Assembly: GCA_013415865.1 (NCBI GenBank)
Contig: CP058896.1
Span: 764,921 to 828,920, forward strand
Length of the DNA stretch: 64,000 nucleotides
Reading direction: 5' to 3'
Source of the DNA: Methanomassiliicoccales archaeon
GTDB lineage: Archaea > Thermoplasmatota > Thermoplasmata > Methanomassiliicoccales > UBA472
Positions 1-64,000 of this stretch are shown here, one piece after another (position 1 is the first letter of the stretch; every line of letters starts with the position of its first letter). A program made the translations under genes and the position numbers. The notes beneath the pieces were generated by a model. That model was given only the letters and a program-made list of their open reading frames with translations, was not told the DNA's origin and searched no databases.

Positions 1-303
1 TGAACGAGGATTTTGCATGGACCCGTCGTAGAGATCTGGGCCATATCAGTCCTTTTCTTCTTTCTCAATTATCTTGTCTGCCACGAGGACACATATGATC
101 CATGGCAGACGCTTGAGTTCCATAAAAAGGTGCTGGGATGCGTATTTGCTTTAGCTTCCCTGTGATTCAGACCATGGAGACCATTCCAAGGTACCTAAAG
201 GTGTTCCAATCACAATTTCATGAAAGAATGATATGATTATCCAGAAACGTGCTGCCTTCGGCAACCTATATTATCCCATGAACATCTTTCTCATCAGGGG
301 ATA
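1..303. other. Intergenic, no gene recognised
   Basis: No convincing coding frame is visible in this stretch at the window edge. The last part carries a plausible archaeal promoter for the flavodoxin gene: an AT-rich element CTATATTATC at about 268-277, then a GGGG tract at 297-300 just before the start codons. Confidence 0.5.
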
Positions 304-765
304 GTGATGAGGGCGTTATTGATATATGACTCAGTATCAGAAGCAAAAGTGACCGGTAAGGTCGCAGAAATGATAGCCAGTGAGATGAGGTCCAATGGGG
401 CTTCCGTCGATGTTCTGTTCGTAGAGGATGCTGGTAAGGTAGATATTAAAAGCTATGACCTCCTCGTGCTGGGGGCCCCGACGATGGCATGGAGGCCTTC
501 CCCCAGGATGAAAAAGTTCCTGGCATCGATGACGGACGGCCTTGACGGAAGAGCCGCGACGACCTTCGACACGCAGTTCGAATCGAGGTTCGCTGGCAAC
601 GCAACGAGGCACATGGAGAAGGCCCTTAGGAAGAAAGGGATGAAGATCGTGGTTCCTTCCCTCGTCGCCTATGTGGTGAGCAAGGACAAGTTGTATCACC
701 TCAGGGAGGACCAGGCCCAGAAGATCTCCTCTTGGGCAAAAGAGCTTGTGAAGGCTGTCAAATGA
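304..765 (+). CDS. Flavodoxin-domain protein
   Basis: This is a 153-residue protein of flavodoxin length and pattern. It opens with a hydrophobic strand (RALLIYDS) leading into a Ser/Thr-containing loop where the FMN phosphate would bind. A second strand, DLLVLGAPT, precedes an aromatic-containing segment (MAWRPSPRMKKFL) resembling the GSPTW..G.P..FL region of flavodoxins. A one-electron carrier role in the cytoplasm is known for the family; its partner is not visible. GTG at 304 and ATG at 307 are adjacent candidate starts behind a GGGG tract. It is a distant relative of the disrupted flavodoxin near 58.5-58.95 kb. Confidence 0.75.
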   Translation: MMRALLIYDSVSEAKVTGKVAEMIASEMRSNGASVDVLFVEDAGKVDIKSYDLLVLGAPTMAWRPSPRMKKFLASMTDGLDGRAATTFDTQFESRFAGNATRHMEKALRKKGMKIVVPSLVAYVVSKDKLYHLREDQAQKISSWAKELVKAVK

Positions 766-1047
766 TCATAGGCAGAGGTATGATGAGACCATAAGGTCCG
801 TTACAGAAAGGAGATCTCTTCTGGCGACCGCCATGAGAGGCAAAAAATTCCAAATCTTGAACACTTGTCCATTCATTCGATGTGGACAGGGTACGGGCAA
901 CGATGGCCTGTTTTTCCATGGTCCTTCGGCCAACTATTTACAAAGTTCGTCCTGAAGGTTGATCACAATGCTGTAGAAGAGATGACATCGGCTTAATGGG
1001 GTCATGAACGTCTGTCTGTAGGTCCTCATTCCGAGCCTCAAGATGAG

Positions 1048-1587
1048 TTGGAAAGGAACGCCGTGGAAAAAATTAATTACATCGTGGCCGTTGAATTAAT
1101 TATGCCATATAGAGATAAGAAGTTCAGCGAGCTGCTTGTCGCGGATGTTTATGATAAATTGGTGCTCAAAGCATCTCAGGTCAAGAGCGGGGCGATGATC
1201 TATGATGCAATCGAGCAGATGATCAGCAACATGTCAAGGAAGGCATATGTTGTCGATGAGGAGGGGAGATATCTAGGTACCATAAGCACAGAGACCATCC
1301 TGAAGCTCATAGGCTACAGGGTGGGCGTGAGGGATTCGAGCAGCCTTTCGTTCTATAGGTTCCTTAGGGACATATTCAAAGAAGATGTGAACAGCATAAT
1401 GGCCAAAGGCAGGACTGTTACGAAGGAGACGCCTCTTACAAAGGCGCTCAAGATAATGTTGGACGACCATCTCAACGACCTCCCCGTTGTGGACGAGAAC
1501 AACAGGTTGATAGGCGAGCTTGTCAGCCTTGAGCTCTTCATTGAAGGTAAGAAGGTATTTATGGAACGTGATGAGGGTTCAAGCTGA
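1048..1587 (+). CDS. CBS-domain pair protein
   Basis: A 179-residue protein with two CBS domains. The first spans roughly residues 45-95, with the typical AYVVDEEGRYLGTIS turn. The second spans roughly residues 115-170, with LPVVDENNRLIGELV. CBS pairs usually bind adenine nucleotides and sense energy state. No catalytic or channel domain is attached, so this is a stand-alone sensor of unknown partner. The start is uncertain: TTG at 1048 follows a GATGAG motif, while an in-frame GTG at 1063 and ATG at 1102 are alternatives. A second stand-alone CBS protein lies at 32.8 kb. Confidence 0.75.
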   Translation: MERNAVEKINYIVAVELIMPYRDKKFSELLVADVYDKLVLKASQVKSGAMIYDAIEQMISNMSRKAYVVDEEGRYLGTISTETILKLIGYRVGVRDSSSLSFYRFLRDIFKEDVNSIMAKGRTVTKETPLTKALKIMLDDHLNDLPVVDENNRLIGELVSLELFIEGKKVFMERDEGSS

Positions 1588-2023
1588 CCATTTTTTGGCT
1601 CAGAGGGTTGAATACATCGTTTCAATATGTGCTTTGAATAGGGAGGTAGAGCACCCACTTCCATATTCTTTGATTGGAGAGGCCGATGGTCCTGATGAAT
1701 GGATGTGATTTGCGCATTTGCCCTGAGTACAGAGAATGATTTATCAGCCAAGACCATGGGGCATCTGATAGATGAGTTAATGATGATGTTCTTTCAGGGC
1801 GTTTGATAATTACAGAAATGCTATCCCATCGCTGGTCTGCTTCTGTACCCTGATTTTTTTAAGAGATGCCCAGAAATAGAGCATACTTCCATCAGCGAGC
1901 TTCTAAGGTTCCCTAAATATGAGGTTAAATTGAAAAAAAGTTCATAATGATGGCAAATGGGTCATGATGCCAAACCGCATCCTGCCTATGTTCGTTTCCT
2001 AATGACGGTTCATTTTTAATTGA
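1588..2023. other. Intergenic between CBS gene and restriction cassette
   Basis: No coding frame with family resemblance is seen. A run of seven T at 1854-1860 could end transcripts arriving from the left. The sequence becomes AT-richer towards 1900-2030, where the restriction cassette ends. Confidence 0.4.
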
Positions 2024-3292
2024 TCAAAATTCATCAATCCGTTTGACCCTTGAGGATACCTTTGGGTCGTTTATAATCTCCATAAGTCGCTTCCCCATGA
2101 TCTCTACCAGACCCACGACCAAAGCATTGCCCATACAGAAATAGCGCCATCTTGTTGGCATCCCCAGCGTCCAATTGTCATCAAAACCATTCAATCTCTC
2201 ACACTCAACCGGCGTCAATATCCTGTAACGACCATTCGTTGGATCTAGGATTATATGGCTGACCCGATTCGGTCTCTTGTTACCATCGCTTGTCAGTAAT
2301 GTCCTCGAAGGCTCGTCCAATCTGTCAGGAAATGGTATAGCGCCTTCTGTGTAATGATACTCGTAGCCATTCTTATCCTTCCGATATTCAGCTTTTGCAC
2401 CTTTGCAGTACCTCCACGTTTTTTTATTTATTGTATCGGATCCCTCCTCACCTATGTCCCCTTCATTTACATAGAACTCATCATCAGCATCAGGCACAAG
2501 AACGTCTCTCAGGGTCATCTTCCTTCCGTTGAACTTTGGAATTACATTGCAGGTCTGTATCTTACCCCTTACCATGTATCCAGAATTTTCAAATTTGAAT
2601 TTGAAATTGTCAGAAATGGATTGTAGGTCCTCTTCAAGGATGGCGGATCTGCACTCCCCGTTCAATTTGACCTTGAAAGAAGGTGCGAAGAAACCCTGTG
2701 ATAATATCACCTTCTCGGCTGGTGTGCTTTCATAAAGCGCCTTTATGACGGACTTAGGTCTTGTTGCAAAGATAAAGGTCCTCCTCCGTTTTTGAGGGAA
2801 CCCATAATCTGCTGCATTGATGACCCTCCATTCTACCGCATAACCTAGCCTGTTCAGACATCCCAAGATCATTCCGAAATCTCTTCCACGCTGACCTGTG
2901 GGGGACTTCAGCAACCTATCGACGTTCTCAAGAAGGACATAAGGGATTGGTCTCCCAGCATGGACCTTCTCTTTTAAAATCCTATCAATGTCCCACCAAA
3001 GGACGCCCTTCTTTCCTGTGATGCCGTTTGCTTTTGTTGTTGCAACTGAATAATCTTGGCATGGAAAACCTCCGACAAGAAGGGTAGCATCTGGTATATT
3101 CCGAACTTCGACCTTTGAGATATCTAAGTTCAAACAGATGCCTGGATAGTGCCTATTATAGCATTCAAAGGCATGCTGGACCTTTTTCCCAGGCTCCCAT
3201 TGGTCGGCCCAAACCACCTTCCAACCACTCTTACTGAGACCGAGGTGAAAACCCCCCACGCCTGCAAAGAGCTCGATTACAGTTGGTTCCAT
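2024..3292 (-). CDS. DNA (cytosine-5) methyltransferase
   Basis: This is a type II C5-cytosine methyltransferase. Its motifs run in canonical order. Motif I is VIELFAGVGGFHLGL (SAM binding). Motif IV is GGFPCQDYSV, with the catalytic Cys in PCQ. Motif VI is LLENVDRLL, motif VIII is QKRRRTFIFATR, and a C-terminal motif X region (CMGNALVVGLV) follows. It is the last gene of a minus-strand cassette behind a Sau3AI/MutH-type endonuclease, so it should methylate the site that enzyme cuts; a GATC-type site is likely but inferred. I prefer ATG at 3292, just ahead of motif I. An upstream in-frame TTG at 3391 would add 33 residues and overlap the endonuclease gene. Base composition is clearly AT-richer than the neighbourhood, as expected for a transferred cassette. 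Confidence 0.92.
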   Translation of the reverse strand: MEPTVIELFAGVGGFHLGLSKSGWKVVWADQWEPGKKVQHAFECYNRHYPGICLNLDISKVEVRNIPDATLLVGGFPCQDYSVATTKANGITGKKGVLWWDIDRILKEKVHAGRPIPYVLLENVDRLLKSPTGQRGRDFGMILGCLNRLGYAVEWRVINAADYGFPQKRRRTFIFATRPKSVIKALYESTPAEKVILSQGFFAPSFKVKLNGECRSAILEEDLQSISDNFKFKFENSGYMVRGKIQTCNVIPKFNGRKMTLRDVLVPDADDEFYVNEGDIGEEGSDTINKKTWRYCKGAKAEYRKDKNGYEYHYTEGAIPFPDRLDEPSRTLLTSDGNKRPNRVSHIILDPTNGRYRILTPVECERLNGFDDNWTLGMPTRWRYFCMGNALVVGLVEIMGKRLMEIINDPKVSSRVKRIDEF

Positions 3293-3356
3293 CTGTTCAA
3301 GTTGAGGCCCTATCCTTATGAATAATTTTCTGATGGGGTCAGTGTAAGTGTGGGAA

Positions 3357-4736
3357 TCATCTATTATCCAATGTCCAGGGGACAGCGCCAATCTGTTTTT
3401 CTATATAGGAGCGGTTCAACCAAAATGACCTTTTTACCTGCTTGCTTCCATCAGGTGCGGTGATAGTGTCGCGGGCCGTTCTTGCATGTGGTCTCACATG
3501 GCTCACCTTGTTGTCCGTGCTTTTTGGAAGTTCTGGATACTTGCCATCTATGATGCATTTCTTTGTGTCACTCCAGACCTTTCTCACTTCTTCTAGGTCC
3601 TTTGGCGGTATTGACCAGAACATGACCTTTTTCAAATGTTTTATTCCTCTTTCGTCCTTCTGATATATAACAAAGAAAAATCTCTTTACGAACATCTCGC
3701 GGATTTGCGATGTATCCCAATCATCCTCTTTGACTATCTCGTCATATCTGAATGCGGGGAATGAGATATGCTCTTTGATTTTGCCATTCGCCTCCACTGT
3801 AATGCTTCTCAGCGTTATGTCCGCTTTTTCGAACTCTATAATCCGCTTTTTGACGCCTAAAATTCGACGTGTTAGAAGGTCGTTTATATTCTTTGCCCTA
3901 CTATTCACATCAAAATCAAATTTCTTACCAATCGCTACCACATCCCATCCAATATACGGATTGAATCTTTCAATTACAATTTCTTCAAATGAGTCGTATC
4001 CCTTTGGTAGGCCTTGTTTCACGATGGAGTCCTGTTGCAATATATTCTCCTTTTTTTGTAAATATTGGATAATGGAGTTTACATAGCTCTGTTTGAATGA
4101 GAACGCCCTTTGCATCGCCTTTTTTTCCGAAAATGGCTGATCTCTCAATGAATTGGAGTCTTTACCTTTAGTGCATGCAGCAAGATACCTTGTCATGCCC
4201 TCATGAATTTCATGTGCCTTTCCTGCCATTACCATTTCTTTTATGTCTTCCCAATCCTTCTTGATGACAGGAAGATCCTCATTTGGTATACTCCAAAGGT
4301 CTGCCAGGACCACTTTCAGGTCCTTTACAGGCTTGTCTTTCTCATGCAAATAAAAAACAACCAATAATCTTGCATTCTTCTTGAGGAAAGAGGAATTTTC
4401 AAAGATTTCGTCCTTCAATGAATGGTAATTGATGATGCTCAGGACCATTCTTTCTTTTGCTTTTATCCCTTTTGCTGTTTTTATGACCGGGCTTGATTTG
4501 AGTTCTATGCCTGCTTCACGAAAATCAGGAACGCTCTCATTGAAGTTCTCCTGAATCCCAAAATATTCTCGCTCCAAGATTGTGCCAAACCCTCCCTTTG
4601 ATGTTCTAGTAGTGTGTTCGTCAGAACCTCCATCCACGGATGTGGGAAGAACGGACCTTAGGGTTTTATTTACTATTCTTTTGGCCATCGAAAGTATGAT
4701 GGACTGGTCCTTGATCGATTTAGAATCGTCATTCAT
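3357..4736 (-). CDS. Sau3AI/MutH-family type II restriction endonuclease
   Basis: A 459-residue protein with the signature of MutH/Sau3AI nucleases near residues 48-90: GFGTILEREYFGI, then PDFREAGIELKSSPV. This supplies the Glu, Asp and Glu-x-Lys residues of the catalytic site. Its length matches Sau3AI-type enzymes, which carry a catalytic N-terminal MutH-like domain and a C-terminal DNA-binding MutH-like domain. The C-terminal half here (around PYIGWDVVAIGKKF) fits the second domain. The family is known to cut GATC. Start ATG at 4736 overlaps the end of vsr by 8 nt, implying translational coupling. Confidence 0.85.
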   Translation of the reverse strand: MNDDSKSIKDQSIILSMAKRIVNKTLRSVLPTSVDGGSDEHTTRTSKGGFGTILEREYFGIQENFNESVPDFREAGIELKSSPVIKTAKGIKAKERMVLSIINYHSLKDEIFENSSFLKKNARLLVVFYLHEKDKPVKDLKVVLADLWSIPNEDLPVIKKDWEDIKEMVMAGKAHEIHEGMTRYLAACTKGKDSNSLRDQPFSEKKAMQRAFSFKQSYVNSIIQYLQKKENILQQDSIVKQGLPKGYDSFEEIVIERFNPYIGWDVVAIGKKFDFDVNSRAKNINDLLTRRILGVKKRIIEFEKADITLRSITVEANGKIKEHISFPAFRYDEIVKEDDWDTSQIREMFVKRFFFVIYQKDERGIKHLKKVMFWSIPPKDLEEVRKVWSDTKKCIIDGKYPELPKSTDNKVSHVRPHARTARDTITAPDGSKQVKRSFWLNRSYIEKQIGAVPWTLDNR

Positions 4737-5190
4737 TTTCCTTCACCAGATTGATGATCATATCAACGACCATTTGGATGTCCCTTTTAATTTGACACTC
4801 CCATATTACCAAGGGCGTCCATCCGATTGCCTCTAATTCCTTTTTCACCTCGGCATCCCTTTTGATGTTCTTTTCAAATTTATTTTGCCAGAAATCAGAA
4901 TGAGATTTCGGGACGGGCAAATTGCATAATGGACATCTATGCCAAAAACACCCATTCACAAATATGGCGACTTTCTTACGAACGAATGCAATATCAGGTC
5001 TTCCAGGGAGTTTTCCATAACTGACCCTATATCCATAAATTCCATTTTCTCTCAATTTCTTTCTCAGCTTTACTTCGGGACCGGTATCTTTTCCTTTATT
5101 AGATCTCATACAGACGGATGTGCTCTCGGAAACAGGGATAGGGCACCTTCCATCCCTAATAAATGACTTCGTCCTTCTCCTCTTCTTCAT
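4729..5190 (-). CDS. vsr: Very short patch repair endonuclease Vsr
   Basis: A 153-residue Vsr-type mismatch endonuclease. The N-terminal block MRSNKGKDTGPEVKLRKKL, the PDIAF segment with its catalytic Asp, and the zinc-site pattern VNGCFWHRCPLC match the family, as does the C-terminal LVIWECQIKRD. Vsr nicks beside T:G mismatches produced when 5-methylcytosine deaminates, and so limits the mutational cost of the methyltransferase encoded downstream. It is first in the cassette. ATG at 5190 is preceded by GGAG at a short spacing, and an AT-rich promoter-like element (minus strand GTTTTAATAAAG) lies at 5233-5244. Confidence 0.92.
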   Translation of the reverse strand: MKKRRRTKSFIRDGRCPIPVSESTSVCMRSNKGKDTGPEVKLRKKLRENGIYGYRVSYGKLPGRPDIAFVRKKVAIFVNGCFWHRCPLCNLPVPKSHSDFWQNKFEKNIKRDAEVKKELEAIGWTPLVIWECQIKRDIQMVVDMIINLVKENE

Positions 5191-5838
5191 ATTCTCCTAT
5201 GGAATTCAATTAAAATCCTTAATATTTGCCGCCTTTATTAAAACACCCCAATATGTTGGACTTATATTATCAATATTATTTGATGGACAAAATATAGGCG
5301 ATTTTATTTTGACAGTTGAAAAGAAATGCATTAAATCTGGAAGACATGGATGTCCAGTTATCAGAGTAGAACTTCAAGTTTGAAGGGCAGACCTGCCTTG
5401 ATGCGTAGTCCATCAAACATTCAGAAAACATGACCGCCTTCTGTACCCATTCCAATTCTCGGATGCATACGAAGTATCTGATTGTGTGGCGCATCCGCAT
5501 TCTTGCGAACATGTTCCCGTTCTCTACCCATGAAAAATAGGTCTGTCCTACCGCTAGTTCCTAAATGCAATCTTATCCTCTGCTACCTTGAATGGTAGAT
5601 ATCCATCGCCATTTGATACAGATACAATATCTTGACCACATTGACCAATTAGATATTTCTATGGGAATTATTACCAATGAATCCACACACCGAATGTAAT
5701 TGTAAAAAGATGTGTTAGAACGTTAAGGGGCGTTATAGAAAAAATGGTTTGATCCCTGTGACCATCTCCGTTAAATATGCCATCAGCCCCATAAATGATG
5801 AAAATAGGTCATTTCAACTAAAATGGTGACAATCAACT
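5191..5838. other. AT-rich intergenic region with possible RM promoter
   Basis: The left part holds the probable promoter of the restriction cassette (minus strand, TATA-like element at 5233-5244). A 78-codon minus-strand frame at 5276-5512 has no recognisable domain and no clear ribosome binding site, so I do not call it a gene. The region is AT-rich and may be the outer edge of the transferred segment. Confidence 0.4.
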
Positions 5839-6258
5839 ATGATAAGACATCTGAAAAAGTACATCTTGAGCTCATCCAGAGAGGATGACAGGTCTGCCAC
5901 GGTTAACATTTCAAAAGAAGATTGGCAGGATTATATAGCAATGGTCAAGGAAGGTGTGCCGCTCGATGTCTCACCTGAGACGCTCATATCGATCGGTTCA
6001 AAGGTCCTGTTAGACGAAACGAACTATGAAGGACAGTCCTTCCTCCGTTCTCCACACCAGGAATTGGAAAAGCTCCGAAGGGAATGCATGGTCCTTGATA
6101 AGATGATAGAGGACGAGGTGATGATTGGTGATGAGCAAGAAAGGTCCCTGAACGAATATCTGGAAGACTGTGCGACCCTACAGTATTATCTCGAGATGAT
6201 GGAGCTCTTCGTAGCGAGGATGAAGAAAATGAGCCGGAAGGAAGGTGCTGAGAGTTGA
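5839..6258 (+). CDS. Hypothetical protein with RHH-like N-terminus and helical tail
   Basis: A 139-residue protein of unknown function. Residues about 20-60 read as a short strand (ATVNIS) followed by two helices (KEDWQDYIAMVKEG, then SPETLISIGSKVLL). This arrangement resembles ribbon-helix-helix DNA-binding domains. Residues about 70-135 are rich in Glu, Lys and Leu and look like a long helix or coiled coil. The TGA stop overlaps the TTG that opens the next reading frame, so the two genes are probably cotranscribed and coupled. The RHH assignment is by secondary-structure pattern only. Confidence 0.6.
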   Translation: MIRHLKKYILSSSREDDRSATVNISKEDWQDYIAMVKEGVPLDVSPETLISIGSKVLLDETNYEGQSFLRSPHQELEKLRRECMVLDKMIEDEVMIGDEQERSLNEYLEDCATLQYYLEMMELFVARMKKMSRKEGAES

Positions 6259-6275
6259 GAGAAGGCCAAGTAAGC

Positions 6276-6728
6276 ATGTCGACGGTCGATGTCCTCCTGA
6301 AAGAGGATCTGGCCAAAAAGGTGAAGAAGGTCGCCCTCAAGAAACGTGTGAGCTTCAAGACCGCCTTGGACATGTGTTATTCCGTCGGGCTTGAGAGATC
6401 ATTGCGGTCGCGAGATGCCTGGAACGACCTGGCCAAAGAACAGGGCCTATATGATGAGATCGTCCGAGCAAGGGCGGAAAAGGATGAAAAATTAAGACGG
6501 GTCATGGACCATCGCTCCCGGAGCGTGTCTAAGAAATTCGATGGCTATGAAGGGTTCAACAACGTCACAACGATGCTCATATCATACCTGGGGAAGCGCG
6601 CAGAGGCGGTGCAGCTTAAATCGCAATTGGAAAAGAAAGGGATAAAGGTTGACATAAGCCCAGGTGAGGTCCCGAACCTGGATGTGCTGACCAGGAGATA
6701 TCTTTTCAAAGATAAAAAAAACGGATGA
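6276..6728 (+). CDS. Hypothetical protein with RHH-like N-terminus
   Basis: An approximately 150-residue protein. The first 40 residues (STVDVLLKEDLAKKVKKVAL, then a second helix SFKTALDMCYSVGL) have the strand-helix-helix pattern of a ribbon-helix-helix regulator. The remainder is charged and helical, with a terminal alpha/beta-like piece (KKGIKVDISPGEVPNLDVL). ATG at 6276 is preferred: it lies about 12 nt after AGAAGG. The frame also opens with TTG at 6255, overlapping the upstream stop. It pairs with the upstream gene and sits before a dynamin-like GTPase. No toxin or catalytic motif is seen. Confidence 0.6.
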   Translation: MSTVDVLLKEDLAKKVKKVALKKRVSFKTALDMCYSVGLERSLRSRDAWNDLAKEQGLYDEIVRARAEKDEKLRRVMDHRSRSVSKKFDGYEGFNNVTTMLISYLGKRAEAVQLKSQLEKKGIKVDISPGEVPNLDVLTRRYLFKDKKNG

Positions 6729-6749
6729 TGCCTGAGACCATATGCGGTC

Positions 6750-6777
6750 GGTATCAGATGCGTATCGAACTGATACC
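6750..6777. repeat. Perfect 8-bp inverted repeat GGTATCAG/CTGATACC
   Basis: Arms at 6750-6757 and 6770-6777 enclose a 12-nt loop, 22 nt downstream of the RHH-like gene. A possible TATA element (ATTATAATAC) follows near 6795-6805. It could be an intrinsic RNA hairpin ending the small operon, or an operator bound by the RHH-like proteins and placed ahead of the dynamin gene. Confidence 0.55.
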
Positions 6778-7045
6778 CTGTAAAAAATTCCTCAATTATA
6801 ATACCTCACGACTGCATAATTCTCATATACTGACCTCATGATGAAGAAAAGACTGGTGATGGGGCCCACCTTTAACCGCCTGGTGCGAGCTGATGGCTTC
6901 TATCTTTCAATCGCACCTATGATAAAAGGTAGGTCCCTATGACGACGAGATCTGTGAGAATGGAGCGATGGGCCCTCATTATAAAGACCGCCTTCATCCG
7001 CCTATCTGTCCTTAGATGGTCTGGAACACCTCTGGGGGCCTGACC

Positions 7046-8809
7046 ATGATATCGTCCACCGCTCTGAAGGAGTTCGAAGGTCGGAAACTTGCTATTTTGG
7101 ACGTGGCCGGAAGGCTCGAAGAGGCTGCAACGGTGTTGAGGGCAGATATCGCCAGGTCAAGGATCAAGGATATAAGGACCAAACTGCAGGATGAACGGTT
7201 CAACATCGCGGTGGTCGGCGGCTATAAAAGAGGAAAGTCGACCTTCGTCAATGCCCTTCTGGGCTCTGAGATACTTCCAACAGGTATCGTCCCGTTGACG
7301 AGCGTGATAACGAAGATCGTGAGCGGAGATAAGACCCAGGTGACCGTGGTCTTTCAAGATGGAAGGCAAGAGAAGATCGCGATCAGGGACCTAGGACAAT
7401 ATATCACAGAGAAAGGAAACCCTGGGAACAGGTTGAAGGTCAGTGAGGTGGAGGTCACCTTTGATACAGGCGATCTGAAGGAGGGTGTCACCATCGTAGA
7501 TACACCAGGCATCGGATCGACATTTATTGAGAACACCAAGGTCGCCCATGGGTTCATCGACCAAGTAGATGCTGCAGTGTTCGTGATAGGTGCCGACCCT
7601 CCGATAGGTGAGGCAGAGATGGAGTTCTTGAAGATGGTCGGCAGGTCGGTGGACAAGATCTTCTTCGTTCAGAACAAGATCGATGCGTTTTCAGATGGCG
7701 AGTGGATGGAATCATTGGATTTTTCCTCGACCATGATAAAGGATCACCTTGGACTAAAAGAGGTCAAGGTATATCCTCTCTCGTCCAAGTTGGCCTTGGA
7801 CGCCAAGAAGAGACAGGGTAGGGCACAATGGGAGGCCAGCCGTTTCGAGCAGTTCGAAAGGGATTTTGAGAGATTCTTGGTGAATGGAAAGGGAGATGTC
7901 GTGCTCCATAACGCCAGGTCACGATTGCTGCGGATAGCGTATGACCTGAAGGATGCTGTCACGTTGGAGATCGATGCTACGGAACATTCCATCGAAGAAT
8001 TGCAAAGAAGATTGGATTGGCTTGATCAACAGAACAATCATGCAGTTCTGAGAATGAAAGAGGCGGCGTATATCATAGATGGGATGGAGAAAGATGTGTC
8101 CAGCTCGGTCACTGCCGATATCGCGCCATTTATCGGATCGAATAAAGACCGAGCTGTAGATCTGCTTAAAAGGAGGCTCGATGGGATCAGCAACGACCTA
8201 AATAAGGAAGATCTCCTCAATATGGTGACAAGTGAGATGGCCATCACTATCGATGAGGTCCTGGAGCCTTTCGTGAAAGAGCAAAGCTCGAAAGTGACGG
8301 GGACCTTCGAGCTCGCCGCAATAAGATTTAAAAAAGAGGCGGATGAGATCATCAGGTCGGTCCGTCAGGAGGTGGCCGAGGCTTTCAACATCAGCCTGTG
8401 CAAAGATGTGAGGCTCCCTGACTTCAAACAAGAGACAAGGTCTTGGCTCGATATCAGACCTGTCATCTCATATGACCTGTTGTTCGTCGGTGAGGTCCAG
8501 AGCGCACTACCCCGGAAGTTGATGAGGCGTATCGTTGAAAAAAAGGCCTTGAAGATGATAGAGGAGGAGCTCGAGAAGAACGCGGGCAGATTCAGATATG
8601 ACCTCGTGAGCCGACTGTCTGAGAGCTGCCAAAGGCTGAAGGACGAATATCAGGGAAATCTGAACGAGGTCGTATCGACCATCGATAAAGCATTGAGGTC
8701 TGGTATCGAAGATAGGCAGCGGACAAAGGAAGATGCGATGAAACGCAAGGCGCTCTTGAGGTCAGAGCTGACAATCCTATGCGACATCGTAGATGAACTG
8801 GAAAGATAG
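7046..8809 (+). CDS. Dynamin-like GTPase
   Basis: A large GTPase of the bacterial/archaeal dynamin-like type. Counted from the upstream ATG at 7016, the G1 P-loop GGYKRGKST falls at about residues 68-76. A G2 Thr follows (LTSVITKI), then G3 DTPGIGS near 161 and G4 NKID near 220. The C-terminal two thirds is almost entirely helical and charged, fitting the stalk and neck of dynamins. No clear transmembrane helix is visible, so membrane contact would be peripheral. I prefer ATG at 7046, 7 nt after GGGGG; ATG at 7016 lacks such a site. Family members remodel membranes, and some act in stress or phage defence. The location beside a restriction cassette and two RHH-like genes is suggestive only. 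Confidence 0.8.
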   Translation: MISSTALKEFEGRKLAILDVAGRLEEAATVLRADIARSRIKDIRTKLQDERFNIAVVGGYKRGKSTFVNALLGSEILPTGIVPLTSVITKIVSGDKTQVTVVFQDGRQEKIAIRDLGQYITEKGNPGNRLKVSEVEVTFDTGDLKEGVTIVDTPGIGSTFIENTKVAHGFIDQVDAAVFVIGADPPIGEAEMEFLKMVGRSVDKIFFVQNKIDAFSDGEWMESLDFSSTMIKDHLGLKEVKVYPLSSKLALDAKKRQGRAQWEASRFEQFERDFERFLVNGKGDVVLHNARSRLLRIAYDLKDAVTLEIDATEHSIEELQRRLDWLDQQNNHAVLRMKEAAYIIDGMEKDVSSSVTADIAPFIGSNKDRAVDLLKRRLDGISNDLNKEDLLNMVTSEMAITIDEVLEPFVKEQSSKVTGTFELAAIRFKKEADEIIRSVRQEVAEAFNISLCKDVRLPDFKQETRSWLDIRPVISYDLLFVGEVQSALPRKLMRRIVEKKALKMIEEELEKNAGRFRYDLVSRLSESCQRLKDEYQGNLNEVVSTIDKALRSGIEDRQRTKEDAMKRKALLRSELTILCDIVDELER

Positions 8810-9452
8810 AAATGTCATGCTGGACCATCCTTTCTTTGGACGGATAGGTCTTGATGATAAAGTATTAGATAATGAACAAAAGAGAGGTCCTGATGTCGTC
8901 TCACACATAATTAAAAAAAAATAGACGCGTAGGAAGGTCAAACCACCATCGCCAATAAGCATAGGTGTGGGGTGTGATGAGGTCCCGGGGCATTATCATC
9001 AAGCGTTCTGAGATCTGCCTTCTGGATAATTCAGCTCCCGATCTTCTTGGAAATCGGACAGATGATGATCGGGCCAGGACAAAGGCCGTGTACCAGTTCC
9101 AAAGATAGACAGGGTCCAAGGTTCCTTTTAATATCATCGATCAGCAGATTTACCATGAACTTGGACCGTGATTGCCATCCTGCCACATTTTTTGCTGATC
9201 GAAGAGGGCAGAGGTTCTCTGGGGGTGCAACTATAAGGCTTGTCAAGGCCCATGACCTTCACCTGTCTGGAGGTCTTGACCTCAGCGCTTTTATCATAAT
9301 TATACTAGGGCCCGAAAATATAATTCTGACCAAATCAGAATTACAATCGAAAGAATTATTATATTGTGTCAATGTCCCCAGCCTGGTGATGAGGCTCACC
9401 ATCAACTGCCTACCAATGGCTGATAGCTTCTACCTCGTCCTTAGGTGAGCTG
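8810..9452. other. Intergenic region upstream of antiporter operon
   Basis: No recognisable gene. The several short frames on both strands show no domain or ribosome binding site. The right end looks regulatory: a 9-bp inverted repeat at 9321-9343 and a TATA-like AATTATTATATT at about 9354-9365, ahead of the antiporter start at 9453. Confidence 0.45.
9321..9343. promoter_or_regulatory. 9-bp inverted repeat, candidate operator
   Basis: TAATTCTGA (9321-9329), spacer CCAAA, TCAGAATTA (9335-9343): a perfect dyad. It lies about 10 nt upstream of a TATA-like element at 9354-9365 and 110 nt before the antiporter start. That placement suits a regulator site for the antiporter-UspA-MFS operon. Confidence 0.5.
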
Positions 9453-10580
9453 ATGATCGACTCCACCGCGTTGCTGGTCGTGCTGGTTACAGCGTTCATA
9501 GCTTCATTGATGTCCATCCGGTTGGGCATTTCGGTCGCTATCTTGGAGATCGTGCTTGGAATAGTGCTTGGTAATGTGCTGGGAATGGAGAGCGCCGACC
9601 ACGAATGGTTGGCGTTCTTGGCCGGCATCGGGAGCGTTGTGCTCACCTTCCTTGCGGGGGCAGAGATAGACCCAGATGCGATGAAGAAGGACCTGAAGGG
9701 CAGTCTGGTCATAGGCACCCTTTCGTTCTTGGCCCCTTTCCTTGGGGCCCTTGCATTCGCCTATTACGTATTAGGATGGGCGACGCAGGCCTCTCTGATA
9801 ACGGGGATAGCCCTCTCCACGACATCAGTGGCAGTTGTCTATATCGTACTGGTCGAGGCCGGTACCAGCAAGACGAGGACCGGCTCTCTTATATTGTCCG
9901 CATGCTTCGTCACTGACCTCGGGACCGCTTTGGCCTTGAGCCTGCTCTTTGTTCAGCCGAACTACAACATCATCTTCCTATTGATAGCGATCGTGATCGT
10001 AAGCGTCTATGGTCCGAAGGTTATCGACCGGGCGATAAGATGGATAAAGGGAAGGGGTGGGGAGGGCGAGGTCAAGCTGCTGTTGGTATTGATAATCGGA
10101 CTTGGGGCCTTGGCAGAGGTCGCAGGGGTCCATGCCGTCCTTCCAGCATACATCCTGGGCCTGGTCACGGCAAGGGTGATGGGGAACAACAAGACGGCCC
10201 TGCAGAAGCTCAGGACCGTGTGCTTGGCGATGTTGACTCCAATCTTCTTCATCAATGCTGGTATGAACGTGTCCGTCGCCGCGGTGGTCTCCGGCATCGG
10301 TCTCATAGCCGTGCTGTTCGGTGTCAAGGTCATAACAAAGTTCATAGGGGTCCTGCCCGCCACAAAATATTTTGTCGGCAGAGACAGTGTCTATATAACG
10401 TTGCTCATGAGCACTGGACTGACCTTTGGGACGATCTCTGCACAATATGGATTGAACAGCGGCATCATCGACGAGATGCAATTCTCGATACTGGTGATGG
10501 TCGTTGTCCTTACAGCGGTGATACCGACGGTATTCGCCCAAAAGATGTTCAGTCCAAAGTTCGAGGGGGGGAATAGGTGA
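9453..10580 (+). CDS. Cation:proton antiporter (CPA2-type)
   Basis: A 375-residue integral membrane protein with about 11-12 hydrophobic segments in the Na+/H+ exchanger fold. It lacks the C-terminal RCK/TrkA-N domain of KefB-like members, which matches its short length. Family features include the GTSAV-like ALSTTSVAVVY segment and polar/acidic membrane residues near SACFVTDLGTALAL, which resembles the conserved ND/TD motif of the ion site. It should exchange Na+ or K+ for H+ at the cytoplasmic membrane. AGGTGA precedes the ATG. The stop overlaps the start of the UspA gene, indicating one operon. Confidence 0.85.
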   Translation: MIDSTALLVVLVTAFIASLMSIRLGISVAILEIVLGIVLGNVLGMESADHEWLAFLAGIGSVVLTFLAGAEIDPDAMKKDLKGSLVIGTLSFLAPFLGALAFAYYVLGWATQASLITGIALSTTSVAVVYIVLVEAGTSKTRTGSLILSACFVTDLGTALALSLLFVQPNYNIIFLLIAIVIVSVYGPKVIDRAIRWIKGRGGEGEVKLLLVLIIGLGALAEVAGVHAVLPAYILGLVTARVMGNNKTALQKLRTVCLAMLTPIFFINAGMNVSVAAVVSGIGLIAVLFGVKVITKFIGVLPATKYFVGRDSVYITLLMSTGLTFGTISAQYGLNSGIIDEMQFSILVMVVVLTAVIPTVFAQKMFSPKFEGGNR

Positions 10581-11008
10581 TGGAGAGCGATAGGTTGATC
10601 AAACGACTGTTGGTCGCGGTGGACGGGTCTCAACAAAGTTATAAAGCGGTCCGTTATGCGTCCGAAATCGCGAAAAGCACTAACGCGGCGATGACGCTGT
10701 TGGCCGTCGTCGAAGTGATAGACGCTCCGGAATTGATGATGGCAGACCACATCAATGGTGAAAAGGCGGCAATGGATTCTGCGTTGGAGGAGGCTGCGGA
10801 GATGGCGATCTCTTACGGTGTTGAGGCCAAGACGGTCATCCGTCATGGCAATCCAGCCGATCAGATACTCAGATACGCAAAGGAGGAGGGGGTCGATATG
10901 ATAGTCACAGGCAGCAGGGGCCGGGGCGATGCCAAAGGTCTTATCATGGGGAGCGTGTCCAGGGCCGTCACTAAAAGGGCGGACATACCGGTCCTGATAG
11001 TCCGTTGA
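10580..11008 (+). CDS. Universal stress protein UspA family
   Basis: A single Usp domain of about 142 residues. It begins RLLVAVDGSQQSYKAVRYA and ends with the nucleotide-binding signature VTGSRGRGDAKGLIMGSVSR (G-2X-G-9X-G-S pattern), so it probably binds ATP. It overlaps the antiporter stop as TGATG. GTG at 10577 is an alternative start one codon upstream. A Usp subunit beside an antiporter is a common arrangement and may modulate transport in response to nucleotide state (inference). Confidence 0.9.
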   Translation: MESDRLIKRLLVAVDGSQQSYKAVRYASEIAKSTNAAMTLLAVVEVIDAPELMMADHINGEKAAMDSALEEAAEMAISYGVEAKTVIRHGNPADQILRYAKEEGVDMIVTGSRGRGDAKGLIMGSVSRAVTKRADIPVLIVR

Positions 11009-11028
11009 GCAATGGTGGTCTGAACTTA

Positions 11029-12201
11029 ATGGCGATCGGTCTTAACGCTCATCTCTCGAAGAGGACGGCCTTTTCCTTCATCATCGTGATGGGGATAGTA
11101 AGTCTGCTTGTCGATCTGGTGTATGAGGGTGCCAGGAGCATCACGGGCCCTTACCTGTCAATGCTTGGCGCCAGCGCGGCCGTGGTCGGTTTCGTCGCAG
11201 GGTTCGGGGAGCTGGCCGGCTACGGGCTGAGATATGTATCGGGGGTGCTCAGCGACCGGACCAAACAATACTGGCTGATAACTATCGCCGGTTATTCCAT
11301 GAGCGTTATCGCGGTCCCCTTACTCGCTTTGGCCGGGAGCTGGGAGCTGGCAGCCGTGCTCATAGTGACGGAAAGAGCAGGGAAGGCCATACGGACCCCC
11401 GCCAAGGACACCATGTTGTCCCATGCCACGTCCGTGGTCGGACATGGGCGGGGCTTCGGGATCCACGAGGCCATGGACCAGACAGGCGCTCTCATTGGTC
11501 CGATGATCATCGCCGTGGTCCTTTTCCTTGGTGGCAGCTACCAGGCAGGATTTGCCCTGATGGTCATCCCGGCCATTATGGCCCTGGTCGTTCTGCTCTA
11601 TGCCCGCCACTACTATCCGAACCCGAGAGGTTTCGAGGGGAGCAGAGAGATAAGGACGGAGGGCATCCCTAGGTCATTCTGGTTCTATCTGATGGCAGTG
11701 GCCCTGGTTGCCGCTGCCTTCGCTGACTTCGCATTGATGTCGTTCCATTTCGAGAAGACGGGCCTGGTGGACATGGTCTACATACCGATCTTCTACGCGG
11801 TGGCGATGGGTGTCGATGCCATCGCCGCCCTCGCCTTTGGGCGCTTGTATGACAAGATAGGTCTACCGGTGCTCGCCATGGTATCAATGATCTCGGCGTT
11901 CTTCGCTCCTTTGGTGTTCTTGGGCGATATCTACATGGCGCTGATAGGAACGGTGCTGTGGGGCGTGGGGATGGGGGCGCAGGAATCTGTGATGAGGGCG
12001 GCGGTGGCAGAACTGGTCCCGCCAGACAAGAGGAGCACTGGGTATGGTATATTCAATCTAGGATACGGCGTCTTCTGGTTCATCGGGAGCGCGATAATGG
12101 GCGTGCTCTATGATGTCTCCATCGTCGCGTTGGTGGCGTTCTCTTTCGCTTTGCAGGTGGCGTCGGTCCCGATATTCCTCAGACTGAAAAGGTCTAAATG
12201 A
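11029..12201 (+). CDS. Major facilitator superfamily transporter
   Basis: An approximately 390-residue MFS protein with about 12 hydrophobic segments. It carries a cytoplasmic motif between TM2 and TM3 (GVLSDRTKQYW), a charged TM4-5 segment RAGKAIRTPAKD, and a second-half loop with GRLYDKIGLP. The substrate cannot be read. ATG at 11029 is preferred (GGTGG upstream). The frame also opens at TTG 11005, overlapping the UspA stop, so it belongs to the same transcript. Confidence 0.82.
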   Translation: MAIGLNAHLSKRTAFSFIIVMGIVSLLVDLVYEGARSITGPYLSMLGASAAVVGFVAGFGELAGYGLRYVSGVLSDRTKQYWLITIAGYSMSVIAVPLLALAGSWELAAVLIVTERAGKAIRTPAKDTMLSHATSVVGHGRGFGIHEAMDQTGALIGPMIIAVVLFLGGSYQAGFALMVIPAIMALVVLLYARHYYPNPRGFEGSREIRTEGIPRSFWFYLMAVALVAAAFADFALMSFHFEKTGLVDMVYIPIFYAVAMGVDAIAALAFGRLYDKIGLPVLAMVSMISAFFAPLVFLGDIYMALIGTVLWGVGMGAQESVMRAAVAELVPPDKRSTGYGIFNLGYGVFWFIGSAIMGVLYDVSIVALVAFSFALQVASVPIFLRLKRSK

Positions 12202-12840
12202 GGTCTCAGAGAGCGTGATTAACGTTACATTTCGCATGTCAGAAGGTCATGTTATGATTGGTAGAAATGGGAGTGACCATCGACATTGAGATGCTATTGG
12301 TCAACGTCAATGAATATACCGGAGTTTGTTCAAGTTCTGATGTGTTTTATGGTAACGCTAGGATGGTTCCTAATTAATTTCTAGCAGATGGTCTTTGTAG
12401 ATTTTTTTCCCAATGAAAAGTGGATGGGTCAAGGAACGTGGTGTTCTTACCTCTCGATATCCATGAAAGGGTCTGATGCAGGAAAGATGTCAATGGTTTT
12501 CATTTTGTCATCCACCCGACACCGAATGAAAGGTAAGGACCTTGATGCGTCGTGATGCTTCTCGGATAATCATGGAGTCGGAAATTATATTCGGTTCCCC
12601 CAATCTCAACCGTATCAAACGCGTGTTTTACCATTGTTTGGACCAAGGACGATAATAGGACAATATCGGTTGAAGGGAGGGCGTGACCACAGCTGATATT
12701 CAATTTATCTTTCCTCATCATGTGTTACCAAGGAATGTCGACCTTGTCCAGTGGTGGTCCCCTTGGCGGCAGAACCTCAATAAGTTGCATCATATGATCA
12801 TCCAATAATAGAATTGAAAGATAGGTGGAGGGTGTGTTGA
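12202..12840. other. Intergenic, convergent gene ends
   Basis: No supported gene between the convergent MFS and UroD-family genes. A 73-codon minus-strand frame at 12500-12721 has no domain and no ribosome binding site. A T7 run at 12403-12409 may contribute to termination. No repeat or RNA fold was recognised. Confidence 0.4.
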
Positions 12841-13902
12841 TCAATAGTCCCACTTATGAGAGGAATAGGCTTTGCACGCGCGCATCATTGCGTCCACATG
12901 GGAAAGAGGCATACCTCGGTGCAGAGAGCAAGAGCACATGAAGATATATCCTCCCCCAGGAGAGCAGGCGTTAAGGTATTCTTTCGTTTCCCGCTCGATC
13001 TTCTCTTCCGGGCCCAAGAGCAGCGTTGTGAAGACGTTGAGGCCTCCCAATTCACACACCCTTCTCTGACATACCCTTTTTAGTAAAACCAGATCGTTCT
13101 CTTCCCCAAACTGGATCCCTTGCACACCTGTGTCAATACATTCGTCAACCAATGACAGATTCTCTTGGGAATGGAATATGCCATGCGGATGGAAGATGGT
13201 TGGCAAGCCCAACCCCATAGCCTTAGATCTAAGCTTCCGGACCCCCGGGAGGGAGTACTTTCTAAAGGCCTCTTGTCCGAAAATGGTGGGATTGTCGGTC
13301 GATGATGCTAAGAAGCAAGTCCCTGCTCCTCTTTTAGCAGCCTCCTCCAAGAAGGATATGGAGAGTTCGACCGATAGCCGTGTGACTTCACGGGCCATGG
13401 TCTCGTCCAGATAGATGTCCAGGGCGTATCTTTCCATACCTCGTAGCAGCGCAGCCTTGGTCATAGGACCCTCGATGTTGCACACCACCTCCGCCTCTTC
13501 GGACAGGGAACGTGAGACCAGCTCGTAAGATCGGAGAGCCCCCCGATATGGATCCTCGCTCATTGTCTTAGGCTCTATCATGTCCTGCCAATCGTCCGAT
13601 TCCAGTGGATGCCTGAGCACGGATGGGATCCCATAATCTGTGAACTTGATCTCCCCTCCCAATGCCAGGGCGTCGAATCCCACGTAATGTATGCATCCTA
13701 CGACGGCATCCTGCCTAAGACGTCGATGTAAGGAGAGGATGGAATGAGCCGATCTTTCAGGATCGTAGGGAGGGGCGCAAACTTCGGGTGTTGTATAGCC
13801 GGCCTCATCCATTCCGAGGGTCAGGTCTCGTAAAAAGACGGGGACCGTATCTGGGGTTCCCAGCTCCAAGGCCGTCTGGAACCTCTCTTTTCCATTCATC
13901 AC
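12841..13902 (-). CDS. UroD-family (MtaA/CmuA-like) methyltransferase-like protein
   Basis: A 353-residue member of the uroporphyrinogen decarboxylase superfamily. It lacks the N-terminal RPVW.MRQAGRY signature of true heme-pathway UroD, so decarboxylation of uroporphyrinogen is unlikely. The better match is the MtaA/MtbA/CmuA branch, which moves methyl groups between corrinoids and thiols through a zinc site. Candidate zinc ligands are His238 and His240 (FHPHG) and Cys323/Cys325 (FMCSCS). Classical MtaA has His-x-Cys plus a distal Cys, so the His-x-His is a deviation. It begins 3 nt after the stop of a substrate-binding protein, as last gene of an ABC importer operon, suggesting that it processes the imported compound (inference). 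Confidence 0.8.
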   Translation of the reverse strand: MMNGKERFQTALELGTPDTVPVFLRDLTLGMDEAGYTTPEVCAPPYDPERSAHSILSLHRRLRQDAVVGCIHYVGFDALALGGEIKFTDYGIPSVLRHPLESDDWQDMIEPKTMSEDPYRGALRSYELVSRSLSEEAEVVCNIEGPMTKAALLRGMERYALDIYLDETMAREVTRLSVELSISFLEEAAKRGAGTCFLASSTDNPTIFGQEAFRKYSLPGVRKLRSKAMGLGLPTIFHPHGIFHSQENLSLVDECIDTGVQGIQFGEENDLVLLKRVCQRRVCELGGLNVFTTLLLGPEEKIERETKEYLNACSPGGGYIFMCSCSLHRGMPLSHVDAMMRACKAYSSHKWDY

Positions 13903-13905
13903 TTT

Positions 13906-14904
13906 TCACTCCTCGACCCTCGCCACCATAATGACGTTTTCAATGGGTATGAAACCCTGCGCCATTCTGGCCTCGAAGTCAGGTATAGCCGAGATCTTAC
14001 CGCTCGAAAGGAGGAAGTTTGCGGTCTGATGAAGGCTGCCCAGGTCTGTTTGGTTGAACCCGATGCTAAAAAACTCGCTGTTCATGCACTTCTTCGTCTC
14101 TTCGAGGGTGAGGCCTATTTTCTGAGCGCAGATGGCCGCGCTCTCCTCGTAATTCTGGTTGATGAACGCCACTGCCTTTTGTAAGGCCCTGACCGCCGCC
14201 TTCACCGCCTCGCCCTTCTCTTGGATCGCCTTCTGTGATGCCATGAAGATCATAGGGAATGTATTGGATAGACCACTAGAATCGCCGATCTGATGGACCT
14301 TGTCCCCGCATAATTTTTCAACATTGGTCGGCCATGGTTCACTCCCGGCCATGGCATCGATCTGTTCGGTCTGCATAGCGGTCGGCATGTCCGAAGGGCT
14401 AATGGGGACCAAGGTCACTTTGGAAGCGTTGACCCCGTTAACGCTCATCCATTGCAGGAAAGAGCCGTGGGTGCTGGACCCCATCTGTATCCCGACCTTT
14501 TTTCCCTCGAGGTCCTTCGGCCCCAAGATGTAATCCTGGCCAATGTATCGGTGTATGCCCTCCCCTCCCGAGTAACGACAGATTATCCTCGCTCCTGGAT
14601 TTTTATCTAATAGCATTATCGCAGGTGCATCCCCCATAGCCCCCACCTCCGCCGCCCCGGTCATAATGGCCTCGGCTGACTGGATGCCCCCGGTGACAAC
14701 CATGGTGGTGATGTTCAAGTTCTCTTCCTCGAAGTATCCCTTCTCTACTGCAACGATAAACGGCTCATAGTTGATCTTGTTAGAATACGTGATCACAAGG
14801 TCCATTTTTTTGCTTGAGTCTTTCCACATGAGAAGAGCTGTCCCTACGGAACCGATGACAAGCAATGCTATAATCGCCATCCCGATCAAGTACGATTTCT
14901 TCAT
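13906..14904 (-). CDS. ABC transporter substrate-binding protein (SsuA/TauA/NitT type)
   Basis: A 332-residue protein with an N-terminal hydrophobic anchor (about residues 6-27). No lipobox Cys follows it, so it is probably tethered by an uncleaved helix. A type II periplasmic-binding fold of the NMT1/SsuA kind then follows: MDLVITYSNKINYEPF, GYFEEENLNITTMVVTGG, DLEGKKVGIQMGSS and IDAMAGSEPWP. The family binds sulfonates, taurine, nitrate, aromatic acids or thiamine precursors; the ligand here is not readable. It sits between the ATPase gene (16-nt gap) and the UroD-family gene (3-nt gap). Confidence 0.88.
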   Translation of the reverse strand: MKKSYLIGMAIIALLVIGSVGTALLMWKDSSKKMDLVITYSNKINYEPFIVAVEKGYFEEENLNITTMVVTGGIQSAEAIMTGAAEVGAMGDAPAIMLLDKNPGARIICRYSGGEGIHRYIGQDYILGPKDLEGKKVGIQMGSSTHGSFLQWMSVNGVNASKVTLVPISPSDMPTAMQTEQIDAMAGSEPWPTNVEKLCGDKVHQIGDSSGLSNTFPMIFMASQKAIQEKGEAVKAAVRALQKAVAFINQNYEESAAICAQKIGLTLEETKKCMNSEFFSIGFNQTDLGSLHQTANFLLSSGKISAIPDFEARMAQGFIPIENVIMVARVEE

Positions 14905-14920
14905 TCATATCCCCCCATCG

Positions 14921-15730
14921 TCACTTACCTTCTTTCATCTCGATAGAAATTATTTTTTGAGTATTGGAAGCAGGTTTATAGGCGCAGGAGCAGGTACCAA
15001 GATTGGCCGATATCTCTTTTTGAAGGGCCTTGAACTCCGGTGATGTCGGGTCTCTCGGCCATTTCATGCTTATCATCCACTCTTTTGCGATCCGACCTGG
15101 TGATGGGGACATCAATACGATCCTTGTGCCCAAAAAGATCGCCTCTTCGATGTTGTGGGTCACAAATAAGATGCTCTTAGCGCCCATCTGCCACAGGTGT
15201 CTGACCTCGTTGTCCAAATGTCTGCGGGTCTGTTCATCTAAGCTCCCAAAGGGCTCATCCATTAGCAACACCTGAGGGTCCATGGCCAAGGCTCTGGCGA
15301 TGGCCACGCGCTGCTTCATCCCCCCAGAAAGCTCATTTGGTCTTGAATCTGAAAAGGCGGACAGCCCTACCATCTCCAGGGCAGAAAGTGCCCTCTGCTC
15401 ACGACGATCATGGTCTTTCTCGACCCCCTTCAAAACAAAATCAATATTCTCTAGGACGCTCATCCATGGGTATAGACTGAACTCTTGGAACACCACGCTT
15501 CTATCTGGACCAGGGCCAACGATCCCCTCGCCCTTGAATAGCACATCTCCTTTGGTGGGCTTTTCAAAACCCGCGGCAATGTTAAGGAGCGTGGTCTTTC
15601 CGCATCCACTTGGACCTATCAAGCATACGAACTCGCCCTTTTCGATCTTGAGGTTGATGTGGCTAAGCACCACCAATCCCTTACCTCTCCGCTCATCGAG
15701 GAAGACCTTGCTAACGTCCTTTAGCTCCAA
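14921..15730 (-). CDS. ABC transporter ATPase (SsuB/TauB type)
   Basis: A 269-residue nucleotide-binding subunit. Walker A is GPSGCGKTT (about residues 39-47), the Q-loop is VVFQEFSLYPW, the signature is LSGGMKQR, Walker B is VLLMDEPFGSLDEQTR, and the switch His lies in FVTHNIEEA. This is the standard set for nitrate/sulfonate/taurine importers. The tail carries a Cys-x-Cys (GTCSCAY) not usual for the subunit. It starts 7 nt after the permease stop. Confidence 0.93.
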   Translation of the reverse strand: MELKDVSKVFLDERRGKGLVVLSHINLKIEKGEFVCLIGPSGCGKTTLLNIAAGFEKPTKGDVLFKGEGIVGPGPDRSVVFQEFSLYPWMSVLENIDFVLKGVEKDHDRREQRALSALEMVGLSAFSDSRPNELSGGMKQRVAIARALAMDPQVLLMDEPFGSLDEQTRRHLDNEVRHLWQMGAKSILFVTHNIEEAIFLGTRIVLMSPSPGRIAKEWMISMKWPRDPTSPEFKALQKEISANLGTCSCAYKPASNTQKIISIEMKEGK

Positions 15731-15737
15731 AATAATA

Positions 15738-16622
15738 TCAGCCCCTATCCAGGCCCAAACGGTCCATGATCTTGTCCTCCAGAACCGTGAAGAGCGTTTT
15801 TTCCACGATAAGCCCGATCAAGCAGATTACAAGTATTGAGACAAATGCCGATACATAGTCCAGGTCATATCGCGACTGAATGATAACATACCCCAGTCCC
15901 AGGGCTACGCCCACCACCATCTCGGCCGCTATAAGGACCCTCCATCCATTGGCCAGGCCGATTCGCAGTCCATTGATTATCGACAGGGAAGAAGCTGGAA
16001 GCAGAACGCGAACAAAGGTGCGAAATTGGCCTGCTCCCGACATCTGGGCAACCCTCTTATGAACCTGTGGGACCGCCCTTATTCCTCCAGACGTGTTGAT
16101 AACAATGGGAGGGAATGCGGTCATGAATATCATGAAAATGGTCGCTGTCTCACCAAGACCGAAAATGAGCATGGCCATTGGTACCCAAGCTAGTCCTGGT
16201 ACCATCTGCAAGATGTATATCGAAACGATCGATAGCTGATGTGCCCTCTGCGAAACCCCCAATAAACACCCTAGAGAAATACCGACGGCCACTGCCAAAA
16301 TGTAAGCTGTCCCCCATCTGTACAAACTGGCTACAGTATGGTCGGCGATGCTCTTACCTTGAATTGGGGTACCATTGATCGCCTCTGCGAACACTTGAAA
16401 GGTTTCCCAGGGACGAGGAAAGTACACTCCTTTTGTCGCAGCAACGATCTCAGCCACTACATACCAGATGATAATAATAATTGTCACGCCAGCTATGATC
16501 CCGATAACATTTCCTTTAAAACAATCGTACTTATTTTTATGAAATGTGAAGATGGATTCGCCTTCCTCAAGAGCCTGGAGCGCCCTATCTTCTGCCTTAA
16601 TAGAAGTCACAGCCCCACCCAT
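15738..16622 (-). CDS. ABC transporter permease (SsuC/TauC type)
   Basis: A 294-residue permease with a cytoplasmic N-terminal extension of about 40 residues and six or seven membrane helices. The BPD_transp_1 coupling region is present near QMSGAGQFRTFVRVLLPASS, resembling the EAA-loop pattern of this family, followed by GLRIGLANGWRVLIAAEMV. It is the promoter-proximal gene of the four-gene operon permease-ATPase-binding protein-UroD-like protein. The gene starts just downstream of a very AT-rich stretch (16,640-16,860) that must hold the promoter. Confidence 0.9.
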   Translation of the reverse strand: MGGAVTSIKAEDRALQALEEGESIFTFHKNKYDCFKGNVIGIIAGVTIIIIIWYVVAEIVAATKGVYFPRPWETFQVFAEAINGTPIQGKSIADHTVASLYRWGTAYILAVAVGISLGCLLGVSQRAHQLSIVSIYILQMVPGLAWVPMAMLIFGLGETATIFMIFMTAFPPIVINTSGGIRAVPQVHKRVAQMSGAGQFRTFVRVLLPASSLSIINGLRIGLANGWRVLIAAEMVVGVALGLGYVIIQSRYDLDYVSAFVSILVICLIGLIVEKTLFTVLEDKIMDRLGLDRG

Positions 16623-16639
16623 TTCATAATCAGCCCTTA

Positions 16640-16670
16640 CCCGTTGATTATTTTAATAAATAATAAACAT
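16640..16670 (-). promoter_or_regulatory. AT-rich promoter region of the ABC/UroD operon
   Basis: On the minus strand an element TTTATTATTTATTA lies about 30-45 nt before the permease ATG at 16622, the right place for a TATA box with a short leader. The flanking 16,680-16,860 is unusually AT-rich for this genome and contains a 7-bp dyad ATTAATA/TATTAAT at 16812-16818 and 16834-16840. Confidence 0.4.
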
Positions 16671-16894
16671 TTATCTCAATAAATTTTAAAATATTTGTAA
16701 TAATTAAGATTATACTACAACAATATCTGGATAACAATAAATGATGATATAAGAAAAACAAATAAGAGAGTGAACGTTACGTGGGGTAAATTATTATCAT
16801 AGTGATTATGTATTAATAGTCATATAGATGTAGTATTAATCCAGCATTAACCCCTAGATGCGCTAAATTGTAAATTCCCTAAATTTGATAAAAG

Positions 16895-16994
16895 TGCTCC
16901 CGCCGGGATTTGAACCCGAGTCGTTGACTTACCTCCGCGGATAAGTCACCGCGCCGAAAGGCCAACATGATTGACCGGACTACACTACGGGAGC
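16895..16994 (-). tRNA. tRNA-Glu (anticodon TTC), intron-containing
   Basis: Read on the minus strand, the acceptor GCTCCCG pairs with CGGGAGC and discriminator A follows. The D-arm contains GTGTAGTCCGGTCAATC. The anticodon stem TTGGC pairs with GTCAA (one G-U). The T-arm is TCGGG TTCAAAT CCCGG. The anticodon loop CTTTCGA gives TTC (Glu) once a 25-nt intron is removed between positions 37 and 38. No CCA is encoded. Mature length would be 75 nt. Confidence 0.95.
16930..16954 (-). other. 25-nt archaeal tRNA intron at position 37/38
   Basis: The intron forms a canonical bulge-helix-bulge. An inner 5-bp helix CGCGG/CCGCG closes an 8-nt loop. A 4-bp central helix joins loop bases C32-U35 to GAGG of the intron (with G-U pairs). 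Each 3-nt bulge is cut after its second base. It would be removed by the tRNA splicing endonuclease. Confidence 0.88.
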
Positions 16995-17168
16995 GTTGCC
17001 GCGACAATCTTGGATTCTCTACTTAAACCTACCGAACTCTGATTTTTGTTCCTATGTCGCCGATCGAGTCCCCGGACCTGCTCGTTGGCCATCTTCGTTT
17101 CGTATGCGATGGGCTGGTGGTTTTCTAGGCATATTTTTATTTCATTCCGTCAAAGGAAATCCTAATTC

Positions 17169-17214
17169 CTTATATACTCGTTCAGTTTATGCATGGCCAA
17201 TATCTCCTGGAGGT
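17169..17214 (+). promoter_or_regulatory. Promoter and ribosome binding site of aIF1A
   Basis: A TATA box CTTATATAC is at 17169-17177. A strong ribosome binding site GGAGGT at 17209-17214 stands 5 nt before the TTG at 17220. This spacing decides for the TTG start. Confidence 0.65.
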
Positions 17215-17219
17215 ATTGA

Positions 17220-17552
17220 TTGAGTCCACCTTACGAAGAAGTGCAGTCTGGCGAAGAGGTCATAAAACTACGTTACCCTAACAAGAAAGAGGGAGAGATC
17301 TTCGGAATAGCAGACCAGCTGCTGGGTGGCTCCAGGATCCGTGTGATGTGCGCAGATGGAGTTGCGCGCATGGGGCGCATCTCGGGCAAGATCCGAAAGC
17401 GCATGTGGATCCGGGAGGGAGACCTTGTGATAGTGACCCCATGGGACTTCCAGGACGACAAGTGCGAGATCACGCACAGATATACCAAGACCGAGGCCGC
17501 CATATTAGCAAGGAAGCGCGTCCTCCCAAAGGCCTTTGAGAACATGTTCTGA
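17220..17552 (+). CDS. Translation initiation factor aIF1A
   Basis: A 110-residue aIF1A. The S1-like OB domain (about 30-95) shows RIRVMCADGVARMGRISG, then RKRMWIREGDLVIVTPWDF, the family's core. The factor helps the small ribosomal subunit scan for and position the start codon. The TTG start is supported by GGAGGT 5 nt upstream. It begins a conserved archaeal cluster with the RIO1 kinase and KH protein that follow. Confidence 0.95.
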   Translation: MSPPYEEVQSGEEVIKLRYPNKKEGEIFGIADQLLGGSRIRVMCADGVARMGRISGKIRKRMWIREGDLVIVTPWDFQDDKCEITHRYTKTEAAILARKRVLPKAFENMF

Positions 17553-17569
17553 ATAGTCGGTGATCATCG

Positions 17570-18364
17570 ATGCCAAAACGCTTTCAGGAGGGGAAGCGTC
17601 TCGAACACCATCTCGAGTCCCTCCGTCTTTTCCGCTCCGAGGAGAGTTCTGAGGAGACCAGGAAGGTCCTCGACGAGGTCTTCGACCAGCGCACCATGCT
17701 CGCCATCTATAAGTTCATGACAGGCGGGCTCATCGACCATCTTGATTTCCCGATCTCGACCGGCAAGGAGGGGAACGTCTTCCGGGCCACGACGCCCGAG
17801 GGCGGTCATGTTGTGCTGAAGATCTACAGGATCAACACCGCCACATTCCATTCGATATCAAAATATATCGAGGGGGACCCTCGGTTCAAAGGGCTTAAGG
17901 GCTCGCACCGCAAGCTCATCTACGCATGGTGCACGAAGGAGTTCAAGAACCTGACAAGGATGCTCGATGCTGGCATCAGGGTGCCTGAGCCGTATGACTT
18001 TCACGAGAACATTTTGCTCATGGAATATATCGGCAGCGAGGAGCGACCTGCCCCTGCCCTTAGGAGCGTTGAGCTTTCCCCCGATGTGGCAAATGAGTTC
18101 TATGATGAGGTCCTCAAGTTCATCAAGGCAGCATACAGGAAGGCCGGCCTTGTCCATGGGGACCTGAGCGAATATAACATCCTTGTGCATGAGGGGCATC
18201 CGTGGATAATTGATTGCGGTCAGGCCGTGACGACCGACCATCCGAACGCTGACGAGCTCCTGTTGAGGGACGTAAAGAACATCAACCGATACTTCCGTTC
18301 TTTGGACGTAAAGGTAAAGAGCGATGAGGAAATCATGCGGACCGTCAAAGGTGTGATAAAATGA
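17570..18364 (+). CDS. rio1: RIO1-type serine/threonine protein kinase
   Basis: A 264-residue RIO1 kinase. Residues about 50-85 hold the degenerate P-loop (STGKEGNVFRA) and the ATP-binding Lys (VVLKIYR). The catalytic loop VHGDLSEYNIL and the metal-binding IIDCGQAV are intact, and RIO-specific DPRFKG follows the Lys region. RIO1 acts in late maturation of the small ribosomal subunit. Its stop overlaps the start of the KH gene (ATGA), consistent with joint function in 16S rRNA processing. Confidence 0.95.
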   Translation: MPKRFQEGKRLEHHLESLRLFRSEESSEETRKVLDEVFDQRTMLAIYKFMTGGLIDHLDFPISTGKEGNVFRATTPEGGHVVLKIYRINTATFHSISKYIEGDPRFKGLKGSHRKLIYAWCTKEFKNLTRMLDAGIRVPEPYDFHENILLMEYIGSEERPAPALRSVELSPDVANEFYDEVLKFIKAAYRKAGLVHGDLSEYNILVHEGHPWIIDCGQAVTTDHPNADELLLRDVKNINRYFRSLDVKVKSDEEIMRTVKGVIK

Positions 18365-18903
18365 AGGGCGCCCGTATACCCAAAGAAAGGATCGGAGTGC
18401 TGATAGGCAAAGGGGGCGAGACGAAGGCCTACATTGAAGAAAGGGCTAAGGTCAGGCTCTCGATCGACGCCGAGGGGGAGGTGCTCATCGACGATTCCAA
18501 GATCGAGGACCCTTTGATACAGTTCAAGATAGTCGACATCGTCCGTGCCATAGGAAGGGGCTTCTCTCCTCAACATGCCTACAGGCTGTTCGATGATGAT
18601 GAGTACTTCGAGCTCATCGACATCGACGAGTATGTCGGGAAGAAGCCAGACCAGCTGGCCAGGGTCAGGGCCAGGGTCATCGGTTCCGGAGGGAAGACCA
18701 GAAGGCTCATCGAGAACCTGACCGGCGTCAATATTTCCGTCTACGGCGACACCGTTGGCATCATCGGGAACAGCGTCCAGATGCCAATAGCAAGGACTGC
18801 GGTCGACATGTTGTTGAGAGGCAGCGAGCACTCCACCGTCTACAGCTATCTTGAGAGGAACAGGAGGACGTTGAGGATAGCCGAGATGGGGTTTGAACCC
18901 TGA
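18361..18903 (+). CDS. KH-domain RNA-binding protein (Dim2/Krr1-like)
   Basis: A 180-residue protein with two KH domains. The first has IPKERIGVLIGKGGETKAYI (GxxG = GKGG). The second, from about residue 95, has VRARVIGSGGKTRRLIENLT. Archaeal homologues of Dim2/Pno1 bind the 3' end region of 16S rRNA during maturation. Overlap with the RIO1 gene and position after aIF1A reproduce the common archaeal order. Confidence 0.92.
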   Translation: MKGARIPKERIGVLIGKGGETKAYIEERAKVRLSIDAEGEVLIDDSKIEDPLIQFKIVDIVRAIGRGFSPQHAYRLFDDDEYFELIDIDEYVGKKPDQLARVRARVIGSGGKTRRLIENLTGVNISVYGDTVGIIGNSVQMPIARTAVDMLLRGSEHSTVYSYLERNRRTLRIAEMGFEP

Positions 18904-18966
18904 ACTTACCGATATTCGTCGCAGATACTTCGGACAAAAGATAAAAAATAAGGGGTTTGAGGGGGG

Positions 18967-20460
18967 TCACTTTTTATCATAATATTTCGACCAGTCGTTC
19001 TCATCCTTTTTGGCCTTTGAATCAAAGGTCCCTGGTCCGTTCCTGCCTTTCCTCCTCGTGAGGGCTATCGCGCCGACCGTGACCCCGCCCGCACAGACCG
19101 CACCTAGGATTATCAGGCCGATGTTCTCGCTCAGGAACGAGCCTCCCTCAACAGGGAGATTGGACGATGACACAAGGTCGGTCGTGGCCTCCGTCGATAT
19201 CGACGGGTCCTGGACGATCGACCCCCCAGCGGGGAATGACATGCCCATCAGAGCGATGAATCCTGTGAACGAGCTGCCCCTGAAGTTCATGGCGGCAATC
19301 GGTCTGCCCGCAACGACCTGTGCCCTCACCTGCTCCTCTTCACCGTTCACCATGGTGGTCTGGACCCATTCAAACCTTGCTATGTCCGTGCTCTGTCCCC
19401 GGAATGTGAGCATGTTCGTGTTCAACGCCTGCTGCTGGATGCTCACGGGGCCCGTCGTCCCGTTCATCGGCTCATCCCATCCGTTCGCCCACATGGAACC
19501 CTCTTCGCCCATGGAAGCGATCATATGTCTGAGCTGCCAGGTATTGATGTTCGGTACATCATTGGCAGGAATATGATTGGCCACTATCAGGCCGTATTCC
19601 ATCAATAACATCGGCGCTTCATTGGATGGGTCTAGGTCCCATCCCTCGATGTCCTTGTCCCACTTGACATCATATCTTGTTATGTTCCCGCTGAACTGCG
19701 CGGTCTCGCGCAGCTGCACCTTGTTGATGTATCCAGAGTTCCTCAGTGTCACCTCATATTGCGGAACGGATATATCATCGGAGTGTTCCGTTGCTACCCT
19801 CAGGTTGAAGGTGAGGTTGACCTTGTCAAGGACCCCGTTCCCAACGTTGGTATCGACCCCATTGGAGAGGGCCTGATACGGCAGACCATAGGCCGTCAGA
19901 CTGAACGTCCATATGATGGTCCCATTGTCCTCAGAATTTTCGACCTCGGACCTCTCCCATGCCGTCGAGAGGTCGACCCGCTTGACCAGTTCGTCCTGGC
20001 CCCCGCTGACAGGCTGATAGCTGCTGAACGAGCCGGTGTCCGGGTTAAACATCCTGGTGTAGCTGGCCACCCCGTTCCCGTTCCCATCATCGAACTCGAA
20101 TATGCTGTCAAGCTTTACCGCTTGGATGGTATAGACCTTGACAAGCTTCTCCTTTGCCAACGTCACTCCTTGGGCATTGATGAACGTTGCCGAGCCCACA
20201 TATCTCGACATCAAGGTGACAAGATATATGTCGTTTGGACTATCCTCTGTCCCCCAGATCACCCCAAACCGTGCATCGTCCCCGAAACGCACATAGAAAT
20301 AGTCCCCTCCACCCAGGTCTGTGGTGGTCCCTGTCTCCACTTCGATCTCTGAGCTCATGCCTACCGGTCCTTCGGACGCTGCGGGGACCGATAGAAAGCT
20401 CACGCAGAGCAAGGCCATAATGCCTATTATGATCACGTGGTCGGTCTTCATTTTAAACAC
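18967..20460 (-). CDS. Secreted, C-terminally anchored protein of unknown function
   Basis: A 497-residue protein with an N-terminal signal segment (IIIGIMALLCVSFLSVPAAS). A long extracellular portion is rich in Asn, Thr, Ser and Asp (several N-x-S/T sequons). One C-terminal membrane helix (about residues 446-467, GLIILGAVCAGGVTVGAIAL) precedes a basic tail RRKGRNG. This is the layout of an envelope protein held by its C-terminus outside the cell. I recognise no domain. It is divergent from the STAND regulator gene (131-nt gap), which might control it (inference). Confidence 0.78.
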   Translation of the reverse strand: MFKMKTDHVIIIGIMALLCVSFLSVPAASEGPVGMSSEIEVETGTTTDLGGGDYFYVRFGDDARFGVIWGTEDSPNDIYLVTLMSRYVGSATFINAQGVTLAKEKLVKVYTIQAVKLDSIFEFDDGNGNGVASYTRMFNPDTGSFSSYQPVSGGQDELVKRVDLSTAWERSEVENSEDNGTIIWTFSLTAYGLPYQALSNGVDTNVGNGVLDKVNLTFNLRVATEHSDDISVPQYEVTLRNSGYINKVQLRETAQFSGNITRYDVKWDKDIEGWDLDPSNEAPMLLMEYGLIVANHIPANDVPNINTWQLRHMIASMGEEGSMWANGWDEPMNGTTGPVSIQQQALNTNMLTFRGQSTDIARFEWVQTTMVNGEEEQVRAQVVAGRPIAAMNFRGSSFTGFIALMGMSFPAGGSIVQDPSISTEATTDLVSSSNLPVEGGSFLSENIGLIILGAVCAGGVTVGAIALTRRKGRNGPGTFDSKAKKDENDWSKYYDKK

Positions 20461-20590
20461 CTGTTTAGGACCACCGACAAAGAGGGTATAATAACGTCAT
20501 CGGTCCTTTCGCCTTATTTTCATCATCTAACATCTTTTCATCATCGTACCAATAGAAAAAACAAATGAACGGGATACGTTATTCATCCCA

Positions 20591-23368
20591 ATGGTCCAGA
20601 CCTTCTCCCAGAGCGAAAGGGTCCTCCTCCTATTGCTCGAGCATGATCTCATACGTTCGCCAGAGGCCCCCTTCGTCCTCTGCCAAGAGGGGATGGCTGA
20701 AAAGCTCGGTATGCAAATCCAGAATATGTCCAGGACCCTCATGAAAATGCAAAAGGAGGGTCTGATAATCGAGAGGCTGGCCCATGTCAGCGGTGTCGGT
20801 CGGAGAAGGAAGGTCTACCAGTTGACAGAGGTCGGTAGGACGGCAGCCTCGACCGTGAGGGATACTGTCCTCCGGTCCAACGTGGTTGTCCAGGAAGGCC
20901 CTACATCGAGGTCGATGTCTGTCTCGGACCTCATTTCATATCTTAGGGACGCGGGGCAGACGATGTCTTTGCTGGAAGCCGCTGATCATGTCGCAAAAGG
21001 TAGATTGGTCATAGACGACCTGCGGTCCGGGAGGAACAGGTCCGGAAGTAAATGTCCTTCCCTGTCGATAGGAAAGCCAGATCCTGTCGAGGTCGTAGGA
21101 AGGGAGGACGAACTGGCCAAATTGGAATCGTTCCTGTACGACCAAGGGGTCAGATGTGTCTTGGTCTGGGGGCTCCCTGGCATGGGGAAGACCACCCTCG
21201 GCATGGCATTGTTCGAACGATGCCGGGGAAGATTCCCCTTGTTCTGGTATACGATCAGGGGATTCGATTCGGAGACAGATATACTGACCCCATTATGGAG
21301 TGTGCTCAGGGAATCTGGTGTGCATGTTGGCCCAAACAGTTCCGCCGATGAGATGGCGAAACTGTTCGGGCAGTTATGTTCAGAACTTTCAAAGTGGAAG
21401 GGCGTCATCTTCATCGATGATGCGCATAAGGCCAATGAAAGGGCCAATACAGCGATCAACCTCTTGATAGAGGCCTGCAGGTCCCAGGTCGGGACCAGGC
21501 TTATATTGATCTCAAGGACCATGACCAGACCTTTTATTCAAGATCACGATGGGATGGTGGCATTGGAGCTCCAAGGTCTGAGACCTCGTGATGCGGAGGA
21601 GCTCGCCAGACGGACCGGTGCGGAGAGGGCAGATGTCGTCCTTGAAAGAACGAAGGGCAACCCTCTGCTTATCCAGATAGCCGCCAGAGGAGGTCAGGTG
21701 AACGGGGTAAGGACGGCTGCAGACTATGTCGATGACCTATGGGCGAGCCTGAACGAGGTGGAAAGACGCGCCCTGAAGGTCCTGGCCATCTATAGGGACT
21801 TTGTTCCCCTTTCGGCCCTGAACATCGCGGCGGAGGTGATATTCGGGCTCAGGTCAAAGGGGATAGTTCAGAAAATGGAGGACCGGATCATGCTTCACGA
21901 CCTTGTCAGGAACAGAGTGCTGGACCTCCTGACCGATGATGAAAGAAGGGCCGGTCATTCTCTTGCGGGTCATTATTACTTGGGACAAGGCGGCGAGCTC
22001 ATCTTTGAGGGTCTGTACCATCTTGGCCAGACCGGGGATGAGAGCGCCTTCATCGATGTGTTGGCCGAGCAATGGGAGAAGCTGGTCGAAAGGCCTGATG
22101 AGCTCCTGGCCATCATAGATGGGGTGAGGCTGCCCGAACGCTCACCTGCTCTGCTGTATTGGAGGTCCAGGACATTGACGGCCCTTGAAAGATATGATGA
22201 GGCGGAGACCGGGCTTGAAAAGGTCCTTGCCTCGATCATGACCGGCCCAGAGCTAAAGGCCAAGACCCTCGAGGCGTTGGCCGAAGTCCATCACTTGGTC
22301 GATGAGCTGGACCAAGCATTGTCCAGGCATAAAGAGGCGCTGGAGCTCTATAAGATGAACGGGGACCGCAGATCGCAGGCGAGGGAGCTTTTGAACATCG
22401 GACGGATATATAGGATAAGGGGCGACTTCGAGAACGCCCTTGCCACATATGACATGGCATCAGATGTTATGCCGGATGACAAGAAGCTCGCTGCCCTTCT
22501 GTCGAACAACAGAGGTATGGTATTTTGGAGCTGGGGGAAACTGGACGAGGCAGAGAAGGAGTTCCGAGAGGCTGCAAAGAAGGCCAGGGAGATAAGGGAC
22601 CTCAGGTCCGAGGGGATGGCCCTTACGAACTTGGCCGAGATGTACCAGGAGTCGCTGAGACATGAGGAGATGCTCCTTGCTTTGAAGGACGCCTCTGACG
22701 CTTTCATTCGGTCAGGGGACCTTGACCATTATGCTGAATGTGAAGTAATGATCGCATCGCATTTGGCCAACATTGGGAAGGACCAGGAGGCCTTGACAAA
22801 GATAGAGGAGGCCATCATCAAGACACCGGGCCACATATTGACGACCGGTCATTCAACGGCCAAGGCCAGATTGTATCTTGCCGCGATGAGGGTCCTCCGG
22901 GAGATGGGCAGACCTAAGGAGACCATCGAAAAGGGAAGAACTGCGGAGAGGTTGCGCCACATGGAACCGGATGTTGCCGCACGTATCGACCTTGAGATGG
23001 CCCTGGCCTATGCGGAGATCGGTGACCTGGACCGAGCGATAGAACTCCTGGATAGGGCTTCGATGAGGTTAAGGGAGATAAGGGACGAGGTCGGGCTCAC
23101 CCTTGTCCTCATCGAGAAGGGAGAGCTCGAAGAGCGTAAAGGCGACCTAGAAAAAGCGACCAAGCTCTACAAGGAGGCGGCATGGAGGGCAGAGGGAACA
23201 AAAGATATGCTCGGACTTGCCACATCCCTTGAGTACCTTTCCTATATCTCAGAGGGGGAGGAGGGCGCAAAGGCCGGTGCTAGGGCGGCCGATATCTATA
23301 AGAAATTGGGAATGCTGGACAGGGCCCTCCGGTTGCAAAGAGGACAGCACCCCGTCCCTGAGACCTGA
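20591..23368 (+). CDS. STAND-type ATPase regulator: winged helix + NB-ARC-like + TPR
   Basis: A 925-residue multidomain protein. Residues about 1-90 form a winged-helix domain (EGMAEKLGMQIQNMSRTL as recognition region). After a linker, a P-loop NTPase begins near residue 175 with VGREDELAKLESF. Walker A is GLPGMGKTTL (about 193), Walker B is VIFIDDAHK (about 274), and sensor-like LILISRT and the GLRPRDAEELARR segment follow. From about 500 to the end are repeated helical pairs of TPR type (ERYDEAETGLEKVL, GDFENALATYDM, GKLDEAEKEF, GDLDRAIELLD, GDLEKATKLYKEA). This is the layout of MalT/AfsR-like signal-dependent regulators: the TPRs sense a ligand and ATP drives oligomerisation. Target and ligand are unknown. 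Confidence 0.85.
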   Translation: MVQTFSQSERVLLLLLEHDLIRSPEAPFVLCQEGMAEKLGMQIQNMSRTLMKMQKEGLIIERLAHVSGVGRRRKVYQLTEVGRTAASTVRDTVLRSNVVVQEGPTSRSMSVSDLISYLRDAGQTMSLLEAADHVAKGRLVIDDLRSGRNRSGSKCPSLSIGKPDPVEVVGREDELAKLESFLYDQGVRCVLVWGLPGMGKTTLGMALFERCRGRFPLFWYTIRGFDSETDILTPLWSVLRESGVHVGPNSSADEMAKLFGQLCSELSKWKGVIFIDDAHKANERANTAINLLIEACRSQVGTRLILISRTMTRPFIQDHDGMVALELQGLRPRDAEELARRTGAERADVVLERTKGNPLLIQIAARGGQVNGVRTAADYVDDLWASLNEVERRALKVLAIYRDFVPLSALNIAAEVIFGLRSKGIVQKMEDRIMLHDLVRNRVLDLLTDDERRAGHSLAGHYYLGQGGELIFEGLYHLGQTGDESAFIDVLAEQWEKLVERPDELLAIIDGVRLPERSPALLYWRSRTLTALERYDEAETGLEKVLASIMTGPELKAKTLEALAEVHHLVDELDQALSRHKEALELYKMNGDRRSQARELLNIGRIYRIRGDFENALATYDMASDVMPDDKKLAALLSNNRGMVFWSWGKLDEAEKEFREAAKKAREIRDLRSEGMALTNLAEMYQESLRHEEMLLALKDASDAFIRSGDLDHYAECEVMIASHLANIGKDQEALTKIEEAIIKTPGHILTTGHSTAKARLYLAAMRVLREMGRPKETIEKGRTAERLRHMEPDVAARIDLEMALAYAEIGDLDRAIELLDRASMRLREIRDEVGLTLVLIEKGELEERKGDLEKATKLYKEAAWRAEGTKDMLGLATSLEYLSYISEGEEGAKAGARAADIYKKLGMLDRALRLQRGQHPVPET

Positions 23369-23393
23369 CCTTTGGTCGTTGAAGGAGGACTGA

Positions 23394-23405
23394 TAAAGTT
23401 TTTAT
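23394..23405 (+). promoter_or_regulatory. TATA-like element before pus10
   Basis: TAAAGTTTTTAT lies about 25-35 nt before ATG 23429, the right distance for an archaeal promoter with a very short leader. It also argues that in-frame codons upstream (from TTG 23372) are not translated. Confidence 0.5.
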
Positions 23406-23428
23406 CGTCCCCCGTGTTCGCTCGCTCG

Positions 23429-24667
23429 ATGAACCCCCTGACAGAAAGGGCCGACAAGGTCTTGGCACGTTATGACCTGTGCGATCATTGTCTAGGCCGT
23501 CTATTCGCCAGGGTCAGCACCGGACTGACGAACGACGTCAGGGGCGTGTCGTTGAGGATGGCCCTCAACCTTGAACGGTCGCTTGAAGGGGCCAGGCCAT
23601 ACCTTCATTCGAAATGCTACGTCTGCGAGGATATCTTCTCCTCGGTCCCTCGTTTCGCACAGGCGGCGGCAAAGGCATTGGAGCATATCGAGTTCGGTAA
23701 CTTCCTGGTCGGAACAAGGGTAGATCCCAATATATCCGAAAGGGAGGAACAGATGTGGTCCATCGTCGGCCAGGAGATGGCAGAGCCTATAAAGGCAGAG
23801 CTGAACCAGGAGATCGGTAAAGAGCTTGAGAGGCTCGTATCGAGACCTGTGGAGTTCAAGACCCCTGATGTGGTGGCGCTCGTCGATACCAGGTTCGCCC
23901 ATGTGGAGGTGGACATCGCGCCGCTCTTTGTCTACGGTCGGTATCTGAAATTCTCCAGGGAGATCCCTCAGACCTATTGGCCATGCCGTTCCTGCAGAGG
24001 AAAAGGATGCACGAGATGCGACGGGACAGGGAAGCAGTATCAGACCAGCGTCCAAGAGATCATCGGCGGACCGATACTAAGGGCCGCCGAGGGAAAAGAG
24101 CATTTCCTCCACGGCATGGGCCGCGAGGACATCGATGCCCGGATGCTCGGTACTGGCCGTCCCTTCGTCATCGAGATCAGGGAGCCGATGAAACGGTCCG
24201 TCGACCTGGCTTCGTTGGAACGTGAGATCAATGAGCTAGGGAGGGGCCAGGTACAGGTGAGAGGTCTTAGGTTCAGCTCGCGCGAGGAGGTGCGGCGTAT
24301 CAAGCTCGCGTCTCCTGACAAGGCCTATCGCGTTGTGATCTCCCATCATGGCAAAGTTAATAAGCAGAGAGTCATTGAGGTTCTCCACACAATCGACCGC
24401 ACCTGCATTAGCCAGCAGACGCCATCGAGGGTACAGCATCGCCGGGCGGACCTAGACCGGCAAAAGGTGATCATCTCGGCCGAGCTTGAGGATCTCGGGG
24501 AGGACACGATGACCATCTTCCTCCGCACGCAGTCCGGGACCTACGTCAAGGAGTTCGTGCATGGGGACAACGGAAGGACGAGACCCTCCCTCTCAGAGAT
24601 GCTGGGGACCCCGTTGGAAGTGTTGGCTTTGGACGTGGTAGAGATCAACGATATCATCGAGGGATAA
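23429..24667 (+). CDS. pus10: tRNA pseudouridine synthase Pus10
   Basis: A 412-residue Pus10, the archaeal enzyme that makes pseudouridine 54 and 55 in tRNA. The N-terminal zinc/THUMP part has CDHCLGRLF and CYVCEDIF. A middle zinc-knuckle-like stretch reads CRSCRGKGCTRCDGTGK. The catalytic block GREDIDARMLGTGRPF contains the active-site Asp, and the C-terminal TYVKEFVHGDNGRTRP is typical. I take ATG 23429 because a TATA element lies just upstream. It heads a tight cluster with L21e, RpoF, DUF655 and KsgA. Confidence 0.95.
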   Translation: MNPLTERADKVLARYDLCDHCLGRLFARVSTGLTNDVRGVSLRMALNLERSLEGARPYLHSKCYVCEDIFSSVPRFAQAAAKALEHIEFGNFLVGTRVDPNISEREEQMWSIVGQEMAEPIKAELNQEIGKELERLVSRPVEFKTPDVVALVDTRFAHVEVDIAPLFVYGRYLKFSREIPQTYWPCRSCRGKGCTRCDGTGKQYQTSVQEIIGGPILRAAEGKEHFLHGMGREDIDARMLGTGRPFVIEIREPMKRSVDLASLEREINELGRGQVQVRGLRFSSREEVRRIKLASPDKAYRVVISHHGKVNKQRVIEVLHTIDRTCISQQTPSRVQHRRADLDRQKVIISAELEDLGEDTMTIFLRTQSGTYVKEFVHGDNGRTRPSLSEMLGTPLEVLALDVVEINDIIEG

Positions 24668-24669
24668 AT

Positions 24670-24966
24670 ATGGTGAAACCGTCACACGGATTGAGGCGAA
24701 GGGGAAGGAACATCCTTAGGAAGACCCCGCGTAACCGCGGGCTGTCCCCCATCACTCATGAGTTCCAGATGTTCGAGACCGGGGAGAAGGCCAACATCTT
24801 CATAGACCCCAGCGTCCACCATGGCGCCCCGCATCTGCGCTTCCATGGCAAGACCGGGACCGTCGTCGGGCAGCAGGGAAGGGCCTTCGTGCTTGAGGTC
24901 AAGGATGGTAACAAGATAAAGATAGTCTGTTGCCGCCCAGAGCATCTCAGGAAGAACAACGCTTAA
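24670..24966 (+). CDS. rpl21e: Ribosomal protein L21e
   Basis: A 98-residue L21e. It starts MVKPSHGLRRRGRNILRK and contains the KOW-like fold region GKTGTVVGQQGRAFVLEV near the C-terminus. Length and basic N-terminus match the archaeal family, a large-subunit protein absent from bacteria. The ATG lies 2 nt after the pus10 stop. Confidence 0.97.
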   Translation: MVKPSHGLRRRGRNILRKTPRNRGLSPITHEFQMFETGEKANIFIDPSVHHGAPHLRFHGKTGTVVGQQGRAFVLEVKDGNKIKIVCCRPEHLRKNNA

Positions 24967-24977
24967 AGGTGTTCGAG

Positions 24978-25298
24978 ATGAGCGAGGAGCGCTATGTCTC
25001 CTTGGCGGAGGTCAAGGAGATGCTTGAGACCGAACTTAAGCAGAGGGAGCTCACCCCAGAGCAGAAGCTTTCCCTCGACCATGCGACAAAGTTCGCGAAG
25101 ATCGATGCGAAGCGGGCAAAGAAGCTCAATGAGGAGCTATGCAAGATAGACTTCATCACTCCGGCCATAGCAGTGAAGATAGTAGACCTCATGCCGACGC
25201 ACTCAGACGATGTTCGCATACTTTTCACGAAGGAGCGCATGGTCCTCGACAAGAAACAGATTGAACAGATTCTTAAACTGGTCGAGAAATATCTCTAA
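24978..25298 (+). CDS. rpoF: RNA polymerase subunit F (Rpb4 homologue)
   Basis: A 106-residue RpoF. The sequence MSEERYVSLAEVKEMLE, the helical KLSLDHATKFAKIDAKRA and the C-terminal HRDC-like helices (VKIVDLMPTHSDDVRILF) match archaeal Rpb4/F, which forms the polymerase stalk with subunit E. The frame extends upstream into rpl21e, but ATG 24978 has AGGTG at a suitable distance and follows the rpl21e stop by 11 nt. Confidence 0.93.
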   Translation: MSEERYVSLAEVKEMLETELKQRELTPEQKLSLDHATKFAKIDAKRAKKLNEELCKIDFITPAIAVKIVDLMPTHSDDVRILFTKERMVLDKKQIEQILKLVEKYL

Positions 25299-25313
25299 GG
25301 CTGGTGTTTGACC

Positions 25314-25862
25314 TTGGAAGATTACGCGCACATCCTAGATTTCCTGCCGCAAGGCTCCATACAGGACAAATCCTACAGACGAGAGCCGGTGGCATATGCA
25401 CTGGGCAGCGAGGAGTTCAAGCTCTTCGAGCTTGTGCCCAAGCACGATGCGGTCATCAACATAGGGGACCGTGTCTACATTGGAAAGGAAGCGGAGAAGC
25501 GCGATAAGATCCTTCACGTGAAGAGGCGAGTGTCCTTCGAGGAGCTGTCGGCGGCCGCACAGTCAGAACTGCCATTTGTCATCGCCGAGATAGTGAAGAT
25601 GGAGGAGCCCAGGTTCGTCAGGTTCTTCAACGAGTCCCAGCCCATAACGATACGCCAGCATATGCTCGAGCTGCTCCCGGGCCTTGGAAAGAAGACCATG
25701 ATGGCCATACTTGACGAGAGAAAGAAGGGGCCGTTCACGAGCTTCGAGGACCTCGCAAAAAGGGTGCCTTCGCTCAAACATCCTGAGAAGGTCATAACAA
25801 ACCGGATAATGATGGAGCTGAACGACCCCCATCAGAAGTACCGCATCTTCGTCTCCAGATGA
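25314..25862 (+). CDS. DUF655 family RNA/DNA-binding protein
   Basis: An approximately 182-residue DUF655 protein. An OB-like N-terminal half (EEFKLFELVPKHDAVINIGD...VYIG) is followed by a helix-hairpin-helix region (LELLPGLGKKTMMAILDERK, then FTSFEDLAKRV). The family is archaeal, uncharacterised, and regularly found between rpoF and ksgA as here, which hints at a role in rRNA or tRNA metabolism (inference). The start is uncertain: TTG 25314 has GGTG 7 nt upstream and gives the usual MEDYA-like N-terminus; TTG 25308 is two codons earlier. Confidence 0.88.
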   Translation: MEDYAHILDFLPQGSIQDKSYRREPVAYALGSEEFKLFELVPKHDAVINIGDRVYIGKEAEKRDKILHVKRRVSFEELSAAAQSELPFVIAEIVKMEEPRFVRFFNESQPITIRQHMLELLPGLGKKTMMAILDERKKGPFTSFEDLAKRVPSLKHPEKVITNRIMMELNDPHQKYRIFVSR

Positions 25863-25868
25863 GGGCGC

Positions 25869-26678
25869 ATGAGGCCTGCGGATATCAAGGCCACCTTGGC
25901 CTCTCTTTATTTGACCCCGACGAAAGGTAAAGGTCAAAATTTTCTTACCGACGACAGTGTGGCTGATAAAGAGGTAGGGTATCTCCAGGCCGAGGATGGG
26001 GATGTGGTCCTTGAGGTAGGGCCAGGCCTGGGCATCCTGACAGAGCGCCTGGTGAAGATGCCGGTGGACCTGAAGCTCATCGAGCTGGACAGGGCGCTCC
26101 TGCCATACCTTCAGCAAAGGTTCGGCAAGACGACCGAGATCATAGGCGGGGATGCGCTGAAGGTGGTCTGGCCACATTTTGACAGGTTCATCTCAAACGT
26201 TCCGTACAGCATCTCGTCCCCACTGATCTTCAGACTTCTGGAGCATGATTTCAAGTGCGCAGTGGTCATGGTGCAGAAAGAGTTCGCGGACAGGATGGGG
26301 GCGAGGGCTGACACCGAGGATTATGGAAGGCTTTCTGTCGGCGTCTATTATCGTGCAGAATGCGAGCTGTTGGATGTCGTGAGCAGGAACAGGTTCTGGC
26401 CTGAGCCCGAGGTCGATTCTAGGATCGTCCGTCTGACACCAAGGCCGGCCCCCTTCAAGGTCAATGACGAGGCCCTTTTCTTCAAGCTGGTGGAGATGTT
26501 GTTCAGCCAAAGGAGGAAAAAGATATCCACGGTGCTGAAGAAGGCCAAGATGTTGGAGGGGCACGACATCTCTAGCTTGCCATATCTAGATAAGAGGGTC
26601 GAAGCATTGGCCCCCGAGGAGATCGGGGAATTGGCGAATGCTGTGCATATCTTGAAGTATGATGGAAGGGGGTCGTGA
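25869..26678 (+). CDS. ksgA: 16S rRNA dimethyladenosine transferase (KsgA/Dim1)
   Basis: A 269-residue SAM-dependent enzyme that dimethylates two adjacent adenines in the 3'-terminal hairpin of 16S rRNA. N-terminal KGKGQNFLTD, motif I VVLEVGPGLGILT, the acidic LIELDRALLPYL, and motif IV FISNVPYSISSP (the NLPY-type active-site motif) are present. The C-terminal helical domain contains FSQRRKKISTVLK. It closes the information-processing cluster. The DedA gene overlaps its stop by 4 nt. Confidence 0.95.
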   Translation: MRPADIKATLASLYLTPTKGKGQNFLTDDSVADKEVGYLQAEDGDVVLEVGPGLGILTERLVKMPVDLKLIELDRALLPYLQQRFGKTTEIIGGDALKVVWPHFDRFISNVPYSISSPLIFRLLEHDFKCAVVMVQKEFADRMGARADTEDYGRLSVGVYYRAECELLDVVSRNRFWPEPEVDSRIVRLTPRPAPFKVNDEALFFKLVEMLFSQRRKKISTVLKKAKMLEGHDISSLPYLDKRVEALAPEEIGELANAVHILKYDGRGS

Positions 26679-27298
26679 GATTGATCAGCGAGCTGTCCCA
26701 ATGGATGCTCGACTTCATCGAGGCCACGGGTTATCCAGGCATATTTGCGGCCATGTTCCTGGAGGGGATCATCACTCCGATCCCGAGCGAGCTGATAGTG
26801 CCGTTCGCTGGTCATCTGGCGAGCCTTGGCAAGATGGACCTTTTGTTCGTGGTCCTGGCTGCCACCATAGGAAGCACATTGGGTTCGACCGTATCTTACC
26901 TCCTTGCCATGGTCCTTGGGAGGCCAGTGCTTCTTAGATATGGGAGATGGATCTTCGTTGACGAGGAGATCCTGGACAAGGCCGACCGGTTCTTCGCCGA
27001 GAAAGGGAGGTTCGCGGTCCTGTTCGGCCACATGGTACCTGGCGTAAGGTCTATCATCTCCTATCCAGCGGGTATAGCGAAGATGGACCCCAAGAGGTTC
27101 ATGCTCTTCACTTTCGGTGGCGGTCTGTTCTGGAACTCTGTGCTCGCATTGATCGGTCATGAACTTGGTTCGAGCTGGATGGATTTCTGGAAGATGATGG
27201 ACGGCTGGGATGTTGTGATTGTTGCGGCCATAGGCTTGGCGGCCCTCATTTATCTCTATAGAAGATGGAAAAGGAAGAACAATTGGACCGGGACCTGA
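26675..27298 (+). CDS. DedA family membrane protein
   Basis: A 207-residue DedA/SNARE-associated (VTT) protein. It shows FLEGIITPIPSELIVPFAG, the GSTLGSTVSYLLA segment, and the GHMVPGVRSIISYPAGIAKM signature with its conserved arginine. Members are thought to be membrane transporters or lipid scramblases linked to membrane potential and undecaprenyl-phosphate or phospholipid flipping. The GTG start at 26675 overlaps the ksgA stop and follows a GGAAGGGGG stretch. Confidence 0.9.
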   Translation: MRLISELSQWMLDFIEATGYPGIFAAMFLEGIITPIPSELIVPFAGHLASLGKMDLLFVVLAATIGSTLGSTVSYLLAMVLGRPVLLRYGRWIFVDEEILDKADRFFAEKGRFAVLFGHMVPGVRSIISYPAGIAKMDPKRFMLFTFGGGLFWNSVLALIGHELGSSWMDFWKMMDGWDVVIVAAIGLAALIYLYRRWKRKNNWTGT

Positions 27299-27638
27299 CG
27301 CTCTCAACGACCTTCTCGGGAAGAATGTCTCCTTCATCCGCTCACCGTTGCATGGGCTTTATGAGCGGTCCCAATGATGGTAGTCATCTTGAGACCTGGG
27401 CGAGGCCGCCCTGCGCTTGTCTATTGTCATCAATTATTTTCAGTCATAATGTAAAGACCGCCAGGATCGATCCGGGGTGAGCTTTCTATATCTTGAGATG
27501 ATTTTTTCGCGACATTGTCCTTCTTAATGGATAGAGAAAAAAGAAGCAGGGCTTACCATCACGGGGCGGAGTTCCGATATTTGCATATTTAATCATAAAA
27601 GTTCAAATATTTTCATAAATATTCATATTTTGAAATCC
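27299..27638. other. Intergenic with promoter for gamma-carbonic anhydrase
   Basis: No gene seen. A T6 run near 27501-27506 may end the upstream transcript. The last 60 nt are extremely AT-rich, with repeated CATATTT/CATAAAT words at 27583-27630, and should contain the TATA box for the gene starting at 27639 (for example TTTCATAAATATT near 27611), implying a leaderless or very short leader mRNA. Confidence 0.45.
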
Positions 27639-28184
27639 ATGAAGACCGTTCATAAAACTCCAAACATCGGAAAAGGAACCTTCATCTCCGAACATGCCGT
27701 GGTCATGGGCAACGTCACGATCGGAGACAACGTATTTGTGGCCCCAAATGCTACCATCAGATGTGATGAGCCAGGCTCAAGTGTCGAGATCGGGGACGGC
27801 TGCAATATACAGGACAATGTGGTCATCCATGGGGTGATGGGCTCAACGGTCCGTATAGGTAAAGGTGTCTCGGTCGGACATGGGGCGATAATACATGGAC
27901 CCTGTGAGGTCGGCGACCGGACGTTCATAGGTTTCGGGGCCGTGCTCTTCCGTTGTGATATCGGGTCAGAGTGCGCCGTCATGCACCGCGTCCTGATCGG
28001 GGTTGCTCTGCCTGACAGAAGGATGGTGTCCCCTGGGGTCGTGATGGACGGAAATAGAGCACATGATCACGACGAATTGACCGATGAGATGAGGAACTTC
28101 AGTGAGACCGTACAGGCCGTGAATGAGATGCTTGCAAAGGAATATCTCTCGATGGGGCAAGATATTACAATCGATAAGGATTAA
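27639..28184 (+). CDS. Gamma-class carbonic anhydrase-like hexapeptide protein
   Basis: An approximately 181-residue left-handed beta-helix protein built of hexapeptide repeats (GNVTIGDNVFVAPNATI and following). The three zinc-ligand histidines of gamma carbonic anhydrases are in place: NVVIHG, then SVGHGAIIHG supplying two. That supports CO2/bicarbonate interconversion as a trimer, rather than an acyltransferase role. The acidic loop of the Methanosarcina Cam enzyme is not evident, so it may be closer to CamH-type relatives. ATG 27639 is preferred over in-frame TTG 27630. Confidence 0.8.
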   Translation: MKTVHKTPNIGKGTFISEHAVVMGNVTIGDNVFVAPNATIRCDEPGSSVEIGDGCNIQDNVVIHGVMGSTVRIGKGVSVGHGAIIHGPCEVGDRTFIGFGAVLFRCDIGSECAVMHRVLIGVALPDRRMVSPGVVMDGNRAHDHDELTDEMRNFSETVQAVNEMLAKEYLSMGQDITIDKD

Positions 28185-28198
28185 GATATGAAGGGCCT

Positions 28199-28486
28199 AT
28201 GAGAACCATGATGAACATTGAAGAGGCCGTAAGATGGGTACTGTCGGTGGACAGGAGGATGCTCGTCATGCGGGAGGCCCATGAGAACGGTGTCATCAAG
28301 GCATCAGAGCTCGCATCGCGCACTGGTCGTTCCGTTCAGAATATAAGCAGGGCGATCCATGAGATGGAACGAGAAGGTCTGATCGAATGCCTGACCCCTG
28401 AAAAAGAGACCTGGAAGAGATATCTGCTCACTCCGTTCGGGCGCTCGGTGCTGGAGTCGATGCGCTCCGCATATGCCTTCGAATGA
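28199..28486 (+). CDS. Winged-helix transcriptional regulator
   Basis: A 95-residue DNA-binding protein. One winged-helix domain: ASELASRTGRSVQNISRAIH is the helix-turn-helix, followed by the wing EREGLIECLTPEKETWKRYL. The pattern resembles the N-terminal domain of the STAND protein at 20.6 kb, which also has a QNISRA/QNMSRT recognition helix. It starts 14 nt after the carbonic-anhydrase stop and may be cotranscribed with it. No effector domain. Confidence 0.82.
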   Translation: MRTMMNIEEAVRWVLSVDRRMLVMREAHENGVIKASELASRTGRSVQNISRAIHEMEREGLIECLTPEKETWKRYLLTPFGRSVLESMRSAYAFE

Positions 28487-28571
28487 CCTTTCCAAACGGT
28501 CATTTCTGTTTTCCATGAGGCCAGATAAAAGATGGGATAAAATGGTTTGAAAGAGGTTTGTTCCAGGCGTC

Positions 28572-31529
28572 TTACTCGTTGACCTTTTCCTTAACATCCT
28601 GCCTTCCAACACGCCTTAGGCGACCAGGAGCATACCATGCCCATTTGCCCATGACGGTCATCGCCGCGGGGACGATGTAGGTACGCACGATCATGGCATC
28701 GAAGATGATGGCGCAGAACAGCGCGAAGCCGAACTCCTGCATCATCGCCATGCTGGAGAGCATCATGGACCCGAACGCTCCTCCCATGATGATGGCCAAA
28801 GCGGTAATGATCCCGCCTGTCCATTCCACAGCATCAACGATCGCCGTCCTGTTGTCCTTTCCTTTCTGCGCCTCCTCCCTGATGCGGGTCAGGATGAACA
28901 CGTTATAGTCCATGCCTATGCCCATCAGCATTATGAAGAGGATCATCGGGACCATCCATAGTATAGGGACGGCGGAGAGCTCCCCGAACACCAGCACGGT
29001 GAGCGCGAAGGACCACATGATGCTCATGAGGATCGATATGATAGCGAACAGAGGTAGCAGCAGAGACCCAAGGACCAGCATCAGCACCAGGAAGATGCCG
29101 ACTACCACGATCAGCTCCATGTTGTTGAACTCCTTGTTCATGTTCTCGCTCAGATCGCCCATCATCGCGGTGGAGCCGCCCACATATATCTCGGTGGAGG
29201 CCAGTGCAACCTCGGCCTGTTTGATCTCCGATACCTGCCCGCGAAGTTCGGTGATGAAGTCGACCGATGCCTTGGACATCGGCTGGTCCTTGAGCACGAC
29301 CTCTAGGAGGACGGTGCTTCCATCTGTGCCGATGAACTCAGAGACGCTCTTCTGGAACGCCGACCTTTCTTCATCGGTCATCGAGTTGTATGATAGATAG
29401 TCGTTGACGGGCTGACCGTTCGGGCTGGTAGGGCCAGACACCATCTGGACCTCAGAGTTGGCCGCTATGGCGATCGACATATTGTTGAGCGAGTTCCATG
29501 ATGCCAGGTCGATCGTCCCGTCGTTGTTGAAGAGGGTGATATCGTCGATGACCACCTGGGTGGGCATGATCAGCCCCTCGCCGAAGTCCTGGCTCATCGC
29601 CTTCAGGCCGTCTGTGCTCTCGACGGCGGGCATTCCTCCTATGAAGTCAAAGCTTGTCTCGGCGGTGGTGTAGATGTAAGCTGCCGGCACAGTGACCAGG
29701 GCGGCCACGACCAAGATGACCTTGGCATGGTCCACCGCGAAGTGGGCAGCATTGTGGAAATAACCGCGATTGCCCGCGGCCTTTTTTGCGTTGAAATTCT
29801 CAACGAACTTCTTCCAACGCTTACCAGTGGTGGGCCAGAAGACCCTGTTGCCGATGAGCATGAGGAGGGACGGTATCAACGTCAGCGCTATGAGAAGGGC
29901 GACCACGATCGCCATGCCAAGGATCATCCCCATCGTCTTCATCATGGAGAACGAGGAGATCGTCATCGCAAAGAAGGCGATGATGACCGTTGTGCCGCTG
30001 GTAACTATGCTCTCGCCGGCCCATGTCACTGCGGTGTGAACGGCCGTAGGCCTGTCATGGCCTTTGACCCTTTCCTCGCGATAGCGAGTCATTATGAATA
30101 TTGAGTAATCGACGCCCACGCCCATCAGCACTGTGAACAGCAGCGTCAGCACGCTGTAGTGGATGTTGGCCACTGTCGATCCGATGACGAACACGAGGGC
30201 CTGGCTTATACCAATGGCAATGCCTGCCGCACCAAGTGGGACGAACTGGGCGAGAACTGACCGGAACAATACCCCCATCAGAACGATGACGATGCCGATC
30301 GTTATTGGCTCGATCAGGGACAGGTCGCCCGCAGCGGCCTTCTCCATATCGGCGGATATCGCCGCGCTCCCCGTGACGTATGTTCTAATGTCGGCAGAGG
30401 AGGTCGCCTTGACATCCTTGACGATACCTCTTATGGTCGCAACGCTCTCCATGAGCGGCTTCGTGCCATCGTCCAATGTGTATTCCTCGTCTATGGAGAA
30501 TGTCAGGATTACAAGCGAGGTCTCGCCGTCCGGGCTCACCATTCCCGCGAAGACATCGCTTGGGACGGGCACGGGGTAGGTCTCGAAGGTTCCTGTTGAG
30601 ATGATGGTGTTGGCCAGCCCTAGGACCTCGGGCCCTGAATACTCAGGACCTAGCCTATAGACCTCTTCCAGGAATTGGAGGTCGTTGATGCGGGACATCA
30701 TCGCGAACGTGCTGACTGTGAAGTTGTGCACCGCCGTCTGATTGTTGAAATTGGAGAAGTTGAAGGCGACAAGAAGTGATCCTAACAATGCTGCCTTCTG
30801 CTCCGGGAGCCCGAGCGTCACAACGGTCTCGGAGACCGCCACGTTGATGCAATGCACCGCGCGGGCCTGAGGATCGCTCACCAGGCTGATGTTCGAAGCG
30901 GTCAGGTTCCACTCGTTAGCGAGCTGAGCGTAGTATGCGAGGGCCATGCCTTTCATCTGAGGGTCTTGGCCAAGCATCATCTGGTTTAGGGCCAGATAGG
31001 TCATCGAGTATGCCTGGACATCCGCCTCCGAAGGGGTCGCACCACCTGCTACGGCGGAGGACCATTCCTCAAGGAACATCGCCGGTACGCCATACATCAC
31101 CAAGAGCGTGCCATTTATCTCGTTCTCGGCCGCCCAGAGGCCCGTGCCGACCTGAGGTATCGCGGCCAAGAGCACCATCCTCTGCACGGAATAGGGGGTC
31201 GTCACACCTGTGAGATACTCCAGGTCTTGGGATGTGGTCAGCCTGCTCTCCAGGGACAATAGGAAGTCGCGCGTGTATGGTGAAGATATGTTATCCGTCC
31301 GCACCACGATCATCAGGGTGCCATTGGCATCGGTCCTTGGGAAGCTCTCATCTATGATCTTTTGGGCCTTTATCGATTCGTACTCTCCGTCGACCAGCTC
31401 GGTCTCCTGGTAGACGACCACATCGTTCACCATGGCCATCGCCGGTATCGAGACGAGCAATGCGATCGCCCAGAATATGATTATCATCTTGTGATGCTTG
31501 ATTATTACATTGCCTAACCTGTTGAACAT
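28572..31529 (-). CDS. MMPL/RND-family membrane transporter
   Basis: A 985-residue RND-type transporter with two repeats. Each repeat has one N-terminal membrane helix, a large extracytoplasmic domain (about 40-370 and 600-780), and a block of five helices. The MMPL/SSD hallmark GVGVDYSIFIMTRYREE in the first half and GIGMDYNVFILTRIREE in the second carry the conserved Asp-Tyr pair of the proton relay. Family members export lipids or hydrophobic compounds. GGTGA lies 5 nt before the ATG. A TetR gene lies immediately upstream on the same strand, with an 18-bp palindrome between the two. Confidence 0.9.
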   Translation of the reverse strand: MFNRLGNVIIKHHKMIIIFWAIALLVSIPAMAMVNDVVVYQETELVDGEYESIKAQKIIDESFPRTDANGTLMIVVRTDNISSPYTRDFLLSLESRLTTSQDLEYLTGVTTPYSVQRMVLLAAIPQVGTGLWAAENEINGTLLVMYGVPAMFLEEWSSAVAGGATPSEADVQAYSMTYLALNQMMLGQDPQMKGMALAYYAQLANEWNLTASNISLVSDPQARAVHCINVAVSETVVTLGLPEQKAALLGSLLVAFNFSNFNNQTAVHNFTVSTFAMMSRINDLQFLEEVYRLGPEYSGPEVLGLANTIISTGTFETYPVPVPSDVFAGMVSPDGETSLVILTFSIDEEYTLDDGTKPLMESVATIRGIVKDVKATSSADIRTYVTGSAAISADMEKAAAGDLSLIEPITIGIVIVLMGVLFRSVLAQFVPLGAAGIAIGISQALVFVIGSTVANIHYSVLTLLFTVLMGVGVDYSIFIMTRYREERVKGHDRPTAVHTAVTWAGESIVTSGTTVIIAFFAMTISSFSMMKTMGMILGMAIVVALLIALTLIPSLLMLIGNRVFWPTTGKRWKKFVENFNAKKAAGNRGYFHNAAHFAVDHAKVILVVAALVTVPAAYIYTTAETSFDFIGGMPAVESTDGLKAMSQDFGEGLIMPTQVVIDDITLFNNDGTIDLASWNSLNNMSIAIAANSEVQMVSGPTSPNGQPVNDYLSYNSMTDEERSAFQKSVSEFIGTDGSTVLLEVVLKDQPMSKASVDFITELRGQVSEIKQAEVALASTEIYVGGSTAMMGDLSENMNKEFNNMELIVVVGIFLVLMLVLGSLLLPLFAIISILMSIMWSFALTVLVFGELSAVPILWMVPMILFIMLMGIGMDYNVFILTRIREEAQKGKDNRTAIVDAVEWTGGIITALAIIMGGAFGSMMLSSMAMMQEFGFALFCAIIFDAMIVRTYIVPAAMTVMGKWAWYAPGRLRRVGRQDVKEKVNE

Positions 31530-31575
31530 GAATTGTCACCCATGCGCCAAGGAATGGATGCCGGGAACTTCTCCC

Positions 31576-31593
31576 TAGATAAAGGATTATCTA
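31576..31593. promoter_or_regulatory. 18-bp palindrome TAGATAA-AGGA-TTATCTA, probable TetR operator
   Basis: Perfect 7-bp arms with a 4-nt spacer lie 47-64 nt before the MMPL start and just downstream (transcript sense) of an AT-rich, TATA-like stretch at 31601-31620, itself a short dyad AAAAATT-GTA-AATTTTT (31603-31619). A repressor bound here would block MMPL transcription. The adjacent TetR protein is the obvious candidate. Confidence 0.65.
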
Positions 31594-31624
31594 TGGTCCC
31601 AAAAAAATTGTAAATTTTTAAAAT

Positions 31625-32251
31625 CTATAATCTATCATCTCTGGCTCTGTTCATGGTCTCAAGGAAATTTATAAGGGCCTCTGCGCTGACCCTTGCACCT
31701 TCGGTGTATCTAAGGTCCATGCCCATGTTCTTTGCGATATCGTTGGTTATCGATATGCATATCAGACTATAGGCCACCTGGTCGCATGTTTCCTTTGGCG
31801 TATTGGGATATGTCCTATGAAGGGCCTCACCCATGCTTGTCGTCGCCTTTCTTAGAAGGTCCAGTATCATCTCCTTTGTCTCAGGGTACCTGTCTTTTGC
31901 CGTCATCAGAAGGCCGAGCACGAACTTTTCCCTGTCGGCCGCCTCTGAGGTCACCGGATACATGTTCTCAAGCATGCGGGGTACCACGTCATGTCCTTTG
32001 CTGGCTTTCGAGAGCTCGTCAATCATCATGTCATACCTTCTTATCGTGCGGTGGACCAGTTCCCTGACAAGATCGTTCCAATTGCCGATATAATGCCTGA
32101 TTATGCTTGGCATCACGTCCGCCTCATTGGCTATCTGCTCGATGGTCACTCCGTCCAGACCATTCCTCACGACGCACCTCTCAAAAGCATCAAGAATCTG
32201 CTCCTTGCGCTGCACGGCGAGGCTCTTCCTTCCCATATAATACACCGGCAT
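31625..32251 (-). CDS. TetR-family transcriptional regulator
   Basis: An approximately 205-residue TetR repressor. The N-terminal domain reads RKEQILDAFERCVVRNGLDG, VTIEQIANEADVMPSIIRHY (helix-turn-helix with a typical Y in the recognition helix). A ligand-binding all-helical C-terminal domain follows. Several start codons crowd together: ATG 32251, GTG 32245 (6 nt after AGGAG) and ATG 32236. It lies 95 nt upstream of the MMPL transporter on the same strand and most likely represses it until a hydrophobic ligand binds. Confidence 0.88.
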   Translation of the reverse strand: MPVYYMGRKSLAVQRKEQILDAFERCVVRNGLDGVTIEQIANEADVMPSIIRHYIGNWNDLVRELVHRTIRRYDMMIDELSKASKGHDVVPRMLENMYPVTSEAADREKFVLGLLMTAKDRYPETKEMILDLLRKATTSMGEALHRTYPNTPKETCDQVAYSLICISITNDIAKNMGMDLRYTEGARVSAEALINFLETMNRARDDRL

Positions 32252-32771
32252 CTCCTAATAAATTGTAAGAATTATAAAATAATTATAATCCGACAATTTC
32301 ATCAGGCCGATTTTGAATCGAGGCCCATTCCCATCTGTCGGTCTCTTTCACCGAGGACCCCTAATGGTCAAAAATGTTATCATAGACCTTAGGTAGGTAC
32401 ATTACAACGATGCATCAGGACGGATCAAGATACAAGGCGCAGAGACCATGTGATGATAAGATCGTGAGACCGGTATCGAGCAAAGGCCGGTCCCAGAGAC
32501 CCAATACGATCAGACAAATTGGGCATGGCGCCATCGGCCTCTTTGACTGGTCGCATGATTGTAAGATCTGGATCTGAAATTAAGCGGTTGGCGAGAGGGC
32601 CTATCTTTGATTAATATCGCCTTGGGATGAGGATCGGCCTAGATCAATGGAACTGTGCGAAAATGATGAGGATGGCTCGGTGATAAAAATACTTTGAGAT
32701 CTGATCTTGCCGGACAAAGAACAACTGGAAAGATTCAAGAACTGTTCCATCAATCTGAACTAGGATGAGCT
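32252..32771. other. Intergenic, divergent promoters
   Basis: No supported gene. The left end is AT-rich (ATTATAAAATAATTATAAT around 32273-32291) and should hold the TetR promoter on the minus strand. A GTGATGA word at 32451 resembles a C box, but no matching D box follows at the expected distance, so I do not call a guide RNA. Confidence 0.4.
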
Positions 32772-33194
32772 ATGGCCAAAATGAGGATGATCCCACCAAG
32801 GAAGGTCTCTGAGATAATGTCGAGAGAGATCGTCACTGTTTCTGAAGATGATAGCATAGGAAAGGCCCTGGCCATCTTTGAAGAGAAAGAGTATAACAGT
32901 TTGCCTGTTGTCAGGGATGGCCTGCTGGTCGGAATGATCTCGAAGCTAGATGTGCTCAAGGCCATCAACAATGCCAATACCAAGCTTCACCCTGGCCCTC
33001 TGGACCTCGAGAACGAGATGGTCAAGGACTTCATGAGAAAGGCGACGGTATCAATAAGGCCAGAAGACGACCTCCGGACGGCCGCTGCTTATATGGTCGA
33101 GTTCCGGTTAAGGACCTTGCCCGTCGTAAAGGCCGGAAAGGTGGTAGGGATGCTGTCCGAAGGGGACATAATGGACAACCTGGTATCGGCGTGA
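32772..33194 (+). CDS. CBS-domain pair protein
   Basis: A 140-residue protein consisting of two CBS domains and little else. The first runs about 10-65 (VSEIMSREIVTVSEDDSIG, LPVVRDGLLVGMISKLDVL). The second runs about 80-138 (KDFMRKATVSIRPEDDLRTA, LPVVKAGKVVGMLSEGDIM). A nucleotide-sensing role is typical of the family. No partner domain; gene context gives no clear target. Confidence 0.9.
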   Translation: MAKMRMIPPRKVSEIMSREIVTVSEDDSIGKALAIFEEKEYNSLPVVRDGLLVGMISKLDVLKAINNANTKLHPGPLDLENEMVKDFMRKATVSIRPEDDLRTAAAYMVEFRLRTLPVVKAGKVVGMLSEGDIMDNLVSA

Positions 33195-33238
33195 TGGATC
33201 CCCTGGTCGGTCTTTTTATGATCAATTCCCGCTAAGGC

Positions 33239-33246
33239 TCATATAT
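33239..33246 (+). promoter_or_regulatory. TATA box of the PaaK-like gene
   Basis: TCATATAT at 33239-33246, about 45 nt before the ATG at 33290, fits an archaeal promoter with a leader of about 20 nt. Confidence 0.45.
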
Positions 33247-33289
33247 GCTACATGCTATCACAGGGCATTCTTGAGCGGAGCAGATTTGC

Positions 33290-34588
33290 ATGGCGTGCTG
33301 GAACCCCGATATCGAAATGATGTCCAAGAAGGACCTTGATGACCTTCAGTTGGGATTGCTGAAGGACCTGGTCCGCAAGAACTACGAAAGGTCGCCCTTC
33401 TACCGTCAGAAGATGTTGAACAACAATGTCAGACCGGAGGACATCAGGACCCTGGATGATGTGGTCAAGCTTCCCTTCATGTCAAAAAAGGACCTGAGGG
33501 ACAATTATCCAGACAGGCTTTTCACGGCATCTAAGAGAGAGATAGTCCGTTACCACGCATCATCTGGGACCACGGGCAAACCGACCATCGTCGGTTATAC
33601 GCGCAATGACATCGAGATGTGGTCCGAATCGCTTGGCCGCGCCCTGAGATCGGCCGGGCTGGGCGCTGATGATGTCGTTCAGGTGGCGAACACCTATGGG
33701 CTTTTCACGGGGGGGCTCGGTTTCCATTACGCGGCCGAGAAGATCGGGGCGGCGGTCGTGCCTGCCAGCACAGGGAACACGGAAAGGCAGATCCAGATGA
33801 TCGAGGACCTAGGCGTCACTGCGATGGCCGCCACCCCTTCTTACCTAATCTATGTGGGGGAGGTCGCGGAGAAGATCGGGTACGACCTAAGGAACAGCAC
33901 CTTGAGGACGGGGCTTCTCGGGGCTGAACCTTGGTCTGACAAGATGCGGGACAGGATCCAGAACTGGCTCGGGGTGAAAGGGATCAACTGCTTCGGTGCC
34001 TCGGAGCTATCCGGACCATTATGGTCGGAGTGCGAGGACCAGTGCGGGATACATCTCTGGAGGGACATAGCCCTGGTAGAGATAATCGACCCCGAAACAG
34101 GAGAGAGGCTTGGACCGGGTGAGAGAGGTGAGCTGGTGATCACCATGCTCCAGAAGGAGGCCTTCCCCATAATACGTTACCGTATGGGCGACATAACGAT
34201 GATAGAGAACGACAAATGCTCCTGTGGTAGGGACCACCCACGGATGATGAGGATCACTGGTCGTGTTGACGACATGCTGATAATCAGGGGGATCAATGTG
34301 TTCCCATCACAGGTCGAGCATTGTCTTCATACCAATCCAGAGGTCGGGAATGAGTTCCAGATAATCGTGGAGAGGCGGGGCGCGCTGGATGATATGATGG
34401 TGAAGGTCGAGCTCAAACCAGAGGCCTTCACCGACAACATTCTCGAGCTGAACGCGTTGAGAGAAAGGATATCTTCAAGATTGAGGAGCTCGTTGAATGT
34501 TGGTGCCAAGATAGAGCTGGTGCCACCTGGTTCTCTTCCAAGGTTCGAAGGGAAGGCAAAGCGCGTCGTTGATAGGAGGGAGATCTGA
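33290..34588 (+). CDS. Phenylacetate-CoA ligase-family acyl-CoA ligase
   Basis: A 432-residue AMP-forming ligase of the PaaK group. It shows the P-loop-like HASSGTTGKPTIVGYT (about residue 89), CFGASELSGP, the adenylate motif YRMGDITMIE, and the hinge region GRVDDMLIIRGINVFPSQVE. The C-terminal lid ends with a Lys-containing PRFEGKAKRVVDRRE. It should activate an aryl or related organic acid to its CoA thioester; the true substrate is uncertain. It overlaps by 1 nt the gene for a double-ACT protein, a pairing also seen in methanogens and amino-acid fermenters. Confidence 0.9.
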   Translation: MACWNPDIEMMSKKDLDDLQLGLLKDLVRKNYERSPFYRQKMLNNNVRPEDIRTLDDVVKLPFMSKKDLRDNYPDRLFTASKREIVRYHASSGTTGKPTIVGYTRNDIEMWSESLGRALRSAGLGADDVVQVANTYGLFTGGLGFHYAAEKIGAAVVPASTGNTERQIQMIEDLGVTAMAATPSYLIYVGEVAEKIGYDLRNSTLRTGLLGAEPWSDKMRDRIQNWLGVKGINCFGASELSGPLWSECEDQCGIHLWRDIALVEIIDPETGERLGPGERGELVITMLQKEAFPIIRYRMGDITMIENDKCSCGRDHPRMMRITGRVDDMLIIRGINVFPSQVEHCLHTNPEVGNEFQIIVERRGALDDMMVKVELKPEAFTDNILELNALRERISSRLRSSLNVGAKIELVPPGSLPRFEGKAKRVVDRREI

Positions 34589-35049
34589 TGTCGATCGATC
34601 ATGCCAAGTATCGGGTGAAGCAGCTATCGATATTCGCGGAGAACAAGCCTGGGATGATCGCGGCGATGGCGAAGGTCATGCGCGACAACGATGTGAACAT
34701 CCTTGGCTTCAGCATTGCCGAGGGGGCGGGCTACGGTGTTATAAGGGTGATAGTGGACAAGCCCGATATCGCACACGATATGCTGAAGAAGGCCGGTTTC
34801 GTCGTGAAGTTCACCGATGTCCTCGCGGTGGAGATGGCCGACAGACCTGGAGGACTGTATGACCTTACGGACATGTTGAGCAGGGCAGGTGTGAACATAG
34901 AATATGGATATGGATACCGGAACGAGCCGTGCGCTGTCCTGATAATAAGGGTCGAGGACGTGGACGCCGGGATCGAAAAGATACTTGCACATGGGGCAAG
35001 GCTTCTTGACAAAGACCATTTCCAAGGCTCTTGCACCAAAAGACCATAG
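34588..35049 (+). CDS. Double ACT-domain protein
   Basis: A 153-residue protein of two ACT domains: residues about 10-75 (QLSIFAENKPGMIAAMAKVM) and about 80-145 (ADRPGGLYDLTDMLSRAGVN). ACT domains bind amino acids to control enzymes. The overlap of stop and start with the acyl-CoA ligase gene suggests that it tunes the ligase, or aromatic amino-acid breakdown, in response to an amino acid (inference). Confidence 0.88.
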   Translation: MSIDHAKYRVKQLSIFAENKPGMIAAMAKVMRDNDVNILGFSIAEGAGYGVIRVIVDKPDIAHDMLKKAGFVVKFTDVLAVEMADRPGGLYDLTDMLSRAGVNIEYGYGYRNEPCAVLIIRVEDVDAGIEKILAHGARLLDKDHFQGSCTKRP

Positions 35050-35097
35050 GGGACGTTTCGTGCTAAATGTTAGCAAGAAGCGGACTAACATATAACA

Positions 35098-35139
35098 TTT
35101 ATATCCAAAGAAGCCATTCGTCAGAGAAATCAGGGGGAG
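35098..35139 (+). promoter_or_regulatory. Promoter and RBS for the symporter operon
   Basis: TATA box TTTATATC at 35098-35105 and ribosome binding site AGGGGGAG at 35132-35139, 6 nt before the GTG of the microprotein. These sites support translation of the very short frame at 35146. Confidence 0.6.
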
Positions 35140-35145
35140 CAATCT

Positions 35146-35262
35146 GTGGAAGTACTTGGTATAAGTGACCCATGGGTCTGGGGCGGGTATGCCTTTGCGA
35201 TCGGTCTTACCGTTGTCTGTGTGATATACGGGATCCTCAATTGGAACAAGGAAGAGGATTGA
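35146..35262 (+). CDS. 38-residue symporter accessory microprotein
   Basis: A very short gene: GTG start with AGGGGGAG 6 nt upstream and a TATA box before that; the stop TGA directly precedes the ATG of the first symporter. The product is VEVLGISDPWVWGGYAFAIG followed by LTVVCVIYGILNWNKEED: one membrane helix (about residues 12-31) with a short extracellular-like head and an acidic tail. Similar small proteins precede sodium:solute symporters in other archaea and bacteria and are thought to be transporter accessory subunits. Tight coupling and the strong ribosome site support reality. Confidence 0.8.
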   Translation: MEVLGISDPWVWGGYAFAIGLTVVCVIYGILNWNKEED

Positions 35263-35263
35263 G

Positions 35264-36910
35264 ATGGTCGATCCTATCTATTTTTGGATAGCCACGGTGA
35301 TATTCGTCGTCATCACCATCTATCTATCATACCTCGGATACAAGAGAACGAGGCAGGGCGAAGAATATCTTCTGGCCGGAAGGAACGTAAACCCCATAAT
35401 CATTGGGCTTTCCTATGGTGCCACCTTCATATCGACCTCCGCAATAGTTGGTTTTGGGGGCGTGGCCGCGATATTCGGCATGAGCATAATCTGGCTGGTG
35501 GTCCTCAATGTCGGTATCGGTGTCCTTTTGGCCTTCTTGGTCTTCGGGCATCCGGTAAGAAGGCTGGGCAAGAAGCTGGGGGCGGTGACGTTCCCTGACC
35601 TCATGAGCAAGGTATACAGATCGGACTTCATCAGGTACTTCATGGCAGTGGTCATTCTGATCGGGATGCCGCTCTATTCGGCCGCGGTCCTTATTGGTGG
35701 ATCGAGGTTCATAGAAGGGACGTTAGATGTCGATTTTGACGTGGCGATGGTCACTCTTTCGCTCATCGTTGCCCTATATGTTGCCTTCGGAGGGATGAGG
35801 GCGGTCATGTATGCTGATGCCTTTCAGGCATTGGTCATGATCCTCGGAATGGGGGCGATCCTAGTGATCACCTTTTCACTCCTGGGGGGTGTGACCGAGG
35901 CAAATACGGCACTGAGCAATCTCGCGAACGATCCCGGCGTTCCAGCCCCATTGGCCGCGCAGGGCATGACGGGGTGGACCAGCTTCCCAGAGTTCCTATC
36001 CCAGAACTGGTACTTCATGGTGACCACTATAATCATGGGCGTGGGGATAGGGGTCTTGGCCCAGCCCCAGTTGATAGTGCGTTTCATGTGCGCGAAGGAT
36101 GGAAAGATGCTCAACAGGGCCATACCTGTAGGCGGTCTCTTCATCCTGCTGACCACTGGTGTCGCATATACGGTAGGAGCCTTGTCGAACGTATACTTCA
36201 TGGACCCTGACAACGGCGGTGCGCTTTCCAGCGTGATCGCAGGGGACAGGGACAAGATCATGCCCTTGTACATAGAGAGCGCTATGCCGGACATCGTGGT
36301 CGTGTTCTTCCTCCTGACCTTGCTCGCGGCGGCGATGTCGACGCTCAGTTCATTGTTGCATGCATTAGGTTCCGCGGCAGGGACGGACCTATGGAGCGGC
36401 ATAAGGCGCTCGAGATTGGTCCCAGAAAAATATAGGAGGCCCAAAGAGGACAATACCTGCTCGCTAAGGTCCAACAGATATGCGGCCTTCCTCATGATCG
36501 CCGTGACCTTGGCGGTGGCGTTCTACATGCCGAACGAGATAATCGCTATCGCCACATCTGCGTTCATGGGGCTATGTGCCTCTGCGTTCCTGCCGATGTT
36601 CGCGGCCGGGGTGTTCATCAAGAGACCCTCGGTGATCGCGGCAAAGCTCAGCCTTGCGGTCGGGGCGCTGACCTGGTTCATCTGGGGGATGTTCGTCTAC
36701 GGCTCGGGCACGGTCGAGACCAAATGGTCTGGCTATACTCCGGTCTTTGGCGTATGTCAGGCCCTGTTCGATAAGGCCAGTGTACTCCCCACACCGTATA
36801 GCTGGATCGACCCTCTCTTCGTGGCGCTGCCATTGGCGACCTTGATGCTCATCATCGGTTACGCCGTCGATCGTAATAGGAAGGTGGAGAAAGAAGAGAA
36901 CCAAAGCTAG
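35264..36910 (+). CDS. Sodium:solute symporter (SSS family), copy 1
   Basis: A 548-residue SSS transporter with about 13 membrane helices. It opens with LAGRNVNPIIIGLSYGATFI, where an unwound TM1 contacts Na+. The family core FGGMRAVMYADAFQALVMI and the LLAAAMSTLSSLLHALGSA helix with the Ser/Thr Na+ site are present. The substrate is probably a small organic acid or amino acid; not readable. It follows the microprotein by 1 nt and is followed 11 nt later by a close paralogue, so a tandem duplication is likely. Ends with TAG. Confidence 0.9.
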   Translation: MVDPIYFWIATVIFVVITIYLSYLGYKRTRQGEEYLLAGRNVNPIIIGLSYGATFISTSAIVGFGGVAAIFGMSIIWLVVLNVGIGVLLAFLVFGHPVRRLGKKLGAVTFPDLMSKVYRSDFIRYFMAVVILIGMPLYSAAVLIGGSRFIEGTLDVDFDVAMVTLSLIVALYVAFGGMRAVMYADAFQALVMILGMGAILVITFSLLGGVTEANTALSNLANDPGVPAPLAAQGMTGWTSFPEFLSQNWYFMVTTIIMGVGIGVLAQPQLIVRFMCAKDGKMLNRAIPVGGLFILLTTGVAYTVGALSNVYFMDPDNGGALSSVIAGDRDKIMPLYIESAMPDIVVVFFLLTLLAAAMSTLSSLLHALGSAAGTDLWSGIRRSRLVPEKYRRPKEDNTCSLRSNRYAAFLMIAVTLAVAFYMPNEIIAIATSAFMGLCASAFLPMFAAGVFIKRPSVIAAKLSLAVGALTWFIWGMFVYGSGTVETKWSGYTPVFGVCQALFDKASVLPTPYSWIDPLFVALPLATLMLIIGYAVDRNRKVEKEENQS

Positions 36911-36921
36911 GCGGTGCGCGA

Positions 36922-38535
36922 ATGGTGGACTCCACGGTGTTCTGGGCCTGTACGATAGCATACTTAGGCGTTACCCTTGGCCTCTCCTACCTGGCATATA
37001 AGAAGACCAGGGTCGGAGAGGACTTCCTGCTTGCTGGAAGGAATGTACCATCATGGGTGATCGGCCTATCATATGGTTCCACCTTCATTTCCACCTCAGC
37101 CATCGTCGGATTCGGGGGTGTGGCGGCGGCCTACGGCATGGGCATCATATGGCTCACCGTACTATGCATCGGGGTCGGCGTGCTTGTTGCATTCCTGTTA
37201 TATGGGAAGAGGGTGAGAAAGATAGGGAAATCCCTGAGAGCGATGACGTTCCCGGACCTTCTTGGAAAACGGTTCAACTCTCCTTTCCTGCAGTATTCAA
37301 CGTCGTTGCTGATATTATTGATGATGCCGCTATATGCTTCCGCAGTATTGATCGGAGGCTCTCAGTTCCTCAGGACCACATTGGACATAGATTATAACGC
37401 CGCACTTCTCGGTTTTGCGGTGATCACAGCTGTATATGTGGTGTTCGGAGGCCTCCTGGCCGTGATGTACACTGATTCGTTCCAAGGTGCCGTCATGCTC
37501 TTCGGCATGACGGCGATCCTTGTCCTGACATTTGTCTATCTTGGAGGATGGGAGGCGGCCAATACCTCCCTCGCTGGACTGGCGACTGACCCAGGCGTCC
37601 CGGCGGGCCTGAGGGCCCAGGGTATGAACGGCTGGACCGAGTTCCCGGACGCGTTCAGCTCCAATTGGCTTGTCCTGGTGACCACTGTGATCATGGGCGT
37701 GGGGATAGGGGTCTTGGCCCAGCCCCAGTTGACCGTCAGGTTCATGACGGCCAAGGACGGGAAGATATTGAACAGAGCGGTTCCCGTAGGGGCTTTGTTC
37801 ATCGGTCTGTCCACCGGTGTGGCGTTCACCATCGGGGCACTATCCAATGTTTGGTTCTATAGCAAGACCGAGAACCCGAAATATTTCGGGAAGCTCGCCA
37901 CGCAGGTGGCCATCGATAAGAACATCGACACGATAATCCCCCTCTATATCAACGATGCCATGCCTGACCTGATCGTTGTCATATTCATGCTGACGCTGCT
38001 CGCGGCCGCAATGTCGACGTTGAGCGCATTGTTCCACACGATGGGCTCTTCCGCCGGTCATGACCTTTGGTGCCACCTTGCCCCTTCAAGGCTCATGCCG
38101 AAGAAGTACAGGCAGGACATCACCGCCTGCTCGCTCAGGGCGAACAGATATGGCACGGCCATGATGATCTTCTTCTCGGTCCTGTTGGCGTTCTATATGC
38201 CTGGAAGCATCATCATGAGGGCGACGGCCATGTTCATGGGCCTTTGCGCGGCCGCATTCCTGCCGATGTTCACATATGGCATCTTTTCCAAGGAACCAAG
38301 GGCGATGCCGGCCAAGATATCGCTGGTGGTAGGGGCGGTGACATGGTTCACATGGACCGCCTTCGTGCACATCAAAGAGTCAGAGCCGTTGGGGATCAGC
38401 AACCTCCTGTTCGGAAGACCGGCGGTTCTTGACATGCCCTGGCAGGTCGTCGACCCTCTGGTCATCGCCCTGCCTGCATCGGTCATCGCCCTGATAGCTG
38501 CGGTCGCAGTGGACCGGTGGGCACGGATGCGCTAG
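36922..38535 (+). CDS. Sodium:solute symporter (SSS family), copy 2
   Basis: A 537-residue paralogue of the preceding gene. Long stretches align residue for residue, such as LAGRNVPSWVIGLSYGSTFI, GVGIGVLAQPQLTVRFM and LLAAAMSTLSALFHTMGSS. It differs mainly in extramembrane loops and in a longer insert near residue 310 (SKTENPKYFGKLATQVAIDK), pointing to divergence in substrate. Same operon as copy 1 and the microprotein. Ends with TAG. Confidence 0.9.
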   Translation: MVDSTVFWACTIAYLGVTLGLSYLAYKKTRVGEDFLLAGRNVPSWVIGLSYGSTFISTSAIVGFGGVAAAYGMGIIWLTVLCIGVGVLVAFLLYGKRVRKIGKSLRAMTFPDLLGKRFNSPFLQYSTSLLILLMMPLYASAVLIGGSQFLRTTLDIDYNAALLGFAVITAVYVVFGGLLAVMYTDSFQGAVMLFGMTAILVLTFVYLGGWEAANTSLAGLATDPGVPAGLRAQGMNGWTEFPDAFSSNWLVLVTTVIMGVGIGVLAQPQLTVRFMTAKDGKILNRAVPVGALFIGLSTGVAFTIGALSNVWFYSKTENPKYFGKLATQVAIDKNIDTIIPLYINDAMPDLIVVIFMLTLLAAAMSTLSALFHTMGSSAGHDLWCHLAPSRLMPKKYRQDITACSLRANRYGTAMMIFFSVLLAFYMPGSIIMRATAMFMGLCAAAFLPMFTYGIFSKEPRAMPAKISLVVGAVTWFTWTAFVHIKESEPLGISNLLFGRPAVLDMPWQVVDPLVIALPASVIALIAAVAVDRWARMR

Positions 38536-38850
38536 GACATCTCGTCCTCAAACCAGATATGCCATCGGTCAAGACCCCTGACCGACCGATACTGATGGTC
38601 CTTCCTATAGAGGTGGATTAATAAAGGGCCTTCTATCGAACGACGGGCATCCGACCAGAGATGGAATGGGGCTGCTAGAATGAAAAGATGGCCAGAGGGT
38701 GCCAGGACCTATGTGTCCCTATTAAAATGACCACCCTTCATGGCATGGTCTGAAACGGGCTTCGGACCTCTGACATCGAACAGCGAGCATTGCTGTGAAG
38801 ATGACCAGGCCCGGGTCAGAGAAGACCATGGCGGGAGCTTTAAAGGCCGT
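38536..38850. other. Intergenic, convergent gene ends
   Basis: Lies between the converging symporter and porB genes. No coding frame with support and no strong hairpin recognised. Confidence 0.4.
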
Positions 38851-39810
38851 TCAGATCCCTTCGTTATCTTCCTCGACCATCGATAGCTCTTCCTCCTCCG
38901 ACCTTGGTACAGGGGACACCATGTCAGGTTCATAGTGCATCTTCCACTTTTTGCATATCCATTTTTGCAACGTCTCGATGTCCTCCTTTGACATATGCTT
39001 GAACCTTCCCTGCATCTTGAGATAGTTCTCGACCGGGACCATCTCCTTCGGTCGGTATGTGATGCGCTTCGCCCCATCCTCTATCTCATATAACGTCCAC
39101 ATCCCCGTTTCGACCGCCAATCGTGCCAGCTCATATGTCGCCGATGGCTCCGTCTTCCAGCCAGAGGTGCATGGTGTCATGATGTGAAGGAACCTGAAGC
39201 CCCTCTTCCCCTTTGCCTTCTCAACTTTCCTAAGGAAGTCTCCAGGATGTGCTATGGAAAGGGTGGCTGCATACGGTACCTCCTGCGCTGCGATCACTGA
39301 CATCAGGTCTTTCTTGTGCTGCCTCTTCCCTTGGATGACCTTCCCGACCGGCGTCGTGGTCGTCCATGCGCCAAAGGGCGTCGACCCCGAGCGTTGCGTG
39401 CCTGTGTTCATATACGCCTCGTTGTCCACGCATACATAAAGCACATCATCGTTCCTCTCCGCCGCCCCTGAGAGGGCCTGGAGCCCTATGTCAAAGGTAC
39501 CTCCATCGCCGGCAAAGCCCACCACGTACGATGCCTTCCCTTGTCTTCTGAGACCTGCGGAGATCCCTGAGATCACGGCACCGGTGTTCTCGAACGCTGA
39601 ATATATGAAAGGGACCTTCAATGCGCTGATGGGGTATTGCGCAGAGAAAACGAGGAAACAGGAGGCCGGCGCATACACTATCGTGTCTGGCCCGAGCACC
39701 CTCAGCACATTGTTCACCGCCGTGCTAAGACCGCAGCCGCCACAGGCACCATGGCCAGAGGTCAACATGTCCTCCTGCGGCATCGTCCGTATCGTCAACT
39801 GCTTGCTCAT
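38851..39810 (-). CDS. porB: 2-oxoacid:ferredoxin oxidoreductase, beta subunit
   Basis: A 319-residue thiamine-diphosphate-binding subunit. The N-terminal GHGACGGCGLSTAVNNVL supplies two of the four Cys for the proximal 4Fe-4S cluster. ThDP/Mg binding lies at VGFAGDGGTFDIGLQALSGA with downstream YVCVDNEAYMNTGTQRS. A third conserved Cys is in HIMTPCTSGW. It forms the catalytic core with PorA, oxidising a 2-oxoacid to acyl-CoA, CO2 and reduced ferredoxin. Its ATG overlaps the porA stop by 4 nt. Clustering with ilvE makes branched-chain oxoacids (VOR-like) as plausible as pyruvate. Confidence 0.92.
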   Translation of the reverse strand: MSKQLTIRTMPQEDMLTSGHGACGGCGLSTAVNNVLRVLGPDTIVYAPASCFLVFSAQYPISALKVPFIYSAFENTGAVISGISAGLRRQGKASYVVGFAGDGGTFDIGLQALSGAAERNDDVLYVCVDNEAYMNTGTQRSGSTPFGAWTTTTPVGKVIQGKRQHKKDLMSVIAAQEVPYAATLSIAHPGDFLRKVEKAKGKRGFRFLHIMTPCTSGWKTEPSATYELARLAVETGMWTLYEIEDGAKRITYRPKEMVPVENYLKMQGRFKHMSKEDIETLQKWICKKWKMHYEPDMVSPVPRSEEEELSMVEEDNEGI

Positions 39811-40979
39811 ATCTGCTCACCCCTCAGTCCATGCCAATAACAATCCCTTCCCCCGCCCTTCACGCTGTCCTCTATCCTCTGGAACATCTCCTTGAACATC
39901 TGGACCGTCAGGTCCCTTCCACCTATCCCTGCTATATGGTCCGTGACAGGGACCCCTGTCCCATAGAGCGAGTTCCTTGCCTCTGTGAACACTGGACCAA
40001 AGCCGTTCATCGATATGGAACGGTCGAAGACACCAAAGGCCTTCACATGCTCGAGGGCCCTTCTGAGCCTTTCATGCGGGAACGGCCTCATGAAACGCAG
40101 CTTGATCAGACCTACCTTCCTGCCCTCGGCCCTCAGTTCATCCACCGCTACCCTTGCCGTGCTTGTTGCGGTACCAAGCGTCATCAGCGCATAGTCAGCG
40201 TCCTCCATGCGATACTCCTCGATCACCCCACCATATCTCCTGCCGAACATCTTTGAAAATTCTTCATCGACCTCGTCGATGAAGGGCGCCACTCCCCTCA
40301 TGAGATGGTCCATCTGATACCTCATCTCCATGGAATGCGCCGGTGACACCGCTATGTTTATGAACTTAGGGTTGGACGTATCCAGATAGTTCATGGGCCT
40401 GAACCTGGGAAGGAATGCATCGACCTCTGACTGCTCAGGAACAAGGACCTTTTCCACCGTATGGGAGAGGACGAATGCATCAAGGCAGACCATCATCGGT
40501 AGCATCACACGATGGTCCTCGGCGACCCGATACGCCTGGATGATTGCGTCCATGGCCTCCTGGCAGTCCTCCACATATACCTGCATCCATCCGGACTCGC
40601 GCTCGGGCATCGAGTCGTTGTACTCTGCCCAGATGCCAGAACCTGCCCCGAGGCTCCTGTTGACGTTGGCCATCACTATGGGCAGCCTGGTCTGCGGGGC
40701 GACGTAGAGCATCTCGTGCATCAAGGCCAACCCTTGCGATGCGGTCGCGGTGAAGGTCCTTACGCCGGTCGCTGACGCACCGACCGCCATGGACATGGCC
40801 GAGTGCTCGCTGTCGGCGTGCATGAAGGTCGCATCGAACTCTCCATCGAATATGAAATCAGATATCTTCTCTATGATCAGGGTCTGCGGGGTTATCGGGT
40901 AGGTAGGGATGACATCCACCTTGCAGAGCTTGACCGCATGGGCGACGGCATGGTCCCCGCTCAGGACCTTGACCTTCAT
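39807..40979 (-). CDS. porA: 2-oxoacid:ferredoxin oxidoreductase, alpha subunit
   Basis: A 390-residue alpha subunit. The N-terminal pyrimidine-binding domain has GDHAVAHAVKLCKVDVIPTYPITPQT, then HADSEHSAMSMAVGASATGVRTFTATASQGLALM. A C-terminal transketolase-C-like domain carries GTATSTARVAVDELR and VGLIKLRFMRPFPHERL. I start at ATG 40979 because it forms an ATGA overlap with the porGD stop; the reading frame continues upstream to 41051 without support. It pairs with PorB. Confidence 0.92.
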   Translation of the reverse strand: MKVKVLSGDHAVAHAVKLCKVDVIPTYPITPQTLIIEKISDFIFDGEFDATFMHADSEHSAMSMAVGASATGVRTFTATASQGLALMHEMLYVAPQTRLPIVMANVNRSLGAGSGIWAEYNDSMPERESGWMQVYVEDCQEAMDAIIQAYRVAEDHRVMLPMMVCLDAFVLSHTVEKVLVPEQSEVDAFLPRFRPMNYLDTSNPKFINIAVSPAHSMEMRYQMDHLMRGVAPFIDEVDEEFSKMFGRRYGGVIEEYRMEDADYALMTLGTATSTARVAVDELRAEGRKVGLIKLRFMRPFPHERLRRALEHVKAFGVFDRSISMNGFGPVFTEARNSLYGTGVPVTDHIAGIGGRDLTVQMFKEMFQRIEDSVKGGGRDCYWHGLRGEQI

Positions 40980-41875
40980 AACCTCGCCCCCCTTACCATC
41001 TCTATCGCTCTTGCAGGACATACCGTTGAGCATATGCCGCATCCTTTGCAATGGTCATAATCGATGTCGATCCTGTCGTCCTTCCGGCGATGTATCGCAG
41101 CGTCAGGACAGATGAACCAGCATTTTACGCACCTGACACATCTCTCCTCGATGTATCTAGGTGTCCTGGTCCTCCAGGTGCCTGTCCTCACTTGGACGGC
41201 CGACCCTGGCCCGACCTTCATCCCCCCGACCTCCCCGGGATGGAGGGCCACACCAGCAGGCATGTCCTGCCAGGTGGGTAGCCACATGCTCCTTTTCGCC
41301 TGTTGTCTCTTAGCGATGCTCTCGCCTATAATGGCCTTCTCATAGGCCCTCTGGGCGGCCTCTGCGTTCAGGGCCCCTGCCTTCTCACCAAGATGTTCCC
41401 CGAACCTGCTGATGATCGCCTTCTTGATGGAGCCCAAGGAGACCAGGGGGTCCGCCTTGGCCATCGCCCCTAGTATCGCGGTGTTCACGATCGGTGCCTT
41501 CAAGGTCTCAAGGGCTATCGTGGTCGCATCGACGGTCACGCATCTGACCCTCTTTCCCAGATCTATATTTTCAGGTGAAGAGCTGGTGTTGATCACTGCT
41601 GAGCCCGTATCCTTCAGGCCGTCAGCGACGGGCTCGATGTCGAGAAGGGATTCGTCCATGACGACGAGCATGTCGGGAACATATACCTGCGTCCTCACGC
41701 TGATCTTCTTGGTGTCGATCCTCGCAAAGGCCATGACCGGAGCTCCTCTTCTCTCTGCACCGAAGTGCGGGAAGGCCTGGGCCTCGAGCCCTTCGTTCAC
41801 CGCCGCCTCGGCTATGGTCTGTGCTGCCATGACCGCCCCTTGCCCTCCCCTGCCGTGGAACCTTATCTCGAACAT
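40976..41875 (-). CDS. porGD: 2-oxoacid:ferredoxin oxidoreductase, fused gamma-delta subunit
   Basis: A 299-residue fusion. Residues about 1-185 are the gamma domain, which opens with IRFHGRGGQGAVMAAQTIAE and continues with the conserved SVRTQVYVPDMLVVMDESLL. Residues about 200-299 are the delta ferredoxin domain with two 4Fe-4S sets: CVRCVKCWFICPDA and CKGCGICSTVCPARA. It passes electrons from the PorAB core to external ferredoxin. In many archaea the two parts are separate genes. The linker contains LPTWQDMPAGVALHPGEVGG, the usual delta N-terminal extension. Confidence 0.92.
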   Translation of the reverse strand: MFEIRFHGRGGQGAVMAAQTIAEAAVNEGLEAQAFPHFGAERRGAPVMAFARIDTKKISVRTQVYVPDMLVVMDESLLDIEPVADGLKDTGSAVINTSSSPENIDLGKRVRCVTVDATTIALETLKAPIVNTAILGAMAKADPLVSLGSIKKAIISRFGEHLGEKAGALNAEAAQRAYEKAIIGESIAKRQQAKRSMWLPTWQDMPAGVALHPGEVGGMKVGPGSAVQVRTGTWRTRTPRYIEERCVRCVKCWFICPDAAIHRRKDDRIDIDYDHCKGCGICSTVCPARAIEMVRGARL

Positions 41876-41947
41876 GCTACCTCACCTGCCACGAATATGA
41901 CCTGACGTTCTTGTCCAGAAGGAATTGTCACCAGCCCGACCTTTTCC

Positions 41948-42889
41948 TTATTTCTTAACCTCGACGAGGTCCAGCCAATGCCTGTATTTGGGCAGATTGC
42001 CTCTCGCTGCCTCGAAGAATGTCTCCTGTATCTGCTTGGTGATCGGACCACGCTTGCCGTTCCCTATCGCCCTTCCGTCCAACGACCCGCATGGTGTGAC
42101 CTCCGCCGCGGTGCCTGTCATGAAGAACTCATCGGCGTTCCATATCTCTGACCGTGTTATCTCCCTCTCGATGACCTCGTACCCAAGGTCCTTCGCGATG
42201 GTAAGGACCGAGTCCTTGGTGATCCCTTCAAGCACACCAGATGCAATAGGGGGGGTGATCAGCTTACCGCCCCTGATGATGAAGATGTTCTCTCCAGGCC
42301 CCTCTGCCACGGTCCCGTTCGAGTTCAGCATCAGGCCCTCATCGGCGCCGAGCATGTTTGACTCGATCTTGCATAGGACGGAGTTGACATAATTTCCACA
42401 GATCTTCGCCTGCAGAGATGTGGATTCATTGGTCGGTTTCTTCCAGGAGGATGTGATTATCTTCGCTCCCTTTTCCAGGCTCTCCTTCCCCAGGTAGGCG
42501 CCCATGTAGGCCAATGCGACCGCCACCCTTACTGGGAAGATCGTGGGGTTCAGCGTGATCTTGTCCTGTTCGTTGTGGCCATAATATGCCAACGGGCGGA
42601 TGTAGTCCATGTGGGGGGGGTTGACCCGGACCGTCTCTCGCACGGCCTCGCACATCTCGTCGACACTGTATGGTATCTTCATGTTGAGCGCCTTCGCGGA
42701 GTTCTCGAACCTGACCATGTGGTCCTTTAGTCTGAAGACCGCGCGGCCCTGCGAAGTATGGTATACACGGATGCCTTCGAAGACGCCCGTACCATAGTGA
42801 AGGGCGTGGGTCATGATCGGGACCACGGCCTTCTCCTTCTCGATCATCTTTCCGTCCATCCAAACGTACTGCTGCTCCTTCTTTTCCAT
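41948..42889 (-). CDS. ilvE: Branched-chain amino acid aminotransferase
   Basis: A 313-residue class IV PLP enzyme. It has the active-site entrance ALHYGTGVFEGIRVY, the PLP Lys region STSLQAKICGNYVNSVL, LNSNGTVAEGPGENIFII and the C-terminal FMTGTAAEVTPCGSLDG. It interconverts Leu, Ile and Val with their 2-oxoacids. It heads the operon ilvE-porGD-porA-porB. This order couples transamination to oxidative decarboxylation of the product and supports a branched-chain amino-acid fermentation route, though it also works in the biosynthetic direction. Confidence 0.93.
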   Translation of the reverse strand: MEKKEQQYVWMDGKMIEKEKAVVPIMTHALHYGTGVFEGIRVYHTSQGRAVFRLKDHMVRFENSAKALNMKIPYSVDEMCEAVRETVRVNPPHMDYIRPLAYYGHNEQDKITLNPTIFPVRVAVALAYMGAYLGKESLEKGAKIITSSWKKPTNESTSLQAKICGNYVNSVLCKIESNMLGADEGLMLNSNGTVAEGPGENIFIIRGGKLITPPIASGVLEGITKDSVLTIAKDLGYEVIEREITRSEIWNADEFFMTGTAAEVTPCGSLDGRAIGNGKRGPITKQIQETFFEAARGNLPKYRHWLDLVEVKK

Positions 42890-43021
42890 GCCTTCAATCT
42901 CCAGCTGGACCGATCTTTCTTAAGATGTTGAGGCCCCTTGAAAGGGCCATGCAATGATTTGTCATGCCATAGCAGATTGGATATTTCAAAGATATTGTGG
43001 TTACTCCTGATGGGATGAAAA

Positions 43022-43066
43022 TAATATTATAACGAACGGGTCCAATCGTTGCAATCATCATCGGAG
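43022..43066 (+). promoter_or_regulatory. Promoter and RBS of the Lon-like protease
   Basis: TATA-like TAATATTATAA at 43022-43032 and GGAG at 43063-43066, 8 nt before ATG 43075. The site favours ATG 43075 over the in-frame GTG 43066. Confidence 0.55.
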
Positions 43067-43074
43067 TGAAAAAG

Positions 43075-45441
43075 ATGAGGGAGCTGAGCGTCAAGGAATG
43101 CAGCGAGCAGTGCCCGTCGCTGATGTTCGATTGCAAGAGCACAGCGGAGCTCACGCCGTTGGAAGAGATCATAGGCCAGGACAGGGCGGTCCGGGCGTTG
43201 CAATATGGCCTCAGGATGAGGGACAGCGGTTTCAACATCTTCATATCTGGTGTCCCTGGGACCGGCAGGAAGACGTCGGTGGTGAACTTCATACAGGAAC
43301 TGTCGAGGTCGATGCCTGTGCCGAAAGACTATGTCTACGTCAACAATTTCAAGGACCCGAGCCGACCGATATCCATCGGCCTCCCTCCTGGCAAGGGAAA
43401 GGAGCTCAAACGTGAGATGGAGCTGTTCACCCAGGGCCTTGTCAAAGCCCTCCAGACAGCCTTTGAGAGCGAGGCATACGCTAAGAAGAGAGAGGCCGCC
43501 ATCAAATCTATCGAGACGGAGCGTAACAACATAATCATTGAGGCCAGCAAGATGGCCCAGGAAGAGGGCTTCCTCCTTCAGGCAACACAGCTCGGTCTGA
43601 GCGTGGTGCCGATGACGGAGGGCAGGGCCTTGACCCCGGATGAGATGTCCAGACTACCGGCAGTCCTCCAGAAGGAGATAGAGCTCAAGAGAATGGACCT
43701 GGAGGGGAGGCTGAGGGAGTACCTCAGACCTTTAAGGGAGCTTTCCCGCAAGGCCGAGAGCCTTATGACGGATCTCAATAGGACGACGGCCGACCTTGCC
43801 ATGGACCCACTTCTTGAGAAGGCCAGAGAGATATTCAAGGGGAACGAGGCCGTCGAGAGATATCTTTTAGAGGTCGAGGAGGATGTGCTCAACAACCTAC
43901 CAGTGCTGCTCCTGCCCCCTCAATCGCTTCCGCCTGGTGCGGTCCCCCCGGACCCGACGAGGGGATATAAGGTCAATCTCATCGTTGACAACACAGGACT
44001 TCAGAACGCACCGACCGTCATAGAGTCGAGCCCGACGCATAACAAGCTTTTCGGCTATAGCGAGAAGGAGGTGAGGTTCGGGACGCTTTTCACCGATTAC
44101 ACTATGATACGCGGTGGTTCCGCGCACAGGGCCAACGGCGGGTTCCTCGTCATCGAGGCCGAGAGGCTGCTCGCGGACCCTTTCGCTTACCAGGCGTTAA
44201 AGCAGACAGTACAACAAAAGAAGCTGACGGTCGAGGAGCCGGCCGCAAGGTTTGATTTCATGGTCACCAAGACCTTGCACCCCGAGCCTGTGCCTTTTGA
44301 CTGCAAGATAGTCCTGATGGGCAGCCCTCAGCTGTATGACCTCCTGTTCAGCTATGATCAGGAGTTCAGAGAGCTCTTCAAGGTCAAGGCGGATTTCGAT
44401 GTGATCATGGACAGGACCGAGGAGAATATCCGCCGATATGCGTCGTTCATATGCACGTTATGTAAAAAGGAGGGACTGAGACATCTTGAACCGCAGGCAC
44501 TAGCAGCCGTGATCGACCATAGCTCAAGGCTTGCGGAGGACAAGAACAAACTCTCCACCCAGTTCAGTGCCGTCGCTGACCTGATCCGTGAAGCGAATTT
44601 CTACGCCGGAGAGGACGGTTCAGATGTCATAAAAAAGGAACATATCATGAGACAGCTCGAGGAGAAAGAATATCGTTCGAACATGGTCCAAGAACGGATC
44701 GGTGAGATGATCGCCAATGGGACCCTTTTGGTCGACACTGAGGGTGAGGTGGTAGGTCAGGTCAATGGTCTCGCGGTCTATCAGGTCGGTGACCATACCT
44801 TTGGGAAGCCCAGCAGGATCACTGCGAGCGTCGGGGTCGGACGCGAGGGCGTAGTCGATATTGAGAGACAGGCGCAGATGGGCGGTCCGACACATACGAA
44901 GGGTGTCCTCATCCTCAGCGGCTACCTCAATCTGATGTACGCGCAGAAGAGGCCTCTCAGCCTGAACGCGAGGTTGGTCTTCGAGCAGAGCTATTCAGGG
45001 GTTGATGGGGACAGCGCCTCGAGCACCGAGCTTTATTGCATACTTTCCGCCCTGGCCAACAGACCTATCAAACAATGCTATGCCGTGACAGGGTCCGTCA
45101 ACCAGAGAGGACAGGTGCAGGCCATCGGCGGGGTGAATCAGAAGGTCGAGGGCTTTTATGAGGTGTGTAAGCAGCGCGGGCTCAACGGCACCCATGGATG
45201 TCTCATCCCCCAGAGCAATGTGAAGAACCTCATGCTGAAGCAGGAGGTCCTCGATGCGGTCGCCGAGGGAAAGTTCCACATATTCCCCGTCAGCACGATC
45301 GATGAGGGGATAGAGATCCTGACGGGGTTGCCTGCCGGCGCCAGGAGAGACGATGGCACCTTCCCTGAGGGTACCATCCATCAGCTCGTCCAATCTCGGC
45401 TCGATGAGATGGCAGAGAGTATCAAGGAATATCACATCTGA
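43075..45441 (+). CDS. Lon-like ATP-dependent protease (AAA_32/LonB-like)
   Basis: An approximately 788-residue member of the Lon-related group that lacks the bacterial Lon N-domain. Walker A near residues 60-70 reads GVPGTGRKTS, the variant form typical of AAA_32 proteins rather than GxxGxGKT. A long helical insert follows (about 130-280). Walker B-like FLVIEAERLLADPF and an arginine-rich sensor region come next. The C-terminal S16 protease domain carries catalytic Ser in DGDSASSTEL (about 648) and Lys in GGVNQKVEGF (about 692). No membrane anchor is visible, unlike classical archaeal LonB. It probably degrades damaged or regulatory proteins in the cytoplasm. Confidence 0.9.
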   Translation: MRELSVKECSEQCPSLMFDCKSTAELTPLEEIIGQDRAVRALQYGLRMRDSGFNIFISGVPGTGRKTSVVNFIQELSRSMPVPKDYVYVNNFKDPSRPISIGLPPGKGKELKREMELFTQGLVKALQTAFESEAYAKKREAAIKSIETERNNIIIEASKMAQEEGFLLQATQLGLSVVPMTEGRALTPDEMSRLPAVLQKEIELKRMDLEGRLREYLRPLRELSRKAESLMTDLNRTTADLAMDPLLEKAREIFKGNEAVERYLLEVEEDVLNNLPVLLLPPQSLPPGAVPPDPTRGYKVNLIVDNTGLQNAPTVIESSPTHNKLFGYSEKEVRFGTLFTDYTMIRGGSAHRANGGFLVIEAERLLADPFAYQALKQTVQQKKLTVEEPAARFDFMVTKTLHPEPVPFDCKIVLMGSPQLYDLLFSYDQEFRELFKVKADFDVIMDRTEENIRRYASFICTLCKKEGLRHLEPQALAAVIDHSSRLAEDKNKLSTQFSAVADLIREANFYAGEDGSDVIKKEHIMRQLEEKEYRSNMVQERIGEMIANGTLLVDTEGEVVGQVNGLAVYQVGDHTFGKPSRITASVGVGREGVVDIERQAQMGGPTHTKGVLILSGYLNLMYAQKRPLSLNARLVFEQSYSGVDGDSASSTELYCILSALANRPIKQCYAVTGSVNQRGQVQAIGGVNQKVEGFYEVCKQRGLNGTHGCLIPQSNVKNLMLKQEVLDAVAEGKFHIFPVSTIDEGIEILTGLPAGARRDDGTFPEGTIHQLVQSRLDEMAESIKEYHI

Positions 45442-45506
45442 AAAAGATGCCAGCATCCGATAGGCAATCATTAATCTAATCCGAGAAGATAAGGGGACCG
45501 AGATGC

Positions 45507-46697
45507 ATGTTGATAGGTATCGTCGGTAAGCCAAACGTCGGCAAGTCCACATTCTTCAGCGCGGCCACCTTGGCACCTGCTGAGATAGCAAATTATCCGT
45601 TCACGACCATTAAACCGAACAGGGGGGTCGCTTACCTACGTGTCAAATGTCCGCATGTCGAGCTAGGGCATGTCTGCAACCCCAGGAACTCGCATTGCGA
45701 GAATGGGACCAGGCTAGTCCCTGTAGAGCTCCTTGATGTCGCTGGTCTTGTTCCAGACGCTCACAAGGGCAAGGGCCTTGGGAACCAGTTCCTGGATGAC
45801 CTTCGCCAGGCGGACGCCTTCGTCCATATCGTCGATGCCACCGGTGGCACTGATTGCGAGGGGGTTGCGGTACCCCAATGCAGCCATGACCCGATGGAGG
45901 ATGTAAGGTTCTTGGACGCGGAGATCTCCCAATGGATGAAAGGCATTTTGGAAAAAGGCTGGGAGAAGGCCGCCAGACAGGCCCATCTCGAGGGACATAA
46001 GGTCCATGAGCTGATCCATCAGAAGCTGACCGGGCTCGGGGTCTCGGAAGGTTCAATTTTGGCGGCGCTCAGGGAGACGCCTTTGCCTGAGAACATCACC
46101 AATTGGAAAGAGGATGACATGCTCAAGCTCTGCCGGTCGATCAGAAGGCATAGCAAACCGATGATGATCGCGCTCAACAAGGCCGATGTTACGCCGCCCG
46201 AGTTCCTCAAAAGAATGATGGATGTGCCAGGTTACATCACGGTCCCAACCATGGCCGAGGCCGAGCTAGCTCTAAGAAAGGCCGCAAAGGCGGGCCTCGT
46301 AACATATCTCCCAGGGTCGGACGGGTTCAAGGTGAACGACCCTTCAAGGCTGAACCCCCAGCAGGCAAAGGCCTTGGAATACATGGCCCAGAACATGAGG
46401 AGGCTGAACGGCACGGGGGTCCAGACCGTGCTTGAGACCGCCGCGTTCAAGCTCCTTGACATGATCGTCGTCTATCCTGTCGAGGACGAGAACAAATGGA
46501 CGGACCATGACGGGAATGTCCTGCCCGATGCTTTCCTCGTAAAAAGGGGCTCTACCGCGAAGGACCTCGCGTACAAGATACATACCGACCTTGGCGACAA
46601 TTTCATCCGCGGCATCAATGCCAGGACGAAGCGCGTCGTAGGACATGACCATGTGCTCCAGGACGGCGAAGTGATGTCGATCGTTTCCAAGAAGTGA
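45507..46697 (+). CDS. YchF/OLA1-type GTPase with TGS domain
   Basis: A 396-residue redox- or translation-linked P-loop NTPase of the Obg/YchF superfamily. G1 is GKPNVGKST (residues 7-15), then switch I ANYPFTTIKPN, G3 DVAGLVPDAHKGKGLGNQFL, and NKAD as G4. A helical insertion and a C-terminal TGS domain (DAFLVKRGSTAKDLAYKI, ending with DHVLQDGEVMSIVS) follow. The archaeal version carries a Cys-containing insert (CPHVELGHVCNPRNSHC) that resembles a small metal-binding loop. It lies 4 nt upstream of the polB start, so the two are probably cotranscribed. Confidence 0.92.
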   Translation: MLIGIVGKPNVGKSTFFSAATLAPAEIANYPFTTIKPNRGVAYLRVKCPHVELGHVCNPRNSHCENGTRLVPVELLDVAGLVPDAHKGKGLGNQFLDDLRQADAFVHIVDATGGTDCEGVAVPQCSHDPMEDVRFLDAEISQWMKGILEKGWEKAARQAHLEGHKVHELIHQKLTGLGVSEGSILAALRETPLPENITNWKEDDMLKLCRSIRRHSKPMMIALNKADVTPPEFLKRMMDVPGYITVPTMAEAELALRKAAKAGLVTYLPGSDGFKVNDPSRLNPQQAKALEYMAQNMRRLNGTGVQTVLETAAFKLLDMIVVYPVEDENKWTDHDGNVLPDAFLVKRGSTAKDLAYKIHTDLGDNFIRGINARTKRVVGHDHVLQDGEVMSIVSKK

Positions 46698-46701
46698 TAC
46701 C

Positions 46702-49203
46702 ATGGAGAGCTGGGACCTTCGCATCGTGAGCGCCACCTACAAATCGACCCCGGACGAGAACATAGTGGTGGAGATCTATGGCCATACCCGGGACGGAAGG
46801 TCTATAGTGGCCTTGGACCTCATCAAGGACCAGATGGAGAAGAGGCCTTACTGCTTCATCGTGAGCGAAGACCCTGACCTGGATGAATTTCTTAGGGCCA
46901 GGAGGGAGGTGCTTGATGTGCGAAGGGTGACCCTCTTCCATAGAGGGGCGGACCGTAGCTGTGTGCGGGTGACTGTGAGGTTGCCCAAGCATGTCAAGCA
47001 GCTCAGGGAGGATACCAGGATAAGAGGGGAGTTCCTCGCGGCCGACATACCTTTCTATCTCAGGTACATCTATAACAACGACCTTGGTTCCTGCATAAAG
47101 GTATTTGGGAGAAAGGTCGAGAAAGGGAATTACACCGCCGACCTGGTCGTAGAGGTAGGACGTACAGAGACCGTAGAGGCGTTCAATCCACCGTTGCGTG
47201 TGCTGAGCTTCGATATCGAGAACAGCCTCAAGGACATCAATGACGGCAAGGTCATGATAGGGGAGATCGACTCTGAGACCGAGGAGGCGCCCGACGAGTT
47301 CTATAACAAAAGGATACTCACCATATGTTGTGTCCTCCAAGTTGGGAAAGAGATCGTCGAGAGGGCATCCTTCCGAGGCTCTGAGAGGAAGATGCTGGAG
47401 GAGTTCACCGAGTATATCAGGAGCCGGGACCCGGACATCATCTCCGGGTATAACATCGAAGGGTATGACCTCAGGGTCATCGAGAAACGTGCGACCCAGC
47501 TCGGCGTTCCTCTGAGATGGGGGAGGGACGGCTCGTCCTTGAACGGAAGGAGGGACCAAAAGTACAATAAACCGGTCTGGGAGGTCACAGGCCGTCTCAT
47601 CGTTGACGCCTGGTGGGCCGTCAAGATGGACCTTCGTCCGAAACAGGAGACGCTCAATGCCGTTTCCATGCAATTGCTCGGAGGAGAGACGAAGCTCGAT
47701 GTAGATCCAAGGAAAATGGACGAGGAGTGGGAGAAGAACTCGGACCGGGTGGTCGAGTATTGTACGAGGGATGCCGAGCTTTCGCTCAGGATACTCAATA
47801 AGCTTGAGAGGGTCCGGAAGATAATGGACCTTGCTACCGTCTCAAAGCTCCCTCTGGAGGACGTGATGAAGAACAGGTCATCGCTCCTCATAGATTCCAT
47901 ACTTATCCGTCAGGCAGACCGTTCTGGCGTCGGCGTGCCGATGACAAAGAGCTTCCGGGACGACGAGGAGGCGATAGAGGGAGGATATGTCCACGAGATA
48001 GAACCTGGATTATACCATTGGGTGTGCGTCCTCGACTTCAAATCGATGTACCCCTCCATCATCATTGCCAAGAACATATGCTTCACGACGCTGAGCCCGG
48101 ACGGGAAGATAGTGAGCCCGAACGGTGTCCATTTCCTTGACAAGGCCCAGAGAGAGGGCCTGTTGCCGAACATCTTGGTCCGCCTTATGAAGGAGAGGGA
48201 TGACACCAAGAGGAGGATGAAGGAGGCCAAGGACAAGGACGAGGAACAGTATTATGACGGGCTGCAGCAGGCCATAAAGATACTCATGAACTCGTTCTAT
48301 GGGGTATTCGCATCGTCGTTCTATCGCTTCACCGACAAGAACATAGGTTCCTCCATCACTGCCTTTGCCCGGGAGACCACCAAGGGCATCATCCAGAACC
48401 TTGAGAGAGAGGGTTACAAGGTGATCTACTCTGACACCGATTCGGTCTTCGTAAAATCACCAGATGAGGACCTCGAGGGGGCAAAGGCCTTCGGAATGAG
48501 GATGGCGGAGCGCTTCTCGAAGGAGGGGGGGATGTTGGAGTTCGAGAAGATAATGGAGTCCATGTTCTCCCACGGCAAAAAGAAGAGATATGTCGGAAGG
48601 ACGGTCTGGCCGAAGAAGGAGCTCGTGGTCCGGGGCTATGAGATGAGGCGTACGGACTCCTTCGACCTGCAGGCGGAGACACTACAGGCGGTCTTCGACA
48701 GGATCCTTGATGGCGACATCGATGGGGCGATGAAGGTCGCCAGGAGCTCGGTGCAGGAGGTCTTGCAGGGAAAGGTCGACCCGAGGAAGCTTGTGATATC
48801 GAAGGGGTGCAAGGCCTTCAGCTCATATGCCAATCCAGATAGCCAGGCCACGGTGCAGGCCGCAAAAAAATTGATCTCGATGGGGTATCAGTTCGTACCT
48901 GGCATGAAGGTGTCATGGATCGTGACAAATTCCAGAAGGACGCCGCAGGAGGTGACCCCTTGGGTCGAGGGGCGGCCCTTCGAAGGTACCCCCGACTGGC
49001 GTTATTATGCTGAAAGGGTGGCGCAGACGGTGTCCAGGGTCACTGAGGTATGGGGCCTTGACGACAGAAGCCTTATGTCCGGAAACACGCAGTCCAATTT
49101 CTTGAACGGCAATTTCGGGCCTCAGGAGGACAAGGTTCCGACGAACAGGAAGACAGAGGTCAAGAAGACCAATAAAAGACTCTCGCTCGATGATTTCATG
49201 TGA
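46702..49203 (+). CDS. polB: Family B DNA polymerase
   Basis: An 833-residue replicative-type polymerase B. The 3'-5' exonuclease motif Exo I is LSFDIENSL (about 168), Exo II is ISGYNIEGYDL, and Exo III YCTRDAEL. Polymerase motif A is DFKSMYPSII (about 445), motif B is QAIKILMNSFYGVF, and motif C is YSDTDSVF (about 575). No intein interrupts the motifs. The C-terminus NKRLSLDDFM resembles a PCNA-interacting peptide. It replicates or repairs DNA with proofreading. Confidence 0.97.
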   Translation: MESWDLRIVSATYKSTPDENIVVEIYGHTRDGRSIVALDLIKDQMEKRPYCFIVSEDPDLDEFLRARREVLDVRRVTLFHRGADRSCVRVTVRLPKHVKQLREDTRIRGEFLAADIPFYLRYIYNNDLGSCIKVFGRKVEKGNYTADLVVEVGRTETVEAFNPPLRVLSFDIENSLKDINDGKVMIGEIDSETEEAPDEFYNKRILTICCVLQVGKEIVERASFRGSERKMLEEFTEYIRSRDPDIISGYNIEGYDLRVIEKRATQLGVPLRWGRDGSSLNGRRDQKYNKPVWEVTGRLIVDAWWAVKMDLRPKQETLNAVSMQLLGGETKLDVDPRKMDEEWEKNSDRVVEYCTRDAELSLRILNKLERVRKIMDLATVSKLPLEDVMKNRSSLLIDSILIRQADRSGVGVPMTKSFRDDEEAIEGGYVHEIEPGLYHWVCVLDFKSMYPSIIIAKNICFTTLSPDGKIVSPNGVHFLDKAQREGLLPNILVRLMKERDDTKRRMKEAKDKDEEQYYDGLQQAIKILMNSFYGVFASSFYRFTDKNIGSSITAFARETTKGIIQNLEREGYKVIYSDTDSVFVKSPDEDLEGAKAFGMRMAERFSKEGGMLEFEKIMESMFSHGKKKRYVGRTVWPKKELVVRGYEMRRTDSFDLQAETLQAVFDRILDGDIDGAMKVARSSVQEVLQGKVDPRKLVISKGCKAFSSYANPDSQATVQAAKKLISMGYQFVPGMKVSWIVTNSRRTPQEVTPWVEGRPFEGTPDWRYYAERVAQTVSRVTEVWGLDDRSLMSGNTQSNFLNGNFGPQEDKVPTNRKTEVKKTNKRLSLDDFM

Positions 49204-49228
49204 ACCGGTCAGACCTTAGGCGGATCAT

Positions 49229-49861
49229 CTATCTGTTCTTCAGGAGGTACATCTCCACGAGCTTCTTTTGAGACGACTGTAATGATTCGTAAAGGGTCGA
49301 TTGGACGATCCCAAGCCTTTTTGCAAGCTCCTTTGCGCTTATCCTTCTGGGATAGTCGAAGTATCCCAGTTCATAGGCTGTCATGAGAACGCGCTCCTGG
49401 TTCTTAGATAAGACCTTGCTGTCCTCGACCCTCGATTTCCTGAGGAGCCTGACCTCGCATCCTGTTTCCACCATTCCTTGGACAAGACTGCGCAGGGACT
49501 CCTCTTTCCCAATAAGAATGTGCCATTCGATCGTCCCGTCCCGCTTTGCCCTTGCTCCCTTGATGAAACCATGTGACCTGATGATCTTTGTGAAAGCATA
49601 CCAACGACGGACGGTCACGCTGCCGGTAAGCCGTCCGTCCTTTTGGACCTCAAGGTTCGTCCTCAAAATATCTTGATGAGAATTGATCTCAAAGAGGACC
49701 TTTTTTGATGTTTCTTCATCTGCCTCAACCTCTATGATCCCCTCTACCTCTCCCCCTTCCCTTTGTATCAGACTATGGATCATGATCGGCGTCTGCGTCT
49801 TCCTCGCGACGTCCACGGCCCAGCTCTCTGGGGGCCTAATTCTTATGATCACATCGAACAA
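49229..49861 (-). CDS. Bat-like HTH_10 transcriptional regulator
   Basis: A 210-residue regulator. The C-terminal HTH_10 domain is clear: QERVLMTAYELGYFDYPRRI followed by SAKELAKRLGIVQSTLYESL. The N-terminal 140 residues are an alpha/beta sensory region of the kind found in haloarchaeal Bat-like proteins, ligand unknown. It is convergent with polB and lies 61 nt downstream of the antiporter gene on the same strand. Confidence 0.88.
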   Translation of the reverse strand: MFDVIIRIRPPESWAVDVARKTQTPIMIHSLIQREGGEVEGIIEVEADEETSKKVLFEINSHQDILRTNLEVQKDGRLTGSVTVRRWYAFTKIIRSHGFIKGARAKRDGTIEWHILIGKEESLRSLVQGMVETGCEVRLLRKSRVEDSKVLSKNQERVLMTAYELGYFDYPRRISAKELAKRLGIVQSTLYESLQSSQKKLVEMYLLKNR

Positions 49862-49922
49862 CCATCTCTCCCCCCTTTAGAGCAAGGTATGAGAGTTCGA
49901 CCAATTATAACTGACCGGTCCG

Positions 49923-51152
49923 CTATGATCTTCTGCCCAACCTGGAAAGCACGAACGCGCCGACCGAGGCGCCTATTGTGGTATACAGGATTATCATCAC
50001 AGTGATGCCGACGATCAGGTTACCATCTTCAACAGACACGGCGCCGGATGTCAGTGGGAGGGAGGCAAGGACCGCTGCGCTCAGCCCTCTCGGCATCATC
50101 ACCACGTAGCCAATGGGATCGTGCCCGTTCATACCGAGGCTCTTTCTCTCGACCATCACCCCGAGCCATCTGACGAAGAAAAGGCCAGCAAATATGACGA
50201 TGCTGAACAGGATGTCTCCCTTTCCAAGTGCTATGGTGCCAAAGAACAATCCTAGGTAGACGAAAAAGAATGTCCGGACGAAGAAGGTTATCTCCTGATT
50301 CAACTTGATTATGTCCCTCCCTATCTCAATGACCTCCTCTACCATGCCAAGCCTCGTGACGACCTCATGTCTGTTCCCTAGCACCAGGCCGAAGACCAAT
50401 GCGGCTATGGCCCCTCCTCCGCTTTCGCCGATGATCATGTTCGTGATCGAATAGATGACGAAAACGACCCCTAAAGTGATCATATATGCCAACGGCCGCC
50501 CCTGTAACCTTGCAAGGGCCTTGATCCACAATATGCCGGCCCCTCCTCCGATGGCTATCGAAAGCAAAAAGGACAATATCAAGACCCTGACGGCATCAAG
50601 GGCCGATGCCGATTGCTCCCTCATCAAGAAGATCAGGAAGATGGCGATGACGATCACGAGGACATCCGTGATCGCGGCCTCCAATGTCAAGATCGTCCTC
50701 GCCTTATCGGTCATCCTCATCCTTTTGACCATTGGGATGACTATCGCTCCGCTAGTACCTCCGATGATGGTCCCCAGTGTCAGGCCCAAGATGAGGTCCC
50801 AACCAAGAAGCACACTTGCTATGACCGCCACGATGACTATCGAGAGGAAGAACTCCAATAGGGTGTGAAGGACGGCGTGCCTCAAGGAACCGAACACCAT
50901 CCCCAGGTCCAACCCCAGACCCGCGTCGAAAAGGATGATCGCGAGGGCCACCCCGGCCACATATGGGGTGATCTCCATGATATTGTCCGTAAGGGACCCG
51001 CTCACGATCCCCGCCAAGCCCGGGCCGAGGATGAACCCGAGAAGTATCAGCAATAGGACGTCAGGGAAGCCGATCCTTTGGAACAAATAATCGGCCATGA
51101 AACCAAGTATGATGCTCAGGCCGAGGACAAGGAAAATGACGTCAGGCGTCAA
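49923..51152 (-). CDS. Sodium/proton antiporter (CPA1, NhaP-like)
   Basis: A 409-residue transporter with about 12-13 membrane helices. The N-terminal RIGFPDVLLLILLGFILGPGLAG and the ion-site pair in LIIL-to-ALAIILFDAGLGLDL (FDAG-type motif) followed later by EAAITDVLVIV (ND/TD-like) fit CPA1 exchangers. It should expel Na+ in exchange for H+. It lies in the same orientation as the MscS gene upstream, suggesting a joint ion and osmotic response region. Confidence 0.87.
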   Translation of the reverse strand: MTPDVIFLVLGLSIILGFMADYLFQRIGFPDVLLLILLGFILGPGLAGIVSGSLTDNIMEITPYVAGVALAIILFDAGLGLDLGMVFGSLRHAVLHTLLEFFLSIVIVAVIASVLLGWDLILGLTLGTIIGGTSGAIVIPMVKRMRMTDKARTILTLEAAITDVLVIVIAIFLIFLMREQSASALDAVRVLILSFLLSIAIGGGAGILWIKALARLQGRPLAYMITLGVVFVIYSITNMIIGESGGGAIAALVFGLVLGNRHEVVTRLGMVEEVIEIGRDIIKLNQEITFFVRTFFFVYLGLFFGTIALGKGDILFSIVIFAGLFFVRWLGVMVERKSLGMNGHDPIGYVVMMPRGLSAAVLASLPLTSGAVSVEDGNLIVGITVMIILYTTIGASVGAFVLSRLGRRS

Positions 51153-51218
51153 TTGCTCACTGTTTGCCGATGGGGTGCATTTTATAAAAAAGTAGTGAAT
51201 GAGGAGAGATGGCCAGCA

Positions 51219-52112
51219 TCATGTATCGGCCATCTCTATGTTCTCCTCCTTGAACCTGCGATTGATGTTGCCTAGGAATTTTGATATTATCTCGTCCTGT
51301 CTTTGAGGGTCCTTCACCCAGATCTTTACGTTCAATGTGATCCTGCTCTCTTCCAGCCTTACAATGTTGAGCTGCGGGTCGAACATCTTCATGTCGGGAT
51401 GAGAACCGAAGATCGCCTGGATGTTCGGCCTTTCCAGGAGCTTGATGAAGGCCTTTTTCTCTTCGCCCTTGAGGTTCGGAAGTATGTTCTCATCGATGTC
51501 CGCCTCGTGCAGTACAATCTTGTATGCCTTTCCAAGGTCTGTCCCCTGCTTCAAGTAGATCGGGATGTCAAAGGCCACAAACCCTGCCCTTGTGTAATTG
51601 ACGACCTTGTTCGATATTACGAAAGAATTAGGCAATGCTATGATCTTGCCGTTGATCTCCCTGAGCTCAGTATACATCAGGCTGATGTCCTTTACCTTCC
51701 CCATCCTTGTTATGGGGAACCCCCCGATCTCGACCCAATCCTCAAGCTCGATCGGTTTGGATATGGAGATCAAGATGCCGGCGAAAACGTTCTGCAAGAC
51801 CTGCTGGGCCGCGAGAGCGACCGCCAGGCTTATGATCCCCAGCGAGACGAAGAGCTCGGACAGGTTGAGCTTGAGCAATATGACGAAACCGATGTAGAGA
51901 CCGATCAATATCAGGACATACTGGGTTAATCTGGCGAAGCTCTTCGACGACTTCTTGGTTATCCTCGCGTCCAGATATCTCCTTATAAGAAGATATAGGA
52001 TCTGGGCGATCATCAGGGTCAGCCCTATGAAGACGGCAAATATGATGAGGTCCCATAAGGTCAGGTCCCCCATTATCGTGTCGCTGAAGGCCATATTGCT
52101 GACATAAGGCAT
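51219..52112 (-). CDS. Small mechanosensitive channel MscS family
   Basis: A 297-residue MscS-type channel. Three N-terminal membrane helices are followed by the pore-lining TM3 region (SLGIISLAVALAAQQVLQNVFAG). The beta domain FAGILISISKPIELEDWVEI and KVKDISLMYTELREINGKIIALPNS comes next, then a mixed C-terminal cytoplasmic cage. It opens under membrane tension to release solutes on osmotic downshock. Confidence 0.92.
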   Translation of the reverse strand: MPYVSNMAFSDTIMGDLTLWDLIIFAVFIGLTLMIAQILYLLIRRYLDARITKKSSKSFARLTQYVLILIGLYIGFVILLKLNLSELFVSLGIISLAVALAAQQVLQNVFAGILISISKPIELEDWVEIGGFPITRMGKVKDISLMYTELREINGKIIALPNSFVISNKVVNYTRAGFVAFDIPIYLKQGTDLGKAYKIVLHEADIDENILPNLKGEEKKAFIKLLERPNIQAIFGSHPDMKMFDPQLNIVRLEESRITLNVKIWVKDPQRQDEIISKFLGNINRRFKEENIEMADT

Positions 52113-52195
52113 CGAGGGTAAAAAAGATTGGCCGAAGAGCGTGCTCCCGACATTCCTGCCCCCGGCCTTAGGCCAGAACTAGACATCCCATCGTC

Positions 52196-53971
52196 CTAGA
52201 AATAATACCATATGCTCCAATAGTCCGCAGGGTCCTCGCCTATCCCGTCGAGCCTGTCAAGATAGCCCATGATCGGTACATCCTTATAAACATAGGTCGG
52301 GGCCATTACGATGTTCTTTTCCCAAGGGTGGAACTCGTAGACCCGTTCGCCCTGAGCTGAGATCATTATCATATCATGATGTTGCCATGCCCGAAGATGG
52401 TTCTTCCCTAATGCAGGTATGTTGAACACCGGCTCGTCCGTCCTGGTAAGGCCTGGTAGCAGCCTCGCCTCCTCCTTCCGCTCCTGAAGGATCCTGGCGA
52501 TGGGCACCCTGAACCATTCTGTCTCTTCCTTCCCTTTGGTGTTGAAGGTGTAGTAAGGATCGACCCCTGATCGTTTAACGATGTCCCTCAGCAGTGCGGT
52601 CTCGAACCTCCTGCTGTTCTCGAAGGTGAAGACCTGTTGATTATAGACAGATATGCCCCTCCTTCTGATCGATACGACCGCCCTGACGAGGTCCGGAGTG
52701 ACCTCATACGGATGTTCTATATGAGTTACGACGCAGACCTCTCTCCTTGGGGGGTCATGCACTGCCTCTATCTCGTCAAGGAACGAGGGCGTGACCCTCA
52801 TGGGAAGGACCACTGGCACCCTCGTTCCGATCCTGATCCTCGTGATATGCTCAAGCTCAGCGAGCCTACCTAGCAGACTGCCAAGGACCTCGTCCCCCAA
52901 CAATACAGGGTCCCCTCCTGTGACAAGGACCTCGTTCACCATTGGATGCTCAGCGAACCAATGGACCGCGGCTGAGATGGACCCCTCGTCCACTGCAGCA
53001 TCCTCAGCATCGACCTCCCTTATCTCCCAGTTCCTCTGACAATAGACGCATATCTGTGCACAGGAGCTGTATGGCTTCATGATGGCGATTATCGGATACC
53101 TCCTGGTTATCAAGGGCGCAGGGGAGGTGAGCCCTTCCTTCATGAAGTCCAGCTCCTCCTTGGCTCCTTTCTTTGACAGCACCCTCTTAAGATAACCTAG
53201 TCGAGGTATCACCTGGGCCCTTACCGCATGGTCCCTTGTCCTCGATGGTCCTCTGTCCATCAATGAGACATAGTACGGGGTGATGCCGAACGGGACCTTG
53301 TTCTCTACTGCCAGGTCGATCGCTGCCCTTTCCTCCTCGGTCAGCTCGATCATGTCTTGGAGGTGCTGGGAGTCCCTGACGGTATTCCTTCTATGCCATG
53401 AGTGGTCCTCCCAATCATCAAATGATCCCCCTATCACCTCAAGGACCCTTTCCTTGTTCTTCTCCCTTAGCTCTATTATCTCCTTGTCCAGGCCAGAAGG
53501 GTATCTCGACATGAAGGTCCTGCATCTCATTGCCAGGGCATCAAGGTGGTCGGACCTCCTCCTCGAGACCTCAAACCGATCGATGCCTGTGAACGTAGGG
53601 GCCTCCTCGTTGTATATCCCTGACATCGCCAAGGCCCCTTTCATCACGTTTATGACATCAGCGTAGAAATGGTAAGAGTATTCGGTCTCAGAATAATTGT
53701 CATATGCGGCCAACAGGCCCTTGAGGACGCTGCACCCAGATATGATCTCGTTCCTGACGCTCATGAAGTTCTCAAGCGTCCCGATGCAGTTTAAGGCGAC
53801 GACCCTCTCAAGGTCCTCGGTCCTGCAATCTGGACCATAATAATGGTCCTTCCTGCTTTGCAGAAGCTCGACGATCTTGTCCCTGGATTCATCTATTTCA
53901 GTTGCCGATGATAGGATCGTGTCCATCTCTGGGTCCATCTTTCTCAGGTGCTCCTTGAAGGACCTGATCAT
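52196..53971 (-). CDS. KamA-family (lysine 2,3-aminomutase-like) radical SAM protein, N-terminally extended
   Basis: A PLP/radical-SAM protein related to lysine 2,3-aminomutase. Its core has [13 protein letters not shown] (counterpart of the WNDW..Q.RN motif), [23 protein letters not shown], the cluster motif CAQICVYC (CxxxCxxC, about residues 302-309 from my start), [16 protein letters not shown] and [19 protein letters not shown]-terminal IPALGKNHL may carry the PLP lysine (PGGGGK in true LAM). About 180 residues precede the core and are absent from ordinary LAM. The frame runs up to 54226, but a minus-strand TATA-like TAATTAAAAG near 54038-54047 and GGGG tract favour ATG 53971; ATG 54064 is the next alternative. 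The substrate is unknown; free lysine is not assured. Confidence 0.8.
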
Positions 53972-54237
53972 GTTCTCATGGCCCCTTTCATCCCTGCTAA
54001 GGAAAAAGAAGGGCCGCCCATAGGCCTGACCGCTTTTAATTATGATATCATTTGTAGAGCACATATCTTCCACATCCAGTTCTGCGAACACATGGTCATC
54101 GGGGCAGAGGCAATGAGAAAAATGAGGAAAGAGAAGGATTATCATTGTCCCGAATCCTCGGCAGCCCATCATGCCATAGATGAAGAAGATGGCATGGAAA
54201 GCTCGACATGGGATGCTCATAAGCATGTTGAGAATGA

Positions 54238-54245
54238 TTTATATA
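54238..54245 (+). promoter_or_regulatory. TATA box of rpl15e
   Basis: TTTATATA, a textbook archaeal TATA box, predicts transcription from about 54268, some 88 nt before the L15e start. It shows that codons open upstream in this frame are not part of L15e. Confidence 0.7.
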
Positions 54246-54273
54246 GGGTCATTCATTTGCCATCCTGCTCTCT

Positions 54274-54318
54274 ATGGCGAGACGACGAGTCTCGCAGGAA
54301 ATGTGCCCTTCGGGGTGA
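54274..54318 (+). promoter_or_regulatory. Structured leader of rpl15e (hairpin and 14-codon frame)
   Basis: Within the predicted 5' leader, GCGAGAC (54277-54283), loop GACGA and GTCTCGC (54289-54295) form a perfect 7-bp hairpin. An ATG at 54274 opens a 14-codon frame ([14 protein letters not shown]) ending in TGA at 54316-54318. Either could serve translational control of L15e. Function is inferred from position only. Confidence 0.4.
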
Positions 54319-54355
54319 ATCCCTGCCCGCCAATAAGAAGCGTACGGTGATAACG

Positions 54356-54994
54356 ATGGAGACGAACCAGAATGCCTCTGAGGAGGCCAAGAAGAAGGTC
54401 GCAGGCAAGAGCATGTACAGTTACATCGCCGAGGCCTGGAACAGACCGAGCAAGACCTATGTTGATGACCTTATGTTCGAACGCCTTATCCAGTGGAGGC
54501 GCGAGGAGAACTTTTGTCGTGTTGAGCGGCCTACCAGGCTGGACCGTGCCCGCGCCCTCGGCTACAAGGCCAAACAGGGATTCGTCATCGTGCGCGGTCA
54601 CGTCAGGAAGGGTTCTCTGCAGCGCAGGAAGATGAGGTGGAAGGGGCGGCGCGCAAAGAGAAAGGGGATCAACAAGCTTACCATGGGGAAGAACTTACAA
54701 TGGATATGTGAGGAGAGGGCATCCAAGAAGTACCCCAACCTCGAGATACTGAACTCCTACTGGGTAGGGGAGGACGGCAAGAGGGTGTGGTTCGAGATCA
54801 TCATGGTGGACAAGCATCACCCTGTCATCAGGTCTGATAGGTCGATCAATTGGATCTGCAGCGATAAGCAGAAGGGAAGGGTCTATCGTGGCCTTACCTC
54901 AGCAGGTCACAAGGCGCGCGGGCTCAGATGGAAAGGCAAGGGCGCTGAGAAGATGAGGCCGTCAGGCGCTGCCCACGACCACCACAACAAATAA
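54356..54994 (+). CDS. rpl15e: Ribosomal protein L15e
   Basis: A 212-residue L15e. The core begins [20 protein letters not shown] and contains the invariant [19 protein letters not shown] and [18 protein letters not shown]. This is a large-subunit protein of archaea and eukaryotes. ATG 54356 has GGTGA 6 nt upstream and gives an 18-residue charged extension before the usual start (ATG 54413 would be the family-typical position). The frame stays open far upstream to 53948, but the TATA box at 54238 rules that out. Confidence 0.95.
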
Positions 54995-55011
54995 ACCATT
55001 TATCCTAATTA

Positions 55012-55869
55012 TCAATGGCATCGGCTTATCGATGCCAGTCTTCTCTCTATTTCTTCATTCTCCATGCCTATCAGGGGAAAGAATATCGGAAGTGGCGACC
55101 TCAAATGGACGATCCGGTCCATGTCTTTGATGCGAAATCCATAGACCAGGGCCGAGACATGATGGCGCAGCGCGGCATCCTGGACGCTCTCTGTCTTTAT
55201 CACTCTGATCTCAGGGTCCCAACCTCTTAGGACCGCGACCGCATCCTCAGGGCCTATGATGATGCATTTACATCCCCTCTTCATCATCAACCATGCAGCG
55301 ACGGCGTCCTCTCTGGTCTCCAGCACCGCCAGCACCTTCCCCTGACTGCCCATCGGTAGACCTGCAGGTCCTTCGATGTAATCGGTGAAGATGTAGGCAT
55401 GCCCGCCTCTTATCTCCACATAAAAAATCACGTCTGGATGATGAATGTCCACCCTGATTCCCCGACCGGCGTTCGCCTCGAGGATCGCCTCCCCTATCTC
55501 TGCCGCAGCCTGCATGCTCGTGAAGGTGTGAGAGCCTGTCCTCCTTGCCTCGACCTTGAATGTCTGGCCTTGTGTCAGTCTTAACTTAGAGAGGGTTGCG
55601 GCGGCCTCTCGGAACTCGACCAGTCCTCCCTGGACCTTCTTCGCGATGCTTATCGATGCCACCCCGAAGACGCGCTTGATGGATCTGGCCGCACCCTCGA
55701 TATCATTCGACTCTATGTAGAACCTACCGTTCTCGCTGGAGACCAATGCCTCAACGCCATCATGTGCCAGCATTGACATGATGTTGTCGACCAGCATCCG
55801 CTCGAACCTTGTACGGACCTTCCTGCTCTTTAGGCCCAGCTCTGCATAGCGGACAAGGATGACGTCCAT
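55012..55869 (-). CDS. ThiI-like THUMP protein with degenerate PP-loop
   Basis: An approximately 285-residue protein organised like tRNA 4-thiouridine synthetase ThiI. It has an N-terminal ferredoxin-like domain (MDVILVRYAELGLKSRKVR), a THUMP domain (about 60-165, with FKVEARRTGSHTFTSMQAAA and VEIRGGHAYIFTD), then the start of a PP-loop ATPase domain. Where active ThiI has SGGxDS, this protein reads ETREDA after GSQGKVLAVL, so ATP-dependent adenylation looks lost. The domain is also short, and no rhodanese part or catalytic Cys block is seen. RNA binding probably persists. ATG 55869 gives the family-typical N-terminus; the frame opens at 55914. Confidence 0.78.
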   Translation of the reverse strand: MDVILVRYAELGLKSRKVRTRFERMLVDNIMSMLAHDGVEALVSSENGRFYIESNDIEGAARSIKRVFGVASISIAKKVQGGLVEFREAAATLSKLRLTQGQTFKVEARRTGSHTFTSMQAAAEIGEAILEANAGRGIRVDIHHPDVIFYVEIRGGHAYIFTDYIEGPAGLPMGSQGKVLAVLETREDAVAAWLMMKRGCKCIIIGPEDAVAVLRGWDPEIRVIKTESVQDAALRHHVSALVYGFRIKDMDRIVHLRSPLPIFFPLIGMENEEIERRLASISRCH

Positions 55870-55952
55870 GTACCGAGCGATGGTGGTGTCCTTATTAATC
55901 CCTTGCCCGACCACGAATCATTATCATCTCCCTGGAAAATCACCATTGGTCC

Positions 55953-56798
55953 ATGGAGCCTCTCATCGCCCTGACGATAATCTCGCTTTCAGTTCTTGCA
56001 GGCCTTGTAGGCTCTCTGCTAGGTCTCGGTGGGGGTCTGATAGTTGTACCGGCCCTCACATTGGGGCTGGGCTTCTCCATGCAGGAGGCGATCGGCGCCA
56101 GCCTGATCGGGGTCATCGCATCATCCACTGGTGCAGCGGCCCGATATGTCCGGGAGGGATATGCCAACATAAAGCTGGGCATGCTCCTGGAAACGACGAC
56201 GACCGTAGGGGCGATCCTGGGGGCGTTAACTGCCGTCTATTTGGACCAGATGATCCTGTTCATCCTGTTTTCGTTCGTCCTGGTCTTTGCCGCGCATAGG
56301 ATGATGATGAGGAAGGAGACCGTCCATGACCCAGATGAACCGGGTGGAGATGTGGGAGAGATCGACCTTTCCTGCAGCTACTACGACCCAAGGACAAATA
56401 AAGAGGTGGCCTATGGGGTCAGGGGGATCAAGGTGGGGCTCTTTGCCAGCCTTGCCGCAGGTGGTCTTTCGGGCCTTCTTGGTGTGGGGGGAGGCGTCAT
56501 CAAGGTCCCGGTGATGAACGCATACATGTGCGTGCCGATGAAGGCGGCGACGGCGACCAGCAACTTCATGATAGGGGTCACGGCCCTCTCGGGGGCATTG
56601 ATATACTTCCGCTATGACCTCATCCAGCCTGTGCTGGCCGCATTGGTCGGCATCGGCGTCCTGATGGGGGCCATGGCAGGCTCCAGGATCATTGAAAGGA
56701 TCGACAGCATCACTCTCAGGAAGGGGTTCGGCATCTTCCTTCTTTTCGTAGCGATCATGATGGCCCTCCGCGCCCTGGGATTGATAGAGGTGGCGTGA
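55953..56798 (+). CDS. TauE/SafE-family membrane transporter
   Basis: A 281-residue protein with two repeats of four membrane helices. Each repeat carries the family glycine motif: LLGLGGGLIVVPALTL near the N-terminus and LLGVGGGVIKVPVMNA in the middle. The family exports sulfite, sulfoacetate or other small anions. Its stop overlaps the start of the DUF1634 gene, and the two-gene pair recurs in archaea. Confidence 0.9.
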   Translation: MEPLIALTIISLSVLAGLVGSLLGLGGGLIVVPALTLGLGFSMQEAIGASLIGVIASSTGAAARYVREGYANIKLGMLLETTTTVGAILGALTAVYLDQMILFILFSFVLVFAAHRMMMRKETVHDPDEPGGDVGEIDLSCSYYDPRTNKEVAYGVRGIKVGLFASLAAGGLSGLLGVGGGVIKVPVMNAYMCVPMKAATATSNFMIGVTALSGALIYFRYDLIQPVLAALVGIGVLMGAMAGSRIIERIDSITLRKGFGIFLLFVAIMMALRALGLIEVA

Positions 56799-57130
56799 TG
56801 ACCGGAGAAAGGATCAACGAAGTGCTCCACAGGGTGCTATTGTTTGGGATGATCCTAAGCCTGACGATCATGGTGCTCGGGCTGTTGCTCCATATCGCAT
56901 ATGGGACGGGCAACGATGAGGTGGTCCCCATCGAGCGTCTCCCGACCGAATTGGCAAACGGAACTCCTCTGGCCATTGTCCAGCTCGGAATCCTGGTCTT
57001 GATATCGACGCCGCTTATGAGGGTGGTCGCGGCGATGGTCGTGTTCTCTTATCAAAAGGATGTCAGGTTCGTCGTTCTGTCGCTGATCGTGCTTTCAATG
57101 ATCGTCGTCGCGATGCTGGTAAAGGTCTGA
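56795..57130 (+). CDS. DUF1634 membrane protein
   Basis: A 111-residue protein with three predicted membrane helices: FGMILSLTIMVLGLLLHIAY, then AIVQLGILVLISTPLMRVVA, then RFVVLSLIVLSMIVVAMLV. Length and helix pattern match DUF1634. The 4-nt overlap with the TauE/SafE gene suggests it is a partner subunit of that transporter. Confidence 0.85.
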   Translation: MMTGERINEVLHRVLLFGMILSLTIMVLGLLLHIAYGTGNDEVVPIERLPTELANGTPLAIVQLGILVLISTPLMRVVAAMVVFSYQKDVRFVVLSLIVLSMIVVAMLVKV

Positions 57131-57185
57131 GCCCTACATTGCAAAGATTGATATCATCGACGATTGCTCACTCCAGAGGGATGGG

Positions 57186-58499
57186 ATGCTGAGCGGCGGC
57201 TCCAAGGACGAGAGATGGTACTATACCTTTCTACCCTACAATATCTCTGGGGGGAGCACAAGCAACCTTATCCCCCTTTTCATGGCCCAGAGCCTTAAAG
57301 CGTCTGTGGCGGAGGTCAGCATAGTATCGGCTATCACCTCTCTGGCGTCCGTTCCAGCGAACATCTTCTGGGGGAATCTTTCAGACATCACTAAAAAAAG
57401 GAAGGTCTTCATATTGATGGGCTTCCTTGGGATGGCCCTCGCCCTCATTATGATGGGGCTCTCAACGACCTTGCCACAATATTATCTGGCAAATTTCCTG
57501 ATGGGGCTATTGGCCGCCGCGGTGGCACCGGTCGGCACGGTACTTGTGCTCGAGTCGTTCCACAAGAACGAATGGGGCCGAAGGCTCGGGGACTTCAGTA
57601 AGGTTGGTGGCATCGGATGGGTCATAGGTCTTATCATCGGGACAATATGGCTCATGGTCTTCGATGGAGATGATCAGGATATGCCCATGAGGGCGCTGTT
57701 CTTCCTATCTGCCATCCTCTCATTGGCAGCGATGGTCCTGGCCATGAGATGGGTCCCTGAACCTCAGAGGAAGCTCGACCGTTCCTCTGTGGACCCTGAG
57801 GACTTCGACAACGTCCTGGTCAACATAGTGGAAAGGGCCAGATATCTTCCTCATAGGCTTATGTACACGCTCGAGGTCTCAAGGAAAAATCTGCGCGCCA
57901 GAAATTTCTCACCGACGCTCAGAAGATATTATGTGGTGGTCTTCCTCGCCTTTACAGGTTTCCTCAGCTTCTATGTCGCCCTTCCGATATTCCTATATGA
58001 AGAGGTCGGCCTGGAGAACTCGAGGGTGTTCATCGTGTACATGGCGTCCTCGATCGCATCCGCATTGTCATATGGAATCATGGGAAAGGTCATCAAAAAG
58101 AAGGGTGGTAAGAAGGTGCAGGCCTTTTGCTTCGCCGCAAGGATCTTCATCTTCCCATCCTTCTTCTTGGTGACACTATTTGATCTGTCCCCAACAATGC
58201 TCTTGGCCTCGCTCCTCGTGCTCCACGCTGGGGCCGGGCTCTGTTGGGCGGGACTGAGCGTTGCGGGCCATGAGATAGTTGGGGAGCTGTCCTTCAAGGA
58301 GACCAGGACGCAATCCCTTGGACTATACAATGCGATCCAAGGCATCGCCACCATCGCGGGGTCTTTGATCGGGGGCCTCGTCGCCGCGGTCTTCGGGTAC
58401 GAGGTGCTGTTCGTCATGGCCTCGGGCTTTATTGTCCTGGCACTTTCCTTGCTATTGATGACGGATATCGACAATGGAAAGGTCGTGGAGCCTTCATAA
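57186..58499 (+). CDS. Major facilitator superfamily transporter
   Basis: A 437-residue MFS protein with about 12 helices. The motif-A loop reads NIFWGNLSDITKKRKVFILM, with an equivalent GIMGKVIKKKGGKK in the second half. The central cytoplasmic loop is long and charged (about 195-245, KLDRSSVDPEDFDNVLVNIV). The substrate is unknown. It runs convergently into the disrupted flavodoxin gene. Confidence 0.82.
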   Translation: MLSGGSKDERWYYTFLPYNISGGSTSNLIPLFMAQSLKASVAEVSIVSAITSLASVPANIFWGNLSDITKKRKVFILMGFLGMALALIMMGLSTTLPQYYLANFLMGLLAAAVAPVGTVLVLESFHKNEWGRRLGDFSKVGGIGWVIGLIIGTIWLMVFDGDDQDMPMRALFFLSAILSLAAMVLAMRWVPEPQRKLDRSSVDPEDFDNVLVNIVERARYLPHRLMYTLEVSRKNLRARNFSPTLRRYYVVVFLAFTGFLSFYVALPIFLYEEVGLENSRVFIVYMASSIASALSYGIMGKVIKKKGGKKVQAFCFAARIFIFPSFFLVTLFDLSPTMLLASLLVLHAGAGLCWAGLSVAGHEIVGELSFKETRTQSLGLYNAIQGIATIAGSLIGGLVAAVFGYEVLFVMASGFIVLALSLLLMTDIDNGKVVEPS

Positions 58500-58503
58500 G
58501 ATG

Positions 58504-58955
58504 TCAAGCGGACCTTTTCGCTATCTCAACACCATAGAGCTCGGCCCTTGCCTCCTCGCCTTCAACGAGCGGGCCGGCCCCCGATTCGACAAAGAAGGCT
58601 GCTGGGTCGGTCACAAGCGGGACGCCGTACCTTTTCAACATTGAGCGTAGCTTACCAGATGCTCCCCGTGACATGCCCTTGTACCGGGTGTCGAAAACGG
58701 CCGCCCTCTTGCCTTTCCCTTCATACTTTAAGGCGTTGTTCAACAGGACCTTCATGCGGAATGTGGCCGACCCCCACCGTGTAGGACTTCCGATCACCCA
58801 GATCTCCCTGTCCTTGAAATCCTCCTCGTCAGCGAGCTTCATGCCCGTGACCAGTACGTCCTCGATGCCCCCTTCCTCAGTCCCTCGGCCACCGCCTTGG
58901 CGACCTTCTCTGTGTTACCGTACCTTGAATCGAAAACGACTATCGCCTTGGACAT
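58504..58955 (-). pseudogene. Flavodoxin gene with a -1 frameshift
   Basis: From ATG 58955 the frame reads MSKAIVVFDSRYGNTEKVAK, a canonical flavodoxin FMN loop (RYGNTEKVA), up to about codon 30. A run of five G (58888-58892) then puts the ribosome out of frame and it stops early. The remaining flavodoxin sequence continues in another frame from before ATG 58842 to 58504 (WVIGSPTRWGSATFRMKVLL, ending GVEIAKRSA). One extra G would restore a protein of about 150 residues. This is either a real pseudogene, a sequencing error in the G run, or, less likely, a programmed shift. Confidence 0.8.
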
Positions 58956-59110
58956 CTATTGGCAGCAAGGCCGTTCTATTGATATAATCGTTGAGGGCAG
59001 GAAGGCCTCTGAGATGTCTAGGTGGAATGTCTTAGAACAAAATTATTAATACACATTCAGGGGCTCAGCGCTCTGTCCTTTGATGATGGGGCGGGGAAAA
59101 GGTACTTCTG

Positions 59111-60133
59111 ATGCAAAAGATCTCGTTCAGTGGAAAGGTCAAGATAGCCATATCCGTGGCCTTGATAATATTGGTACTCTTGTTCTCCGACATGGGGTCC
59201 ATCGCAGAGGCGATGGCGGATGTCAATTGGGGCCTCATCCTTGTTGTCGTGGTCCTATATCTTGCTAACCTTGTCGTCAAGGCATATCGTTGGGGGGTCC
59301 TTGTCCAGAGCACGGGCAATAAGATGCCCTTCAGGTCGATCTTCGCTACCTTCACGTTCTCCCAGGCATTGAACAACATCATACCAGGGCGCGTGGTCGG
59401 CGAGACCTCTAGGATCTATGAGGTCAAGAAAAGGGAGGGGATGGGCGTCGGGACCAGCCTCGCGACGATCGTCACCGAGCGGTTGATGGACTTCATGGTC
59501 GTGACCGTTCTGGCGATCACCAGCCTCGTCATGCTCTTTGCTTATTTGAGCGAGGATCTGGCTGACCAATTGCTCCTCGTTGTATCTTTCCTCGTCGTTC
59601 TGAATTTCTTCCTGATCTACGTCCTCATCGATCCCGCGATAGCGAGGAAGGTCTGCGATTGGTGCGTGAACATCGTCAACAGGTTGCATCTGGGGAGCAA
59701 AGGTGACAAGCTGAATGAAATGATGATAGGTTTCGTCACCTCGTTCTCTAGCGCGGTAAACACCAAAGAAAGGAAAAATGGTAGGTACATCTGGTATGCA
59801 GGCGCTCTAACCATAGGGATCTGGACCAATGAGATAGTCCGCACATGGTTGATCATGGAGGCGTTAGGGGCAGAGGTCACGGTCCTGGCGGTCGTGGCCA
59901 CCTGCAGCCTCGCATCACTTAGCGGCATCATGTTGTCTGCAGGGAGCGGGAACGTTGTCGTCTCCTCTGCAATATACACCGCAAGCGGCCTCGAGCCGGA
60001 GATCGCTGCCACGGCCGGTGTGCTGAGCGCCATGACATCGATCTGGCTATCTGTCCCGGTGAGCATAATCGCCATACTCGCCCATGACAGAAAGGCGAGG
60101 GTGAAAAAATTTCCTGAGATGGCGAATAAATGA
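59111..60133 (+). CDS. LPG synthase TM-type (UPF0104/AglD-like) membrane protein
   Basis: A 340-residue membrane protein with about eight hydrophobic segments, matching the lysylphosphatidylglycerol synthetase transmembrane domain family: NLVVKAYRWGVLVQS, RSIFATFTFSQALNNIIPGR and VVGETSRIYEVKKREG. Archaeal relatives occur beside dolichol-phosphate sugar transferases and may flip or use lipid-linked sugars. It ends 14 nt before a GT2 gene, consistent with such a pathway. Confidence 0.85.
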   Translation: MQKISFSGKVKIAISVALIILVLLFSDMGSIAEAMADVNWGLILVVVVLYLANLVVKAYRWGVLVQSTGNKMPFRSIFATFTFSQALNNIIPGRVVGETSRIYEVKKREGMGVGTSLATIVTERLMDFMVVTVLAITSLVMLFAYLSEDLADQLLLVVSFLVVLNFFLIYVLIDPAIARKVCDWCVNIVNRLHLGSKGDKLNEMMIGFVTSFSSAVNTKERKNGRYIWYAGALTIGIWTNEIVRTWLIMEALGAEVTVLAVVATCSLASLSGIMLSAGSGNVVVSSAIYTASGLEPEIAATAGVLSAMTSIWLSVPVSIIAILAHDRKARVKKFPEMANK

Positions 60134-60147
60134 GGGAAGTGAGATAA

Positions 60148-60882
60148 ATGAGATGCACGACAGTGCTGCTGATCAAGAACGAGAAAGAGAACGTGCCTCC
60201 CTTGACAAAGGATATACTTGATACATACGCCGAGAACAAGATCGACGGGGAGGTGCTCCTTGTGGACGATGGCAGCACGGATGGGACATCCGAGATATGT
60301 GATGAGCTCGCGGCCAAGCATGACAGGGTACGGGTGGTCCACCATGGCGTCAACAAAGGACGGTCCTATGCCATCAGGACGGGGTTCCTGGAGGCCAAGG
60401 GCGATGTGGTCATCATCATGGACGGGGACAGACAGTATGAACCGAGGCAGATACCTCAGTTCCTGGCGAAGATCGATGAAGGATACGATGTCGTGACGGG
60501 ATGGAGGCATCAAAGGACGGACCCTTTCATCCGCAAGTTCATCTCCAAGGTGTATAACAAGCGCATCATCCAAAAGAGGTTCGGGCTGAAGGTCAAGGAC
60601 CAGAACAGCGGTTTCAAGGCGTTCAGACGTGAGAAGGCCATCGCAATGGATTTTAACCCCGATGGATACAAGGGCCTGCACAGGTTCATCCTTCCCTTGG
60701 CGTCGCTCAAGGGCATGAAGATCGCCGAGATACCTATCGTACATTATGCCAGACCGAGCGGTAAATCCTACATCAAGTTCTACACGGTGCCATTCATCAC
60801 CCTGAGGGACTTCTCAAAGTTCAAGAAGGACCATAGGGAAGAGATCAAGGCGATGAGGGCACGAAGGGAAAGGGCAGATTGA
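60148..60882 (+). CDS. Family 2 glycosyltransferase (dolichol-phosphate mannosyltransferase-like)
   Basis: A 244-residue GT-A enzyme. It has the nucleotide-sugar DDGSTDGT (about residue 40), the metal-binding IIMDGDRQYEPRQ (DxD-like), and the DPM1-type KVKDQNSGFKAFRRE. It probably moves a sugar from a nucleotide donor to a polyprenyl phosphate. No membrane helix is visible; the neighbouring UPF0104 protein may anchor it. Confidence 0.9.
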   Translation: MRCTTVLLIKNEKENVPPLTKDILDTYAENKIDGEVLLVDDGSTDGTSEICDELAAKHDRVRVVHHGVNKGRSYAIRTGFLEAKGDVVIIMDGDRQYEPRQIPQFLAKIDEGYDVVTGWRHQRTDPFIRKFISKVYNKRIIQKRFGLKVKDQNSGFKAFRREKAIAMDFNPDGYKGLHRFILPLASLKGMKIAEIPIVHYARPSGKSYIKFYTVPFITLRDFSKFKKDHREEIKAMRARRERAD

Positions 60883-61302
60883 CCGGCATCAGATTGGCAG
60901 GACAATGAGGCGTCGATGGTCTTGTCTGAGATTTTAGCTTCGTTCGAATGTCGCATCGAAGTAAATTACTTCATAAAGAGGCCCTCGCCCTATTGGCCCT
61001 AATCGTTTTTTTCTGAAGATGTACCATACGCCATTATTTCATTCTGTTGATCCTCATTCCATTGTTGACCGTAACTGACCGAGGGGCCGAAATAAGATCG
61101 ATGCTGGCATTCGCCCTCCCCCCCCCCACATTGTACGGATACTTTGCATCGGATGGGACCGATCGTAAGATTGCGCCGTCTAAGGAGGAAGGGCCATCGG
61201 ACCTGCATTGGTCATTATTGGAACGGTCTTGATCTGCGATTCCACCAGGGTGGACTTTAAGTCTGAGAGTTTCATTACGCGGAACATTAAGAGGGGCTCT
61301 GC
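60883..61302. other. Intergenic, contains a C10 homopolymer
   Basis: No supported gene. A run of ten C lies at 61118-61127, a T6 run lies near 61007-61013, and frames on both strands show no domain. The promoter for the membrane glycosyltransferase gene should be near the right end, but no clear TATA box was found. Confidence 0.4.
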
Positions 61303-62532
61303 ATGGCCGTGAACGAGGTCTTGAAAGAGGTGTGGGGAGGGATGCGCTCCCTTGACGCAAAGAGAAAGGTCGCGGTCTTGTTCGCCATTATGCTCCTGGT
61401 CTATGGAATCGGGATAATCGCCGATATGACCTATCTCTCCAAGGACGTTGCGCCCGATCTTTCCCATCCTGACATCCCGCGCTACCGCGACAGGGCCCAG
61501 ACGATTATCGATGGCGGCCTGCTGTACAGGGACGTCCATACTGAGACGCCGCCTCTGATAAACTATCTTCTTGTGCCGGCGCAGCTCATGGGAGGGGCGG
61601 ACCACATATGGGTCTGGAGCGTTTACTTCTCCATATTCGTATTCTTCATTTCTGTGACCCTCTATCTTTCGTTCAGAAGGATAGATGAGAACAAGGCCTT
61701 CCTCATGGCCATCCTTGTCGTGCTCTGTCCTTTCCTGATCAGCGAGTCCAGCATCGGGGAGGACGAATCGATAATGGTGTTCACGTTCATCTTGGCCGCC
61801 ATCCTTATGTTCTATGACAGAAAGAAGCTCTCGGCGATCGCCATAACCGCAGGCATATGGACGAAGATGTTCCCGATTCTTCTTCTGCCAACCGAGTTCC
61901 TGAGGCAGAAGAGATGGCAGGACCGGTCCGCCCTCATCGCCATCGTGGCCGCGGTGACGCTGTTGATCACGGGGGCCTTTCTCATCCTCTGTTATGAGGA
62001 CTTCACATATTTCCTGAACTTCTATTTCCTTGGCGATTCGAACAGGCCCACCGGTGGACAGAGCATCTGGCATTTCCTGCGGATGGGGGGTCTTGAGCTG
62101 CCCAGGCTCCTCGAGCTCGGTCTTGTCGGCGGTGGTCTCCTTTTGGCATACCTATACTGTCACATAAAAAAAATTGGGGTCTGGGAGAGCATCACTGTCT
62201 CGACGCTCGTCTTCTTCATCCTTTACCCAAAGGTCCACACCGGTTACTATGCAATAATATTTGTCATGTTGGCAGCCTGGGCAGTGGATAACAAAGCCAT
62301 CGCCCTGAGGATCTATCTGTCATTCTTCCCCATCCTGGCCTCGGTGGCCTTCTCCGAGCTTGAGAGCGGGGAGACGTTCATCAGCTTTGATGGGAGCTGG
62401 ATAATAGGACTTGTCCTAAACCTGACGGGGACGGTACTTCTCGTTGATGCGACCAGATTGGCATTGAAGAGGAGGCCATTTATTTACAATGAGCATAAGC
62501 ATGGCCTAATTGAGGTGGAGGAGGTGGCTTGA
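61303..62532 (+). CDS. Polytopic membrane glycosyltransferase (GT-C type)
   Basis: A 409-residue protein with about 10 hydrophobic segments in the arrangement of GT-C enzymes that use polyprenyl-phosphate sugars (GT39/GT87-like). The first external loop holds PDIPRYRDRAQTIIDGGLLY, then RDVHTETPPLINYLLVPA, with the acidic residues expected at a lipid-linked donor site. It probably adds a sugar to an envelope glycolipid or glycoprotein outside the membrane, using the donor made by the GT2 enzyme upstream (inference). Confidence 0.75.
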   Translation: MAVNEVLKEVWGGMRSLDAKRKVAVLFAIMLLVYGIGIIADMTYLSKDVAPDLSHPDIPRYRDRAQTIIDGGLLYRDVHTETPPLINYLLVPAQLMGGADHIWVWSVYFSIFVFFISVTLYLSFRRIDENKAFLMAILVVLCPFLISESSIGEDESIMVFTFILAAILMFYDRKKLSAIAITAGIWTKMFPILLLPTEFLRQKRWQDRSALIAIVAAVTLLITGAFLILCYEDFTYFLNFYFLGDSNRPTGGQSIWHFLRMGGLELPRLLELGLVGGGLLLAYLYCHIKKIGVWESITVSTLVFFILYPKVHTGYYAIIFVMLAAWAVDNKAIALRIYLSFFPILASVAFSELESGETFISFDGSWIIGLVLNLTGTVLLVDATRLALKRRPFIYNEHKHGLIEVEEVA

Positions 62533-62686
62533 TGAAAGGCCTTGCCTCTTATCGCATAAATGGCCTTCGGGTGGTCAAGAGGTCGGTGTTCGAAGCGCAG
62601 TTATATAATCCCATACTCTCGGGGACGTGAATAGCTAATGAACGTTCCCGTTGGGTCGTGCTATCTACCTCTCGATGAGAATATGG

Positions 62687-62770
62687 TGCAGGGAAAGGGA
62701 TTTGAACCCTTGGACCACTAAGGACTAGACCCTGAATCTAGCGCCGTTGGCCAGGCTTGGCTATCCCTGC
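62687..62770 (-). tRNA. tRNA-Leu (anticodon CAG)
   Basis: On the minus strand the acceptor GCAGGGA pairs with TCCCTGC and discriminator A follows. The D-arm has GCCAAGCCTGGCCAACGGC. The anticodon stem CTAGA/TCTAG closes loop TTCAGGG (anticodon CAG). A long variable arm and T-arm AAGGG TTCAAAT CCCTT complete a class II tRNA of 84 nt. No intron and no encoded CCA. Confidence 0.95.
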
Positions 62771-62964
62771 TTTGGGATGAGCACAATGACCTCTTGATAC
62801 AAAAACATTGTTGACCTGACATAGGGCGTCATTGCGATGCTGGGGCCGTCATGAAAGTTTGATAGATATCATGCTGTCTATATTAGACCGGCATGGTATA
62901 TATTAATAGAATGAACCTGATAAATATTCAAAGGTCGTTGAGATAAGAAAACGGTCGGTCTAAA

Positions 62965-64000
62965 ATGGAAGAGAAGAAGATGAAGGCCCAAAGGAAGGAG
63001 GTCGAGAAGAGGATGTCAAAGAGGGACATCCTGCCTAAGCAGATGCCCGGTGACCCTCTGGATGATCCAGACCTATATCTGAACCGAGAGATCGCTTGGG
63101 TGAGGTTCAATAAAAGGATCTTTGAGGAGGCCATGGACAGGTCGCACCCCCTTCTCGAAAGGGTCAAGTTCCTTGCCATATGCGGCAGCAATCTGGACGA
63201 GTTCTTCATGGTCAGGGTCTCAGGGCTGAGGAGGCAGCTCCTGAGGGGGGCCCTGGAGGCGCCGCCGGACGGTCTGACCCCCCTTGAACAGATAATGAGG
63301 ATAAAGAAAGAGGTCCAGTCCATGGTCTCTGACTATTCTGCTCTATGGTTCGACGACCTTGTCCCGGCCCTCAAGGAGGAGGGCATCTTTATACATAATG
63401 TCACTGAGCTGAGCGCAAAGGAGAAAGAGTATCTCAAAGAATATTTTATCAGCACCATATTCCCAGCGCTCACCCCCTTGGCATTGGACCTTGCACATCC
63501 ATTCCCGTTCATCTCGAACCTCAGCATCAATCTGGCGGTATCCTTGAAGGACCCGCGCGGCGTGCAGAAATATGCAAGGGTCAAGGTCCCAACGAACCTC
63601 TTCGGACGCTTTATCCAGATCCCAAATGAGTTCATGGAGGGGAAGGGACCGAAGAATGAGAGAGAGGTCCACTATGTTCTCATCGAGGATGTCATCGAGT
63701 CCAACCTGGACGTGCTGTTCCCAGGTATGGAGATAATCGGGTCTTACCCATTCAGGATAACAAGGGATGCTGACATCGAGATCGAGCTCGACGAGGCGGA
63801 GGACCTTCTCACGGCGGTCGAGGAGTCCGTGGAGGCAAGACGTATCGGTGCCCCCTGCAGGCTCGAGGTCGAGACCAGCATGCCAGAGAAGCTACGTGAG
63901 CTCTTCGCCAACAAGCTGGGCCTCCCTAACTACCTTGTCTTTGAGAAGGACTACCCTTTGGCGCTGGTCGACTTCTGGTATCTCGTCGGTCTGAACAGGC
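62965..64000 (+). CDS. ppk1: Polyphosphate kinase Ppk1, 5' part (runs off the window)
   Basis: The first 345 codons of a polyphosphate kinase. A charged N-terminal extension (about 35 residues) leads into the N domain LYLNREIAWVRFNKRIFEEA, then FLAICGSNLDEFFMVRVSGL. The head domain FPALTPLALDLAHPFPFISN follows, then the start of the catalytic C1 part. The enzyme makes polyphosphate from ATP. The active-site histidines lie beyond the window edge and cannot be checked. Confidence 0.93.
   Translation, partial: MEEKKMKAQRKEVEKRMSKRDILPKQMPGDPLDDPDLYLNREIAWVRFNKRIFEEAMDRSHPLLERVKFLAICGSNLDEFFMVRVSGLRRQLLRGALEAPPDGLTPLEQIMRIKKEVQSMVSDYSALWFDDLVPALKEEGIFIHNVTELSAKEKEYLKEYFISTIFPALTPLALDLAHPFPFISNLSINLAVSLKDPRGVQKYARVKVPTNLFGRFIQIPNEFMEGKGPKNEREVHYVLIEDVIESNLDVLFPGMEIIGSYPFRITRDADIEIELDEAEDLLTAVEESVEARRIGAPCRLEVETSMPEKLRELFANKLGLPNYLVFEKDYPLALVDFWYLVGLNR

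Follow-up and report, generated by a model that had tools for sequence, protein, structure and literature searches.

Among the methanogens that reduce methyl compounds in guts and wetlands, the Methanomassiliicoccales are an important order; what they can use as substrates has mostly been deduced from known genes of the Mta, Mtm, Mtb, Mtt and Mts systems. The described enzymes closest to the one discussed here are the soluble CoM methyltransferases MtaA, MtbA and MtsA (PDB 4ay7, 4ay8), which are tied to methyl-dependent methanogenesis. The same superfamily includes OdmB, VdmB, MtoB, CdmB and CmuA, the substrate-specific first methyltransferases of corrinoid systems; as described, these differ in having another metal site or none, and in having as partners a corrinoid protein and an MtrH-like second methyltransferase. 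We know of no characterised UroD methyltransferase whose metal site is His-His-Cys. The His-Cys-Cys set is the site of S/Se-methyltransferases (PMC10418091), and is retained in the type 1 mlp clusters and in SdmABC of Methanococcus (PMC10418091, PMC11097638), anaerobe systems in which UroD-family methyltransferases cluster with a corrinoid protein and act on methyl-selenium or methyl-sulfur, with no SsuABC-type importer as core partner. As for transport, SsuABC has been reported as the coenzyme M (CoM) importer of methanogens (PMC10658910, PMC12068725).

The four-gene unit and its importer

The locus studied here occupies positions 12841-16622, on the minus strand, of the window (the whole stretch of DNA analysed, 64,000 nt), in the closed genome of a methanogen which carries mcrA. 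Permease, ATPase, binding protein and UroD-superfamily protein follow one another with gaps of 7, 16 and 3 nt, in agreement with the 3-16 nt spacing of the preliminary description. The unit opens with an ABC permease of the SsuC/TauC/SaoP type (15738..16622, minus strand; Pfam BPD_transp_1, 2.9e-21; NCBIfam SaoP, TauC, SsuC), followed by an ABC ATPase of the SaoA/NtrD/TauB/SsuB type with a TTG start (14921..15730, minus strand; Pfam ABC_tran, 4.6e-34) and a membrane-anchored binding protein of the NMT1/SsuA family (13906..14904, minus strand; Pfam NMT1, 1.2e-20). The last gene encodes the UroD-superfamily protein (12841..13902, minus strand; Pfam URO-D, 2.6e-36), assigned by models, tree and alignment to what we call the HPH clade. 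It starts with GTG at 13902, with an ATG immediately after at 13899, and residues are numbered from the GTG.

All three Pfam families of an SsuABC-type importer are thus matched. The unit resembles SsuABC/TauABC, including the CoM importer of methanogens, in its three-gene architecture and in that the nearest solved relatives of the binding protein are the sulfonate-binding SsuA and TauA (PDB). It differs in that the binding protein scores 138.2 bits against SsuA_fam (TIGR01728), under the cut-off of 163.5, that its family has an invariant His118 and a near-invariant Arg119, and that an enzyme gene belongs to the unit. The Sec-assisted organometallic (SAO) system is similar insofar as ATPase and permease reach some of their highest equivalog scores with SaoA and SaoP; however, the scores stay well under the cut-offs (SaoA 248.6 of 360, SaoP 127.3 of 295 and SaoX 42.9 of 300 bits), and none of the genes SaoL, SaoB, SaoC and SaoT is seen. 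Membership in the SAO system or among selenoproteins is rejected, as these scores and the CobW_rel_Se score given below all lie under their cut-offs.

Family placement and metal-ligand positions

The UroD-like protein forms a separate, fully supported clade in the tree, with FLRDLTLG, HPHG and (C/A/P)-S-(C/G)-S as its hallmarks, and our literature search found no paper describing it. Its closest solved sequence is the methylcobalamin:CoM methyltransferase MtaA (E 1.7e-31, PDB 4ay7), at about 22% identity. The AlphaFold model (pLDDT 94) has the UroD/MtaA TIM-barrel fold, with MtaA 4ay7 and 4ay8 at Foldseek ranks 1-2 (TM 0.85 and 0.88, range 0.83-0.88) and heme UroD folds as the next matches. 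These next matches, together with the Pfam URO-D hit, would suit a heme- or siroheme-pathway uroporphyrinogen decarboxylase that stands beside a transporter by chance, a reading to which we give scarcely any probability: hemE (TIGR01464) is unmatched even at E 0.01, the tree puts the protein outside heme-pathway UroD in a clade with MtaA-like metal-ligand positions, and the importer pairing is kept across domains of life. In addition, FLRDLTLG occupies the very place of the RQAGR-type motif, confirming the earlier remark that the true UroD signature is absent. Model scores, motif and tree together exclude heme UroD.

Scores against the models of the MtaA/MtbA/CmuA family, which include MtaA/CmuA and MtaA/MtbA models, are 108.2 bits (TIGR01463, cut-off 235.4), 72.9 (NF040654, 400) and 53.1 (NF041608, 600). 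These cut-offs, the metal site and the tree rule out orthology to MtaA or MtbA, and genes of the MtaA type sit elsewhere in the genome. The last gene is not a heme UroD, nor MtaA, MtbA or CmuA.

His238-Pro-His240 (13183..13191, minus strand), predicted to supply two His metal ligands where MtaA has His-x-Cys, aligns with HICG of MtaA-type proteins and with PDB 4ay7, and HPHG is invariant throughout our alignment (A2), so that the His-x-Cys...Cys pattern of the MtaA family is not kept. In profile and PDB alignments His238, His240 and Cys325 coincide with the three residues (His-x-Cys...Cys) that bind zinc in MtaA, Cys325 of Cys323-Ser-Cys325 (12928..12936, minus strand) matching the third. Cys323 is an extra residue of most archaeal members, with Ala or Pro instead in bacteria and several archaea. 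The deviant site described earlier, His-x-His with a distal Cys-x-Cys, is thus real, one Cys being the counterpart of the MtaA ligand and the other an addition. Arg25-Asp26 (13825..13830, minus strand), part of the clade motif RDLT, ends the first strand, where alignments show TQ-type residues in MtaA-type proteins. Overall, the protein shares with MtaA, MtbA and MtsA the fold, the level of identity given above, three metal-ligand positions in register and a tie to methyl-dependent methanogenesis, while it departs from them in His-x-His for His-x-Cys, RDLT for TQ-type residues, far lower model scores and a separate supported clade; moreover an importer takes the place of a corrinoid protein as its fixed partner in archaea.

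The fold closest to MtaA, whose substrate is CoM, and the binding protein closest to SsuA/TauA raise the question of CoM itself, the main rival to the reading preferred below. The importer, of the type reported for CoM in methanogens, would take up this thiol sulfonate, and the HPH protein would act on CoM or one of its derivatives, for instance as a second methyltransferase that methylates CoM, instead of on a new methyl donor. The closed source genome shows no match to ComA and none to ComE at E<=1e-20, and so may need external CoM. We nevertheless regard this reading as rather unlikely. Of the high-quality genomes of the order, 74 in number, 25 have the HPH clade, 6 of them with ComE, and 49 do not have it, 15 of these with ComE (Fisher p 0.60), a result which neither proves nor excludes sulfonate or CoM as ligand, although CoM auxotrophy as the driver is rejected by this want of association; ComA is uninformative here, being found in none of 147 genomes. 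Sister genomes without ComE are also without the unit, and the unit is present in sulfate reducers and Armatimonadota-type bacteria, which to our knowledge do not use CoM. Finally, the thiol-binding His-Cys-Cys is replaced by His-His-Cys. Because His-Cys-Cys serves S/Se-methyltransferases (PMC10418091), this replacement, if it is informative at all, speaks against a thiol, and the thiol-type substrate of the preliminary description is left unsupported.

Distribution and corrinoid context

An alignment-based scan of the genome contigs detects 44 loci, against no match with a single protein as query. About 20 genomes, spread over five families of the Methanomassiliicoccales, show the four-gene pairing, the order permease-ATPase-binding protein-UroD being kept in families f1, f2, f4, f5 and some f6 genomes and also at loci L119, L121, L123, L124, L130 and L162. 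The pairing is thus kept in many related genomes, and it reaches Desulfosarcina and Armatimonadota-type bacteria; among other sampled bacteria the clade is rare, the Desulfosarcina class yielding it in 2 of 389 genomes and the Armatimonadota phylum set in 6 of 291. Neither of the conditions that the preliminary description named as refuting, a place inside heme-pathway UroD and lack of the pairing in all related genomes, holds. The four genes are best explained as a mobile, self-contained unit common to methanogens and bacteria.

It had been stated that no corrinoid protein is encoded in the window and that the methyl acceptor is missing. The former is true for the 64,000 nt of the window but not for the genome, which encodes four B12-binding_2 (corrinoid) proteins as well as MtaA-type proteins; at 1297 kb, a corrinoid protein and UroD pair is followed by another CobW-type GTPase. 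At the archaeal HPH loci examined no corrinoid gene lies beside the HPH gene, which counts against the reading given below, whose archaeal partner in trans is an assumption. In the bacterial loci L121, L123 and L144, the HPH gene is followed by one for a DxHxxG-bearing corrinoid protein (about 40 nt away in L121 and L123, where the spacing is readable), and in L121 and L123 a second UroD protein comes after it, with His-Cys-Cys seen in L123. Such corrinoid-linked bacterial loci are few, namely three closely related MAG contigs, which weakens the case they make. Two of the three are labelled Bacillota, yet the genomes are placed in the Armatimonadota phylum set. L123, where a corrinoid protein stands with a pair of UroD proteins, is comparable to the type 1 mlp clusters and SdmABC, a comparison made with Mlp1-3 by description only; no Ram/RACE gene is recognised beside HPH loci, L123 included. 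A second, unrelated HxH...Cys UroD clade adjoins its own corrinoid protein (L095, L100), which also speaks for a corrinoid-dependent role.

The earlier idea of a dedicated importer coupled to demethylation thus gains independent support from the bacterial loci, where a corrinoid protein and, as far as the contig reaches, a second UroD methyltransferase follow, though not in its thiol-type substrate. The adjacent corrinoid genes in L121, L123 and L144 provide a bacterial context for corrinoid methyl transfer, and we hold it slightly more probable than not that the unit encodes a corrinoid-dependent methyltransferase together with a dedicated importer, the compound taken up being small, anionic, methylated and probably sulfonate-like, and the corrinoid protein acting in trans in archaea. 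The SsuA-like protein would capture the compound, permease and ATPase would carry it into the cell, and the HPH-clade TIM barrel, with a predicted metal at His-His-Cys, would pass its methyl on to Co(I) in a corrinoid protein, the transfer and its direction being likewise predicted. In some bacteria the corrinoid protein and the putative His-Cys-Cys second methyltransferase would be those encoded next in line; in the source methanogen one of the four corrinoid proteins and MtaA-type proteins might act in trans, leading through methyl-CoM to methane. Judging from the relatives of the binding protein, a sulfonate or sulfate ester is the likeliest candidate substrate.

Other neighbours and significance

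A CobW-type GTPase gene, whose product matches CobW_rel_Se at 52.6 bits (cut-off 180), is a close neighbour of the HPH gene at 10 or more f6 loci, which belong to gut lineages. Together with the CobW-type GTPase at 1297 kb this neighbourhood is counted for the corrinoid-dependent reading. The match to CobW_rel_Se is also in line with a metalloid or organometal module, in which methylated As, Se or Hg species would be demethylated at the His-His-Cys site with the help of Cys323. The same notion draws on the sub-cut-off best scores of ATPase and permease to SaoA and SaoP, on the HTH and thioredoxin regulator with which L123 starts, and on the demethylation of DMAs(III) by Methanomassiliicoccus luminyensis CZDD1 (PMC10579292). 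It is improbable, as no ars, mer or sel gene is recognised adjoining the unit in the loci read, the SaoX model gives just 43 bits, and Cys323 is missing from the bacteria and several archaea.

Several f1 and f2 genomes have the unit between methanogenesis marker 2 and LipA-E1a-E1b-E2, and that of Desulfosarcina cetonica adjoins E1-E2-E3-LipB/A. The unit might accordingly import or process a precursor (thiamine pyrimidine, lipoate-like) of a cofactor used by the PDH-type complex encoded next to it, with the UroD fold doing other chemistry; the NMT1/THI5 family does include binders of pyrimidine precursors, and LipA occurs in 13 of 25 HPH genomes against 9 of 49 others (p 0.006, confounded by shared ancestry). 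Support of the dehydrogenase is nonetheless very improbable: the PDH locus of the source genome is intact and the unit is not there, sister genomes carry that locus without the unit, LipA and E1-E2 are missing from two f1 loci where the unit is present, and the HPH clade occurs in f6 genomes that lack LipA. Since unit and PDH locus are separable in both directions, the complex is rejected as a necessary partner. The corrinoid-dependent reading, for its part, leaves the lipoate and 2-oxoacid dehydrogenase neighbours of the f1, f2 and Desulfosarcina units unaccounted for.

Pairing an importer with a methyltransferase relative of changed metal site, the unit may serve the uptake and demethylation of a compound on which these microbes are not known to feed. 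That this amounts to a methanogenic pathway, in which a His-His-Cys UroD with its own importer, carried as a mobile unit, would send methyl groups of an imported organosulfonate or methyl-sulfate-type compound, not known as a substrate of methanogens, to methane, is a tentative possibility of rather low probability. The conserved clade, with its new set of metal ligands and its own importer, gives a starting point that can be tested, either for a source of methyl groups so far unrecognised or for the way in which these auxotrophic methanogens acquire and handle CoM. The single binding protein is an entry point to the substrate, and the bacterial loci offer a ready three-component system (HPH enzyme, corrinoid protein and second methyltransferase) for in vitro work.

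Beside the unit, Rfam (RF00005, 47.4 bits) detects a tRNA gene with a probable intron at 16895..16994 on the minus strand, which ARAGORN does not call. Its 3' end points toward the operon, and the operon stretch is non-syntenic with sister genomes.

A variant UroD-superfamily protein and its predicted metal site

The genome holding the window is a single contig of 1.82 Mb in which mcrA is present, and we infer that the host is a methyl-reducing methanogen of Methanomassiliicoccales. On the minus strand, a permease, an ATPase, a binding protein and a UroD-superfamily protein are encoded in this order (16622-12841), with gaps of 7, 16 and 3 nt. The last protein, here called the HPH protein, matches Pfam URO-D but not the hemE model, and scores far under the cut-offs of the MtaA, MtbA and CmuA models. 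In a 73-row maximum-likelihood tree, which took in paralogues of several genomes and left out reference heme UroD and CmuA sequences, one branch separates all HPH-type proteins (the HPH clade) from the rest with support 100/99.

In both profile-profile comparison with MtaA-type proteins and hmmsearch against the MtaA structure (PDB 4ay7), HPHG of the HPH protein falls on HICG, and the GCG cysteine is matched by the second Cys of MCSCS. This register predicts His238, His240 and Cys325 as metal ligands. Among the 39 aligned HPH proteins, both histidines are invariant and Cys325 is kept in >90%; bacteria and some archaea carry Pro or Ala instead of Cys323, and a few archaea retain Cys323 with Gly at position 325. 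The AlphaFold model (pLDDT 94.1, pTM 0.92) has MtaA as its nearest structure. The name MtaA was rejected because two defining tests failed.

Pairing with the importer and proposed function

Of the 147 genomes of the order, 63 give a hit with E<=1e-15, and in some 40 of these the hit is a clear member of the HPH clade. About 20 genomes, from five families (f1, f2, f4, f5 and f6), have the four-gene unit intact or interrupted by nothing but a contig end. One f5 genus retains the enzyme alone at five of six loci; in the other branch of f6 the importer is close to some HPH copies only, and a CobW-type GTPase adjoins the HPH gene at at least 10 loci. In one f5 genus (L052, L053, L054, L058 and L078), the HPH protein carries about 90 extra residues, which in L053 include a zinc-ribbon-like tail (CPxC) at the C-terminus. 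Its gene is followed there by genes for a small membrane protein, a large protein that is secreted or membrane-bound, and a radical-SAM protein.

By alignment scan the clade also extends to bacteria: Desulfosarcina cetonica, a MAG of another deltaproteobacterium, and several MAGs that bear the labels Bacillota, Zipacnadia, Hebobacteria or Armatimonadota. The importer lies ahead of the enzyme at six bacterial loci, with a porin between them at Armatimonadota-type loci. At L121, L123 and L144 the enzyme is followed by a corrinoid protein with DIHTLG (the contig of L144 ends within this gene), and at L121 and L123 then by a second UroD protein, which has a canonical HVCG...GC site in L123 and is cut by the contig end in L121; an MttB homologue lies farther downstream in L123. 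These loci, which resemble three-component systems for methyl transfer with an importer added, are the strongest functional clue.

We infer that a small anion is imported and that the HPH protein acts on it as a corrinoid-linked methyltransferase. The closest solved relatives of the binding protein are sulfonate binders, and the invariant His118 and near-invariant Arg119 of the clade's binding proteins suggest one ligand class for archaea and bacteria. The four corrinoid proteins and the MtaA-type enzymes encoded in the host genome could serve in trans. A corrinoid setting is supported by two further cases. A second, unrelated UroD clade with HTHG...APSC (His-x-His...Cys) adjoins its own corrinoid protein at L095 and L100. 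At 1297 kb of the host genome (L087, G000:C1:1290000-1306000, 7481-13755), a corrinoid protein, a UroD-family protein and a CobW-type GTPase with GGCICC are consecutive, forming another uncharacterised corrinoid system; a large ASKHA-like ATPase is nearby on the opposite strand.

The main alternative, that importer and HPH protein form a coenzyme M (CoM) system, draws on reports that methanogens import CoM through SsuABC (PMC10658910, PMC12068725) and on the host genome giving no ComA or ComE match; yet the clade occurs in bacteria and shows no association with ComE absence in 74 good genomes (p 0.60), and we consider this alternative unlikely. A metalloid reading and a lipoate/PDH (pyruvate-dehydrogenase-type complex) reading carry still lower weight. 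No published description of the HPH clade was found, and the protein is best called a new variant UroD-superfamily corrinoid-type methyltransferase with a fixed importer.

Genomic position and transfer

In several relatives the unit is placed between methanogenesis marker 2 and LipA, and in the host it is apart from the PDH locus. A decayed copy at L102 (G138, 6332-7081) consists of permease and UroD C-terminus remnants between the same two genes. Behind methanogenesis marker 2, the host has a complete cluster of LipA, PDH-type E1a, E1b and E2, and lipoate ligase (L166, G000:C1:60000-76000, 5581-12659), a cluster widespread in family f1. A text search combining Methanomassiliicoccales, pyruvate dehydrogenase and lipoate turned up no paper, although a pyruvate dehydrogenase complex is mentioned in one MAG study.

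Against the genus g6, the four proteins of the unit show 68-76% identity, the RIO kinase 57% and LipA 45%. The tree groups the host HPH protein with g6, not with its own genus, and the unit is missing from both other genomes of that genus. Together these suggest a recent transfer; alternatively, the proteins may have evolved at uneven rates, or the unit may have been lost in particular lineages. Upstream of the operon are an AT-rich gap and a tRNA gene with an apparent intron (16895-16994, minus strand), found by Rfam and missed by ARAGORN, its 3' end toward the operon. Synteny with sister genomes is absent from this tRNA leftwards and present rightwards (eIF1A, RIO kinase). Left of the operon lies a low-GC3 restriction-modification island (2024-5190), encoding a cytosine methyltransferase, a probable restriction protein and a Vsr-like endonuclease.
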